DNA of 45,509 bases from Desulfobacteraceae bacterium (GTDB lineage: Bacteria; Desulfobacterota; Desulfobacteria; Desulfobacterales; SURF-7). The first letter of the stretch is position 1, and the number at the start of each line of letters is the position of its first letter. Location of the stretch: NCBI GenBank assembly GCA_003599865.1, contig QZKS01000094.1, positions 1-45,509 of the forward strand, given 5' to 3'. Made by a program: the position numbers and the translations under genes. Positions 1-45,509 of this stretch are shown here, one piece after another. The notes beneath the pieces are model-generated. The model had not been told where the DNA came from. It ran no database searches and saw only the letters and a list, made by a program, of their open reading frames with translations.

Positions 1-1077
1 GATGCCGATAATGCCCCCAGGGGGTAGCTGAAAGGACATGTTTTCGACCAGTAACTGGTCGCCATAGGCTTTCGTGATATTTTCCGCCTCAATGACAACT
101 TTCCCCAAACGAGGACCTGGCGGAATGTAGATTTCCAATTCTTTGGACAGCTTTTCATTTTCCTGAACAAGCAGTTTTTCGTAGGATTGGATACGTGCTT
201 TTGATTTGGTGTGTCTGCCCTTGGGTGACATGCGAATCCATTCCAGCTCCCGCTGGAGGGTTTTCTGTCGATCGGATTCTGTTTTTTCTTCTTGTTTCAG
301 GCGATTTTGTTTCTGTTCCAGCCATGAAGAATAGTTGCCTTTCCATGGAATCCCGTGTCCCCGGTCCAGCTCCAGTATCCATCCGGCGACATTGTCAAGG
401 AAATAACGATCATGTGTGACAGCGATAATCGTTCCGGCGTATTGTTGTAAATGATGTTCCAGCCATGCAACGGATTCTGCATCAAGGTGATTGGTCGGTT
501 CATCCAGAAGCAATATGTCAGGTTTTTGCAGCAGCAGCCGGCAAAGGGCAACCCTTCGTTTTTCTCCTCCGGAGAGGATTTTTACCGGTGTATCACCGGG
601 AGGACATCTCAGCGCATCCATGGCCATGGATAAACGAGAATCCATATCCCATGCATCCATATGATCGAGTTTTTCCTGAACCTCCCCCTGCCGATGAATC
701 AGTTTTTCCATTTCTTCATCCGACATGGGTTGTGCAAATTTTTCATTGATCTCATTAAATTCTTTCATCAGATCGACGACTTCCTGGATACCTTCTTCAA
801 CAATTTCTTTTACTGTCCGGTTTTCATTTAACAGGGGCTCCTGTTCCAGAAAGCCAATGGTATACCCTTTTGATAAAATGGTTTCCCCATTGAAATCCTG
901 ATCAACACCGGCCAGAATTTTAAGAAGCGTACTTTTTCCTGAACCATTCAGACCTAATACGCCGATTTTCGCACCATAAAAATAGGAAAGTGATATTTCT
1001 TTTAAAATCGGTTTTTTATTATGGAACTTACTCACCCTGATCATGGAATAAATTACTTTGTTTACATCATTGCTCAT
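1..1077 (-). CDS. ettA: EttA-like ABC-F ATPase (3' end outside window)
   Basis: Reading down from the ATG at 1077, the frame stays open to the window edge and gives the first 359 residues of a protein whose family is usually about 555 residues long. ABC domain 1 is complete: Walker A GLNGSGKST at about residues 42-50, signature LSGGEKRRVAL, and Walker B LLLLDEPTNHLD followed by the AVTHDRYFLD switch region. A linker rich in Arg, Lys and Glu follows, and domain 2 begins just before the edge. ABC-F proteins of the EttA type bind the ribosomal E site and gate translation elongation according to ATP/ADP level; they are cytosolic and have no membrane domain. AGGAG lies 12 nt upstream of the ATG, somewhat far. 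The EttA assignment rests on the N-terminal part only; another ABC-F subgroup is possible. Confidence 0.85.
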   Translation of the reverse strand, partial: MSNDVNKVIYSMIRVSKFHNKKPILKEISLSYFYGAKIGVLGLNGSGKSTLLKILAGVDQDFNGETILSKGYTIGFLEQEPLLNENRTVKEIVEEGIQEVVDLMKEFNEINEKFAQPMSDEEMEKLIHRQGEVQEKLDHMDAWDMDSRLSMAMDALRCPPGDTPVKILSGGEKRRVALCRLLLQKPDILLLDEPTNHLDAESVAWLEHHLQQYAGTIIAVTHDRYFLDNVAGWILELDRGHGIPWKGNYSSWLEQKQNRLKQEEKTESDRQKTLQRELEWIRMSPKGRHTKSKARIQSYEKLLVQENEKLSKELEIYIPPGPRLGKVVIEAENITKAYGDQLLVENMSFQLPPGGIIGI

Positions 1078-1158
1078 GGATTATGGAATCTCCTGGTGTT
1101 CTCTTCGGTTTGTACAACCGCATTAACCCTGTTTTGATGATTAAGATTGTTTCTGTTT

Positions 1159-1770
1159 TTAACGGTTAACCAGACAACAGATCTGATTTACGGCTGCTTC
1201 CAAATCTGTTTTTGTCATGTTGATAATCATATGATAATTGTTCCATTTATCATAATCTTTTTTGCCGAAACGGCGGTAAAGGTTTTCCCTTCGTTTGTCT
1301 TCCACTTTGATGGCGGAAATCGTCTGTTCTTCCGTAAGATTATATTTTTTCGATAAAAATCTCTTGCGGTGGGCATCTTCGGCAATCAATAAGATATGAA
1401 AGGTATCTCCTCTTTCGGCCAGAATATACTGGCTGCCTCTGCCAAGGATAACGGCATTGCCGTTTTTGGCGATGTCTTCAATAATGAGATTCAGCAGGTC
1501 GACATAAATGATTTCATCCAAAGCATCCTGCTTGTTTTCCTTGGCTCTGTCGGCAAATGTTTTTGGCATGATACCGGAAACAAATTTCATGAATGAACTG
1601 GTTGTATTTTTTTCTGTTGAAAATACAGCGTCTTCTGATACATTGGCTTTTTCGGCTATTAACTGTATGATTTCATTGTCATAAAAAGTATATCCGAGTT
1701 TTTTTGCCACCATTTCACCCAGTGTTTTGCCGCCGGCACCGAGTTGTCTTGCAATTGTAATAACAGGCAT
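1159..1770 (-). CDS. Cytidylate-kinase-like family protein
   Basis: The 203-residue protein starts MPVITIARQLGAGGKTLG. This glycine-rich P-loop and the nearby YDNEII segment are typical of the cytidylate-kinase-like family (Pfam Cytidylate_kin2), P-loop nucleoside/nucleotide kinases common in anaerobes and mostly uncharacterised. The LGRGSQYIL and RRENLYRRFGKKDYDKWNNY stretches fit the nucleotide-binding and lid parts of the family. The frame is open further upstream to 1866, but the ATG at 1770 has a perfect GGAGG (complement of 1777-1781) six bases before it and makes the P-loop N-terminal as usual, so I chose it. It lies 81 bp upstream of the ettA-like gene on the same strand. The substrate cannot be told from sequence. 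Confidence 0.8.
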   Translation of the reverse strand: MPVITIARQLGAGGKTLGEMVAKKLGYTFYDNEIIQLIAEKANVSEDAVFSTEKNTTSSFMKFVSGIMPKTFADRAKENKQDALDEIIYVDLLNLIIEDIAKNGNAVILGRGSQYILAERGDTFHILLIAEDAHRKRFLSKKYNLTEEQTISAIKVEDKRRENLYRRFGKKDYDKWNNYHMIINMTKTDLEAAVNQICCLVNR

Positions 1771-2079
1771 TTTTACCTCCTTCAAAAGTATATTTTTAAA
1801 TGATTCCGAATAATAGTTTTCAAGATCCATTAGGAAGCTCCGGATGATATAAACTCTATCATTCACAGGTCATAAATTCAATAAATTATTCAATATTTAG
1901 AAATATTTCGTGGATATCGGCAAAACAATTCATCCGCGTATACAGCAAGTATTGAAAATATCCAGTGTTGTTAACATATTTAAATATAAAACTCTTTTGA
2001 GATAAATTGATGATTGACTATGTTAAGCATTTAATAACAGGCATAAATAAAAGTTATATTTTATTATACATAAAAATAT

Positions 2080-2094
2080 CATAGCACAACTATG
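2080..2094. promoter_or_regulatory. Candidate TetR operator O1 (inverted repeat)
   Basis: CATAG-CACAA-CTATG is a perfect inverted repeat with 5-bp arms and a 5-bp centre. Its core ATAG-N5-CTAT (13 bp, 2081-2093) recurs at 2113-2125, 32 bp away centre to centre, which is about three helical turns, so both would face the same side of the DNA. It lies just upstream of the -35 box of the operon promoter. Binding by the TetR protein at 2181 is inferred from position. Confidence 0.6.
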
Positions 2095-2101
2095 AAAAGT
2101 C

Positions 2102-2130
2102 TTGACGATTTAATAGCATGACTATATTAT
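2102..2130 (+). promoter_or_regulatory. Sigma70 promoter of the TetR/acyl-CoA operon
   Basis: TTGACG at 2102-2107 (5 of 6 consensus bases) and TATTAT at 2125-2130 (5 of 6) are separated by exactly 17 bp. Transcription would start near 2137, about 44 nt before the TetR start codon. No other promoter of comparable quality was noticed before the end of the gene series at 14597, so this probably drives the whole operon. Confidence 0.65.
2113..2125. promoter_or_regulatory. Candidate TetR operator O2 between -35 and -10
   Basis: ATAG-CATGA-CTAT repeats the O1 core and lies between the -35 and -10 hexamers, a position where a bound repressor would block RNA polymerase. Together with O1 this is the expected layout for autoregulation by the TetR protein encoded just downstream. 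Confidence 0.6.
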
Positions 2131-2166
2131 GTTTCACATGATCGTGCTGCAAATAAGGAGACCATA

Positions 2167-2175
2167 GGGGGGGGG
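2167..2175 (+). repeat. G9 homopolymer in the TetR ribosome-binding region
   Basis: Nine consecutive G end five bases before the TetR ATG at 2181; AAGGAG lies further upstream at 2155-2160. The run itself could act as the Shine-Dalgarno. A length change here would alter its distance from the ATG but would not shift the reading frame. Confidence 0.7.
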
Positions 2176-2180
2176 CGTAT

Positions 2181-2855
2181 ATGACAGGTATGGAAAAAAT
2201 AGAAGCCCGGAAGGTAAAGATTCTGGAAACAGCGGCAAAGGTATTTTCCAAAAAAGGGTTTCAGGATACAACGATTTCGGAAATCGCCAAGGCATCCAGA
2301 ACATCGGAGGCATCCATATACGATTATTTCACAACCAAGGAAAACCTGCTGTTTTCGATCCCTCTGGAATTGATGAGGCAGCTGCATGATGTGATGGAAT
2401 ACCATTTAAAGCTGATCCGGGGAAGTATCAATAAGGTTTATGCCGTAATGAATATGCAACTGATGTTTTATCAGGAACATCCTGAGTTTACTGCCGTCCT
2501 GTTGTTGATACTGAAGCATAATCGAAGATTCATTGATACGGAGAGTCATAAAGAGATTCGAAAAAACCTTCGTATTTTTGATCGAATTATCGAAGAAGGG
2601 GTTCAGTCCGGAGAGTTTCGGGAGAATATCAATCCCTATTACGTGAGATCGACATTCATCGGAACGATGGAGCATATTGTCATCAATTGGTTGATGGTTG
2701 GAAATCCAAAAAATTTGCTGGATGCTTCGGATCAATTGTTTGATATTTGTGTGAAGCTTTTAGAGAAAGATGAAAAATTACCGGCCTGTCCGTTTCTTTC
2801 CGGAAATTGTGGTTCGGGGGTTTTGCCGGAGAACGCTGAACTGCCGGCCGGATAA
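2181..2855 (+). CDS. TetR/AcrR-family transcriptional regulator (AtuR-like position)
   Basis: The 224-residue protein has a typical TetR N-terminal domain at about residues 10-55: ILETAAKVFSKKGF, then the helix-turn-helix TTISEIAKASRTSEASIYDYF and a KENLLFSI helix. The C-terminal ligand-binding domain (about 60-210) is all helical and resembles fatty-acyl-CoA-responsive regulators, but I cannot name the effector. It is the first gene of the acyl-CoA operon, and two matching inverted repeats sit in its promoter, so negative autoregulation relieved by an acyl-CoA intermediate is likely. Pseudomonas AtuR is also a TetR protein linked to its terpene cluster. A second in-frame ATG lies three codons in, at 2190. 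A run of nine G (2167-2175) sits between the GGAG-like sequence and the start. Confidence 0.85.
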   Translation: MTGMEKIEARKVKILETAAKVFSKKGFQDTTISEIAKASRTSEASIYDYFTTKENLLFSIPLELMRQLHDVMEYHLKLIRGSINKVYAVMNMQLMFYQEHPEFTAVLLLILKHNRRFIDTESHKEIRKNLRIFDRIIEEGVQSGEFRENINPYYVRSTFIGTMEHIVINWLMVGNPKNLLDASDQLFDICVKLLEKDEKLPACPFLSGNCGSGVLPENAELPAG

Positions 2856-2958
2856 CGATAGTCACCACGCCGTTCCTGAAACTTGAATGATGATTTGCTG
2901 TGAATTGTTTCAGCAACCGGATGATAATAATGAATCGAAAGAGATGAGGTAGTCGATT

Positions 2959-4575
2959 ATGTATGTCATTGAGAGCAAAATCGATAAACAATCGGATGCG
3001 TTCAAAAAGAATTATGAGGCTATGGAAGCCCTTGTCGGGGATTTGCAGAATGAACTGAAAATCGCCATGGAAAGCAGATCGGGAAAGGCGGTCCAGCGGC
3101 TGGAGGAATCCGGCAAAATGCCGGCGAAAAAAAAATTGGAACTGCTTCTGGATAAAAACACTCCTTTTCTGGAGATTGCTCCTTTGGCGGCAAAGGGATT
3201 GTATGATGGAAAAGTTCACAAGGCAGGCCTGATTTCCGGAATCGGTATGGTGGAAGGACGAGAGGTGTTGATATCCATCAATGACGCAACCATCAAAGGC
3301 GGATCCGCCTATCCCCTGACAGTGAAGAAAAGCATCCGGCTTCAGACCATCGCGATGGAAAATCGTCTCCCGGTAATCTCCTTAATTGATTCGGCAGGAG
3401 CCTATCTGCCCTTGCAGTCAGAGATCTTTCCGGATTCCCATAACGGAGGCAGGACGTTTTACAATCAGGCCAAGATGTCCAAGATGGGCATTCCACAGAT
3501 CGCGGCGGTGATGGGACTGTGTACTGCCGGTGGTGCATACGGTGTTGCCATGTGTGATGATATCGTTCATGTGAAAGGCCATGGCGCTATTTTTTTGGGC
3601 GGACCGCCATTAGTAAGAGCTGCCACTGGTGAGGAAGTGACTGCTGATGAACTGGGAGGAGCCTATCTTCACTGCCAGGAGTCAGGTGTGTCGGACTATA
3701 TTGCAGAGGATGATGCGGACGCCATTTCCATCATACGCAAAATTGTAAAAAACCTGCCGGAAAATGAAAAATCCCGGTTGACCATGATGAAACCGGAGCC
3801 GCCTGTTTATGATCCAAAGGAAATTTATGGCATTGTGAGCCGTGACATCGCAGTTCCGTATGATTGCCGGGAAATTATTGCCAGGATGGTTGACGGAAGC
3901 AGATTTCTTGAATTCAAGGAGCTTTACGGAAGTACACTGGTTTGTGGATGGGCGCATATTCACGGATATCCGGTCGGCATACTCGCGAACAATGGAATCC
4001 TGTTTCCGGAAAGCGCATTAAAAGCCACTCAGTTTATCCAGCTTTGCGATAAACGAAAAATTCCTTTACTCTTTTTGCAGAATATTAACGGATTTATCAT
4101 CGGAAAGGCCTATGAGCAGGGCGGCATCACCAAGAATGGCCATAAAATGGTGAATGCAGTCTCCACGGCGTCGGTACCGAAATTCACGGTAATTGTCGGA
4201 GCTTCTTTTGGTGCCGGTAATTATGCCATGTGCGGACGCGGGTACTCACCTCGTCTGCTGTGGATGTGGCCCAATGCAAAAATCGGTGTCATGGGTGGAA
4301 CCCAGGCAGCAGATGTTTTGATTACCATTACCAATGATCAAAACAAAAGACTCGGCAAGCCGCCCCTGACAAAAGAAGAGGAGCTGTTTCTGCGAAAACC
4401 GATCGAAGATGCAGCGGAAAAAGAAGGTAATGCCTATTATAGTACTGCCAATATATGGGATGACGGCATTCTGGACCCTGCCAAGACAAGAGATACTTTG
4501 GGGCTTGCCATATCCGCAGCTTTGAATGCGCCGATACGGGATGATGTTTACGGACATGGTGTTTTCCGAATGTAA
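2959..4575 (+). CDS. Acyl-CoA carboxylase, carboxyltransferase (beta) subunit, MCC/GCC type
   Basis: The 538-residue, full-length beta subunit transfers CO2 from carboxybiotin to an acyl-CoA. Its N half has the crotonase-like core with the DSAGAYLPLQSEIFPD segment, FYNQAKMSKMGIPQIAAVMG, CTAGGAYGVAMCDD and IFLGGPPLVRAATGEEV. These match the 3-methylcrotonyl-CoA/geranyl-CoA carboxylase branch (MccB/LiuB, AtuC) better than propionyl-CoA carboxylase. The C half contains the NNGILFPESALKATQFIQLC and GASFGAGNYAMCGRGYSPR segments typical of that branch. The usual DSGGANLP is DSAGAYLP here, so the acyl pocket may differ. The substrate is probably a 3-methyl-branched 2-enoyl-CoA; I cannot separate methylcrotonyl from longer isoprenoid chains. 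The gene is followed after 41 bp by the biotin carboxylase gene. Confidence 0.88.
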   Translation: MYVIESKIDKQSDAFKKNYEAMEALVGDLQNELKIAMESRSGKAVQRLEESGKMPAKKKLELLLDKNTPFLEIAPLAAKGLYDGKVHKAGLISGIGMVEGREVLISINDATIKGGSAYPLTVKKSIRLQTIAMENRLPVISLIDSAGAYLPLQSEIFPDSHNGGRTFYNQAKMSKMGIPQIAAVMGLCTAGGAYGVAMCDDIVHVKGHGAIFLGGPPLVRAATGEEVTADELGGAYLHCQESGVSDYIAEDDADAISIIRKIVKNLPENEKSRLTMMKPEPPVYDPKEIYGIVSRDIAVPYDCREIIARMVDGSRFLEFKELYGSTLVCGWAHIHGYPVGILANNGILFPESALKATQFIQLCDKRKIPLLFLQNINGFIIGKAYEQGGITKNGHKMVNAVSTASVPKFTVIVGASFGAGNYAMCGRGYSPRLLWMWPNAKIGVMGGTQAADVLITITNDQNKRLGKPPLTKEEELFLRKPIEDAAEKEGNAYYSTANIWDDGILDPAKTRDTLGLAISAALNAPIRDDVYGHGVFRM

Positions 4576-4616
4576 TTGATAATCAACATCTTGAAAGGAT
4601 TTAGAGGGTTAAAAGA

Positions 4617-6104
4617 ATGATCAAAAAGATACTGATTGCCAATCGGGGAGAAATCGCATGCAGGATTATGAATACCTGCAAAGAGATGGGGATCGAATCC
4701 GTAGCTGTTTATTCGGATGTGGATCAAAAAGCACTGCATGTTTTAATGGCGGATTATGCGTATTGCATTGGCACATCAGAACCATCACAGAGCTACCTGA
4801 ACATTGAAAAAATACTGGACGTTGCAAAACAAAGCGGTGCGGATGCAATTCATCCAGGGTATGGTTTTCTTGCAGAGAATGCAGCGTTTGCGGCTCGCTG
4901 TGAAGAGGAAGACGTTATTTTTATCGGGCCTTCTTCCAAGGTGATTTCCGAATTGGGGGATAAAACAATTGCCCGGCAGATTATGATTAAGGGCGGTGTT
5001 CCGGTAACGCCGGGAATGATGCAGGCGGAATCGGATCCGAAAATCATGGCCCGGGAAGCCGACAGGATCGGATATCCGGTTTTGATTAAAGCGGCTGCCG
5101 GAGGCGGCGGAAAAGGCATGCGTATCGTTAAACATCCGGAGGAGATTCATGCCGCCTGCGCTGCTGCGTCGAGCGAAGCGGCGTCGGCATTCGGCAATGG
5201 CGCCATTTATCTGGAGAAGTATATTGAAAAACCGAGGCATGTTGAATTCCAAATACTGGCGGATTCCCATGGCAACGTAATCCATCTGCTGGAACGGGAA
5301 TGTTCCATTCAGAGGCGACACCAGAAAATAATTGAGGAAACGCCTTCACCTGCGGTGACACCGGCCCTTCGTGAGCAAATGGGAAACGCTGCTGTCGCAG
5401 CAGCCAAGGCATCCGGATATGTGAATGCCGGAACCGTTGAGTTCCTGCTGGATTCGGAAGGGCATTTTTATTTTCTGGAGGTAAACACCAGGCTTCAGGT
5501 GGAACACCCGATCACGGAAATGGTTACCGGAATCGATATTGTTCGCCGGCAGATTGAAATTGCATCCGGAAAGTCGCTGTCCCTCAAGCAGGAGGATATA
5601 GCCGGTCGTGGTCATGCCATAGAGTGCCGGGTTTATGCGGAAGATCCGGAAAAGGATTTTTTTCCATCACCCGGGAAAATTGTATTTTTAAAAGAACCAT
5701 CCGGGCCGGGTATCCGCAATGACTGCGGGGTCTATACAGACGTTGAGGTTCCGGTGGATTATGACCCGATTATCTCCAAGCTGATTGTTCATGCAGAGAA
5801 CCGGGAAAAGGCCATTCTCAAAATGATCAAAGCCCTGAGTGAATATGTTATTTTAGGGGTTAAGACGCCGGTGCCGTTTTTAATGGATGTGCTGAAGTCG
5901 GAAGCATTTGCTGATGGTGAAACCTATACGGATTTTATCGCAAAACATTTTGAAAAATGGTCTCCCGGTGAAGGAGATATCGATACGGCTTTGATTGCTT
6001 TTGTGGCGGGCGAACTATCCGTAAAAGGCAACCATCAGTTTCAATCATCATCTGCAAATGATGCGTTATCGCCGTGGAAGACTCTTGGGAACTGGAGATT
6101 GTAA
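4617..6104 (+). CDS. Biotin carboxylase subunit of acyl-CoA carboxylase
   Basis: The 495-residue biotin carboxylase uses ATP and bicarbonate to carboxylate biotin on the carrier encoded next. It begins KKILIANRGEIACRI, has GADAIHPGYGFLAENAAFA, the ATP-grasp glycine loop AAAGGGGKGMRIV (about residues 159-171), ERECSIQRRHQKIIEE and the catalytic EVNTRLQVEHPITE block (about 288-301). After the C-terminal biotin carboxylase subdomain it stops, with no carrier domain. In Pseudomonas LiuD and AtuF, by contrast, carboxylase, BT and carrier domains form one polypeptide of about 650-670 residues. A generic fatty-acid AccC is unlikely given the neighbours. Confidence 0.9.
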   Translation: MIKKILIANRGEIACRIMNTCKEMGIESVAVYSDVDQKALHVLMADYAYCIGTSEPSQSYLNIEKILDVAKQSGADAIHPGYGFLAENAAFAARCEEEDVIFIGPSSKVISELGDKTIARQIMIKGGVPVTPGMMQAESDPKIMAREADRIGYPVLIKAAAGGGGKGMRIVKHPEEIHAACAAASSEAASAFGNGAIYLEKYIEKPRHVEFQILADSHGNVIHLLERECSIQRRHQKIIEETPSPAVTPALREQMGNAAVAAAKASGYVNAGTVEFLLDSEGHFYFLEVNTRLQVEHPITEMVTGIDIVRRQIEIASGKSLSLKQEDIAGRGHAIECRVYAEDPEKDFFPSPGKIVFLKEPSGPGIRNDCGVYTDVEVPVDYDPIISKLIVHAENREKAILKMIKALSEYVILGVKTPVPFLMDVLKSEAFADGETYTDFIAKHFEKWSPGEGDIDTALIAFVAGELSVKGNHQFQSSSANDALSPWKTLGNWRL

Positions 6105-6133
6105 AAATCAATTATAGGATGGAGAATTGAAAA

Positions 6134-6658
6134 TTGGATTATAATCTGATCATCAATGATAAAAATATTCCGGTAAATGTGGATCTGGAAGGGGAAGATC
6201 GATTTGTGGTTTCCATCGGAGAGAAAATGATCACAGTCGGATTCGGCAGGATCGGTGATCATCTGCTTTGCCTGGAAGTGAACGGGAAAAAAGTCAATAC
6301 CTATATCGCGGATACGGCGGAAGGAAGAGCGATCTTTTTCAATGGAAAGACCTACCTTGTGAGTGATGCGGATGCGTTGAATCAGTCGGGAAGTAGAAGA
6401 AGCGGCGGTGGGAAAACAATAGATGAGGTTACACCGCCCATGCCGGCAGTCGTTGTTGCGGTTAAGGTCAAAGAAGGGGATGCAGTAAAAAAAGGCCAGG
6501 GAGTGGTTGTGGTATCTGCCATGAAAATGGAGACCACGCTGTTTGCACCTTTTGACGGTACGGTTACAAAAGTGAATGTTCAGGCAGGGAACAAGGTTAT
6601 GCCGGGCGACATTCTTGTTGATATTGAAAAACAGGAAGAGGGTGCAAGTCCGGAGTAA
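6134..6658 (+). CDS. Biotin carboxyl carrier subunit with N-terminal BT-like region
   Basis: The 174-residue protein starts at a TTG (6134) with GGAG nine bases upstream; no ATG is suitably placed. The C-terminal 75 residues are a biotinyl/lipoyl domain with the AMKM motif, biotinylated lysine K131, and the TTLFAPFDGTVTKV and GDILVDIE strands. The first 85 or so residues are beta-rich and resemble the BT (biotin carboxylase-carboxyltransferase linking) region that lies between biotin carboxylase and carrier in fused alpha subunits. A low-complexity SGSRRSGGGK linker joins the two parts. The gene therefore supplies the second half of a naturally split MCC/GCC alpha subunit, 29 bp after the biotin carboxylase gene. 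Confidence 0.85.
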   Translation: MDYNLIINDKNIPVNVDLEGEDRFVVSIGEKMITVGFGRIGDHLLCLEVNGKKVNTYIADTAEGRAIFFNGKTYLVSDADALNQSGSRRSGGGKTIDEVTPPMPAVVVAVKVKEGDAVKKGQGVVVVSAMKMETTLFAPFDGTVTKVNVQAGNKVMPGDILVDIEKQEEGASPE

Positions 6659-6710
6659 AAAGTTTATTTTACAACCGGCCAACCGGCCGACATAACCCAA
6701 AGGAGATGAT

Positions 6711-7490
6711 ATGAGCGAAAAAGATCTTTTATATAAGGTAGACAAGAACATCGCCTATGTAACGATCAACCGGGAAAAGCATCGAAATTCAATCAGCGGA
6801 GAGGCTGTCAGGCTGTTTCTGGAAGTTCTTGACCAGGCCGAGGGTGATCCGGAGGTTCGGGCGATCTGTATCACAGGAGCAGGGGATAAAGCATTTTGTT
6901 CCGGTGCGGACCTTGGGAATGTCATGGCTGGAGGTCAGGGGCAACAGGCAGATCCGCTTCGAAACTATGCAAGGCTTTTAAAACGGCTCACAAGTTTTCC
7001 CAAGCCAACCGTTGCTAAGATTAACGGCTACTGCCTGGCTGGTGGAACCGGTTTTATGCTGGCCTGTGATATCGTGATCGCCAGGGATGATGCCAGGTTC
7101 GGTACACCGGAGGTCAATGTGGGACTCTTTCCGATGATGATCGGCGCATTGATTTTTCGGAATGTGTTGCGGAAAAAAGCAATGGAGATGATTCTTCTGG
7201 GAGAGAAATTAAGCGCGGAACAGGCAATGAATATGGGGCTGGTTACGAGAGTGGTGCCCTTTGAAAATCTTGATGTAGAAGTGGAAAATGTTTTGAAATC
7301 CCTGTCTGCAAAAAGTCCCATTGGAATGAAAATCGGGAAAGAGGCTTTTAGCGCCATGGATATGATGCCGGTGGAAGAAGCGCTTGATTATCTCTGTGAC
7401 AAACTCCGGGAGGTTGCGGCTACGGAAGATGCGGCTGAAGGAATTACAGCCTTCATCGAAAAACGGCAGCCTGTATTTAAAGGAAAGTAA
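6711..7490 (+). CDS. Enoyl-CoA hydratase/isomerase family protein (LiuC/AtuE-like)
   Basis: The 259-residue crotonase-fold protein has the CoA-binding AFCSGADLGNV, the oxyanion-hole segment NGYCLAGGTGFMLACD (from residue 105), and FGTPEVNVGLFPMMIG. Of the two catalytic glutamates of rat mitochondrial hydratase, the second is kept (E134) but the first position is glycine (G114). The same replacement is, as I recall, seen in Pseudomonas methylglutaconyl-CoA hydratase-type proteins, which supports a glutaconyl-CoA hydratase role rather than general beta-oxidation. It follows the carboxylase genes, where the product of carboxylation would be hydrated. AAAGGAGA lies seven bases before the ATG. Confidence 0.83.
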   Translation: MSEKDLLYKVDKNIAYVTINREKHRNSISGEAVRLFLEVLDQAEGDPEVRAICITGAGDKAFCSGADLGNVMAGGQGQQADPLRNYARLLKRLTSFPKPTVAKINGYCLAGGTGFMLACDIVIARDDARFGTPEVNVGLFPMMIGALIFRNVLRKKAMEMILLGEKLSAEQAMNMGLVTRVVPFENLDVEVENVLKSLSAKSPIGMKIGKEAFSAMDMMPVEEALDYLCDKLREVAATEDAAEGITAFIEKRQPVFKGK

Positions 7491-7536
7491 TAGTGATTCA
7501 AAAAGGACTGTTTTTGACCATATAATGGGGGACGGT

Positions 7537-9315
7537 ATGTCTGATAACTCCTTACAAAAAAATGAAAAGCTGATTATTGCCAATTGCAGTGGTTTTTTCG
7601 GTGACCGGTTTTCAGCCGCAAAAGAGATGGTGGAGGGCGGTCCGATTGATGTGTTGACCGGTGACTATCTGGCAGAACTGACCATGGCGATCCTGTTTCG
7701 GCAGACCATGAAAGATCCGAATCTCGGCTATGTTTCCACGTTTTTAAAACAGATGGAACAGGTAATGGGACAATGCCTGGATAAAAACATAAAAGTGGTT
7801 GCCAACGCGGGCGGATTGAATCCAAAGGGATTGGCTGCCAAACTGGAAGAGCTGGCCGGAGTTTTGGGAATTCATCCGAAGATTGCCTATATCGAGGGTG
7901 ATAATTTGCTCCCAAGGATACCCGAACTTCAGGAAAAAGGAGAAGCCTTTATTCATCTGGATAAAGGGATCAGCCTGAAAGATGCAAAAGCACAGCCCAT
8001 ATCGGCAAATGCTTATCTCGGGTGTTGGGGGATTGCCGAAGCCCTGAAACATGGAGCTGATATTGTCGTGGGAGGAAGATTGGCCGATGCCGCTCTGGTA
8101 ATGGGGCCTGCTGCATGGAGATTCAACTGGAAGAGGTATGAATGGGACAAACTGGCAGGTGCTGCGGTGGCTGGTCATATCATTGAGTGCAGTGCGCAAG
8201 CTACCGGAGGAAATTATTCTTTTATTGAAGAAGTACCTTCGTTTAAAAATGTCGGTTTTCCCATTGCCGAGATGTTTGCAGACGGGTCCAGTGTGATTAC
8301 AAAGCATCCGGGAACCGGCGGACTGGTTTCCGTCGGAACCGTTACCGCACAGTTGATCTATGAGATCAGGTCTCCCCGATATTTGACTCCGGATGTGGCT
8401 GCACGATTTGATACCATTGATATTTCGCAGGTTGGGCCGGATCGGGTTCGAATTGCCGGTGTATGCGGCGAACCGCCGACGGATACGGCAAAAGTATGCA
8501 TCAACAATCTGGGTGGTTATCGAAATTCCATGACCATCGTCCTGACCGGACTGGATATCGAACAAAAGGCAAAGATTTTTGAGGATGCCCTTGTCGACAG
8601 TCTCGGCGGCAGGGAAAACTATGAAAAATTCGAAGTCGACCTCACACGTTCCGATAAGACGGATCCCCGAACCAATGAAGAGGCTTTTGCCTATCTGAAA
8701 CTTTCGGTTCTCGATCCGGACCCGAAAAAGGCGGCCGGGTTTTCTTCCAAAATCGTGGAACTGGCATTGGCCAATATTCCGGGATTTACGGCTACGGCGC
8801 CTCCGGGAAAAGGGGCGCCTTCTATTATTCATTGGCCGACACTGGTATCCGTCAAGCATATTACGCAAAAACTTTATGTGGATCAGAAGGAAATCGAAAT
8901 TGAACATACGGACATTCCGGCGGAAAGCTATTCTTTTGATCCTATCGTCGTGAACCCGCCTGAATATCCTGAGGGAGAAACGAAAAAAGCACCTTTTGGA
9001 AGAGTGTTTGCCACCCGATCCGGAGATAAAGGAGGAAATGCCAATCTGGGTGTCTGGGCAAAAACCCCGGAAGCGTATGCATTTCTGGAAAAATTTCTAA
9101 CCGTTGAAAGGCTCAAGGATATCCTCCCGGATATGAAGTCTTATGAGATTGAGCGATATGAAATGCCCAATTTACTGGCGGTGAATTTCTATATCAAAGG
9201 AGTACTCGGTGACGGTGTGGCGGCGTCGTTCCGGAGCGATCCCCAGGCCAAAACCCTGGGTGAGTATCTGCGGGCAAAAATGGTTGAGATGCCGGAATCC
9301 ATTATTCCGGGATAA
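7537..9315 (+). CDS. AtuA-family (acyclic terpene utilisation) protein
   Basis: The 592-residue protein belongs to the AtuA/DUF1446 family: EKLIIANCSGFFGDRFSAA at the start, GPIDVLTGDYLAELTMAIL, VVANAGGLNPKGLA, and the core GADIVVGGRLADAALVMGPAAW. A C-terminal AtuA-associated domain (about residues 480-592) contains ATRSGDKGGNANLGVWA. Biochemical function is not established; the gene is needed for growth on citronellol/geraniol in Pseudomonas and also occurs beside methylcrotonyl-CoA-type carboxylases elsewhere. The operon shows no HMG-CoA-lyase-like gene, so a role in processing the branched 3-hydroxyglutaryl-CoA product is conceivable but unproven. The frame is open back to 7384; I chose the ATG at 7537 because GGGGGA lies just before it, while the ATG at 7525 lacks a site. 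Confidence 0.87.
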   Translation: MSDNSLQKNEKLIIANCSGFFGDRFSAAKEMVEGGPIDVLTGDYLAELTMAILFRQTMKDPNLGYVSTFLKQMEQVMGQCLDKNIKVVANAGGLNPKGLAAKLEELAGVLGIHPKIAYIEGDNLLPRIPELQEKGEAFIHLDKGISLKDAKAQPISANAYLGCWGIAEALKHGADIVVGGRLADAALVMGPAAWRFNWKRYEWDKLAGAAVAGHIIECSAQATGGNYSFIEEVPSFKNVGFPIAEMFADGSSVITKHPGTGGLVSVGTVTAQLIYEIRSPRYLTPDVAARFDTIDISQVGPDRVRIAGVCGEPPTDTAKVCINNLGGYRNSMTIVLTGLDIEQKAKIFEDALVDSLGGRENYEKFEVDLTRSDKTDPRTNEEAFAYLKLSVLDPDPKKAAGFSSKIVELALANIPGFTATAPPGKGAPSIIHWPTLVSVKHITQKLYVDQKEIEIEHTDIPAESYSFDPIVVNPPEYPEGETKKAPFGRVFATRSGDKGGNANLGVWAKTPEAYAFLEKFLTVERLKDILPDMKSYEIERYEMPNLLAVNFYIKGVLGDGVAASFRSDPQAKTLGEYLRAKMVEMPESIIPG

Positions 9316-9369
9316 GGAACCGCTGACGGATTCCATAAACATAGTTTGTGAACAGAACAGGAGGCAGCA

Positions 9370-10521
9370 ATGGGAAGTGAGATGTATTTTACCAAAGAAC
9401 ATGAAATGGTGCGTAAGGCGATTCGAGACTTCGTGAACAAGGAAATCAATCCCTATGTGGACGAATGGGAAGAGGCAGGAATCGCACCATTGCATGATCT
9501 GTTTAAAAAAATGGGTGATCTGGGGTTTTTGGGATTGCGATATGATGAAAAATATGGCGGGGAAGGTCTCGATTACTGGCATGAGCTGGTGCTTCTGGAA
9601 GAAATCGGACATATCCGCTGTGGCGGAATTCCCATGGCGATTGCTGTTCAAACCAATATGGCAACACCAGCCATTGCCGAATTCGGCAGCGAATATCTGA
9701 AGGAGACCTATCTCACGCCTGCCATCAAAGGGGATATGGTTGCAGCGATTGCCGTAACAGAACCGGATGCAGGTTCCGATGTTGCAGCCCTGAGAACCAC
9801 AGCGACAAAAGAAGGGGATCACTATATCATCAATGGCTCCAAGACCTATATCACCAATGGAACCCAGGCGGATTTTTTAACCCTTCTGGCACGGTCAAGC
9901 GACGTCCCCGGATATCACTCATTCAGCCTTTTTGTTGTACCGACCAATCTTCCGGGGTTTCAAGTCAGCAAGAAACTGGATAAACTGGGAATGAGAAGCA
10001 GTGATACCGCAGAGCTTTACTTTGACAACATGAAAATACCGGCGGAAAATCTGATCGGCGTCGAAGGAGAAGGATTTATCCAGCAGATGCAGCAGTTTCA
10101 GCATGAGCGTTTTGCCTGCATGCCCATGACCTATATCGGTGCCAGGGATATGATCGATGAGACCGTAAAATACCTGAGAGGCCGGATTGTTTTTGGCAAA
10201 CCATTGATAAAAAAGCAGGTCCTCCGTCATCGTCTTGTCAAATGGCTGACGGATATCGAATGCCTGCAGCAACTCACCTACCATATTGTACGCATGAAAA
10301 TGGCAGGCAAGGATGTTACCAAGGAAATATCCATGGGCAAACTGTTCAGCGGCAATCTTCTGGATGAAATGGCCGGCGGATGTCTGCAGATGTTCGGCGG
10401 CATGGGTTTTATGAATGAGATGCCGATCTCCCGATACTATCGGGATTCCAAACTGATCTCCATTGGCGGCGGTGCCAGTGAAGTGATGAGCGAGATTTTG
10501 TCCAAACTGGAAGGTTTTTAA
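9370..10521 (+). CDS. Acyl-CoA dehydrogenase 1
   Basis: The 383-residue FAD enzyme oxidises an acyl-CoA to the 2-enoyl-CoA and passes electrons to ETF. Typical blocks are the N-terminal helical domain (MYFTKEHEMVRKAIRDFVNK), AIAVTEPDAGSDVAALRTTA, GSKTYITNGTQADF, and the C-terminal LQMFGGMGFMNEMPISRYYRD. The site of the usual catalytic Glu in the YEGT loop is Gly here (SIGGGASEVM), whereas helix G carries QHERF with E246. That is the isovaleryl-CoA/long-chain dehydrogenase arrangement, consistent with a branched substrate (isovaleryl- or citronellyl-CoA-like). GGAGG sits six bases before the ATG. It is the sixth of nine structural genes after the regulator. Confidence 0.9.
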   Translation: MGSEMYFTKEHEMVRKAIRDFVNKEINPYVDEWEEAGIAPLHDLFKKMGDLGFLGLRYDEKYGGEGLDYWHELVLLEEIGHIRCGGIPMAIAVQTNMATPAIAEFGSEYLKETYLTPAIKGDMVAAIAVTEPDAGSDVAALRTTATKEGDHYIINGSKTYITNGTQADFLTLLARSSDVPGYHSFSLFVVPTNLPGFQVSKKLDKLGMRSSDTAELYFDNMKIPAENLIGVEGEGFIQQMQQFQHERFACMPMTYIGARDMIDETVKYLRGRIVFGKPLIKKQVLRHRLVKWLTDIECLQQLTYHIVRMKMAGKDVTKEISMGKLFSGNLLDEMAGGCLQMFGGMGFMNEMPISRYYRDSKLISIGGGASEVMSEILSKLEGF

Positions 10522-10535
10522 CCGGGAGAAGGCAG

Positions 10536-11342
10536 ATGAAAGATATTTGCAAAGATCTTTATGACGAATATGAGTTGCTTGACTCTATTGTTTCCGGCCT
10601 CAGCGATGCGGAATGGGAGATGGTCACCCCGTTTTACGGATGGACCATCAAGGATGAGATCAGCCATATCGCCTATTATGACGAGGCTGCACGATTATCG
10701 GCAACGAGTCAGGAAGCATTCACCTTGCATATGACGAAAATGCTGGAAGGATTCACCACTTTTGACGATATGCACGCCAAGGTCAATCAGGTCGGGGGAC
10801 GCCTATCCGTACCGGACCTTTTGGGATGGTGGCGGAAAGAACGGAATCAGCTTATTGCCGAATATCAAAAACTGGATCCAAAAGATCGTCTGCCCTGGTA
10901 TGGGCCGACCATGAGTGCCAGATCATCGGCCACGGCGCGTCTGATGGAGACATGGGCGCATGGACAGGACATTGTGGACGCACTGAAGGTGACCCGTTCC
11001 GGAACCGATCGGCTGAAACATATTGCCCATATCGGCGTATCCACATTCGGGTGGACGTTTAAAAACCGGGGGATGGAAATTCCCGGGAAAAAGGTCCAGG
11101 TAGTATTGACGGCTCCTTCCGGTGATATCTGGTCCTGGAATCCGGAAGAGAAGAATGAGATGATCAAAGGCGCTGCTCAAGATTTTTGTCTGGTTGTTAC
11201 CCAAAGACGCAATGTACTGGATACGGAATTGGAAGTAACAGGGAAAACTGCACAGGAATGGATGAAGATCGCCCAGGCCTTTGCAGGGCCGGCGGAGGAT
11301 GGACCGTTGCCTGGGGTGAGAAAGTTGTCAATCAAAATATAG
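10536..11342 (+). CDS. TIGR03084-type DinB/maleylpyruvate-isomerase-fold metalloprotein
   Basis: The 268-residue protein begins with a DinB-like four-helix region typical of the mycothiol-dependent maleylpyruvate isomerase N-terminal domain. A likely metal triad is visible: H44 (ISHIAYYD), E138 and H142 (METWAHGQDI), the expected E-x3-H. The C-terminal third (about 170-268) is a separate alpha/beta domain. The whole resembles the uncharacterised TIGR03084 family. Family relatives use mycothiol in actinobacteria, a thiol not known from Desulfobacterota, so another thiol or no thiol must be assumed. It sits tightly between the two acyl-CoA dehydrogenase genes (14 and 18 bp gaps), so a role in the same pathway is very likely although its reaction is unknown. 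Confidence 0.75.
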   Translation: MKDICKDLYDEYELLDSIVSGLSDAEWEMVTPFYGWTIKDEISHIAYYDEAARLSATSQEAFTLHMTKMLEGFTTFDDMHAKVNQVGGRLSVPDLLGWWRKERNQLIAEYQKLDPKDRLPWYGPTMSARSSATARLMETWAHGQDIVDALKVTRSGTDRLKHIAHIGVSTFGWTFKNRGMEIPGKKVQVVLTAPSGDIWSWNPEEKNEMIKGAAQDFCLVVTQRRNVLDTELEVTGKTAQEWMKIAQAFAGPAEDGPLPGVRKLSIKI

Positions 11343-11360
11343 TGAGCAAGAGGGCGTAAC

Positions 11361-12521
11361 ATGGATTCCAGTAAGCAGCCGAAAAAGACATACCAGAAAT
11401 ACTTTACCAAAGAGCATGATCTGTTGCGAAGTGCCCTGAGGGATTGGGTGAAAAAAGAGATTCTCCCGAACATCGAGGAATGGGAAGAGGCCGGGGAATT
11501 CCCCAGGGAATTATATGAAAAGGCAGGAGAGCTGGGCTTTCTGGGGATCGGTTTCCCGGAAGATGTCGGCGGCGCTTCCGGTGATGTTTTTGATGCCATC
11601 ATTCTCAATGAAGAGCTGATGCGATCCGGTTCCGGCGGGCTTGCCGCAGGGCTTGGCTCTCTCGGAATCGCCTTACCGCCGATTATCCATAAAGGCACGC
11701 CGGAACAGAAGGAAAGATTCGCCAAACCGGTGATTGCCGGCAAGAGAATCGCCGCTCTTGGTGTTACAGAGCCTGGAGGCGGGTCTGATGTGGCCAACAT
11801 CCGGACCACTGCTGTCCGGGACGGTGATCATTATATTGTGAACGGCAGCAAAACCTTCATTACCAGCGGCGTCCGGGCGGATCAGCTGACCTGTGCCGTC
11901 CGTACCGGAGGCGAGGGAGCCCATGGCATCAGTTTCCTGGTAATTGAATCCGATACACCCGGGTATTCGGTCGGGAAAAAATTAAAAAAAACCGGATGGT
12001 GGGCATCGGATACGGCCGAGATTTTTCTGGATGATTGCCGGGTTCCCGCGGAAAATCTGATCGGTGAAGAAAATATGGGATTCTACACCATCATGGAGAA
12101 TTTTCAGATGGAACGGCTTCAGCTTTGCGTCATGGCCAACATGACCGCCCAGATGGCACTAGGGGAAGCCATGAAATATGTAAAAGAGCGCAAGGCGTTC
12201 GGAAAATCCCTTTCCGGATTTCAGGTGACGCGTCATAAACTTGCGGACATGGCTACCCTTGTTGAGGCCAGTCGTGAGTTCACCTATCGGATTGCGGCCA
12301 AAATCGATGCCGGCGAAAATCAGGTAAAAGAGATTTCCATGGCCAAGAATTTTGCCTGCAGCATCAGCGACAAGGTTACCTATGATGCGGTTCAGCTTTT
12401 CGGCGGTTATGGTTATATGCGTGGTTATCTCGTGGAAAGGCTGTATCGGGATAACCGGATTCTGTCTATCGGCGGAGGGACCACTGAAATTATGAAGGAG
12501 ATCATATCCAAGTTGATGTAG
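11361..12521 (+). CDS. Acyl-CoA dehydrogenase 2
   Basis: The 386-residue acyl-CoA dehydrogenase is a paralogue of the one encoded at 9370. It shows KYFTKEHDLLRSALRDWVKK, GVTEPGGGSDVANIRTTAV, GSKTFITSGVRADQLT, RKAFGKSLSGFQVTRHKLADM and LFGGYGYMRGYLVERLYRD. The catalytic base again appears to be in helix G (FQMERL, E251), with Gly at the other family position (SIGGGTTEIM). Having two dehydrogenases of the branched/long-chain class in one operon suggests two oxidation steps on one carbon skeleton, or two related substrates. The operon contains no ETF gene, so electrons presumably go to an ETF encoded elsewhere. Confidence 0.9.
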   Translation: MDSSKQPKKTYQKYFTKEHDLLRSALRDWVKKEILPNIEEWEEAGEFPRELYEKAGELGFLGIGFPEDVGGASGDVFDAIILNEELMRSGSGGLAAGLGSLGIALPPIIHKGTPEQKERFAKPVIAGKRIAALGVTEPGGGSDVANIRTTAVRDGDHYIVNGSKTFITSGVRADQLTCAVRTGGEGAHGISFLVIESDTPGYSVGKKLKKTGWWASDTAEIFLDDCRVPAENLIGEENMGFYTIMENFQMERLQLCVMANMTAQMALGEAMKYVKERKAFGKSLSGFQVTRHKLADMATLVEASREFTYRIAAKIDAGENQVKEISMAKNFACSISDKVTYDAVQLFGGYGYMRGYLVERLYRDNRILSIGGGTTEIMKEIISKLM

Positions 12522-12596
12522 TTTCCGGTTGACGGTATCCAGAGCCGGCGCTTGTGTCATTTTCATAATGTAACCTGTTTGATGAAAGGAAATTCA

Positions 12597-14597
12597 ATGT
12601 ATCCGTATTTATCCAGTCCGATTACCATCAATTCCCTTACGGTCAGGAATCGAATCATTTACCCGGCTCTTGGCGTTCTGTATTCCTATGATCGAAAACT
12701 GAATGATCGGTACTATCATTTTTTTGAGGAAAAGGCCCGGGGTGGTGCGGGGATTGTAACGGTAGGGCCGGTGGGGGTTGATTTTATCGGTTCGGGCATT
12801 ATTGTCCTTTCTCTGGCAGAGGATGAGGCGATTCCTTCATTTGTCAAACTGACATCCCTTATCAAAGAACAGGGGGCAGCACCCTGGATTCAGCTTTTCC
12901 ACGCCGGAGCATACTCCCATCCGTTTATCATCGATGGAAAAGAACCCATTGCCCCGTCACCGATTTTTTCAAAATATTCCAAGGCAACACCCAGGGAAAT
13001 GACACGGGAAGATATTGAAACGGTTCAGACCGCGTTTGTCCGGGCGGCTCTTCGGGCCAAGGAGGCCGGGTTTGCCGGTGTGGAAATCATCGCCTCCGGA
13101 GGGTATCTCATTACCCAGTTTGTTTCTCCCCTTCGGAATCAGCGAACCGATCAATATGGCGGAACATTTGAGAACCGGATGCGCTTCCCACGGGAATTGA
13201 TTGAAAGATTGCGGGAAAAGCTGGGACCGGATTATCCGCTTACCATCCGCATGGCAGGGAATGATTTTGTTCCCGGCAGCAATACCGATGCGGAAACACC
13301 GGCGATCGCACAGGTATATGAAAAGGCAGGAGTGGATCTGATCAACGTGACCGGGGGCTGGCATGAGACCAAGGTTCCGCAGCTTCCCATGGATCTGCCG
13401 CGCTCCGGCTTTTCTTATCTGGCAGCGAATATCAAGAAAGTGGTATCTGTTCCGGTGGTGGCTTCCAACCGGATTTCCGATCCGGATGCGGCGGAAAAAA
13501 TCCTGCAGGACGGATGCGCCGATATGGTCAGTTTGGGAAGGGTTCTGATCGCCGACCCCTATTGGCCTCAGAAGGCATTTCAAGGGAAAAAAGAGGAAAT
13601 CCGTCCGTGTGTGGCCTGCTCACAAGGCTGTACGGATGAGATTTTCAGTGGAAAACCGGTTTTCTGTACGGGCAATCCCATGGCCGGATTTGAGGGCGAG
13701 CGGAAAATCAAAAAAACCGCCCAGCCCCAAAAGGTCATGGTGATCGGTGCCGGAGCCGCCGGACTGGAGGCAGCCGTAACCGCGTCTATTGCGGGCCATC
13801 AGGTAACGGTTTATGAAAAAGGGAATGATATCGGCGGACAGCTCTATATTGCCGGAGCCCCTCCGCATAAAAATGAAATCTGGGAATTTATCCGGTATTA
13901 CCGGGCCATGATTCGCAAATACAATATTCCGGTGCGCCTGAATACCGCAGTGGACCGATCGTTCATTCAAAATGAAAAACCCGATCACATCATTGTGGCG
14001 GAAGGTGCTGAAGCGCTGATTCCACCGATCCAGGGTGTGGATGATCCATGTGTATTATCCGCATGGGATGTGCTGAAAAACAATCCCTTGCTGGGAAAAA
14101 ATGTCGCGATTATCGGCGGCGGAGCTGTGGGCCTGGAAACCGCTCTTTTTGTGGCGGACCGGGGTACGATCAGACCGGATGTACTTCATTTTTTGTTTGC
14201 TTATGATGCGGAACCCATAGACAGGCTTCGGGATTTGATGTTTCATGGTACTTCCCAGGTGACGGTTTTTGAGATGCTTCCCAAGGTCGGCAAGGATGTG
14301 GGAAAATCCACCAAATGGGTTTTGTTCGGCAATCTGGAGAAACACGGCATTCAGATCCGAACCCAGGCCAAAGTGTGTTCCATCCATCATGGGACAGTTG
14401 TGTATGAGACAGATGGAAAAACAGAAAAAATGCAGTTTGACAATGTAATTCTGGCATCCGGTTCAAGGCCGGTCCAGCGGCTTTCAAAGGAAATTGCAGA
14501 ACTCGGCATACCATATAAAACCGTCGGAGATTGCGTTCAGGTTGGAAAGATCAATGATGCGATTCATGGCGGATTTTTGGCTGCATTGGATATTTAA
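12597..14597 (+). CDS. Old-yellow-enzyme family NADH:flavin oxidoreductase, 2,4-dienoyl-CoA reductase (FadH)-like
   Basis: The 666-residue protein has the FadH architecture: an N-terminal FMN-binding TIM barrel (about 1-340; RNQRTDQYGGTFENRMRFP is the typical block), then four cysteines for a 4Fe-4S cluster (C338-x2-C341-x3-C345-x11-C357), then a FAD/NAD(P) domain with VMVIGAGAAGLEAA and NVAIIGGGAVGLETALF Rossmann motifs. The enzyme class reduces conjugated dienoyl-CoA or enoate double bonds and would suit removal of extra double bonds in an isoprenoid chain; the exact substrate is unknown. A TTG further upstream (12552) is in frame, but the ATG at 12597 has AAAGGA six bases before it. It is the last gene of the operon. 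Confidence 0.87.
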   Translation: MYPYLSSPITINSLTVRNRIIYPALGVLYSYDRKLNDRYYHFFEEKARGGAGIVTVGPVGVDFIGSGIIVLSLAEDEAIPSFVKLTSLIKEQGAAPWIQLFHAGAYSHPFIIDGKEPIAPSPIFSKYSKATPREMTREDIETVQTAFVRAALRAKEAGFAGVEIIASGGYLITQFVSPLRNQRTDQYGGTFENRMRFPRELIERLREKLGPDYPLTIRMAGNDFVPGSNTDAETPAIAQVYEKAGVDLINVTGGWHETKVPQLPMDLPRSGFSYLAANIKKVVSVPVVASNRISDPDAAEKILQDGCADMVSLGRVLIADPYWPQKAFQGKKEEIRPCVACSQGCTDEIFSGKPVFCTGNPMAGFEGERKIKKTAQPQKVMVIGAGAAGLEAAVTASIAGHQVTVYEKGNDIGGQLYIAGAPPHKNEIWEFIRYYRAMIRKYNIPVRLNTAVDRSFIQNEKPDHIIVAEGAEALIPPIQGVDDPCVLSAWDVLKNNPLLGKNVAIIGGGAVGLETALFVADRGTIRPDVLHFLFAYDAEPIDRLRDLMFHGTSQVTVFEMLPKVGKDVGKSTKWVLFGNLEKHGIQIRTQAKVCSIHHGTVVYETDGKTEKMQFDNVILASGSRPVQRLSKEIAELGIPYKTVGDCVQVGKINDAIHGGFLAALDI

Positions 14598-14600
14598 CCG

Positions 14601-14660
14601 GGTTTTTTGAAAAATCAGCCCGGGATCAGCGTAATCAATTGTATTCTGATCCTGGGCTTT
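14601..14660. terminator. Bidirectional hairpin terminator
   Basis: AGCCCGGGATCAG (14617-14629) and CTGATCCTGGGCT (14646-14658) form a 13-bp stem with one mismatch and a 16-nt loop. On the plus strand it is followed by a short T-rich stretch, on the minus strand by ATTTTTCAAAAAA, so it can end both the acyl-CoA operon and the opposing gene. The hairpin lies inside the last codons of the convergent minus-strand gene. Confidence 0.65.
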
Positions 14661-14998
14661 ATTGCAGGCTTGTTTTGACGGCTGATCCGGATTTTGGCTT
14701 TTTGTCCGCTTGACGGATAGGTGATAGTCCAATAATGATCTCCCAAATTTTGCAGATGTACCATATTGGATGGTTTCAGCTTTTTAAATCCAAGTGCGGT
14801 TAATTGCCGTGTATCCCGGATGGAGGCTGTCAGGCTGCCCCCTTTTTGAACATGTTCCAGTTCAAGGATTGTCGGCTGAAGATCGAGCCGGTCCAGAATT
14901 TCATGCAGGGCAATGGATTCCGCATGAACGGTCATGGGAAAGATTGCGAATAAAATGAAGATCCGGATATAGATGGTGAATCGACCTGCTCTGATCAT
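14615..14998 (-). CDS. Small secreted protein, function unknown
   Basis: The 127-residue protein has a clear Sec signal: MIRAGRF, then a hydrophobic core YIRIFILFAIFPM, and a likely cleavage after VHA. The mature part (about 102 residues) contains ALHEILDRLDLQPTILELEHV and a Lys/Arg-rich, beta-prone C-terminus with IRISRQNKPAIKPRIRIQL. I recognise no family and see no cysteine or lipobox. The frame is open to 15079, but the ATG at 14998 has GGGGAA upstream and puts the signal peptide at the N-terminus. It has its own promoter (15131-15159) and converges on the preceding operon. Confidence 0.6.
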   Translation of the reverse strand: MIRAGRFTIYIRIFILFAIFPMTVHAESIALHEILDRLDLQPTILELEHVQKGGSLTASIRDTRQLTALGFKKLKPSNMVHLQNLGDHYWTITYPSSGQKAKIRISRQNKPAIKPRIRIQLITLIPG

Positions 14999-15120
14999 GA
15001 CTGTTCCCCTGATGAAAATATTGTCAACCTGTCCGCTTCTTTTATAGACCTCATCCTTAATTGTAAAAAAACATTTCAAGTTGACCTATAGTGTACCGGA
15101 TAAAAGCAATATCTGATTTT

Positions 15121-15137
15121 CTATATCATGAATATAG
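15121..15137. promoter_or_regulatory. Perfect inverted repeat over the -10 of the secreted-protein promoter
   Basis: CTATAT-CATGA-ATATAG is a perfect 6-5-6 palindrome that covers the -10 hexamer (15131-15136) of the minus-strand promoter. Its position suggests a repressor site; the protein that binds is unknown. Confidence 0.4.
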
Positions 15138-15159
15138 GGGAAAGACCATTGGGTGTCAA
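15131..15159 (-). promoter_or_regulatory. Sigma70 promoter for the small secreted protein
   Basis: On the minus strand TTGACA (15159-15154) is followed after exactly 17 bp by TATATT (15136-15131). The predicted start is near 15124, giving an untranslated leader of about 125 nt before the ATG at 14998. Confidence 0.6.
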
Positions 15160-15267
15160 CAGGTCTGATTTGGTGTGGTTCATGTTTCAGAACCGAATTT
15201 TTCTAAAAAATTCAAAATGATATCAGAATAATCCCGATACGGTTGCGTTGCCGGAAGAGTGAAGCTG

Positions 15268-15306
15268 TCCTGCTATGCAGGATTAAATGTCCTGTCATGC
15301 AGGACA
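15268..15306. promoter_or_regulatory. Two tandem palindromes (possible activator sites)
   Basis: TCCTGC-TAT-GCAGGA (15268-15282) and TGTCCTG-TCATG-CAGGACA (15288-15306) are perfect inverted repeats sharing CCTG...CAGGA arms, with centres 22 bp apart, two helical turns. They lie about 115-135 bp upstream of the candidate sigma54 promoter at 15410, where enhancer-binding proteins usually bind. Confidence 0.45.
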
Positions 15307-15409
15307 TGTCCCATCCTGTTTTTTCAGATCCTGTTTTGAAAAATGGGTTTAGCATTTCTAATTTGTCGAAATCATATTAAAAAAAAATAAATTTACGATG
15401 TCAATCTTT

Positions 15410-15425
15410 TGGCTTGATTCTTGAA
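15410..15425 (+). promoter_or_regulatory. Candidate sigma54 promoter (weak -12)
   Basis: TGGCTTGATTCTTGAA matches the -24/-12 pattern TGGCACG-N4-TTGCA in the GG element and spacing, but the -12 element reads GA instead of GC. Transcription would begin about 50 nt before the MBL-like gene. An A-rich tract just upstream (around 15380) is compatible with bending. Confidence 0.4.
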
Positions 15426-15487
15426 ATATTTCTGCGGCAATGGTTTGCTTTGTTAAACTTTTATTACACCGGAAGGGAGGCAAAATA

Positions 15488-16072
15488 ATGTACTTCAAGA
15501 AAATCTTTATGGATCAAATGGGCTCACTTTCATATCTTATCGGTTGTACGGAATCAAAGGTTGCGTGCGTTGTCGACCCGGGTAAAGAAGTAGTAATGGA
15601 CTATATTGAAACGGCAAATCAATACGATATGGAGATTACCCATATTTTTGATACCAGTTCAACAGCAAACCATTTGAACGGCAATATGGATTTGAAGCTG
15701 CGAACATCGGCAGATATTTATTATCTTCGCAATAATGTGGATATGTTTAGCCATTTTAAAACCATTGAGGGAGATGTTTTTGATTTCGGTAATGCCCGTC
15801 TTGAAATTATTAACAGCCCAAGACATGATCCGTACGTGAATTCCATTATGGTCACCGATACCCATGATCCCGAGACACCCTGGTTGATTCTGAAAAAAGA
15901 AAGTCTGTTTATCGGGGATATCGGTGATCCGTCCAAAAGCGGCATGAATTTGGCCGATGAGGTTTTTAATTTTATGGATTTTGATCGCCATTATTCAACT
16001 GGTGATTCTTCCTATAATAAATATTCCCCTTATGACAATGAAAGAGCTTATGCAGGCCATTCATTGGCATAG
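15488..16072 (+). CDS. ETHE1-like metallo-beta-lactamase-fold protein lacking most metal ligands
   Basis: The 194-residue protein aligns with the persulfide-dioxygenase/glyoxalase II-like MBL fold: MGSLSYLIG and VVDPGKEVVMDYIE at the start, SPRHDPYVNSIMV in place of TPGHTPGSVS, and LFIGDIGDP in place of the usual FTGD. The signature THxHADHxxG is replaced by T56-S-S-T-A-N-H62-L-N-G, so two histidines and the aspartate that bind metal are lost; only H62, the later His and the GD remain. It ends in YAGHSLA, shorter than active relatives (about 230 residues). It is most likely a binding or regulatory pseudoenzyme. The ATG at 15488 has GGGAGG seven bases before it; an upstream in-frame TTG-type start at 15440 is unlikely. 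Confidence 0.7.
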   Translation: MYFKKIFMDQMGSLSYLIGCTESKVACVVDPGKEVVMDYIETANQYDMEITHIFDTSSTANHLNGNMDLKLRTSADIYYLRNNVDMFSHFKTIEGDVFDFGNARLEIINSPRHDPYVNSIMVTDTHDPETPWLILKKESLFIGDIGDPSKSGMNLADEVFNFMDFDRHYSTGDSSYNKYSPYDNERAYAGHSLA

Positions 16073-16413
16073 AAAAGAACAGATGGTGAAAAGGAAGTCG
16101 TAACGGATTTCATTCCGTATGAATGGTTGCAGGTTTTTACCAGGCACCTGTGGTTTGGAAGCCGGAAAACAAGCATGAAGACTACCCGTTTCCTTTATCA
16201 AGGGACTGATCGGGTTGTCTGTTTTTGTTTCTTTGTGACAGGGAAGTTTCGTCCTCCTTGGTTTTATCCCATGTAATCCCGCATTGCGCAGTTACACAAA
16301 CCCTCCGAATTCCCGTCAATAGAGAAAAAGGTAAAACTTGAGATTCTGCCTCTTTCATGATTATAAACCGTGATGATAGTGAAATTCCCTTATCATAATC
16401 AGGAGGGCACGGT
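16073..16413. other. Intergenic region between the MBL-like and thioesterase genes
   Basis: No gene is seen in these 341 bp. It contains the predicted terminator at 16180-16230 and, just before the next gene, an AT-rich stretch without a convincing promoter hexamer pair. Confidence 0.5.
16180..16230 (+). terminator. Predicted terminator after the MBL-like gene
   Basis: GACTACCCG (16180-16188) pairs with CGGGTTGTC (16211-16219) with one mismatch; an inner TTCCTT/AAGGGA stem extends it. The 3' side runs into TGTTTTTGTTTCTTT, a usable U-tract. It is about 110 bp past the MBL-like stop codon. Confidence 0.5.
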
Positions 16414-17145
16414 TTGAAAATCAGGTTTACCCATACGATTACCTATCTTGAAACAGACACGAAGTATAAGGCAAAGTTTTCTGTTTTATTCCGGTATCTC
16501 CAGGATGCAGCCATATTGCATTCGGAAAAAGCAGGATACCGGATGGATTCCTTTATTCAGGGAGGTCAGGGATGGGTTCTGAATAAAATGGATATGAAGG
16601 TATTCCGCTATCCGGAGTATCAAGAGACAATCGAAATGATTACCTGGTCAAGGAGTATAAACGGTGTAAAAGCCAAAAGAGAGTTTTTCATATGCAACAA
16701 CAGGGAAAAGCTTATCGCAGCTTCCAGTGTCTGGGTGTTTGTCGATTCAATTCGCATGAAGATTATGAAAACACCCGAAGAAATGGAAGCCAGATACACC
16801 GTTGAGCCGGAAACGGCATGGAATGAAAATCTTGAACAATGGAGAGCAGACAGGATTTTGCCGGCAGACTGCGGGGAACGCATTTCAACGCGCATCTCGG
16901 ATTATGATCCCATGGGACATATCAACAATACCGTTTACTTTGATTTCATAGAGACGGCAATCAGCAGAAAGATCGGCACGCCGGTACGGATATCCGGAGT
17001 GAAGATTCAATTCATTCATGAACTCCATCCAAACACGTTTTGGGTGAATGTCGGATTGCAGAAAGCGGATGGAAAATATCTTTTTACCATATCCGATGAT
17101 CAGCATGTCAATGCTGCCGGTGAGTTGTTCCTGGAAGCGGTTTAG
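16414..17145 (+). CDS. Acyl-ACP thioesterase (FatA/FatB-like, tandem hotdog)
   Basis: The 243-residue protein matches the bacterial acyl-ACP thioesterase family: FTHTITYLETDTKYKAKFS and FRYLQDAAILHSEKAGY in hotdog domain 1, and ISDYDPMGHINNTVYFDFIE beginning domain 2. In that segment D, H and N occupy the region that holds catalytic residues in plant FatA/FatB. It would release free fatty acids from acyl carrier protein or hydrolyse acyl-CoAs in the cytosol. Translation starts at TTG (16414) with a perfect AGGAGG seven bases upstream; no ATG is in the right place. It stands alone, with a predicted terminator before it and a sigma54-type promoter after it. Confidence 0.82.
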   Translation: MKIRFTHTITYLETDTKYKAKFSVLFRYLQDAAILHSEKAGYRMDSFIQGGQGWVLNKMDMKVFRYPEYQETIEMITWSRSINGVKAKREFFICNNREKLIAASSVWVFVDSIRMKIMKTPEEMEARYTVEPETAWNENLEQWRADRILPADCGERISTRISDYDPMGHINNTVYFDFIETAISRKIGTPVRISGVKIQFIHELHPNTFWVNVGLQKADGKYLFTISDDQHVNAAGELFLEAV

Positions 17146-17268
17146 ACCAATGGAATTCATCCTGGTAATAGACAGGAAAAACTGTCAATTTTTTGACTGA
17201 ATTCAAGATTTTCCGTCTATGTTGATGCTTTTGCGAAGAGGTCCCGCCGGTTTTGGATGACAGTCCGA

Positions 17269-17284
17269 CAGCGATCAATCGCTG
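17269..17284. promoter_or_regulatory. Perfect palindrome upstream of a sigma54 promoter
   Basis: CAGCGAT-CA-ATCGCTG is a perfect 7-2-7 inverted repeat centred 100 bp upstream of the -24 element at 17376, a typical place for an enhancer-binding protein. No cognate activator gene is seen in the window. Confidence 0.45.
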
Positions 17285-17374
17285 ACAAAAGAGTTGGTAT
17301 ATTGGGCCTTGGGCAGCGTTTGATGCCGCCGGAAGACAGATCCTAACATTTATTTTTCCTTGAACATTTTGAAT

Positions 17375-17390
17375 CGGCATGGGGTTTGCA
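17375..17390 (+). promoter_or_regulatory. Sigma54 (RpoN) promoter of the MerR-repeat gene
   Basis: CGGCATGGGGTTTGCA fits TGGCACG-N4-TTGCA closely: GGCA and the following G are kept, TTGCA is complete, and the GG to GC distance is the required 12 bp. Transcription would start near 17401, directly before the GAGGAGGA ribosome-binding site and the ATG at 17417. Confidence 0.6.
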
Positions 17391-17416
17391 AAAATTGTCC
17401 CTCTGAGGAGGAAGCC

Positions 17417-18760
17417 ATGTTTGAAAAAAATTATTATACACTTCGTGGTGTAGCAGATGAGCTGAATATCGGGGAATCCACCATCCAGTACTGGCAGGAT
17501 CAATATCATTCCTGGATTCCTTGCAAGGACAATGAAAAAGAGAAATGGTATCCCCGTCAGGCCATCGGGATCTTGCGTTTTATCATGGAAAGTGCCAACT
17601 CCGGTATGAATGAAGGGGATATTGAGAAAGAGCTTTCCATCCGATTTCCCATGGTGAAAGAATCTTATAAACAGGAAATTCCGTTGGGCGGCATGGAGAG
17701 CGGGATGCAGGTCATGCACGGAGATACCGTTTCCGGAGTCCTTAAGGGGTTGCTGGAGGGATTGAGCAGGCAACAGATGAGGATTGCAGATGCCCAGGAG
17801 CGGAGAGCTGCCGCAGAGGAAAGAAAAGCGTCGGCAATGGAAAAGAGGGCGGCAGCGCAAAAGCTGATGGCGGATGCATTAAACAACGTAGCGTTTGCCT
17901 TGCAGCATACCGTGTTTCTCGGCTCAGGCGAAGGTTCCCGGGGCATCCTGAATAATAGGACTTCCATGCCCAATGAAGATCCGGCAGTAGAGACAGAGAA
18001 AAATCATGGGATGGATACCCCGGATGAAGAGGTGCTGGATATCGAAATGCAGGAGAGAGTTGTCAAGTCTCTTCTCGACGATATTTCCGATCCGGATGAC
18101 CTGTCCGAATTTTTGACGGACTCATCGGAAGAAGCCGTATCGGAGCCGGATGATCTGTCGGAGCTTCTTGAGGGGGCGGAAGAGAAATCGGAACAACCGG
18201 AATCGGAACCGGATGACCTTTCGGAACTCCTGGGAGATACGGAAGAGAAATCATTATCCGGCATGGATGATCTCTCCGGACTTTTGACGAATTCATCGGA
18301 AGAAACAGTATCGGACCTGGATGATCTGTCGGAACTGATCGGAGGCCCGGAAGACAAATCAGTGCCGGCTCCCGGTGATTTATCTGAACTATTGGGAAGT
18401 CCACCGGCAGATGCGGATAACCCATTAAATGAATCATTGGAAACGATGCCCGGTTCCGTTGAAGAGTCCGGCAGACACGAAAAGGACAATACGGCCATTG
18501 CTGAAACCGCCCATGAAGCCAGACAGGCTGACGCTATTCCTGCGGAACAGCCCAAAAAGATACCCGGTGACTATAAATCCAAAATCATTGCCCTGATTAT
18601 CCAGTTGAAAGAGAAAAAGGGAATGGGGATTGATGATGTTACGGAATACATGAATGCAAAAGGGTATAAGACCATATCCGGGAACGAAAAATGGGATTCC
18701 AGGACCATTACTCAAATTTTTGAACATGTAACGGCAATACGATCTGAAAATAAAGGATAA
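17417..18760 (+). CDS. MerR-type HTH protein with acidic DDLSELL repeats and a recombinase-like C-terminal segment
   Basis: The 447-residue protein has four parts. Residues about 5-75 are a MerR-like winged helix (YTLRGVADELNIGESTIQYW, then WYPRQAIGILRFI). About 110-155 is an Ala/Glu/Arg-rich probable coiled coil (RRAAAEERKASAMEKRAAAQ). About 225-330 has six copies of [D/G]DLS[E/G][L/F][L/I], spaced 18, 21, 18, 18 and 18 residues, strongly acidic and probably disordered. The last 55 residues (ALIIQLKEKKGMGIDDVTEY ... WDSRTITQIFEHV) resemble the small helical DNA-binding part of serine recombinases, though there is no catalytic domain. Two DNA-contacting ends joined by an acidic linker suggest an architectural or regulatory protein. 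GAGGAGGA precedes the ATG. Function unknown. Confidence 0.7.
   Translation: MFEKNYYTLRGVADELNIGESTIQYWQDQYHSWIPCKDNEKEKWYPRQAIGILRFIMESANSGMNEGDIEKELSIRFPMVKESYKQEIPLGGMESGMQVMHGDTVSGVLKGLLEGLSRQQMRIADAQERRAAAEERKASAMEKRAAAQKLMADALNNVAFALQHTVFLGSGEGSRGILNNRTSMPNEDPAVETEKNHGMDTPDEEVLDIEMQERVVKSLLDDISDPDDLSEFLTDSSEEAVSEPDDLSELLEGAEEKSEQPESEPDDLSELLGDTEEKSLSGMDDLSGLLTNSSEETVSDLDDLSELIGGPEDKSVPAPGDLSELLGSPPADADNPLNESLETMPGSVEESGRHEKDNTAIAETAHEARQADAIPAEQPKKIPGDYKSKIIALIIQLKEKKGMGIDDVTEYMNAKGYKTISGNEKWDSRTITQIFEHVTAIRSENKG
18095..18400 (+). repeat. Six in-frame 54-63 bp repeats coding for DDLSELL units
   Basis: The GAT-GAY-CTG-type codons that begin each unit occur at 18095, 18149, 18212, 18266, 18320 and 18374 (the last unit reads GGT-GAT-TTA). 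Spacings are 54, 63, 54, 54 and 54 bp. DNA identity between units is moderate, so they are old duplications under protein-level selection rather than a fresh tandem expansion. Confidence 0.8.
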
Positions 18761-18799
18761 CCGGTATTTCTCAAGATGCCGGACGCCTTCATGAATGGG

Positions 18800-19321
18800 T
18801 TAGCTTAAAGGGGGAATATAGTCGGCCAGTCTGCTGGAGGTTTCCCGCAGGTTTCTGGTTAAAAGACGGGAGATCCCTTTTAACAGTTTGATTCCGATTC
18901 TGGGGTGTTTGTTCAGGATCATATCAAACGCGCTTTTGGAAAGTATATAAAGCGTTGCCCTGCTCCTCGCCTGGATGGTAGCCGATCTGGGAAAATCATC
19001 GATCACCGACATCTCTCCAATGGACTGGCCTTCGCCCAGGGTTGCCAGTGTGACATTTCCGCCGGAACTTTCCGATTTTTTCAATACATCCAGCTTTCCT
19101 TCCTTGATAAAGAAAACATAATTTCCTTTGTCGGATTCCCGGAACAGGATATCTCCTGAATTCAGATCAACGGTGTCCATATGCCTGGCAACCACTTTTA
19201 CCTCTTCGGCATTGATTTGTTCAAAAAGAGGGATGTTAATAAAGAAGTCGATGATTTCTTTTGGTAGATTGTCTCCCAGCATATCCCTGATCCCTGTTGC
19301 CCGCATGTATTGGAAAAACAT
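18800..19321 (-). CDS. Cyclic nucleotide-binding domain protein
   Basis: The 173-residue protein is essentially one CRP-type cNMP-binding domain (about 28-150). LFEQINAEEVKVVARHM and FRESDKGNYVFFIKEG lead to the phosphate-binding cassette GEMSVIDDFPRSATIQ (residues 102-117) with the key E103 and R112, so cAMP or cGMP binding is plausible. There is no C-terminal helix-turn-helix, enzyme domain or membrane segment, so it is a stand-alone sensor. It begins 36 bp after the RND transporter stop on the same strand and is probably cotranscribed. The start is uncertain: AAAAGGA directly abuts the ATG at 19321, which is too close for a normal site, and M6 is an alternative. Confidence 0.78.
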   Translation of the reverse strand: MFFQYMRATGIRDMLGDNLPKEIIDFFINIPLFEQINAEEVKVVARHMDTVDLNSGDILFRESDKGNYVFFIKEGKLDVLKKSESSGGNVTLATLGEGQSIGEMSVIDDFPRSATIQARSRATLYILSKSAFDMILNKHPRIGIKLLKGISRLLTRNLRETSSRLADYIPPLS

Positions 19322-19357
19322 TCCTTTTCAGGAGATTAAGTCTAAGCATCGGTTTTG

Positions 19358-22300
19358 TCAAGAAATTATCCATTTTTTAGAAATATAATCAAATGGTTTC
19401 CAGTATAACGCTTTGATTTTTGTATACGCGGCCTGCATATCCTTTCCAAGGGTTGCAAACAGGGAATATAATGTAGGGACAACCAGCAGGGTCAGGAACG
19501 TTGCGACCAGCAGACCGAAAATGACCACGATGGACATGGACTGCCAGTATTGAGAGGTTTCACTGACAAAAGAGATACTCATTTCCCGGAAGTTGATCGA
19601 TACGCCGGTAACCATGGGAATCAGACCCAGAATAGTAGTGATGGCGGTCAGCAGAACAGGCCGGAGTCTGGTTGCACCGGCGGAAATAATGGAATCATTC
19701 AGACTCATCCCTCCTTCTTTTAATTTGTTTGTGTAGTCAATTAAAACAATAGCGTTGTTCACCACAACACCGGCCAGGGATATCACGCCGACACCTGTCA
19801 TGATGATGCCGAAGGGAAATTTCATGATGGTCAGCCCAAGGAATGCACCACCTAAGGACAGGATAACCGATGTCATGATAATGACCGGCTGACTGACGGA
19901 ATTGAAAATGGATACCAGAATCAGAAAAATCAGAAAAATCGCAATCAGGAATGCTTTGGACAAAAATTCTTCGGATTCCTTCTGATGTTCCTCTTCTCCG
20001 GTAAAAGCGATGGAATAGCCATCCGGCAGCGGGAATTCCCTTAACAACTCGGCGGCCTCATTCCTGGCGACGGTTCCGGGAATTTTTGTCTCATCCACAT
20101 TGGCCTTGACGGTCACCACCCGTTTATGGTTGATCCGGTTGATATCCCCGATGCTTCCGGAATATTCAATGGAGGCAAGGGTTGTCAGGGGGACGACCTG
20201 CCCGGAGGGCGCAGGAATCATCAGTTTATGCAGGACATCGGTCACCTGTCTGTCCTTTTCCGGAAGTTTTACCGTGATATCGTAATCCTCACCATCTTCC
20301 CGGTACGTGGAGATTTCAGTCCCATTATAGGCCGTCTTCAAGGCAAAACCGATCGTGTTGGTGGAAAGACCGAAAAGGGCTGCTTTCTGACGGTCGATCC
20401 GGATTTGAACCGATGGAATGCTGGCCATGTAGTCATCCCGGATATCCTCTACAAACGGGATTTTCGCGATGGTATGTTTGATCTGTTCGGACAGTCTGCC
20501 CAGAACGCGGACATCTTCTCCGGAAAGCTCGATATTGATCGGAGAACCTGTGGGGGGACCGCCTTGTTCCTCTTCCACCGTGATGCGGGCTCCCGGGATT
20601 TCCTTCAGCCGGTTTCGGATCAGCTCCACATCTTCCGCAGTCGGGGTGATGCGGTCTTCATAGTCCAGGAACTGAATGCCGAGATTGTTATCCGTATACT
20701 GTGAGAACAGGGAACTTCCGGCCAGTTTTTTGGCAGTGGTTGATATATATTCAATATTGTTGATATCGGTGGGCCCCTGAAAGGTTTCACCAGTGTTGCT
20801 TTTGTGCTCCCGGAGACGATAAGCGGAAGCATAGTGTTCCGATATGGATATATTCCCTGCTCCCGGCGGAGCCGGTTCGGTACTCTTTAATTGAATCTCG
20901 ATCTGTTTCAAAAGGTTGTCGTTGTAATCAAGGTTGGAGCCTTCCGGCGGTGTTACATTGATATAAGCGCTTTTGGGGTCCAGGTTGGGAAAAAATTCAA
21001 CCGGCTTTTCGATTCCGATGACCAAAAGCCAGATCTGGATCAGGATGATGAGTGTTGCAAATGACATGAATACAATTTTCAGCCGGTGCCGGAGGGAATA
21101 GTCCAGAACCCGGGCATAATTGCTGAGCAGCCAGCCCTTGATTCGAATCGGTTGTTCGCCTGCAGAAGCGATTTCATCCGCACTCATGGGACGGGTTTTT
21201 ATATCGGTTTTTTCTTGTTTGATTTTCATGAAGTAAGCTGCCAGCGCCGGGTTGATCACCATGGCGACAAAAAGACTTGCCGAGAGAGTGATGATGACCG
21301 TAATGGGAAGGTAACTCATGAACTCTCCCATGATTCCGGGCCAGAATATCATGGGAAAAAAAGCGGCAAGGGTTGTCAGGGTCGAGCCGATCACCGGATA
21401 GGCCACCTCGGATGTGGCTTTCATGGAGGCCTCTATCCGGGGAACACCCTGTTCCATATACCGGTATATGTTTTCTACAATAACAATGGCGTTGTCCACA
21501 AGCATTCCCAAAGCCAGGGTAAGGGAAAAAAGGACGACGATGTTCAGGGTGATACCCATGGCATGAAGGATGATAAACGACAACAGCATGGAAAAGGGAA
21601 TGGCGAGTCCGACCAGGACGGCGTTCCGGACTCCGAGAGCAAACAGCAAGACACCGATCACCAGCAGCAGGCCGGAAAGGATATTGTTTTCCAGGTCTGA
21701 GAGCATCAATTCGATCCCTCTGGCTTTATTCATCAGCTTGGTGATCTGAGTGCCTTTCGGCCATTTGGGAGATTCCTTTTCGATCAGTTCATCCACCGCA
21801 TTCACGATGGCGATGATGTTCTCGCCGCTCCGTTTTTTGACGGAAATGCTGATGGCCTGTTTTCCATTGAGCCGGCTGCGGCTTTCTTCTTCCTTGAAGC
21901 CATCCACAACGGTTGCCAGATCCTTCAGATAGACCGGTCTGCCGTTAAATGTCGTGACCACAAGTCCATAAATTTCATCCGGATTTTTGAATTCGCCCGG
22001 GACCCGGACCTGATACCGGCCCTGGCCCAGGGTGATGGCCCCCCCGGATGTGTTGGCATTTTCACTGGTGACCGCGCTCTGAAAGGCGGTAATGGGGATC
22101 CTATAAAAAGCCAGCTTGTCCGGATCGATTTCAATGATGATTTCCCGTTCCCGGCCGCCGCTGACATTGACTTCCAGCACTCCCGGAATGGACTCAATAT
22201 CCTCTTCCAGATCATCGGCAATCTGCTTTAACGTTACTTCTCCGCAGGTTCCGGAAATGGAGTAGACAACGATGGGTAGCTCGGAAAGATTGACTTCAAA

Positions 22301-22687
22301 AACCGCCGGATCATCTTCCAGATCCCCCGGTAGTTCTCTCTTGGCTTCATCGACCTTGTCTTTTACTTTCTGAATCACATCGTCAATATCGGTCCCGGGA
22401 ACAAATTCAATATTGATGCTTGAGGTCCCTTCGGAGCTGACGGATTTGATGCTTTTTACCGCTTCCAGGCCCTTGAGTTTTTTTTCAATCGGGATGGTGA
22501 TGGAGGTTTCAATGTCCGAAGAGGCTACTCCTTTGTATGCGGTGGAAACAAAGACAAAGGGAATGGTGATATCCGGCTCGTCTTCCCGCGGAAGAACGGT
22601 GTAGGAATAATACCCGGTAACCAGAATGATGAGAGACAGGATCATCACACTGACTCGATTTTTTACGGCAATATCGGAAACAATCAT
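19358..22687 (-). CDS. RND multidrug efflux transporter, inner-membrane subunit (HAE1/AcrB type)
   Basis: The 1109-residue proton-driven antiporter has the RND plan: TM1 (RVSVMILSLIILVTGYYSY), a large periplasmic loop with the IPIEKKLKGLEAVKSIKS porter segment, TM2-6 including GMLVDNAIVIVENIYRYME (the proton-relay Asp of TM4; the second Asp of AcrB is Asn here, common in this subgroup), a second periplasmic loop, and TM8-12 with GVVVNNAIVLIDYTNKLKEGG and LRPVLLTAITTILGLIPM. It is slightly longer than AcrB. It overlaps the end of the adaptor gene by 4 bp (ATGA type), so the two are translationally coupled. The substrate is unknown; drugs, bile-like compounds or lipids are possible. Confidence 0.9.
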   Translation of the reverse strand: MIVSDIAVKNRVSVMILSLIILVTGYYSYTVLPREDEPDITIPFVFVSTAYKGVASSDIETSITIPIEKKLKGLEAVKSIKSVSSEGTSSINIEFVPGTDIDDVIQKVKDKVDEAKRELPGDLEDDPAVFEVNLSELPIVVYSISGTCGEVTLKQIADDLEEDIESIPGVLEVNVSGGREREIIIEIDPDKLAFYRIPITAFQSAVTSENANTSGGAITLGQGRYQVRVPGEFKNPDEIYGLVVTTFNGRPVYLKDLATVVDGFKEEESRSRLNGKQAISISVKKRSGENIIAIVNAVDELIEKESPKWPKGTQITKLMNKARGIELMLSDLENNILSGLLLVIGVLLFALGVRNAVLVGLAIPFSMLLSFIILHAMGITLNIVVLFSLTLALGMLVDNAIVIVENIYRYMEQGVPRIEASMKATSEVAYPVIGSTLTTLAAFFPMIFWPGIMGEFMSYLPITVIITLSASLFVAMVINPALAAYFMKIKQEKTDIKTRPMSADEIASAGEQPIRIKGWLLSNYARVLDYSLRHRLKIVFMSFATLIILIQIWLLVIGIEKPVEFFPNLDPKSAYINVTPPEGSNLDYNDNLLKQIEIQLKSTEPAPPGAGNISISEHYASAYRLREHKSNTGETFQGPTDINNIEYISTTAKKLAGSSLFSQYTDNNLGIQFLDYEDRITPTAEDVELIRNRLKEIPGARITVEEEQGGPPTGSPINIELSGEDVRVLGRLSEQIKHTIAKIPFVEDIRDDYMASIPSVQIRIDRQKAALFGLSTNTIGFALKTAYNGTEISTYREDGEDYDITVKLPEKDRQVTDVLHKLMIPAPSGQVVPLTTLASIEYSGSIGDINRINHKRVVTVKANVDETKIPGTVARNEAAELLREFPLPDGYSIAFTGEEEHQKESEEFLSKAFLIAIFLIFLILVSIFNSVSQPVIIMTSVILSLGGAFLGLTIMKFPFGIIMTGVGVISLAGVVVNNAIVLIDYTNKLKEGGMSLNDSIISAGATRLRPVLLTAITTILGLIPMVTGVSINFREMSISFVSETSQYWQSMSIVVIFGLLVATFLTLLVVPTLYSLFATLGKDMQAAYTKIKALYWKPFDYISKKWIIS

Positions 22688-23829
22688 CCGGACAGTTCCT
22701 CCAGATGGGAAATCGTTTTGATGACATTGACCTTCTGCCCTTCATTCACACTTCTCTGGCCGACCACCACCACATGTTCGTCCGGCTGGATTCCCTCCGT
22801 TACCTGCACTTTCCATCCTTCCTGCATGCCGAGTTCGATTTTTCTTGCCTGAACAATATTATCCTTTACGACATATGCAATGTGATCGTTGTTGATGGTG
22901 ATGATGGAGAATATCGGCAGGGTGATGGCATGATCTATTTTTTGTTTGACAATTTCCACCCTGGCAAACATGTCCGGAAGAATTTTACCCTCCGGGTTGT
23001 CAATGGTCACGACCAGATCGTACAGTCTGGCAAACGTATCGGTTGATTTGGAAAGGAAATGTTTCTTCGCCGGATAGATGCTGCCATGTAATGCATCAAT
23101 TTTGACCTCAAAGTGATCGATCCGGCGGATGGCATGGACATCGGATTCCGGAATTCCAATGGTTACCTTGACCTTATCGATTTGAAGAATGTCTGCTACA
23201 GGGGCGGTGATATTCAGGTAGTCACCGGACTCGATATGCAGTTTGTTCAGGATACCGGACAGGGGAGACCGGATGGAGCATCTTTCCACATTCAGGGCGG
23301 CACTGTCCATCCGGGCTTTGCTCGTTTCCAACATCGCCTCGGCATCATCCAGCTGAGATCGGGTGGAAAGTTTTTCCCGGTACAATTTTTCCATTCTTTC
23401 TTTTGATACAAGAGCCAAATGGTAGGAGGCTTTTGCGGAGATCAGGGTGTTTTCATAATCCCTTGCATCGATGACGGCAATCAGTTCTCCTTTCTGAACG
23501 GAAGAACCTTCATCCTTGACTTTCCGGACGACTTTTCCGGAGACCTCTGATAGAAGTGTCAGCTTGATCCATGGCTCGATCACTCCGGGGAGATTGATCC
23601 GATCCCGGATCGGCATGGGGGTTGCCTTAATGGTAACCACATTTGTTGCCGGCTCTTCCTGCTTTAAAGCGGCCGCCTTCTCCTCTTTTAATGCTGCGGA
23701 TTTGGATGAAATCAATATGGCGAGTATAATGATCGCAGCAATAAAAAAAAGAGGAGGAAGAGACCCCCAAAGTATTTTCAGCAGGGTCAGTGCTTTTGGG
23801 CTGGTTTTGAGATCGTGATGATTTTCCAT
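22684..23829 (-). CDS. RND periplasmic adaptor (membrane fusion protein)
   Basis: The 381-residue HlyD/AcrA-type adaptor bridges the inner-membrane RND pump and the outer-membrane channel. It is anchored by an N-terminal transmembrane helix (about residues 15-41, ILWGSLPPLFFIAAIIILAIL) rather than a lipobox cysteine. Next come a lipoyl half-motif (GKVVRKVKDEGSSVQKGELIAVID), an alpha-helical hairpin (about 115-165, KERMEKLYREKLSTRSQLDD), the second lipoyl half (SPLSGILNKLHIESGDYL) and beta-barrel/membrane-proximal domains ending in GMQEGWKVQVTEGIQPDEHV. It lies between the OMP and RND genes in the same direction. Confidence 0.9.
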   Translation of the reverse strand: MENHHDLKTSPKALTLLKILWGSLPPLFFIAAIIILAILISSKSAALKEEKAAALKQEEPATNVVTIKATPMPIRDRINLPGVIEPWIKLTLLSEVSGKVVRKVKDEGSSVQKGELIAVIDARDYENTLISAKASYHLALVSKERMEKLYREKLSTRSQLDDAEAMLETSKARMDSAALNVERCSIRSPLSGILNKLHIESGDYLNITAPVADILQIDKVKVTIGIPESDVHAIRRIDHFEVKIDALHGSIYPAKKHFLSKSTDTFARLYDLVVTIDNPEGKILPDMFARVEIVKQKIDHAITLPIFSIITINNDHIAYVVKDNIVQARKIELGMQEGWKVQVTEGIQPDEHVVVVGQRSVNEGQKVNVIKTISHLEELSG

Positions 23830-23848
23830 TACATCCTTCTTTGATGTA

Positions 23849-25195
23849 TCAATTGATTTTCAGATTGTATTGTTCGACAATATTTTTCAGTAATATGCCC
23901 TTGGCCCGTTGCAGGTCCAGCAATGAAACGGAGTAATTGTATCGGGCCTCAGCCAGTTCCCTTTCCGCATTGGCGAGAAGTGTATTGGCATCAATCACAT
24001 CCAGACTGTTTTTGATTCCGTTCTGATACTGGAAGGTTACTGCATTGAAGTTTTCATCGGCCCACTTATGTTTATCCTGCAGTGATTGGATTGCACTTTC
24101 TGCGGTTTTCACATTCCGGTATGCACTTTCCACTTCGACGGCAATCTGTTTTGAATAATCTTTTACTCTCAATTCAGCCTGTCTGGATCGAATCCGTGCC
24201 TGTCCTACCTCCGCATTTCGGAGACCTCCGTCATAAATCGGGAAGTTGATTTTAGCGCCGACAAAGAGATAATCATCATCCGGCGTAAACGTATCCGGGC
24301 TTGATTCTATTGCCGTATATCCCCCCTCCAGACTCAGTGTGGGCCAATAGGAACCTTTTGAAAGCCGGATATTGGACTCCGTCAACTTGTGGGCGATTTT
24401 CATGGACTGCAGGTCCTCTCGCTGTTCCAGGGCAAATTGTTTTATTTCCCGTATGTCCTGATCGACCGGTTCGGTTTCGGAATTGTCCGGCAGCTCCAGT
24501 TCAAACCCTTGCGGAAGATCCACCATTCTTTTCAGTGTGGCCCGGGAAATATGGATGTTATTTCCGGCAATCACCAGTTCTGTTCTGGCGCCGGACAGGG
24601 TCGCTTCCGTTGAATACAATTCCGTGATTTGCGTATTTTCCAGTTCCAGCTGGATCAGAACCGCTTTTCGATGCGCTTCCAGGCGTTTGACATCCGCTTC
24701 TGCAATGGTTTCTCTTTTTACGGCATTTAAAAATGAAAAATAGGCGGATGCAACCTGAAATAAATAGGTTTCACGAATTGCGGTAAGATCCAGATCTGCT
24801 TTTTCAATCTGGTCATTTGCCATATCAAGAGCAATCAGTTCCTTGCCGTTCAGGGTAAAGGACTGGTCAAATCGAACTCCCCAGTTCCAGTCGGATTTCG
24901 GAAACAGTGTTTTTTCCTCATCATAACGGGTGTACCCGCCGAATGCCGTGATTCGCGGAACCAGCACGGAAAAGGCCCTGTCCTTGTCTTTTTCAGCGAT
25001 CCTCAGATCATTGTCGGCGATTTTGATGGTTTCCGAAAGATCCAGCGCCCGCTGGTAAAGATCCGATAAGGACCATCTTTTTTTTTCCGGTTCTTCCGCA
25101 TGCAATCCATAAACGCGGAAACCGCCGGAAAGCATCGGAAAGAACATCAGAAAGATCAAAATCCTCTGAATAAATTGCATCTTATGGCTGTTCAT
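23849..25195 (-). CDS. TolC-family outer-membrane efflux channel
   Basis: The 448-residue protein begins with a signal peptide (hydrophobic core RILIFLMFFPMLSG; probable cleavage after LHA) and has no lipobox. Two similar halves with long helices follow, as in TolC: WSLSDLYQRALDLSETIKIADND opens the first, and QFALEQREDLQSMKIAHKL opens the second. The strand region YWPTLSLEGGYTAIE is followed by NFPIYDGGLRNAEV and the helix SLDVIDANTLLANAERELAEARYNYSVS. It is the first gene of the OMP-MFP-RND-cNBD operon; the upstream promoter is at 25221-25249. Confidence 0.88.
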   Translation of the reverse strand: MNSHKMQFIQRILIFLMFFPMLSGGFRVYGLHAEEPEKKRWSLSDLYQRALDLSETIKIADNDLRIAEKDKDRAFSVLVPRITAFGGYTRYDEEKTLFPKSDWNWGVRFDQSFTLNGKELIALDMANDQIEKADLDLTAIRETYLFQVASAYFSFLNAVKRETIAEADVKRLEAHRKAVLIQLELENTQITELYSTEATLSGARTELVIAGNNIHISRATLKRMVDLPQGFELELPDNSETEPVDQDIREIKQFALEQREDLQSMKIAHKLTESNIRLSKGSYWPTLSLEGGYTAIESSPDTFTPDDDYLFVGAKINFPIYDGGLRNAEVGQARIRSRQAELRVKDYSKQIAVEVESAYRNVKTAESAIQSLQDKHKWADENFNAVTFQYQNGIKNSLDVIDANTLLANAERELAEARYNYSVSLLDLQRAKGILLKNIVEQYNLKIN

Positions 25196-25220
25196 GTCAT
25201 TTTCCCATCATGCCGTATCC

Positions 25221-25249
25221 GGTATATTCGGTTTAATAATTGACGGCAA
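25221..25249 (-). promoter_or_regulatory. Predicted promoter of the efflux operon
   Basis: On the minus strand TTGCCG (25249-25244) and TATACC (25226-25221) are 17 bp apart, each with 4 of 6 consensus bases. Its -35 overlaps the -35 of the divergent promoter at 25240-25268, so the two may compete. Confidence 0.4.
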
Positions 25250-25268
25250 TTAAACGAAACAATATATT
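25240..25268 (+). promoter_or_regulatory. Predicted sigma70 promoter of the ABC-F gene
   Basis: TTGACG (25240-25245) and TATATT (25263-25268), each 5 of 6 consensus bases, are separated by 17 bp. The transcript would start near 25275 and carry about 85 nt of leader before the ATG at 25361; ABC-F genes are often controlled by such leaders, but I see no clear attenuator. Confidence 0.55.
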
Positions 25269-25360
25269 TATTATGAATTAAGTTGTATTGTCCATCTTTT
25301 TTCAGAGATAATGCGGGAATTCATGGTCGGAAAACAGATATCAGGATTATTGAGGAACAG

Positions 25361-27229
25361 ATGCTGAGCGTAGAAAATTTATCCAAGAGTTTTGGCGGAA
25401 ATGTGCTTTTTGACGGAATCGGATTTAAAATCAATTCACGGGAACGGATTGGCCTGGTCGGACGGAACGGGCATGGAAAGACGACGCTGTTGCGAGTATT
25501 GATCGGAGATGAGCGGCCGGATGGCGGACAGATCTCCATGCCGAAATATTACCGAATCGGATATGTGCGTCAGGTTATTGATTTTCAGAAGAAAACGGTG
25601 CTGGAAGAGTGCATGACCGGTCTGCCGGAGTCGGAAAAAGATCATTACTGGAAGGCGGAAAAAATACTGGCCGGACTGGGATTCGCAGAAGCCGATATGC
25701 AGAGCCATCCGAGTCTTTTCTCCGGTGGATATCAGGTGCGTCTGAATCTTGCCAAGGTACTGGTTTCAGAACCGGATCTCCTGCTCCTGGATGAACCGAC
25801 AAACTATCTGGATATCACTTCCATCCGCTGGATTAAAAAATTTCTCTGCAATTGGCCCCACGAGCTGATGCTGGTTACCCACGACAGGGGATTTATGGAT
25901 ACGGTTGTTTCCCACACCATCGGCATCCATCGGAAGAAGATTCGAAAAATCAAGGGGGATACGGGAAAATATTACTCTCAGATTGCCCAGGAGGAGGAGG
26001 TTTATGAAAAAACAAGGCTGAATGATGAAAAACGGCAAAAAGAGATGGAGCTGTTTATCAGCCGCTTCCGGGCAAAGGCCCGTCTGGCCAATATGGTGCA
26101 GTCCAGGATCAAAACACTGTCCAAACAGGGCGATCAAAAGAAACTGGAAAAAGTAAAAACGCTGGATTTTTCGTTTAACAGCAAAGAGTATAAGGGAAAA
26201 ACCCTTATGCAATGCCGCGATCTGACCTTCGGTTATGATGCCGCCAAACCCCTTTTTACGGATTTGAATCTCCATGTCCAGTCAAGAGACAGAATCTGCA
26301 TTGTCGGGAAAAATGGAAAAGGCAAAACAACACTGCTTAAAATTCTTGCCCGCAAGATGCATCCGAACAAGGGAACGGTTGTATACAATCCAGGGGTTGA
26401 ACCGGGATTGTTTGAACAGACCAACATCAGCAGCCTGGATGATTCCAAAACAGTTGCCGAAGAGATTCTCTATACCCATCCGGATGTCGACCTGCAGATT
26501 GCGCGGAATATCAGCGGTGCCATGATGTTTCAAGGGGATGAAGCCTTGAAAAAAATCAGTGTCCTGTCCGGAGGTGAGAAGAGTCGTGTGATGCTGGGCA
26601 AGCTTCTGGTGACTCCGGTCAACCTTTTATTGCTGGACGAACCCACCAACCACCTGGACATGGAATCCTGCGATGCCCTGCTGGCAGCGATTGATGCCTT
26701 TCAGGGTGCGGTCATCATGGTTACCCACAATGAGATGTTTCTTCACGCACTGGCCGAAAAACTGGTTGTTTTTCAGCAGGCCGGCGCATCCATTTGGGAA
26801 GGGACCTATCAGGAGTTTCTGGAAAAAGGAGGTTGGAGCGATGAACGGGAAAGTGCCGGGATTACGGTAGAGAATGAACCGGAAGCAATGCCGGCAGAAC
26901 GGCTGACCAGAAAAGAGATCAGAAAGCAACGGTCTGAAGTCATTCAGAAAAGGGCAAAAATTACCAAACCCATCGAGAAGCGGATAGCGGTTGTCGAAAA
27001 TGAGATTGAGCAAAATGAGGTCAGTCTGGAACAGTTTACCCATCAAATGCAGGAAGTTTCGCAGGCCGGAGAAGGGGGGAAAATTGCAGCCTTATCCAAA
27101 CAGATTCATCACTGCCGGTCGACGATTGACCGGTTATTTGACGAGCTGGAAAGTCTCACCGAAAAACTGGCGCTGGAAAATGCCTCTTTTGATCAGGAAC
27201 TTTTGAAACTGGAACAGATGGAGGCATGA
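25361..27229 (+). CDS. ABC-F family ATPase (Uup/YheS-like)
   Basis: The 622-residue soluble protein has two ABC domains and no membrane part. Domain 1 has GRNGHGKTTLL, FSGGYQVRLNLAKVL and LLLLDEPTNYLD; domain 2 has GKNGKGKTTLL, LSGGEKSRVMLGKLL and LLLLDEPTNHLD. Between them is the Arg/Lys-rich P-site tRNA interaction motif region (FISRFRAKARLANMVQSRIK). A C-terminal coiled coil (about 545-622) resembles that of Uup/YheS, so it is distinct from the ettA-like gene at the window start. Such proteins act on ribosomes, rescuing stalls or giving antibiotic protection. The ATG at 25361 with GAGGA upstream is preferred to the open frame beginning at 25283. It is divergent from the efflux operon. Confidence 0.87.
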   Translation: MLSVENLSKSFGGNVLFDGIGFKINSRERIGLVGRNGHGKTTLLRVLIGDERPDGGQISMPKYYRIGYVRQVIDFQKKTVLEECMTGLPESEKDHYWKAEKILAGLGFAEADMQSHPSLFSGGYQVRLNLAKVLVSEPDLLLLDEPTNYLDITSIRWIKKFLCNWPHELMLVTHDRGFMDTVVSHTIGIHRKKIRKIKGDTGKYYSQIAQEEEVYEKTRLNDEKRQKEMELFISRFRAKARLANMVQSRIKTLSKQGDQKKLEKVKTLDFSFNSKEYKGKTLMQCRDLTFGYDAAKPLFTDLNLHVQSRDRICIVGKNGKGKTTLLKILARKMHPNKGTVVYNPGVEPGLFEQTNISSLDDSKTVAEEILYTHPDVDLQIARNISGAMMFQGDEALKKISVLSGGEKSRVMLGKLLVTPVNLLLLDEPTNHLDMESCDALLAAIDAFQGAVIMVTHNEMFLHALAEKLVVFQQAGASIWEGTYQEFLEKGGWSDERESAGITVENEPEAMPAERLTRKEIRKQRSEVIQKRAKITKPIEKRIAVVENEIEQNEVSLEQFTHQMQEVSQAGEGGKIAALSKQIHHCRSTIDRLFDELESLTEKLALENASFDQELLKLEQMEA

Positions 27230-27350
27230 TTTTTATGGTTGAAAAATGGAGCAAACCCTGAAACGGATTTGACATCATGCCCTGATTGGGGATATACAAC
27301 ACAGGGATAAAGTAACCCATTGATCGGAAACAGAATAAAAAGTCAATTTG

Positions 27351-27602
27351 ATGCCTCGGCAACAAGAATCCATGAAAGAAAAAAAAAATATCCAATTGGT
27401 CTGGGGAATATTGCTGGTGCTGGCCGGAATCGGTGTTTTTTTTCGAATCCCGCAGGTCATGCCGAAACTGGAGCAGATAGGGCATTTTTCATCAGAATCC
27501 TTCTTTATACGGTTTTGTTTTTATTTGATCGGAGTTTTGCTCGTGGCTGGAGGAGGCCGGAAAATCATCGCCTTCTTTCAAAAATCGAAAATCGAACCAT
27601 AA
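27351..27602 (+). CDS. Small membrane protein with two transmembrane helices
   Basis: The 83-residue hypothetical protein has one helix at about IQLVWGILLVLAGIGVFF and a second at about FIRFCFYLIGVLLVAGGG, with basic residues flanking both, so both ends probably face the cytoplasm. No family is recognised. Start choice is uncertain: the ATG at 27351 and the ATG at 27372 both lack a good ribosome-binding site. It lies between the ABC-F gene and the GspE-like gene on the same strand; base composition matches its neighbours. Confidence 0.5.
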   Translation: MPRQQESMKEKKNIQLVWGILLVLAGIGVFFRIPQVMPKLEQIGHFSSESFFIRFCFYLIGVLLVAGGGRKIIAFFQKSKIEP

Positions 27603-27656
27603 GGCTCGGTTTTCATGCCTTTTGCTTATGACGTTGAATGAAACGAGGTTTAGACT

Positions 27657-29966
27657 ATGGCAGTGGATACGGTTCAGCAAGATAACTCAAATGTTCAGAG
27701 TCTTCGATCCGAGGTCGAATTCCAGGCAAAATCCCAGGACCTGAATAAAAAGATTTTTGCAGCCTCCAATCTGGATGAAATCCTGATTGATCTGAAGGAT
27801 AACATCCTGTCGCTTTTTGAAGCGGAGAGGTTGACCATTTATTATGTGGACGGCATCAAACGCGAATTGGTATCCAGGTTCAAATCCGGTACGGAAATCG
27901 AGGAAATCCGTGTCCCATTGTCGCCCAAGAGTATCGCCGGATATTCCGCATATAAGCAAAAGCTCGTCAATATCAAGAATGTTTATGATCAGACAGAGTT
28001 AAAAGCCATTGATCCGATTCTGAATTTTGATCAGACCTGGGATGAGAAAACCGGTCTGAAAACAAAACAGGTTCTGGTTACCCCGATCATTTTCAAGAAA
28101 CTTCTCCTGGGCGCGATCCAGTTGATCAATCGTAAAAAGGGAGATGAGTTTACGGCGATCGATGAGAAGAATATTCTCGAACTGGCGGAGACTCTCGGGA
28201 TCGGTCTGTATAATCAAAAGCGGATGGCGACCGGAAAGACCGGACGAAAAACAAAGTATGATTATCTACTTGAGAATCATATCCTGACCCAGAAAGAACT
28301 CAAGAAGGCCGTTCTCGAGTCCAGGGAAAGAAAGGAACCTCCTGAAATCATCATGATGAAGGATTTTAAGGTTCAAAAGAGTGATATCGGTGAATCCTTA
28401 AGCCGATATTTTGATGTGCCTTTCATTGTGTACAACAAAAATGCACCGATTCCCGGAGAGCTTCTGACAGGTGTAAAGGTACCCTTTATGAAAAATAATT
28501 TCTGGGTTCCTCTGCGGGTGGATGAGGATGAGTCTGTTGTTATCGCCATTGACGACCCCCATGATCTTCAGAAAAGCGGTGAGATCAAATCCCTGTTTCC
28601 AGGCCGGAAAATAAAATTCAACATTGCCTTCCGGGAAGATATCCTCGAATATATCAAACTGTTTACACAGGATGAAAAGGAACTGGCCTCCATTGATGAG
28701 ATCCTTTCCCAGCTTCAGGATGAGGATCATGAGGTGGATGAGGATGTTTCCGGTCTGGATGAAGAAAGCAGCGCGGTTGTCCAGCTCGTCAACAAGATTA
28801 TCCTGGATGCCAATGCCAGGGGCGCATCCGATATTCACATCGAACCCTATCCGGGAAAAAACAACACCCAGGTTCGGATTCGTGTTGACGGTGCCTGTAC
28901 CCTGTATCAGACGATTCCATATCAGTATAAAGCAGCCGTGGTGTCCAGATTGAAAATCATGTCGGATCTTGATATCGCAGAGCGCCGAAAACCTCAGGAC
29001 GGGAAGATCAAGTTTAAAAAGTACGGAGGGCTTGATATTGAACTTCGTGTCGCCACCATACCGACCCAGGGAGGGCTTGAGGATGTCGTTATGCGTATCC
29101 TGGCGGCCGGAGAACCCATCCCTCTGGAAAAGATGGGGTTCTCAAAACAGAATTTTGAAAATTTTGTCAGCGTGGTGACCAAGCCATACGGGATCATTTT
29201 TGTATGCGGCCCAACCGGTTCCGGTAAAACCACCACCCTGCATTCCGCGCTCGGTTATATCAATAAAACGGAAACCAAAATCTGGACGGCAGAGGACCCG
29301 GTTGAAATTACCCAGAAGGGGCTCCGGCAGGTGCAGGTCAAACCCAAGATCGGGTTTGATTTTGCTGCGGCCATGAGGGCGTTTCTCCGTGCAGACCCGG
29401 ATGTCATTATGGTGGGTGAGATGCGAGACAAGGAAACCACTCATATCGGCATTGAAGCCTCTTTAACCGGTCATCTCGTGTTTTCCACCTTGCATACCAA
29501 CAGTGCTCCGGAAAGCATCACCCGTCTTTTGGATATGGGCATGGATCCGTTCAATTTCGCGGATGCGATTTTGTGTATTCTGGCCCAGCGTCTCGTAAGA
29601 ACCCTGTGCAAAAGCTGTAAGAAATCCTACCACCCGTCACAGGCGGAATTTGATGAACTGGTCCGGGAATATGGCGCTGAAGATTTTCAAAAAATGGGAA
29701 TCCGGTATACCGACGATCTGAACCTTTACAAGCCGGAAGGTTGCGATACCTGCAGCAATACCGGATATCGCGGCAGGATGGGGATTCATGAACTGTTGAT
29801 GGGAACCGATGAGATGAAGAAACTGGTTCAGATGAGCGCCCCCATGGAAGAATTGCGTATCCAGGCCATGGCGGACGGAATGCGGACCCTGAAACAGGAC
29901 GGGATCGAAAAGATATTTCTAGGACATTGCGATCTGTTGCAGGTCAGAAAGGTTTGTATCAAATAG
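27657..29966 (+). CDS. GspE/PilB-type secretion ATPase with N-terminal GAF domain
   Basis: The 769-residue protein has three parts. Residues about 20-190 form a GAF sensor domain (NLDEILIDLKDNILSLFEAE, LLGAIQLINRKKGDEFT). About 205-350 is the GspE/MshE N-terminal domain. From about 370 comes the hexameric ATPase: ASDIHIEPYPG, Walker A GPTGSGKTTTL (about 519-529), the Asp box near WTAEDPVEI, Walker B VIMVGEMRD (about 583), the His box GHLVFSTLHTNSAP, and a tetracysteine zinc site (LCKSC at about 651, CDTC at about 696). It would power type II secretion or type IV pilus assembly. No other pilus or secretion gene is in the window, so it is an orphan ATPase; the GAF domain suggests direct control by a small ligand. 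Confidence 0.88.
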   Translation: MAVDTVQQDNSNVQSLRSEVEFQAKSQDLNKKIFAASNLDEILIDLKDNILSLFEAERLTIYYVDGIKRELVSRFKSGTEIEEIRVPLSPKSIAGYSAYKQKLVNIKNVYDQTELKAIDPILNFDQTWDEKTGLKTKQVLVTPIIFKKLLLGAIQLINRKKGDEFTAIDEKNILELAETLGIGLYNQKRMATGKTGRKTKYDYLLENHILTQKELKKAVLESRERKEPPEIIMMKDFKVQKSDIGESLSRYFDVPFIVYNKNAPIPGELLTGVKVPFMKNNFWVPLRVDEDESVVIAIDDPHDLQKSGEIKSLFPGRKIKFNIAFREDILEYIKLFTQDEKELASIDEILSQLQDEDHEVDEDVSGLDEESSAVVQLVNKIILDANARGASDIHIEPYPGKNNTQVRIRVDGACTLYQTIPYQYKAAVVSRLKIMSDLDIAERRKPQDGKIKFKKYGGLDIELRVATIPTQGGLEDVVMRILAAGEPIPLEKMGFSKQNFENFVSVVTKPYGIIFVCGPTGSGKTTTLHSALGYINKTETKIWTAEDPVEITQKGLRQVQVKPKIGFDFAAAMRAFLRADPDVIMVGEMRDKETTHIGIEASLTGHLVFSTLHTNSAPESITRLLDMGMDPFNFADAILCILAQRLVRTLCKSCKKSYHPSQAEFDELVREYGAEDFQKMGIRYTDDLNLYKPEGCDTCSNTGYRGRMGIHELLMGTDEMKKLVQMSAPMEELRIQAMADGMRTLKQDGIEKIFLGHCDLLQVRKVCIK

Positions 29967-30000
29967 GTTGGCCGGTTGGCCCGTTTGCCGGTACATCCGT

Positions 30001-30732
30001 TCAGGGGTGGTCAAACACATATCCTACGGACCGGAGGCTTTTAAAATAAACCGGTTTTTTGGGATTCTCTTCAAAGTATTTCCGGAGGCGCACGATAAAA
30101 TTATCAATGGTTCGGGTGGATGTTATGCTCGTATAACCCCATCCGATTTCCAGCAGTTTTTTTCTGGATAGCGGCTTCCCCTTGTTGACAATAAAAAGCT
30201 TTAACAGTTTGACCTCCTGTTCCGTCAGGGTGATTTCCGCATCCTTGCAAAAGGCGACCGATTTTTGGAAATCAATTCGATTGTTGCCGAATTCATAGAT
30301 CATCGGGACAATGAAGCTGTTTCTGTTATCGGATTGTGCATCCTGCTTGTACAGGGAAACCCGTTTCAGCATCCGGTCAATTCTGAGAAGGAACTCCTCG
30401 AGTTCAAACGGTTTGGTCATATAGTCGTCCACACCGTAAGAAAGCCCCTTGACCTTGTCATCCAGGGCGGTTTTGGCGGATAAAATAAGTATGGGAATCT
30501 GCTCGTCCTCAAGGCGGATGCTTTGCAGTACGGATAAACCGTCAATCCCCGGGAGCATGATGTCTAAAACAATCAGGTCCGGATTCCATTCCCGCCAGAG
30601 TCGAATGGCGGATGTCCCGTTTTTCGCAATCATGGCATCATGTCCTTGACGGGATATATTGAATTTCAGACCTTCCGCTATATGCTTTTCATCTTCGACG
30701 ATGAGAATCTTTTTGTTTGCTGTCGTTGACAT
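30001..30732 (-). CDS. OmpR/PhoB-family response regulator
   Basis: The 243-residue regulator has a receiver domain (about 7-120; acidic pair in IVEDEKH, phosphoacceptor D57 in LIVLDIMLPG, then ILSAKTA and DDYMTKPFELEE) and a C-terminal winged-helix DNA-binding domain (about 148-240; EITLTEQEVKLLKLFIVNKG, TSTRTIDNFIVRLRKYFEE, VRSVGYVF-like end). AAAGGG lies six bases before the ATG. The kinase gene is immediately upstream with a 21-bp gap, so the two form a pair. Targets are unknown; it converges on the GspE-like gene with only 34 bp between stops. Confidence 0.9.
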   Translation of the reverse strand: MSTTANKKILIVEDEKHIAEGLKFNISRQGHDAMIAKNGTSAIRLWREWNPDLIVLDIMLPGIDGLSVLQSIRLEDEQIPILILSAKTALDDKVKGLSYGVDDYMTKPFELEEFLLRIDRMLKRVSLYKQDAQSDNRNSFIVPMIYEFGNNRIDFQKSVAFCKDAEITLTEQEVKLLKLFIVNKGKPLSRKKLLEIGWGYTSITSTRTIDNFIVRLRKYFEENPKKPVYFKSLRSVGYVFDHP

Positions 30733-30753
30733 CTCTGCCCTTTCGAGGTTTTG

Positions 30754-31707
30754 TTACCCGCCATATGGGAGTGAAACAATAAATGTCGTTCCTTTCCCTT
30801 TTCCTTTGCTTTCGGCAGTGATTTTTCCCTTATGTATTTTAGCAATGTTCTGGGCGAGATTCAATCCAATGCCGCTGCCCTTGGCAGACATGATTTCCAC
30901 TCTGCCGACCTGATAAAACTTCTTGAATATCTTTTTGATATCCTTTTTTTCCAGTCCGATTCCATTGTCGGCTACCTGTATTTCCAGTTTTTTCCCGGTC
31001 TGTTTAATGGTAATATCGATAACCGGTGTTGCGGAACTGTTATACTTAATTGCATTTGTCAGGAGATTCATCAACAACATTTCAAACAGGGAAAGGTCCA
31101 GGGGGTAAAATATGGAATCCTTCAGTTGATTGTGAATATGAATCCTGCAATTGTGAAAAAGGTGTTTGTTGCTTTCACAGAATTTTTGGATTGCGTTCGG
31201 CAGCTCCGATTCAATAAATTCACCCTTGTAGCTTTTGCTTTCGAGCTTGGCGATGTTCAATATACTGTTGATGTTCTCCGATAACCGGCTGATGTCGGAA
31301 AGCATATAGTGCACATATTTCTGACGTTCATCGCTTGTCAGTTCATACTTCAGGAACGTTTCCAGGTAAAGCTTGATGGAGGTTGCAGGGGTTTTTAACT
31401 CATGTGTAAAACTGTTGAGAAAATTGTTCTGGAGTCGATAAAGCTGATAGGTCTTCTGATGATAGATAAAAATAAACAGGATGCCCATCAATATGATGCC
31501 GACCAGGATAGAGAGCACCATGATCACGACCCAGGTCCGGGATGCCAGAAACTGCTCCGGATTGATATTGAGTTTTTCGGCAAGGCTGCTCAATCCTTCG
31601 CTCGCTTCGACATACCAGTAGATATAAAGGAAGAGGGACAGCCCGAGCGCCAATATCGACAGGACAAAAATAAAAATCGGATGAAATATCCATTTTGACT
31701 GGTTCAT
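30754..31707 (-). CDS. Membrane sensor histidine kinase
   Basis: The 317-residue kinase has two transmembrane helices (about 8-32 and 58-82) enclosing a very short periplasmic segment of about 25 residues, so it probably senses the membrane or a partner protein rather than a soluble ligand. The HisKA phosphoacceptor is H102 (FTHELKTP). The ATPase part has the N box NLLTNAIKYN, G1 DNGIGL and G2 GSGIGLNLA. It directly precedes its response regulator. There is no Shine-Dalgarno before the ATG at 31707, and the predicted -10 ends only seven bases upstream, so translation may be leaderless. Confidence 0.88.
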   Translation of the reverse strand: MNQSKWIFHPIFIFVLSILALGLSLFLYIYWYVEASEGLSSLAEKLNINPEQFLASRTWVVIMVLSILVGIILMGILFIFIYHQKTYQLYRLQNNFLNSFTHELKTPATSIKLYLETFLKYELTSDERQKYVHYMLSDISRLSENINSILNIAKLESKSYKGEFIESELPNAIQKFCESNKHLFHNCRIHIHNQLKDSIFYPLDLSLFEMLLMNLLTNAIKYNSSATPVIDITIKQTGKKLEIQVADNGIGLEKKDIKKIFKKFYQVGRVEIMSAKGSGIGLNLAQNIAKIHKGKITAESKGKGKGTTFIVSLPYGG

Positions 31708-31713
31708 GAAAAA

Positions 31714-31742
31714 AAAGTATTACAACCATTCTTTCCTGTCAA
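31714..31742 (-). promoter_or_regulatory. Predicted promoter of the kinase/regulator pair
   Basis: On the minus strand a perfect TTGACA (31742-31737) is followed after 17 bp by TACTTT (31719-31714, 3 of 6). The expected start falls on or next to the kinase ATG at 31707. Confidence 0.4.
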
Positions 31743-31757
31743 CTTGAGTTATGGGTA

Positions 31758-31786
31758 TTGACACATAACCGGTAATAATTTAAAAT
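31758..31786 (+). promoter_or_regulatory. Sigma70 promoter of the CheC-like gene
   Basis: TTGACA (31758-31763, perfect) and TAAAAT (31781-31786, 5 of 6) have a 17-bp spacer. The start would be near 31793, giving a leader of about 165 nt before the ATG at 31958. It is back to back with the kinase promoter. Confidence 0.6.
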
Positions 31787-31957
31787 TAAATATCCGGAAT
31801 GAATGGTTGCGTCATACTGCGATATCGAATCGTCCGATGTGAAACAACAAGAAAAATCCCCTGAATTGAAAAAGTGTTTGCATGATTGCTGATGACCAAT
31901 GCCGGGACAGGCGGCCCTTTATGAGAACGAAACAAAACAACAGGGATAGATAAAATT

Positions 31958-32605
31958 ATGAATAACATTGATTATGACGATATTTTTTCAGCAGAGGAGA
32001 AGGAAATACTGCAGGAGATCATGAATATCGCCTTTGGAAATGCTACCGCCGATCTAGCCGGTGTTGTTGATATTTATGTGGTTCTGAGTGTTCCCAAGAT
32101 ACAGGTGATCAATATCGGGAACCTTCCGGATTATATGCGCACGACATTGAAAGCGACCGGTAAGACACAGATTGTCGACCAGCGGTTCTGGGGTGATTTC
32201 AATGGTTCCGGTTTTCTGGTTTTCCCGACAGGCGCCGGTGACGATCTGATCTCTCTTCTGGAAGACAGAAGCATGGAAGATTTACAATCAAAGCCCAAGG
32301 ATGTGATTGAGAGGGAAGTTTTAACGGAGATTGGAAATATCCTCATTGGTGCGTGTGTCGGGAAAATGTCGGAGCTGCTCAATACATTTGTAACCTATTC
32401 TCCTCCTCGTGTCATTACGGAAAAAGAAGGGGAATGTGATCATCTGGTGGATCAGTTTGATCCGGATCAACCTGCGATTGTGATGAAAACCGTGTTTAAA
32501 TTCAAACAAAAGGACGTGAACGGATTTCTGTTGATTCTGACCAATCAGGAGTCCATCGGGTGGCTTCGAAAATCCCTGAGTGAATTCATGGAATCCTATG
32601 AGTAG
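31958..32605 (+). CDS. CheC-like chemotaxis phosphatase family protein
   Basis: The 215-residue protein has the two CheC-type active-site helices: E20-x2-N23 in ILQEIMNIAFGNATADLAG and E124-x2-N127 in VLTEIGNILIGACVGKMSELL, each followed by the family's hydrophobic strands and a Pro-containing turn. CheC/CheX proteins dephosphorylate phospho-CheY-like receivers. No che gene or receiver of the CheY type is in the window; the nearest receiver is the OmpR regulator encoded divergently, so either that or a distant CheY could be the partner. A weak AGGGA lies about 12 bases before the ATG. Confidence 0.8.
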   Translation: MNNIDYDDIFSAEEKEILQEIMNIAFGNATADLAGVVDIYVVLSVPKIQVINIGNLPDYMRTTLKATGKTQIVDQRFWGDFNGSGFLVFPTGAGDDLISLLEDRSMEDLQSKPKDVIEREVLTEIGNILIGACVGKMSELLNTFVTYSPPRVITEKEGECDHLVDQFDPDQPAIVMKTVFKFKQKDVNGFLLILTNQESIGWLRKSLSEFMESYE

Positions 32606-32934
32606 GTCATCCCTGCCGTACGATCACCGCAAAGAAATAAACATGCCGATGCCGTAACAGGCTGTTCCACGCTGTTCCGGATATGGTTATCCGGTAAACA
32701 TTTTATTTATATATTGACATTTACCTCCTGATTGTTTTACTTAATCAGATTTAAAATAAAGACAGTCTTGTATATCATAAGCGGAGACAGAAAAAGATGT
32801 CTCCGCTTGTTCGTTATTATCTAATTTTCATCTGTTGATCATGGTTGCTTTACTCACGCGGAGAATGTGATGATAAACACCCTTGGGAGGCGATTTGAAG
32901 ATGGAAATGAATTTTGAAAAAGGAGAACGGAACG
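32606..32934. other. Intergenic region with a hairpin, before the Rho_N-like gene
   Basis: No gene is seen in these 329 bp. A TTGACA at 32714-32719 has no good -10 at the right distance. The perfect hairpin at 32779-32808 is the only clear structure. Confidence 0.5.
32779..32808. terminator. Perfect 11-bp hairpin (terminator or leader element)
   Basis: AAGCGGAGACA and TGTCTCCGCTT form an 11-bp stem with an 8-nt A-rich loop. Only a loose T-rich tail follows (GTTCGTTATTAT), so it could be the terminator of the CheC-like gene or a structured leader of the next transcript. Confidence 0.45.
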
Positions 32935-33258
32935 ATGGCCGATGAGAAAAAAACCAAGGAAAAACCGCTGGAAAAAATGACCTCCAAAGAGCTTCGTGTA
33001 ATTGCACTGGAAGTCCCTGAAATTACCGGGGTGCATGGTATGAACAAACCCGAATTGATCAGTATCATCAAAAAGGCAAGGGGCATTGAAGAAAAGGCTC
33101 TTAAAAAAGGGGATTCCACTGTCCGGGAGATCAAACAAAAGATCAATGAGCTCAAGATGAAACGCAAGGAAGCAAAGGATGCAGATGACGCAAAGAAAGC
33201 ATCGCAACTGAGACGGCGGATCACCAGACTCAAGAAAAAGACCAGAAGGGCGGCATAA
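32935..33258 (+). CDS. Small basic protein with Rho N-terminal-like (SAP-like) domain
   Basis: The 107-residue protein is highly charged. Residues about 15-50 (MTSKELRVIALEVPEITGVHGMNKPELISII) look like the helix-extended-helix fold of the Rho N-terminal domain, which contacts nucleic acid. The rest is a Lys/Arg-rich helix (REIKQKINELKMKRKEAKDA ... RRRITRLKKKTRRAA). It may be a nucleoid- or RNA-associated protein; function is unknown. AGGAG lies nine bases before the ATG at 32935, which I prefer to an in-frame TTG at 32914. Its stop is six bases before the next gene, so it is likely cotranscribed with the phosphatase and xerC genes. Confidence 0.72.
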   Translation: MADEKKTKEKPLEKMTSKELRVIALEVPEITGVHGMNKPELISIIKKARGIEEKALKKGDSTVREIKQKINELKMKRKEAKDADDAKKASQLRRRITRLKKKTRRAA

Positions 33259-33264
33259 CGGTAA

Positions 33265-33882
33265 ATGTATAACAAAGACATCTCTCAGCATAGCCAGAGA
33301 GAGGTAAACAGTATTGACCCCACATCCATTGCATTTGATATTGATGGTGTTGTTGCGGATACGATGTCGTTGTTTATTGATATCGCCAAGAGGGACTTTT
33401 CAATCGATACCATCCGCTATGAAGATATCACATCGTATTCACTTGAAGAATGTCTGGATATTGAACATGAAATCATAGCCGCCATTGTTCAGAAACTGTT
33501 GGATGGTGATTATTCAGAACCATTACGTCCGATTCAGGATGCCCCGGTTGTGCTCTCGGGATTGGCAAAACAGTTCGGTCCGCTGCTGTTTGTAACGGCC
33601 AGGCCTTATCCCGGCCCCATTGCAGAATGGCTGATGGAAAAGCTGTCCCTGGACTCGTCCGGTTTCGAGATTATCACCACCGGGGCATTTGATGCAAAGG
33701 CTGATATTCTGTTGAACCGAGGGATTACCCATTTTGTCGAGGACCGGTTGGAAACCTGTCATATCCTGGATCAAAAGGGGATCATGCCGATTCTTTTCAG
33801 GCAGCCATGGAATCGAAATAACAATCATTTTTTAGAGGTCGGCTCCTGGCGTGAGCTGGAAAAGCTGATTCGATTCAAATGA
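33265..33882 (+). CDS. HAD-superfamily phosphatase, 5' nucleotidase type C-like
   Basis: The 205-residue protein has HAD motif I as FDIDGVVADT (nucleophile D25, acid/base D27), motif II in LFVTARPYPG, a conserved lysine in AFDAKADIL and motif III in THFVEDRLETCHIL. The size and layout match the NT5C-type or uncharacterised nucleotidase branch. It would dephosphorylate a small phosphate ester, perhaps a nucleotide. It is placed between the Rho_N-like gene (6-bp gap) and xerC (4-bp ATGA overlap), so it is translationally coupled to xerC. Confidence 0.78.
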   Translation: MYNKDISQHSQREVNSIDPTSIAFDIDGVVADTMSLFIDIAKRDFSIDTIRYEDITSYSLEECLDIEHEIIAAIVQKLLDGDYSEPLRPIQDAPVVLSGLAKQFGPLLFVTARPYPGPIAEWLMEKLSLDSSGFEIITTGAFDAKADILLNRGITHFVEDRLETCHILDQKGIMPILFRQPWNRNNNHFLEVGSWRELEKLIRFK

Positions 33883-34805
33883 AGGCCAAATCGTTCCCAA
33901 AACAAATAGAATATTTCATTGATACGCTTGGTTCTGAAAAAGGATTTTCCCATCATACATGCCGGGCATATCGTAATGATATTACCGAATTTTATGCTTT
34001 TATTTCCGGGGACCGATATCAGGTGCAAGAGGTCGACCAGGTAGACAGTGTGCTGATTCGCGGGTATCTGGGATATCTGCATCAGCATCGAAATAAAAAA
34101 TCATCCATTGCCCGGAAGCTGTCCAGCCTCAGGAGTTTTTTTTCCTATCTTGTCAGGCATGGAGTGATTTCGGATAATCCGACGAGTACGCTGATCACCC
34201 CGAAGCAGGACAAAACGATTCCGGCGTATCTTCCGGTGGATGATATGTTTCGTCTTCTTGATTTTTTTCCGCAGGATTCATCTGCCGGCAGGCGCAACCG
34301 GGCGATATTCGAAACCATGTATTCGACGGGAATCCGTATATCCGAGCTCGCGGGGTTGAATGTCCGTGATTTTGATTGCACAAGGCAGGTCGTCAGGGTC
34401 CTGGGGAAAGGAAACAAGGAGCGGATTGTGCCGGTCGGCCGGAAGGCGATTGAGGCGGTTCAAACCTATCGGCAGCTCCTTGTGCAGGAGAAGTCGTTCT
34501 GCCGGAACAAACCGGACTTGAGCAGCAACGGCCCATTGTTTCTCAACAAGAATGGCGGCCGCCTGACGGCACGTTCCATCCGCAGAATTCTGGAAAAAGC
34601 CGTTCAGGAATGCGGGCTTGCTCAGCCCATATCGCCTCATGGACTGCGGCATTCGTTTGCCACGCACATGCTGGAATCAGGCGCAGACCTGAGGGTGGTT
34701 CAGGAGCTTCTGGGACATAAAAGTTTGTCCACCACCCAGAAATATACCCATGTAACCATTGATAAGCTGATGGAAACCTATGACAAGGCTCATCCCAGAA
34801 AATAA
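33879..34805 (+). CDS. xerC: Tyrosine recombinase XerC
   Basis: The 308-residue recombinase has an N-terminal SAM-like core-binding domain (FIDTLGSEKGFSHHTCRAYRND) and the catalytic domain with R153 (TGIRISEL), the GKGNKERIVP lysine turn, H254-x2-R257 (HGLRHSFATH), H280 (LLGHKS) and nucleophile Y289. This residue set is complete, so it should be active in chromosome dimer resolution at dif. Its position before hslV is the housekeeping xerC location in many bacteria, which argues against a phage or integron integrase. The end HPRK is close to the usual XerC length. Confidence 0.88.
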   Translation: MKAKSFPKQIEYFIDTLGSEKGFSHHTCRAYRNDITEFYAFISGDRYQVQEVDQVDSVLIRGYLGYLHQHRNKKSSIARKLSSLRSFFSYLVRHGVISDNPTSTLITPKQDKTIPAYLPVDDMFRLLDFFPQDSSAGRRNRAIFETMYSTGIRISELAGLNVRDFDCTRQVVRVLGKGNKERIVPVGRKAIEAVQTYRQLLVQEKSFCRNKPDLSSNGPLFLNKNGGRLTARSIRRILEKAVQECGLAQPISPHGLRHSFATHMLESGADLRVVQELLGHKSLSTTQKYTHVTIDKLMETYDKAHPRK

Positions 34806-34851
34806 TGTTTGGATTATGTATGACCGGAAGATCGGATAAAAGGTAGATTTT

Positions 34852-35388
34852 ATGGAAGGTTTTCATGGAACAACCATACTGGCGGTGCGAAGAAACGGAT
34901 CCGTCGTGGTTGCCGGTGACGGACAGGTGACGCTGAATAACACCGTGATCAAACATCATGCAAAAAAAGTTCGAAGAATTTACGGCGATCAGATTGTCGT
35001 CGGCTTTGCCGGTGCAACGGCAGACGCACTGAACCTTTTTGACCGGCTGGAAAAAAAGCTGGAACAGTTTAACGGAAACCTGACACGGTCGGCCGTTGAA
35101 CTGGCCGGGGATTGGAGGACCGATAAGTATTTACGGCGTCTTGAGGCCATGATGATCGCAGTGGATCAATCCAAAATATTTCTGATCTCCGGAAACGGAG
35201 ATGTGATTGAGCCGGATGATGATTTTATCAGTATCGGTTCGGGCAGCATCGCCGCACAGTCGGCTGCCGCAGCCCTGATCAGGCATTCGGATCTTTCCGC
35301 TCGGGAGATCGTGATGGAGGCCATGAAAATCGCTTCTTCCATGTGTGTATATACCAACGACTCCGTAACGATTGAAGAATTATCATGA
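34852..35388 (+). CDS. hslV: ATP-dependent protease peptidase subunit HslV
   Basis: The 178-residue proteasome-like subunit forms the dodecameric core of HslUV. It begins MEGFHGTTILAV: removal of six residues would expose Thr7 as the catalytic N-terminal threonine. Further family blocks are VVAGDGQVTLNNTVIKH, KVRRIYGDQIVVGFAGATADA and GSGSIAAQSAAAAL. The start fits with GGTAG upstream and the short propeptide known from relatives. It is followed by hslU after a 55-bp gap; together they degrade misfolded and regulatory proteins in the cytosol. Confidence 0.95.
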   Translation: MEGFHGTTILAVRRNGSVVVAGDGQVTLNNTVIKHHAKKVRRIYGDQIVVGFAGATADALNLFDRLEKKLEQFNGNLTRSAVELAGDWRTDKYLRRLEAMMIAVDQSKIFLISGNGDVIEPDDDFISIGSGSIAAQSAAAALIRHSDLSAREIVMEAMKIASSMCVYTNDSVTIEELS

Positions 35389-35443
35389 TCATCCTTTTTA
35401 TGGAGATTGTGAATGATCAAGCAGACAATACGAGAATGACCCT

Positions 35444-36820
35444 ATGAGTGATTTAAAGCCGGCGGAAATTGTTCAGGAGCTGGACAAATATATTATCGGA
35501 CAGAAAAAGGCAAAACGATCGGTTGCCATTGCGCTCAGAAATCGATGGCGCAGGCAGCAGGTTGAACCGGAACTGCGGGATGAAATCGCTCCCAAAAACA
35601 TTATCCTGATCGGACCGACCGGTGTCGGGAAAACAGAGATTGCCAGAAGACTTGCCCGACTTACCGATTCGCCTTTTTACAAGGTGGAGGCCTCTAAATT
35701 TACGGAAGTCGGATATGTCGGACGAGATGTGGAGTCCATGGTGCGGGATCTTCTGGAACTGACGGTCAACCGGCTGAAGGTGGAAGAAAACGAAGCGGTA
35801 CGGGATAGGGCAGGCCAGATGGCGGAGGATCGAATACTGGATCTGCTGCTGCCGAAATCACAGCCTGTGAAACCGAATCAGAATCATGATGCCAAAGAGA
35901 CCCATTTTGAACTGGTTTCCGATCGGGGTCCCGACACCTCGTCCTCTACCCGGGAAAAGCTTCGTCAGATGCTGCGGAATGGAAAACTCGACAATCGTTA
36001 TGTCGATCTGGATGTTACGGAAAAAAACATACCGGTTGTTGAAATTTTTTCCAATGTGGGTATGGAGGAAATGGGCATCAATTTTAAGGATATGCTCGGA
36101 AACATGCTGCCGAAAAACACCAAAAGGCGCAAGATTAAAGTTCCGGAGGCAATGAATATCCTGACGCAGGAAGAAACCCAGTCCCTTGTGGATATGGAAA
36201 AGGTCGTGAAGAACGCCATTGAGAAAGTGGAGCAGTCCGGAATTATTTTTCTGGATGAGATTGACAAGATTGCAGGAAAAGATGGCGGTCACGGACCGGA
36301 TATCTCACGGGAAGGCGTGCAGCGTGATCTTCTGCCGATTGTGGAAGGCAGTACCATCACAACCAAATACGGCCCGGTAAAATCGGATCATATTTTATTT
36401 ATTGCGTCCGGGGCCTTTCATACGTGTAAGCCGTCCGATCTGATACCCGAGCTTCAGGGGCGTTTCCCGATCCGGGTGGAACTCAACTCCCTTGGCGCAG
36501 ATGAATTTGTCCGGATCCTGACGGAGCCGAAAAATGCCTTGCTCCTGCAATATATTGCCCTTCTCCGGACAGACGGTGTGGATGTTGTTTTTGAGGATGA
36601 TGCGGTTCAGGAAATATCGAAGGTGGCGGAAGACGTCAATAACCAGACGGAAAATATCGGGGCAAGACGGCTGCATACACTGATGGAATGCCTGTTGGAA
36701 GACATTTTGTTCCTGGCTCCGGACCTGGAGCATAAAAAAGTGGTCATCGATGGGAAGTATGTCCGGGAAAAATTCAAAAATATTAAGGATAACAGAGATC
36801 TGAGCAGATTTATTCTTTGA
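35444..36820 (+). CDS. hslU: ATP-dependent protease ATPase subunit HslU
   Basis: The 458-residue AAA+ unfoldase is the partner of HslV. It starts with the N-domain [20 protein letters not shown], then Walker A GPTGVGKT (57-64) and [20 protein letters not shown] with the pore GYVG motif. The I domain (about 110-240) is followed by Walker [35 protein letters not shown] (sensor 1 and arginine finger) and the C-terminal [14 protein letters not shown]. The end RFIL is the C-terminal tail that inserts into HslV. Length is normal. Confidence 0.95.
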
Positions 36821-36842
36821 TAATCACCTGATGGTTTCGTAC

Positions 36843-36930
36843 AGTCTCATATCCGTCATGCCGGACCTGATCCGGCATCCGGCAATTTCAATAGCTTCTG
36901 GACTCCGGTTTTCACCGGAGTGATGGAATT
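36843..36930. repeat. Intergenic palindromic repeat, copy 1
   Basis: AGTCTCATATCCGTCATGCC begins an element with two perfect hairpins: TGCCGGA/TCCGGCA (36859-36877) and CTCCGGT/ACCGGAG (36903-36920). A second copy lies at 41243-41324. This family of short repeats is widespread between genes in proteobacteria; it may act as a terminator after hslU. Confidence 0.75.
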
Positions 36931-36983
36931 GGGGATTTTTTACGAGGCCGGCATATTTCACCTTTTAGAATTACCGGGTTGAG

Positions 36984-37886
36984 ATGAATATGACTTCAAA
37001 CGAGAAAATAACAAAGCAGAATGCAGCGGATATTCTGATCGAGTCCCTGCCGTATATCAGAAAATTCTATGGCAGGACCATTGTGGTCAAGTATGGCGGC
37101 CATGCCATGGTGGATGAACAGCTGAAAACGGATTTTGCAAAAGATATCACCCTGCTGAAGTTTATTGGTTTGAATCCTGTGGTTGTCCATGGCGGAGGTC
37201 CGCAGATCAATCTTGTTCTCGACAAGATGGGGATCTGTTCCACGTTTGTGCGGGGCATGCGATTGACCGATCAGCCTACCATGGATGTGGTGGAAATGGT
37301 GCTGGGCGGGAAGGTCAACAAAGCGATTGTCTCACAGATCAATCAGGAGGGAGGCAAGGCGGTCGGGCTGAGCGGCAAAGACGGCGGACTGATCCGCGCG
37401 AAAAAACTCCATATCATGCATCAGGCGGATGCGGATAAACCCCCTGAAATTATTGATCCGGGACTGGTGGGGGAGGTGACCGGCATTGATCCGGATATCA
37501 TCAATACCCTGACGGCCAGGGGATTCATCCCCATTATTGCACCGGTCGGAACCGGAGAGAAAGGGGAGACGTTCAATATCAATGCCGATCTTGTTGCTGC
37601 AAAAATTGCGGCGGCCCTGTCTGCCCATCGTCTGATTCTGCTGACCGATGTGGACGGGGTGATGGATCCGGCCGGAAATCTGCTGTCCTCCATCCATGCG
37701 ACGGATGTGGACGGATTGATCCGGAACGGAACGGTTACGGGCGGTATGATTCCGAAGATTGAATACGCAATGGATGCCATCCAAAATGGGGTTGAAAAGG
37801 CGCATATCATCAATGGAACCAGGAGACATTCACTTTTATTGGAACTGTTTACGGACAAGGGTATCGGGACGGAACTGACGGAATGA
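36984..37886 (+). CDS. argB: Acetylglutamate kinase
   Basis: The 300-residue kinase phosphorylates N-acetylglutamate, the second step of arginine synthesis. Recognisable blocks are VVKYGGHAM near the N-terminus, [53 protein letters not shown] and LLTDVDGVM. The N-terminal extension before the kinase core is that of the arginine-inhibited hexameric type, so feedback control is likely. It starts a closely packed argB-argD-argF-argG series; argD overlaps by 4 bp. Confidence 0.95.
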
Positions 37887-39073
37887 AATCAGATATTCAA
37901 CAAAGAGCGGACAAGGTAATCACCTCGACTTACAGCCGGTTTCCCGTGGTATTGACACAGGGAACCGGGTGCGAACTCTATGATGAGACGGGGAAAAAGT
38001 ATATTGATTTTCTGGCAGGGATTGCGGTCTGCAATCTGGGGCACGCGCACCCCCGAATCCGTGAAGCCATCAGAAAACAGTCCGACAGGCTGTTTCACGT
38101 TTCCAATCTGTTTTATACGATTCCCCAGGTCGAGCTTGCGGAAAAACTGGTGCAGCAGAGTTTTGCCGATCGTGTGTTTTTCTGTAACAGCGGTGCGGAA
38201 GCAAATGAGGCTGCCATTAAGCTGGCCAGAAAATATTTTCAGGACAAAGGCGAGACCAGGCGGTTCCGGATCATTTCCATGAAGCAGTCTTTTCATGGAA
38301 GAACAATGGGCACCCTGTCTGCAACCGGTCAGGATAAAATAAGAGCCGGATTTGAGCCGGTCCTAGACGGTTTTCACTTTGTTCCCTTTAACGATGTTTC
38401 GGCACTGGAAAAGGCAATCACACCGGACATCTGTGCGGTGATGCTCGAGCCTGTTCAGGGGGAAGGCGGTGTTCGATGCCCGGGAGAAAATTATCTGCAA
38501 CAGGTCAGAAAGATTTGTGATGAAGCCGGCATTCTGCTGATCTTTGATGAAATTCAGACCGGAATCGGACGTACCGGAAAGTTGTTTGCCTACGAGCATT
38601 TCAACGTGACTCCGGATATCATGAGTCTGGCCAAAGCCCTTGGGAACGGACTTCCCATCGGGGCGATGCTGGCAACCGAAGAAGCGGCAAAGGCTTTTTC
38701 TCCCGGCGCTCACGCGTCCACTTTCGGCGGCACGCCGGTTATCACGGCAGCGGCCCTTGAGGTGCTGAAGGTAATCGAAGAGGAGAAGCTCGTTGAAGCC
38801 TGTCGAAAGACAGGGATATATTTCAAGGAAGCCCTGCTGCGGCTGAAAGAAAAACATTCCGTTATTCAGGATGTTCGCGGAATGGGTCTTTTGCTGGGGA
38901 TGGAGCTGTCAGTGCCCGGGAGACCCATTGTGGATCGATGCCTGGAAAACGGCTTTATCATCAACTGTATTCAGGATAAGGTTTTGCGGTTTGTCCCTCC
39001 CCTGATCATTACAAAAGAGCAGATAGATCTTTTAATGGAATGTATTGATAATATTTTTGATAACATGCAATAA
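37883..39073 (+). CDS. argD: Acetylornithine aminotransferase
   Basis: The 396-residue class III PLP aminotransferase makes N-acetylornithine. It has [81 protein letters not shown] and the PLP-lysine region [15 protein letters not shown]. The start overlaps the argB stop (ATGA), so the two are translationally coupled. Its position inside the arg series favours acetylornithine over other omega-amino substrates. Confidence 0.93.
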
Positions 39074-39093
39074 ATGAAAATGGAGAGGTTGTT

Positions 39094-40023
39094 TTGAAAA
39101 AGGACATTCTTACCCTTCTGGATCTGACACGAGAAGATTTCCTGCACCTTTTTCAGCGGGCTTCGGAACTGAAAAAGAAGCATAAAAACGGGGTGGTGCA
39201 GCATTCGCTCGCCGGGAAGAGTCTCGGACTGATATTTGAAAAACCATCCACGAGAACGAGGTTGTCGTTTGAGACGGCCATGATTCAGCTGGGAGGTTCT
39301 CCGATCTTCATCAGCGCAAAGGATACGCAGATTGTCCGGAATGAACCGGTAAGAGACACTGCCAGGGTATTGTCCCGGTATGTCGATGCGGTCGCCATCC
39401 GGACGTTTTCTCAGGATCTTCTGAAAGGGTTTGCCGATTTTTCGGATATTCCGGTGATCAATGCGCTGACCGATCTGTATCATCCATGCCAGGTTCTCAG
39501 TGACCTTATGACCATCATTGAGTGCAGGGGGGATTATCAAAATCAGAAGATTGCATGGGTCGGAGACGGAAATAACGTTGCCCATTCCTGGATCAATGCC
39601 GCATCCGTCATTGGTCTGGACCTGAGACTTGCCTGTCCGGAAGGATATGAACCGAAACGGGAAATTCTGGACCAGGCGGCTGCCGAGGGTTGCGGAAAAA
39701 TAATGGTGACAAACGATCCCCGTGAAGCGGTGTGTGATGCGGACGTGATCTATACCGATGTCTGGGCGAGCATGGGGCAGGAACGGGAACAGACCATCCG
39801 GGTAGAGGTTTTCGGACCCTTTCAGGTGAACGAATCGCTGGTGAAGCGAGCTTCATCCGATGCCATTGTGATGCACTGTCTTCCGGCCCATCGCGGAGAG
39901 GAGATCAGTGAGAAAGTGCTGGAAGGGCCGCAATCGGTTGTCTGGGAGCAGGCAGAGAACAAAATGCATATGCATAAAGCAATTCTGGAAGCATTGATCA
40001 TCGAAAGAAAGAAGGAGAAATAA
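39094..40023 (+). CDS. argF: Ornithine carbamoyltransferase
   Basis: The 309-residue enzyme joins ornithine and carbamoyl phosphate to citrulline. It has the carbamoyl-phosphate site [10 protein letters not shown], the ornithine-side [20 protein letters not shown] and the catalytic [12 protein letters not shown]. It starts at TTG (39094) with GGAGAGG about six bases before it. It uses ornithine directly, so an ArgE or ArgJ encoded elsewhere must deacetylate acetylornithine; an acetylornithine transcarbamylase is unlikely given the standard motifs. Confidence 0.94.
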
Positions 40024-40025
40024 TC

Positions 40026-41240
40026 GTGTCTGATATCAAAAAGGTGGTACTGGCATATTCGGGCGGATTGGATACATCCGTTATTTTGAAATGGCTGATT
40101 GAGACATACCATTGTGAAGTCATCACATTTTCAGCAGATATCGGCCAGGAGGAAGAGCTGAGCAGGATTGAAGAAAAGGCACTCAAGACCGGCGCCTCGA
40201 AGGTATATGTGGACGATCTGACGGAAACCTTTATTTCCGATTATGTGTTTCCGGCATTCCGGGCCAATGCCATATATGAAGGACAGTATCTGCTGGGGAC
40301 ATCCATTGCAAGGCCGCTGATCGCCAAACGACAGATGGAGATCGCTGCGCTTGAAGGCGCGGATGCCGTCAGTCACGGCGCCACCGGAAAAGGAAATGAT
40401 CAGGTCCGGTTTGAACTGACCTATCTTGCCATAAATCCGCATATCAAGATTGTTGCACCCTGGCGTGAATGGGATTTGAATTCCCGGACCGACTTAATGG
40501 CCTTTGCCGAAAAGCACGGTATCGAAGTGCCGACAACGCCCAAGAAGCCTTACAGTACGGATCGGAACATGCTTCATATCAGTTTTGAGGGGGGTGTCCT
40601 GGAAGATCCCTGGAATGCGCCGATGGATGACATGTTTGTGCTTTCCGTTTCTCCGGAAAAAGCACCTGACAAACCGGAGATTATCGAGATAACTTTTGAG
40701 AAAGGGAATCCGGTTGCCGTCAACGGTGAGTCCATGTCGCCGGCAAACCTGTTCCGGAAGCTGAACAAGCTGGGCGGGCAAAATGGTATCGGGCGAATCG
40801 ATATCGTAGAGAACCGGTTTGTGGGAATGAAGTCGCGCGGGGTTTATGAAACGCCGGGAGGAACCATCCTGCGCATGGCGCATATGGCCATGGAATCCAT
40901 TACCATGGACCGGGAGGTGATGTACCTTCGGGATTCCCTGATCCCCAAATATGCAAAGCTGATTTACAACGGCTTCTGGTTTTCTCCGGAGATGAAGCTG
41001 ATGCAGAGCATGATTGACCAGACCCAGGAAAACGTTTCCGGTGTGGTTCGTCTGAAACTCTATAAAGGCAATGTCCAGACCCTGGGGCGAAAATCGGATT
41101 ACTCCCTTTATAGCGAGGATTTTGCTACCTTTGAAAAAGACAGTGTTTACCGGCAGAAGGACGCGGAAGGATTTATCCGTCTGAATGCATTGCGGCTGCG
41201 CATTCAGAGTTTAATGCGGTCGAAATTGAAACAATCGTAA
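40026..41240 (+). CDS. argG: Argininosuccinate synthase
   Basis: The 404-residue enzyme condenses citrulline and aspartate with ATP. It has the PP-loop [11 protein letters not shown] at the N-terminus, [39 protein letters not shown] and [17 protein letters not shown]. The start is GTG at 40026, two bases after the argF stop, with AGGAGA upstream overlapping the end of argF. Length is normal for the bacterial short type. A copy of the intergenic repeat follows directly. Confidence 0.95.
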
Positions 41241-41242
41241 AA

Positions 41243-41324
41243 AGTCTCATCTCCGTCATGCCGGACTGGATCCGGCATCCAGAAGCTTCTGAAATAACTG
41301 GGTTCCGACTTTCGTCAGAATGAC
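41243..41324. repeat. Intergenic palindromic repeat, copy 2
   Basis: AGTCTCATCTCCGTCATGCC begins the element; TGCCGGA-CTGGA-TCCGGCA is a perfect hairpin and GACTTTCGTC forms an imperfect second one. The first 35 bases are nearly identical to the copy at 36843. It lies between argG and argH and may reduce read-through. Confidence 0.75.
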
Positions 41325-41383
41325 AAAGAAGCAAATTTTCGGCTTTTGACAAGTTTATCAAGTATGATAGCGGAGAAAAGAGA

Positions 41384-42784
41384 ATGTCTGAGAAACCGTG
41401 GGATGGAAGATTTTCCGAAAAAACAGATACCAGTGTAGAGGCATTTACTTCTTCGATTCAGGTCGATAAGCGGCTCTACCTTCATGATATCCAGGGAAGT
41501 GCCGTTCATTGTAAAATGCTGGCAAAACAATCGATTATTCAGGAGGAGGATGCCGACGACATCCTGGAAGGCCTGGGAAAAGTCCGAATGGAAATCGAAA
41601 GGGGGGAATTCCATTTTGACGACAGTCTTGAGGATATCCACATGCACATCGAGAGAAGCCTGGCCGACAAGATTACCAAGGCCGCCCATAAGCTGCATAC
41701 GGCAAGGAGTCGAAATGATCAGGTCGCGGTGGATACAAGGCTGTATCTCAAGGATTCGGTGAAAGAAATTCTGGGTCAGCTTCTGGCCCTGCGGCAGGTT
41801 TTCGTGGATCTTGCGAAACAGCACCTGGATGTCATCCTGCCGGGATATACCCATCTTCAGCGGGCTCAGCCGGTGCTGTTTTCCCATCACATGATGGCAT
41901 ATTATGAGATGTTTACCAGGGATTTCGAGCGTTTTTCGGACGGCCTGAAACGCATCGATGTCAACCCCCTTGGAAGCGCTGCACTGGCAGGAACAACCTA
42001 TCCGATTGATCGTGACTATACCACCCGGGAGCTGGGGTTTGCAAAGGCTTCGGCCAACAGCATCGATGCGGTATCGGACCGGGACTACATGATGGAGTTC
42101 CTGTCGGCGGCCGGCATCTGCATGGTTCACTTTTCACGGATATCGGAAGAGCTGATATTATGGTCTTCCGCGGAGTTTCAATTCATTGAACTTCCGGATT
42201 CCTTTGCTACCGGCAGCAGCATCATGCCGCAGAAAAAAAATCCCGATGTACCGGAGCTGGTCCGGGGAAAAACCGGCCGGGTATTTGGAAACATGATCGC
42301 CCTCTTCACCATTATGAAATCGCTGCCTCTTGCCTACAACCGGGACATGCAGGAAGATAAGGAGCCGCTGTTCGACACGATCGATACCCTGAAAGCCTGC
42401 ATCGATATTTACACGAAAATGATGCCGAAAGTTGTCATTCGGAAAGATAGAATGCTGGAAGCGACCACTACCGGTTATCTGAATGCAACCGAACTGGCTG
42501 ATTATCTGGTCGGCAAGGGAATTCCGTTCCGGGAAGCGCACTCATGCTCGGGCAAAGCGGTAAGCTATGCTATTGGAAAAGGAAAAGAGCTTCAGGATCT
42601 TGAACTGGATGAAATGAAGCTTTTTTCAAAGCGTATCGAGTCCGATCTGTTTGATTTTTTAGGGACACGGGCCATGGTGGACAGACGGAAGTCTTTTGGC
42701 GGTACGGCAACGGAAAATGTAAAACATGCCATAGCAGCGGCGGAAGAACAATTGAAGACCGAAACGACCGGTACAGGGATATAG
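41384..42784 (+). CDS. argH: Argininosuccinate lyase
   Basis: The 466-residue fumarase-superfamily enzyme releases arginine and fumarate. It has WDGRFSEKTDTSVEAFT, DIHMHIERSLADKI, LHTARSRNDQVAVDTRLYL, LPGYTHLQRAQPV and the family signature GSSIMPQKKNPD, with catalytic serine in the signature loop. It is separated from argG by 143 bp that carry the repeat. It completes the argB, D, F, G, H set; argA/argJ, argC and argE are not in the window. Confidence 0.95.
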   Translation: MSEKPWDGRFSEKTDTSVEAFTSSIQVDKRLYLHDIQGSAVHCKMLAKQSIIQEEDADDILEGLGKVRMEIERGEFHFDDSLEDIHMHIERSLADKITKAAHKLHTARSRNDQVAVDTRLYLKDSVKEILGQLLALRQVFVDLAKQHLDVILPGYTHLQRAQPVLFSHHMMAYYEMFTRDFERFSDGLKRIDVNPLGSAALAGTTYPIDRDYTTRELGFAKASANSIDAVSDRDYMMEFLSAAGICMVHFSRISEELILWSSAEFQFIELPDSFATGSSIMPQKKNPDVPELVRGKTGRVFGNMIALFTIMKSLPLAYNRDMQEDKEPLFDTIDTLKACIDIYTKMMPKVVIRKDRMLEATTTGYLNATELADYLVGKGIPFREAHSCSGKAVSYAIGKGKELQDLELDEMKLFSKRIESDLFDFLGTRAMVDRRKSFGGTATENVKHAIAAAEEQLKTETTGTGI

Positions 42785-42791
42785 ATATTCC

Positions 42792-43394
42792 ATGAAACGA
42801 GTATATGGATGGAAACCGATCGCTCCCGGAATGAGTTGGAAGAGCGGGTTTATCTGTCTTTTTATTCTTCTGTCTGTTGCAATGACAGGCTGCGGCAAAA
42901 AGGATCTGCCGGTTCCTCCCCCTGAAGAGATTCCTCCCGGGGTAACGGATTTGACTGCGGATCTCAATGGTCAGGTGCTGACCCTGTCCTGGTCCATTCC
43001 AAAAGGAGAGAATGGGGATCTGTTGGTCGGCTATAAAATTTATCGTTCCTCGGTACCGGTGCAGGAAATGGATTGCAGGGACTGTCCGGTGACATTCCAG
43101 ATGCTGGATGACGTCATGGTTGACGGACCCGGCGTTACCGATTCGGGGGACGGAAAAGTACTTTATACAAAATTCCTTGAGGCGGATGAGGTTGAAATGG
43201 AACCATCCGGAGTTCCGGAGGATGCGGTTCCATTGCCGGAAGGGGCGGAAATTCAGGAAACCAGAATCGAATATCAATATAAGGTCGTCGGATATACGGA
43301 ATATAATGTGAGAAGCCCGGATTCCAATGTGGTCATAGCGGGGCACCCTGCAGGGATGAAAAAGGATCAGGACAAAGGCGGCCATGAAGAGTAA
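42792..43394 (+). CDS. Lipoprotein with fibronectin type III-like region
   Basis: The 200-residue protein has a long n-region, a hydrophobic segment (GFICLFILLSVAM) and a lipobox-like MTGC with C34 as the lipidated residue, so it is probably anchored in a membrane facing the periplasm. PPPEEIPPGVTDLTADLNGQ, then LTLSWSIP and GYKIYRSS are typical of an FnIII fold. It follows argH after seven bases and overlaps folK by 11 bp. Small lipoproteins are frequently found after argH in this lineage; its function is unknown. Confidence 0.72.
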   Translation: MKRVYGWKPIAPGMSWKSGFICLFILLSVAMTGCGKKDLPVPPPEEIPPGVTDLTADLNGQVLTLSWSIPKGENGDLLVGYKIYRSSVPVQEMDCRDCPVTFQMLDDVMVDGPGVTDSGDGKVLYTKFLEADEVEMEPSGVPEDAVPLPEGAEIQETRIEYQYKVVGYTEYNVRSPDSNVVIAGHPAGMKKDQDKGGHEE

Positions 43395-43893
43395 AGACCG
43401 CCATGCAGCCTTCATTTCCATCGGCTCGAACATGGGTGACCGGGTGGCGAACTGTTTAAAAGGGATACGGCTTCTGAATGACCAATGCCATACATCGGTT
43501 TTAAACCGTTCTCCTTTCTATCAGACGGAGCCGGTTGATTATATTGAACAGGATTGGTTTATCAACGGGGTTGTCCAGGTTGAAACGCAGCTGGAACCGA
43601 TTCCGCTGCTGCGGTTTATCAAAGAAATTGAGCAGCAGGTCGGACGGACATCCGAAGCGGTTCGGTTCGGGCCCCGGGTGCTGGATATGGACATCCTTTT
43701 ATATGGTTCCCAGGTTCTGGATCATCCGGACCTTGTGATTCCTCATCCGCGGATGCATAAAAGATGTTTTGTTTTAAAACCGCTTTGTGATATAGACCCC
43801 AATATTGTTCATCCGGTCCTGCACCGGACAATGGAGAACCTGCTTGACAGGATTGATAATGACGGCCAGGAGGTTATCCTGTACCCATGCTGA
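43384..43893 (+). CDS. folK: 2-amino-4-hydroxy-6-hydroxymethyldihydropteridine pyrophosphokinase
   Basis: The 169-residue HPPK transfers pyrophosphate from ATP to the pterin in folate synthesis. It shows FISIGSNMGDR at the N-terminus, FYQTEPVDY, DWFINGVVQVET, RFGPRVLDMDILLYG (metal-binding aspartates) and IPHPRMHKRCFVLKPL. It overlaps the lipoprotein gene upstream and the PP0621-like gene downstream by 7 bp, so all three are one transcription unit. Confidence 0.93.
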   Translation: MKSKDRHAAFISIGSNMGDRVANCLKGIRLLNDQCHTSVLNRSPFYQTEPVDYIEQDWFINGVVQVETQLEPIPLLRFIKEIEQQVGRTSEAVRFGPRVLDMDILLYGSQVLDHPDLVIPHPRMHKRCFVLKPLCDIDPNIVHPVLHRTMENLLDRIDNDGQEVILYPC

Positions 43894-44150
43894 AATTGAT
43901 ATTTTTAGTCGGTATCCTGTATGCTTTTTTCAAGGTCTGGAAGTTCATGAAACAGATCGGCGGATCTGTCAACCGGGGGTTATCGGAGATGGAAAACCGT
44001 CAAGTGGATGATATCATGATTCAGGATCCGGTTTGTAAAATATATTTTCCCCGAAGGGAGGGATTTCACCTGAACGACAATGGAAACAATCTGTATTTCT
44101 GCAGCAAAGAATGCAGGAGCCGATATCTCATGGACAAAAACAATGTCTGA
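43887..44150 (+). CDS. PP0621-like protein with membrane anchor and cysteine motif
   Basis: The 87-residue protein has an N-terminal hydrophobic helix (LKLIFLVGILYAFFKVW) and a small C-terminal domain with DPVC (C50), YFCSKEC (C72 and C76) and H61. The three cysteines suggest a treble-clef or YHS/TRASH-like metal site. The arrangement matches the uncharacterised PP0621 family. Its start overlaps the folK end by 7 bp. Confidence 0.7.
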   Translation: MLKLIFLVGILYAFFKVWKFMKQIGGSVNRGLSEMENRQVDDIMIQDPVCKIYFPRREGFHLNDNGNNLYFCSKECRSRYLMDKNNV

Positions 44151-44196
44151 TTTTCAAAAAGAGATTTTACACATTATGATGGAGGAGGAACGTTAG

Positions 44197-44841
44197 ATGA
44201 AATTTTTTATCGATACCGCGAATATTGCAGAAATCAAAGACGCCAACAGCATGGGAATGGTTGATGGTGTTACCACAAATCCATCCCTGATTGCAAAAGA
44301 GAGCGGAAATTTTGAAGATATTATCAAGGAAATCTGTCAGATTGTTGAAGGGCCGGTCAGTGCCGAAGTGATCAGCATTGATGTGGACGGGATGGTAAAA
44401 GAAGCCCGCAAACTGGCAAAAATCAGCAGGAATATTGTTGTCAAGGTCCCCATGACCATTGACGGGATCAAGGCGACCCGCATTCTGTCGGAAGAGGAGA
44501 TTAAAACCAATGTCACGCTGATCTTTTCGCCGCTCCAGGCTTTGATGGCGGCAAAAGCCGGAGCAACCTACGTCAGCCCGTTTATCGGGCGGCTGGATGA
44601 TCTTTCCCAGGACGGGCTGGTGCTGGTCGAACAGATCGTCGAGATTTTCAATAATTATGCGTATAATACGGAGATCATCGTTGCCAGTATCCGGAATCCG
44701 CTTCATGTTCTTGAATCGGCAATGATGGGCGCGGATATTGCGACGATTCCGTATAATGTACTCAGCAAGCTCGCCTCCCATCCGATGACGGACAAGGGAT
44801 TGCAAGCATTTTTAAGCGATTGGGAAAAAACCAAAAAATAA
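44197..44841 (+). CDS. Transaldolase, TalC/fructose-6-phosphate aldolase family
   Basis: The 214-residue short transaldolase has [26 protein letters not shown], the Schiff-base K83 in [33 protein letters not shown] and a C-terminal [15 protein letters not shown]. Members of this class are usually transaldolases of the non-oxidative pentose phosphate pathway; a few are fructose-6-phosphate aldolases, and the two are not separable here with certainty. GGAGGA precedes the ATG by about seven bases. Confidence 0.9.
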
Positions 44842-44862
44842 ACGGATAACCAGCGCGCAGCA

Positions 44863-45429
44863 ATGTTTCATCATCGAATCGTTGATCTACTTATGAATCC
44901 CAATAATCTGACCATGTTCCGCATGGCAGCAAGTCCTATTATTGTCATCCTGCTGTTGTTTCCTCCCAATCGGATTTGTACATTTCTTGCTGCGCTGGCC
45001 TTTACCATTGCCGCAATTACAGATTATTTTGACGGATTCCTGGCAAGGCGGGATGGTCTGGTGTCCAATTTCGGGAAAGCCATGGACCCTCTGGCAGACA
45101 AGCTTCTGGTCTCATCTTCTTTGATCATGCTGGTATCCTACGATTGGGTGCCGGCGTGGATAGCCTGCATTATTATCGGACGGGAGCTTGCTGTGACCGG
45201 CCTTCGTAATATTATTGCGGAAAGAGGGGAGGATATTTCCGCTTCTTCCCTTGGGAAATACAAGGTCGGATTCCAGATTGCGGCAATCATCCCGCTGCTG
45301 CTTCACTACCCGTACCTGGGGTTGAACATGCATGCGATCGGCACTTTTTTTATCTGGGGAGCCCTTGTATTCACGCTATGGTCCGGATATGATTATTTTA
45401 ATCGATTTGGGAAGTTGTTAAAAAATTAG
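44863..45429 (+). CDS. pgsA: CDP-diacylglycerol-glycerol-3-phosphate 3-phosphatidyltransferase
   Basis: The 188-residue integral membrane enzyme makes phosphatidylglycerol phosphate, the first committed step to phosphatidylglycerol. The CDP-alcohol phosphotransferase motif is complete: D54-x2-D57-G-x2-A61-R-x8-G71-x3-D75-x3-D79. Several transmembrane helices are visible (for example about 22-50, 80-105 and 140-180). Neither the ATG at 44863 nor M11 at 44893 has a clear ribosome-binding site; M11 would give the usual N-terminus before PNNLTMFRM. Confidence 0.9.
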   Translation: MFHHRIVDLLMNPNNLTMFRMAASPIIVILLLFPPNRICTFLAALAFTIAAITDYFDGFLARRDGLVSNFGKAMDPLADKLLVSSSLIMLVSYDWVPAWIACIIIGRELAVTGLRNIIAERGEDISASSLGKYKVGFQIAAIIPLLLHYPYLGLNMHAIGTFFIWGALVFTLWSGYDYFNRFGKLLKN

Positions 45430-45440
45430 TTTATTTTCTG

Positions 45441-45469
45441 TTGACAAGATTGGATGAAAACGCTAAATA
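45441..45469 (+). promoter_or_regulatory. Promoter of the tRNA gene
   Basis: A perfect TTGACA (45441-45446) is followed after 17 bp by TAAATA (45464-45469). The start would be near 45476, eight bases before the tRNA 5' end, as is usual for tRNA operons. Confidence 0.55.
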
Positions 45470-45483
45470 GTTTGCTTTGCTGA

Positions 45484-45509
45484 GCGGGAATAACTCAGTG
45501 GTAGAGTGC
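45484..45509 (+). tRNA. tRNA, probably Gly (truncated by the window end)
   Basis: The 26 bases visible form the 5' acceptor strand GCGGGAA, then TA and the D arm ACTC-AGTGGTA-GAGT. This start is typical of bacterial tRNA-Gly (GCC), but the anticodon lies outside the window. Confidence 0.8.

Follow-up and report, generated by a model that had tools for sequence, protein, structure and literature searches.

The window analysed here is a 45,509-nucleotide stretch of contig QZKS01000094.1 from a Desulfobacteraceae bacterium, near the start of which a gene for a TetR-family regulator (tetR) is followed by nine genes, all on the same strand and reaching position 14597. The features of this locus are listed below by coordinates, strand, and basis of assignment.

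2081 to 2093, no strand: candidate upstream operator site (U), ATAGCACAACTAT; kept in 3 of 3 same-genus relatives, with AG-N5-C at matching spacing in 31 of 38 orthologues
2102 to 2107, plus: −35 element TTGACG; TTGA is invariant in the composite-operator alignment, though selected by the rule used to find these sites
2113 to 2125, no strand: candidate downstream operator site (D), ATAGCATGACTAT, in the −35/−10 spacer; repeat symmetry and conservation in relatives
2125 to 2130, plus: −10 element TATTAT, 17-bp spacer; promoter pattern scan
2181 to 2855, plus: TetR-family regulator, YsiA/FadR-like, proposed repressor; domain and structure-sequence matches
2959 to 4575, plus: carboxyltransferase subunit, methylcrotonyl-CoA-carboxylase-like; domain and structure-sequence matches
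4617 to 6104, plus: biotin carboxylase subunit; domain matches
6134 to 6658, plus: biotin carboxyl carrier protein, start codon provisional; domain match
6711 to 7490, plus: enoyl-CoA hydratase; domain match
7384 to 9315, plus: AtuA-family protein, its open frame extending back into the preceding gene; open reading frame list and domain match
9370 to 10521, plus: acyl-CoA dehydrogenase 1; domain match
10536 to 11342, plus: TIGR03084-family protein; 330 bits against a cut-off of 248
11361 to 12521, plus: acyl-CoA dehydrogenase 2; domain match
12552 to 14597, plus: FMN/FAD oxidoreductase, likely start ATG 12597; domain matches

We take the real start of the AtuA-family gene to lie probably beyond 7490, and the oxidoreductase to resemble 2,4-dienoyl-CoA reductase. 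The regulator carries a TetR_N helix-turn-helix at residues 14–59 (56.6 bits, above the Pfam cut-off of 24) and a C-terminal YsiA-like TetR_C_4 domain of Pfam, and it scores 96.3 bits against the NCBIfam FadR equivalog model, which is below the cut-off of 200. Against solved structures, the carboxyltransferase scored 630 bits with methylcrotonyl-CoA carboxylase (3u9r) and 465 bits with geranyl-CoA carboxylase (5ikl), and by sequence it is closer to the former; a score equal to that with 3u9r (631 bits) was obtained with 9tps, which is deposited as propionyl-CoA carboxylase. Because promoter-like patterns (18 versus 15.9 in shuffles) and terminator-like patterns (14 versus 14.6) are no commoner within the operon than in shuffled sequence, it is from gene spacing that we infer transcription of the ten genes as a single unit, whose role is probably the breakdown of branched acids. 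Elsewhere in the window, an open reading frame at 17360–18760 encodes a MerR-type helix-turn-helix with a weak Recombinase match near its end.

A preliminary description of this DNA reported that ATAG-N5-CTAT occurs twice before tetR with centres 32 bp apart, one copy just upstream of the −35 element and the other between −35 and −10. Re-reading the sequence placed both exactly as claimed: U is centred on 2087 and D on 2119, a 19-bp spacer separates them, and the D repeat touches the first base of TATTAT. The same description spoke of a good sigma70 promoter, and TTGACG and TATTAT, 17 bp apart, are indeed the best (10/12) of seven promoter-like patterns between 1760 and 2200; since shuffles of this region average 3.7 such patterns, however, the promoter call by itself is weak evidence. 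A run of nine G (2167–2175) lies between AAGGAG (2155–2160) and the tetR ATG, and because the G-rich stretch before the ATG is shorter in same-genus relatives, this run could slip and thereby tune translation of the regulator.

The exact repeat is rare in the organism's own genome. A genome-wide search, which had been suggested as a check, recovered ATAG-N5-CTAT at 20 places in 5.01 Mb, the promoter pair being the only close one; the reversed pattern occurs at 180 places in the same genome, so the repeat is rare rather than common. If 20 sites were scattered uniformly, about 0.004 pairs within 50 bp would be expected by hand arithmetic, and the next closest pair among the matches listed is about 2.3 kb apart. 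The pair is not a product of chance.

To characterise conservation, we searched 389 genomes of the order for the TetR protein; 57 contain a relative at E 1e-40 or better. Among 64 listed places, 38 with at least 47% identity (47–100%) and upstream DNA present formed the orthologue set (a 39th, L067, was left out because its upstream DNA is missing), and seven of the 25 places with identity of at most 41% formed the paralogue set. Within the DNA fetched, roughly 1.5 kb or more, a carboxyltransferase gene follows tetR at 26 of the 38 orthologue loci and at none of the seven paralogue loci. Loss of the repeats in relatives had been named as grounds for abandoning the proposal; all three same-genus relatives (protein identity 84–86%) keep both sites in a degenerate form, with ATAGAACAACCAT at the U position and ACAG, AGAG or ATAG followed by TATGACTGT at the D position, and they also keep other intergenic stretches. 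Full ATAG/CTAT arms were rejected as the general motif, since what the relatives share is AG-N5-C(T) with an outer A and T, that is, a core of A-x-A-G-T-nnn-A-C-(T)-x-T.

We then described the arrangement by a geometry rule, in which one AG-N5-C lies 13 bases into TTGA(C/T) and a second lies 31 or 32 bp before it. Both sites are present in this arrangement upstream of 31 of the 38 orthologues (spacing 31 in 27 and 32 in four), in none of 3800 dinucleotide shuffles, and in none of the seven paralogues; under a relaxed rule (offset 5 to 15, spacing 25 to 40), 34 of the 3800 shuffles have both sites. Because the rule was written after reading these same sequences, the figure of 31 in 38 is a description more than a test, and because many orthologue rows come from two families, the rows are not independent. 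Grouped by genus and family label, nine of the 14 genera and five of the six families have at least one member with both sites. This recurrence lends support to the proposal that the repeats are an operator of the TetR protein. In a scan of named genomes covering 62 loci, by title mostly Desulfobacterales metagenome assemblies, 27 loci were new by their last 60 upstream bases and three of these have the arrangement; it is found in three of the seven new orthologue loci with 45–50% identity and upstream DNA, and in none of the 19 more distant new loci (below 44.5% identity; actinobacterial and other). Of those seven, L111, L121 and L123 have before tetR what looks to us like the end of another gene, and L124 has just 157 bases of upstream DNA.

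The same sequences bear on whether the pair is simply a by-product of a conserved strong promoter, its dyads having no role, an explanation that the AT-richness of the region and the membership of the promoter elements in the conserved block would favour. The fetched loci contain 2750 distinct TTGA[CT] contexts; with offsets from 5 to 21 compared, AG-N5-C has 71 occurrences at offset 13 and 18 to 41 at each of the others, and 38 of these contexts carry both sites, with per-locus counts equal to the operators already known. Removing those two-site cases leaves 33, within the range of the other offsets, so ordinary TTGAC contexts have no preference for offset 13. Moreover, although U is not part of the core promoter, two of its columns that the rule leaves free favour A, column 5 in 30 of 30 sequences and column 13 in 25 of the 30. 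A by-product of this kind is accordingly a highly improbable account of the pair.

Seven orthologues depart from the rule (L009, L010, L040, L041, L045, L054 and L060). L009 and L010 each have a single strong site, an exact ATAG-N5-CTAT that keeps the D register, with no clear U site, and in L010 this site lies about 240 bases before tetR; L040 likewise keeps the downstream site alone and in register, with no clear upstream site. These three loci, together with the less symmetric right half of U, would suit a version of the operator reading in which strong binding occurs at D only, U having an accessory role or acting in activation instead of repression. Against this version, the 31 orthologues above retain U at its 31- or 32-bp distance, as do pathway genes that are detached from tetR, and we regard the version as possible though somewhat doubtful. 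In L054 and L060 the downstream site is one base off (offset 14), and a possible partner lies 31–32 bp further downstream (AAGTCTCAGACTT in L060) instead of upstream, which would suit a pair able to slide along the promoter. Neither site is present in L041 and L045, both from Desulfatibacillum, where operator turnover is possible. Within 100 bases before tetR they have in its place a different inverted-repeat-like stretch, TGAATATTTTCAAAATATATTCA in L041, after TTGACA.

As the geometry rule was framed after the sequences had been read, a composite model built on the sequence of 30 composite operators provides a better test. Run on the 389 genomes at E 0.001, it gave 49 matches spread over 40 of them, of which 39, in 30 genomes, score at least 27.8 bits; 30 of these are the training sites, and of the nine outside training one is at a tetR (G270), five stand before carboxyltransferase genes, two before TIGR03084/acyl-CoA dehydrogenase genes, and one lies at a contig edge (G058). 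The ten weaker matches comprise two at one-site tetR loci (G282 and G007) and eight that are chance-like. The latter loci, all below 27 bits (L198, L199 and L201–L206), were rejected as operators, having unrelated open reading frames or none behind them, with the proviso that L204 (G106) may be a true site cut off at a contig end. The partial composite operator at L204:2357-2387, like the whole one at L197:145-194 (G058), lies at a contig end with the gene that it would serve outside the contig; no carboxyltransferase was found in the G058/G106 genus at E 1e-150. The exact pattern with 31-bp spacing gave 39 matches in 32 of the 389 genomes (26 at tetR, four at detached pathway genes, one at the G058 contig edge, and eight elsewhere); since eight lie elsewhere and the reversed control gives 17 by our own count, the pattern alone lacks specificity.

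Applied to the window's own genome, the composite model has one full-length match, the window site (E 5.1e-8), and no wider regulon was found there, the other 14 matches being partial and at E 0.017 or weaker; the exact pattern with 32-bp spacing gave one match, as did its control. In this assembly, then, the regulator's own gene is the only one with the operator in front of it; the assembly is 97% complete in 100 contigs, so that a gap could hide a second copy.

Matches outside training reveal that the gene set is split in several genomes. In G256, G361, G354, G352 and G377 the match ends 99 to 116 bases before the start of a homologue of the carboxyltransferase with 74–76% identity. G256 has an AMP-binding ligase and the FMN oxidoreductase behind tetR, and its carboxyltransferase-biotin carboxylase operon lies about 13.5 kb away with its own composite operator; in G354, G352 and G377 the corresponding operon and operator share a contig with tetR at a distance of 20 to 40 kb, and in G361 they are on a different contig from it. 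G374 and G380 have a match before TIGR03084/acyl-CoA dehydrogenase genes apart from tetR, an AMP-binding ligase-type gene coming first behind the operator in G380. Because the detached carboxyltransferase operons bear their own operator, the operator goes with the pathway genes as well as with the gene for the regulator, and these split operons are the strongest evidence from sequence for an action in trans.

It could be argued that another regulator, encoded elsewhere, binds these sites and that the TetR protein acts at a different place. Single-site and site-less orthologues exist, and the further intergenic stretches kept in same-genus relatives would offer room for such an arrangement. The distribution of the operator speaks against it, however: of the 30 genomes in which the model reaches 27.8 bits, 29 carry tetR and one, G058, does not; 31 of the 39 such matches stand before tetR (30 of them training sites), and the operator is absent from all seven paralogues examined. 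We therefore consider a different regulator unlikely.

By sequence, the closest solved structures to the TetR protein are those of Bacillus FadR/YsiA (1vi0, 3whb, 5gpa and 5gp9), which match over most of the chain, whereas the recognition region reads SEASIYDYF in the window protein and ADGTIYLYF in FadR, and the FadR operator is a different, longer palindrome. TetR of Tn10, too, has two tandem tet operators spaced by about three turns within a single control region, as in the window, but these are 19-bp operators in a divergent efflux-pump system. The preliminary description drew a parallel with AtuR, and AtuR and RdmA of Pseudomonas are indeed TetR-family repressors beside an AtuA-containing acyl-CoA carboxylase cluster. 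The parallel holds for the design, two 13-bp inverted repeats in the target promoter, but breaks down in operator sequence, spacing, and gene order. According to PMC9973270, AtuR binds AGCAAGCGCTTGG and CCAAGCGCTTGCT with 40 bp between them, and RdmA the same sites with 42 bp between them; here the core is AxAGTnnnACTxT with sites 31–32 bp apart, and the window has ATAGCACAACTAT and ATAGCATGACTAT with their 19-bp spacer. AtuR of P. aeruginosa acts on a divergent neighbour 280 bp away, as stated in PMC3511530, whereas the window's tetR leads the carboxylase genes in the same direction. The carboxyltransferase differs from that cluster too, in being nearer to methylcrotonyl-CoA than to geranyl-CoA carboxylase. 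Finally, the pathway type appears related to that controlled by LiuR and LiuQ, a comparison made by description and judged from the methylcrotonyl-CoA-carboxylase-like subunit; in PMC5343134, which lists both for branched-chain amino acid use, LiuR is MerR-type and LiuQ is TetR-type, no class studied other than betaproteobacteria has LiuQ, and just five of the regulators covered have orthologues in Deltaproteobacteria.

Taken as a whole, the sequence makes it very probable that the repeats form a paired operator to which the product of the first gene binds as a repressor, a local autorepressor being the best reading of the TetR protein. What the sequences show directly is that the sites exist, that their geometry is fixed, and that they recur both at tetR and ahead of pathway operons detached from it; how they might work is suggested by TetR and FadR biology. 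One TetR dimer would occupy each 13-bp dyad, and at 31–32 bp, about three turns, both dimers would lie on the same helix face and might co-operate. Dimer D would fill the −35/−10 spacer and dimer U the stretch immediately before −35, RNA polymerase would thereby be kept off the promoter, and the protein would repress its own gene and the nine genes behind it, in keeping with the autoregulated control of all ten genes that had been predicted. Release would probably be brought about by an acyl-CoA of the pathway, as the relationship to FadR/YsiA suggests.

A broader reading, which we put forward tentatively, is that the two dimers form a rigid module whose 31–32 bp spacing is selected as firmly as the sites themselves, that this pair slides along the promoter, and that further operons have their own copy in genomes with a divided gene set. 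If so, this would constitute a regulon for branched acyl-CoA carboxylation across Desulfobacterales, one that is absent from the literature surveyed by title and abstract start; among the best matches judged in this way, with mostly open-access coverage, we found no description of a tetR/paired-operator regulon.

The paired operator is real and conserved, and it is of an ordinary kind, that of a TetR-type autorepressor, with a two-site geometry that is unusually constant. The repeats thereby become a testable regulon, defined by its motif, the constant distance between sites, its regulator and its target operons; it is seen in five of the order's family groups, known largely from metagenome-assembled genomes. 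With the operator seen ahead of pathway genes even where the regulator gene lies apart from them, it offers a handle on how these anaerobes control a pathway of the AtuA/methylcrotonyl-CoA-carboxylase type.
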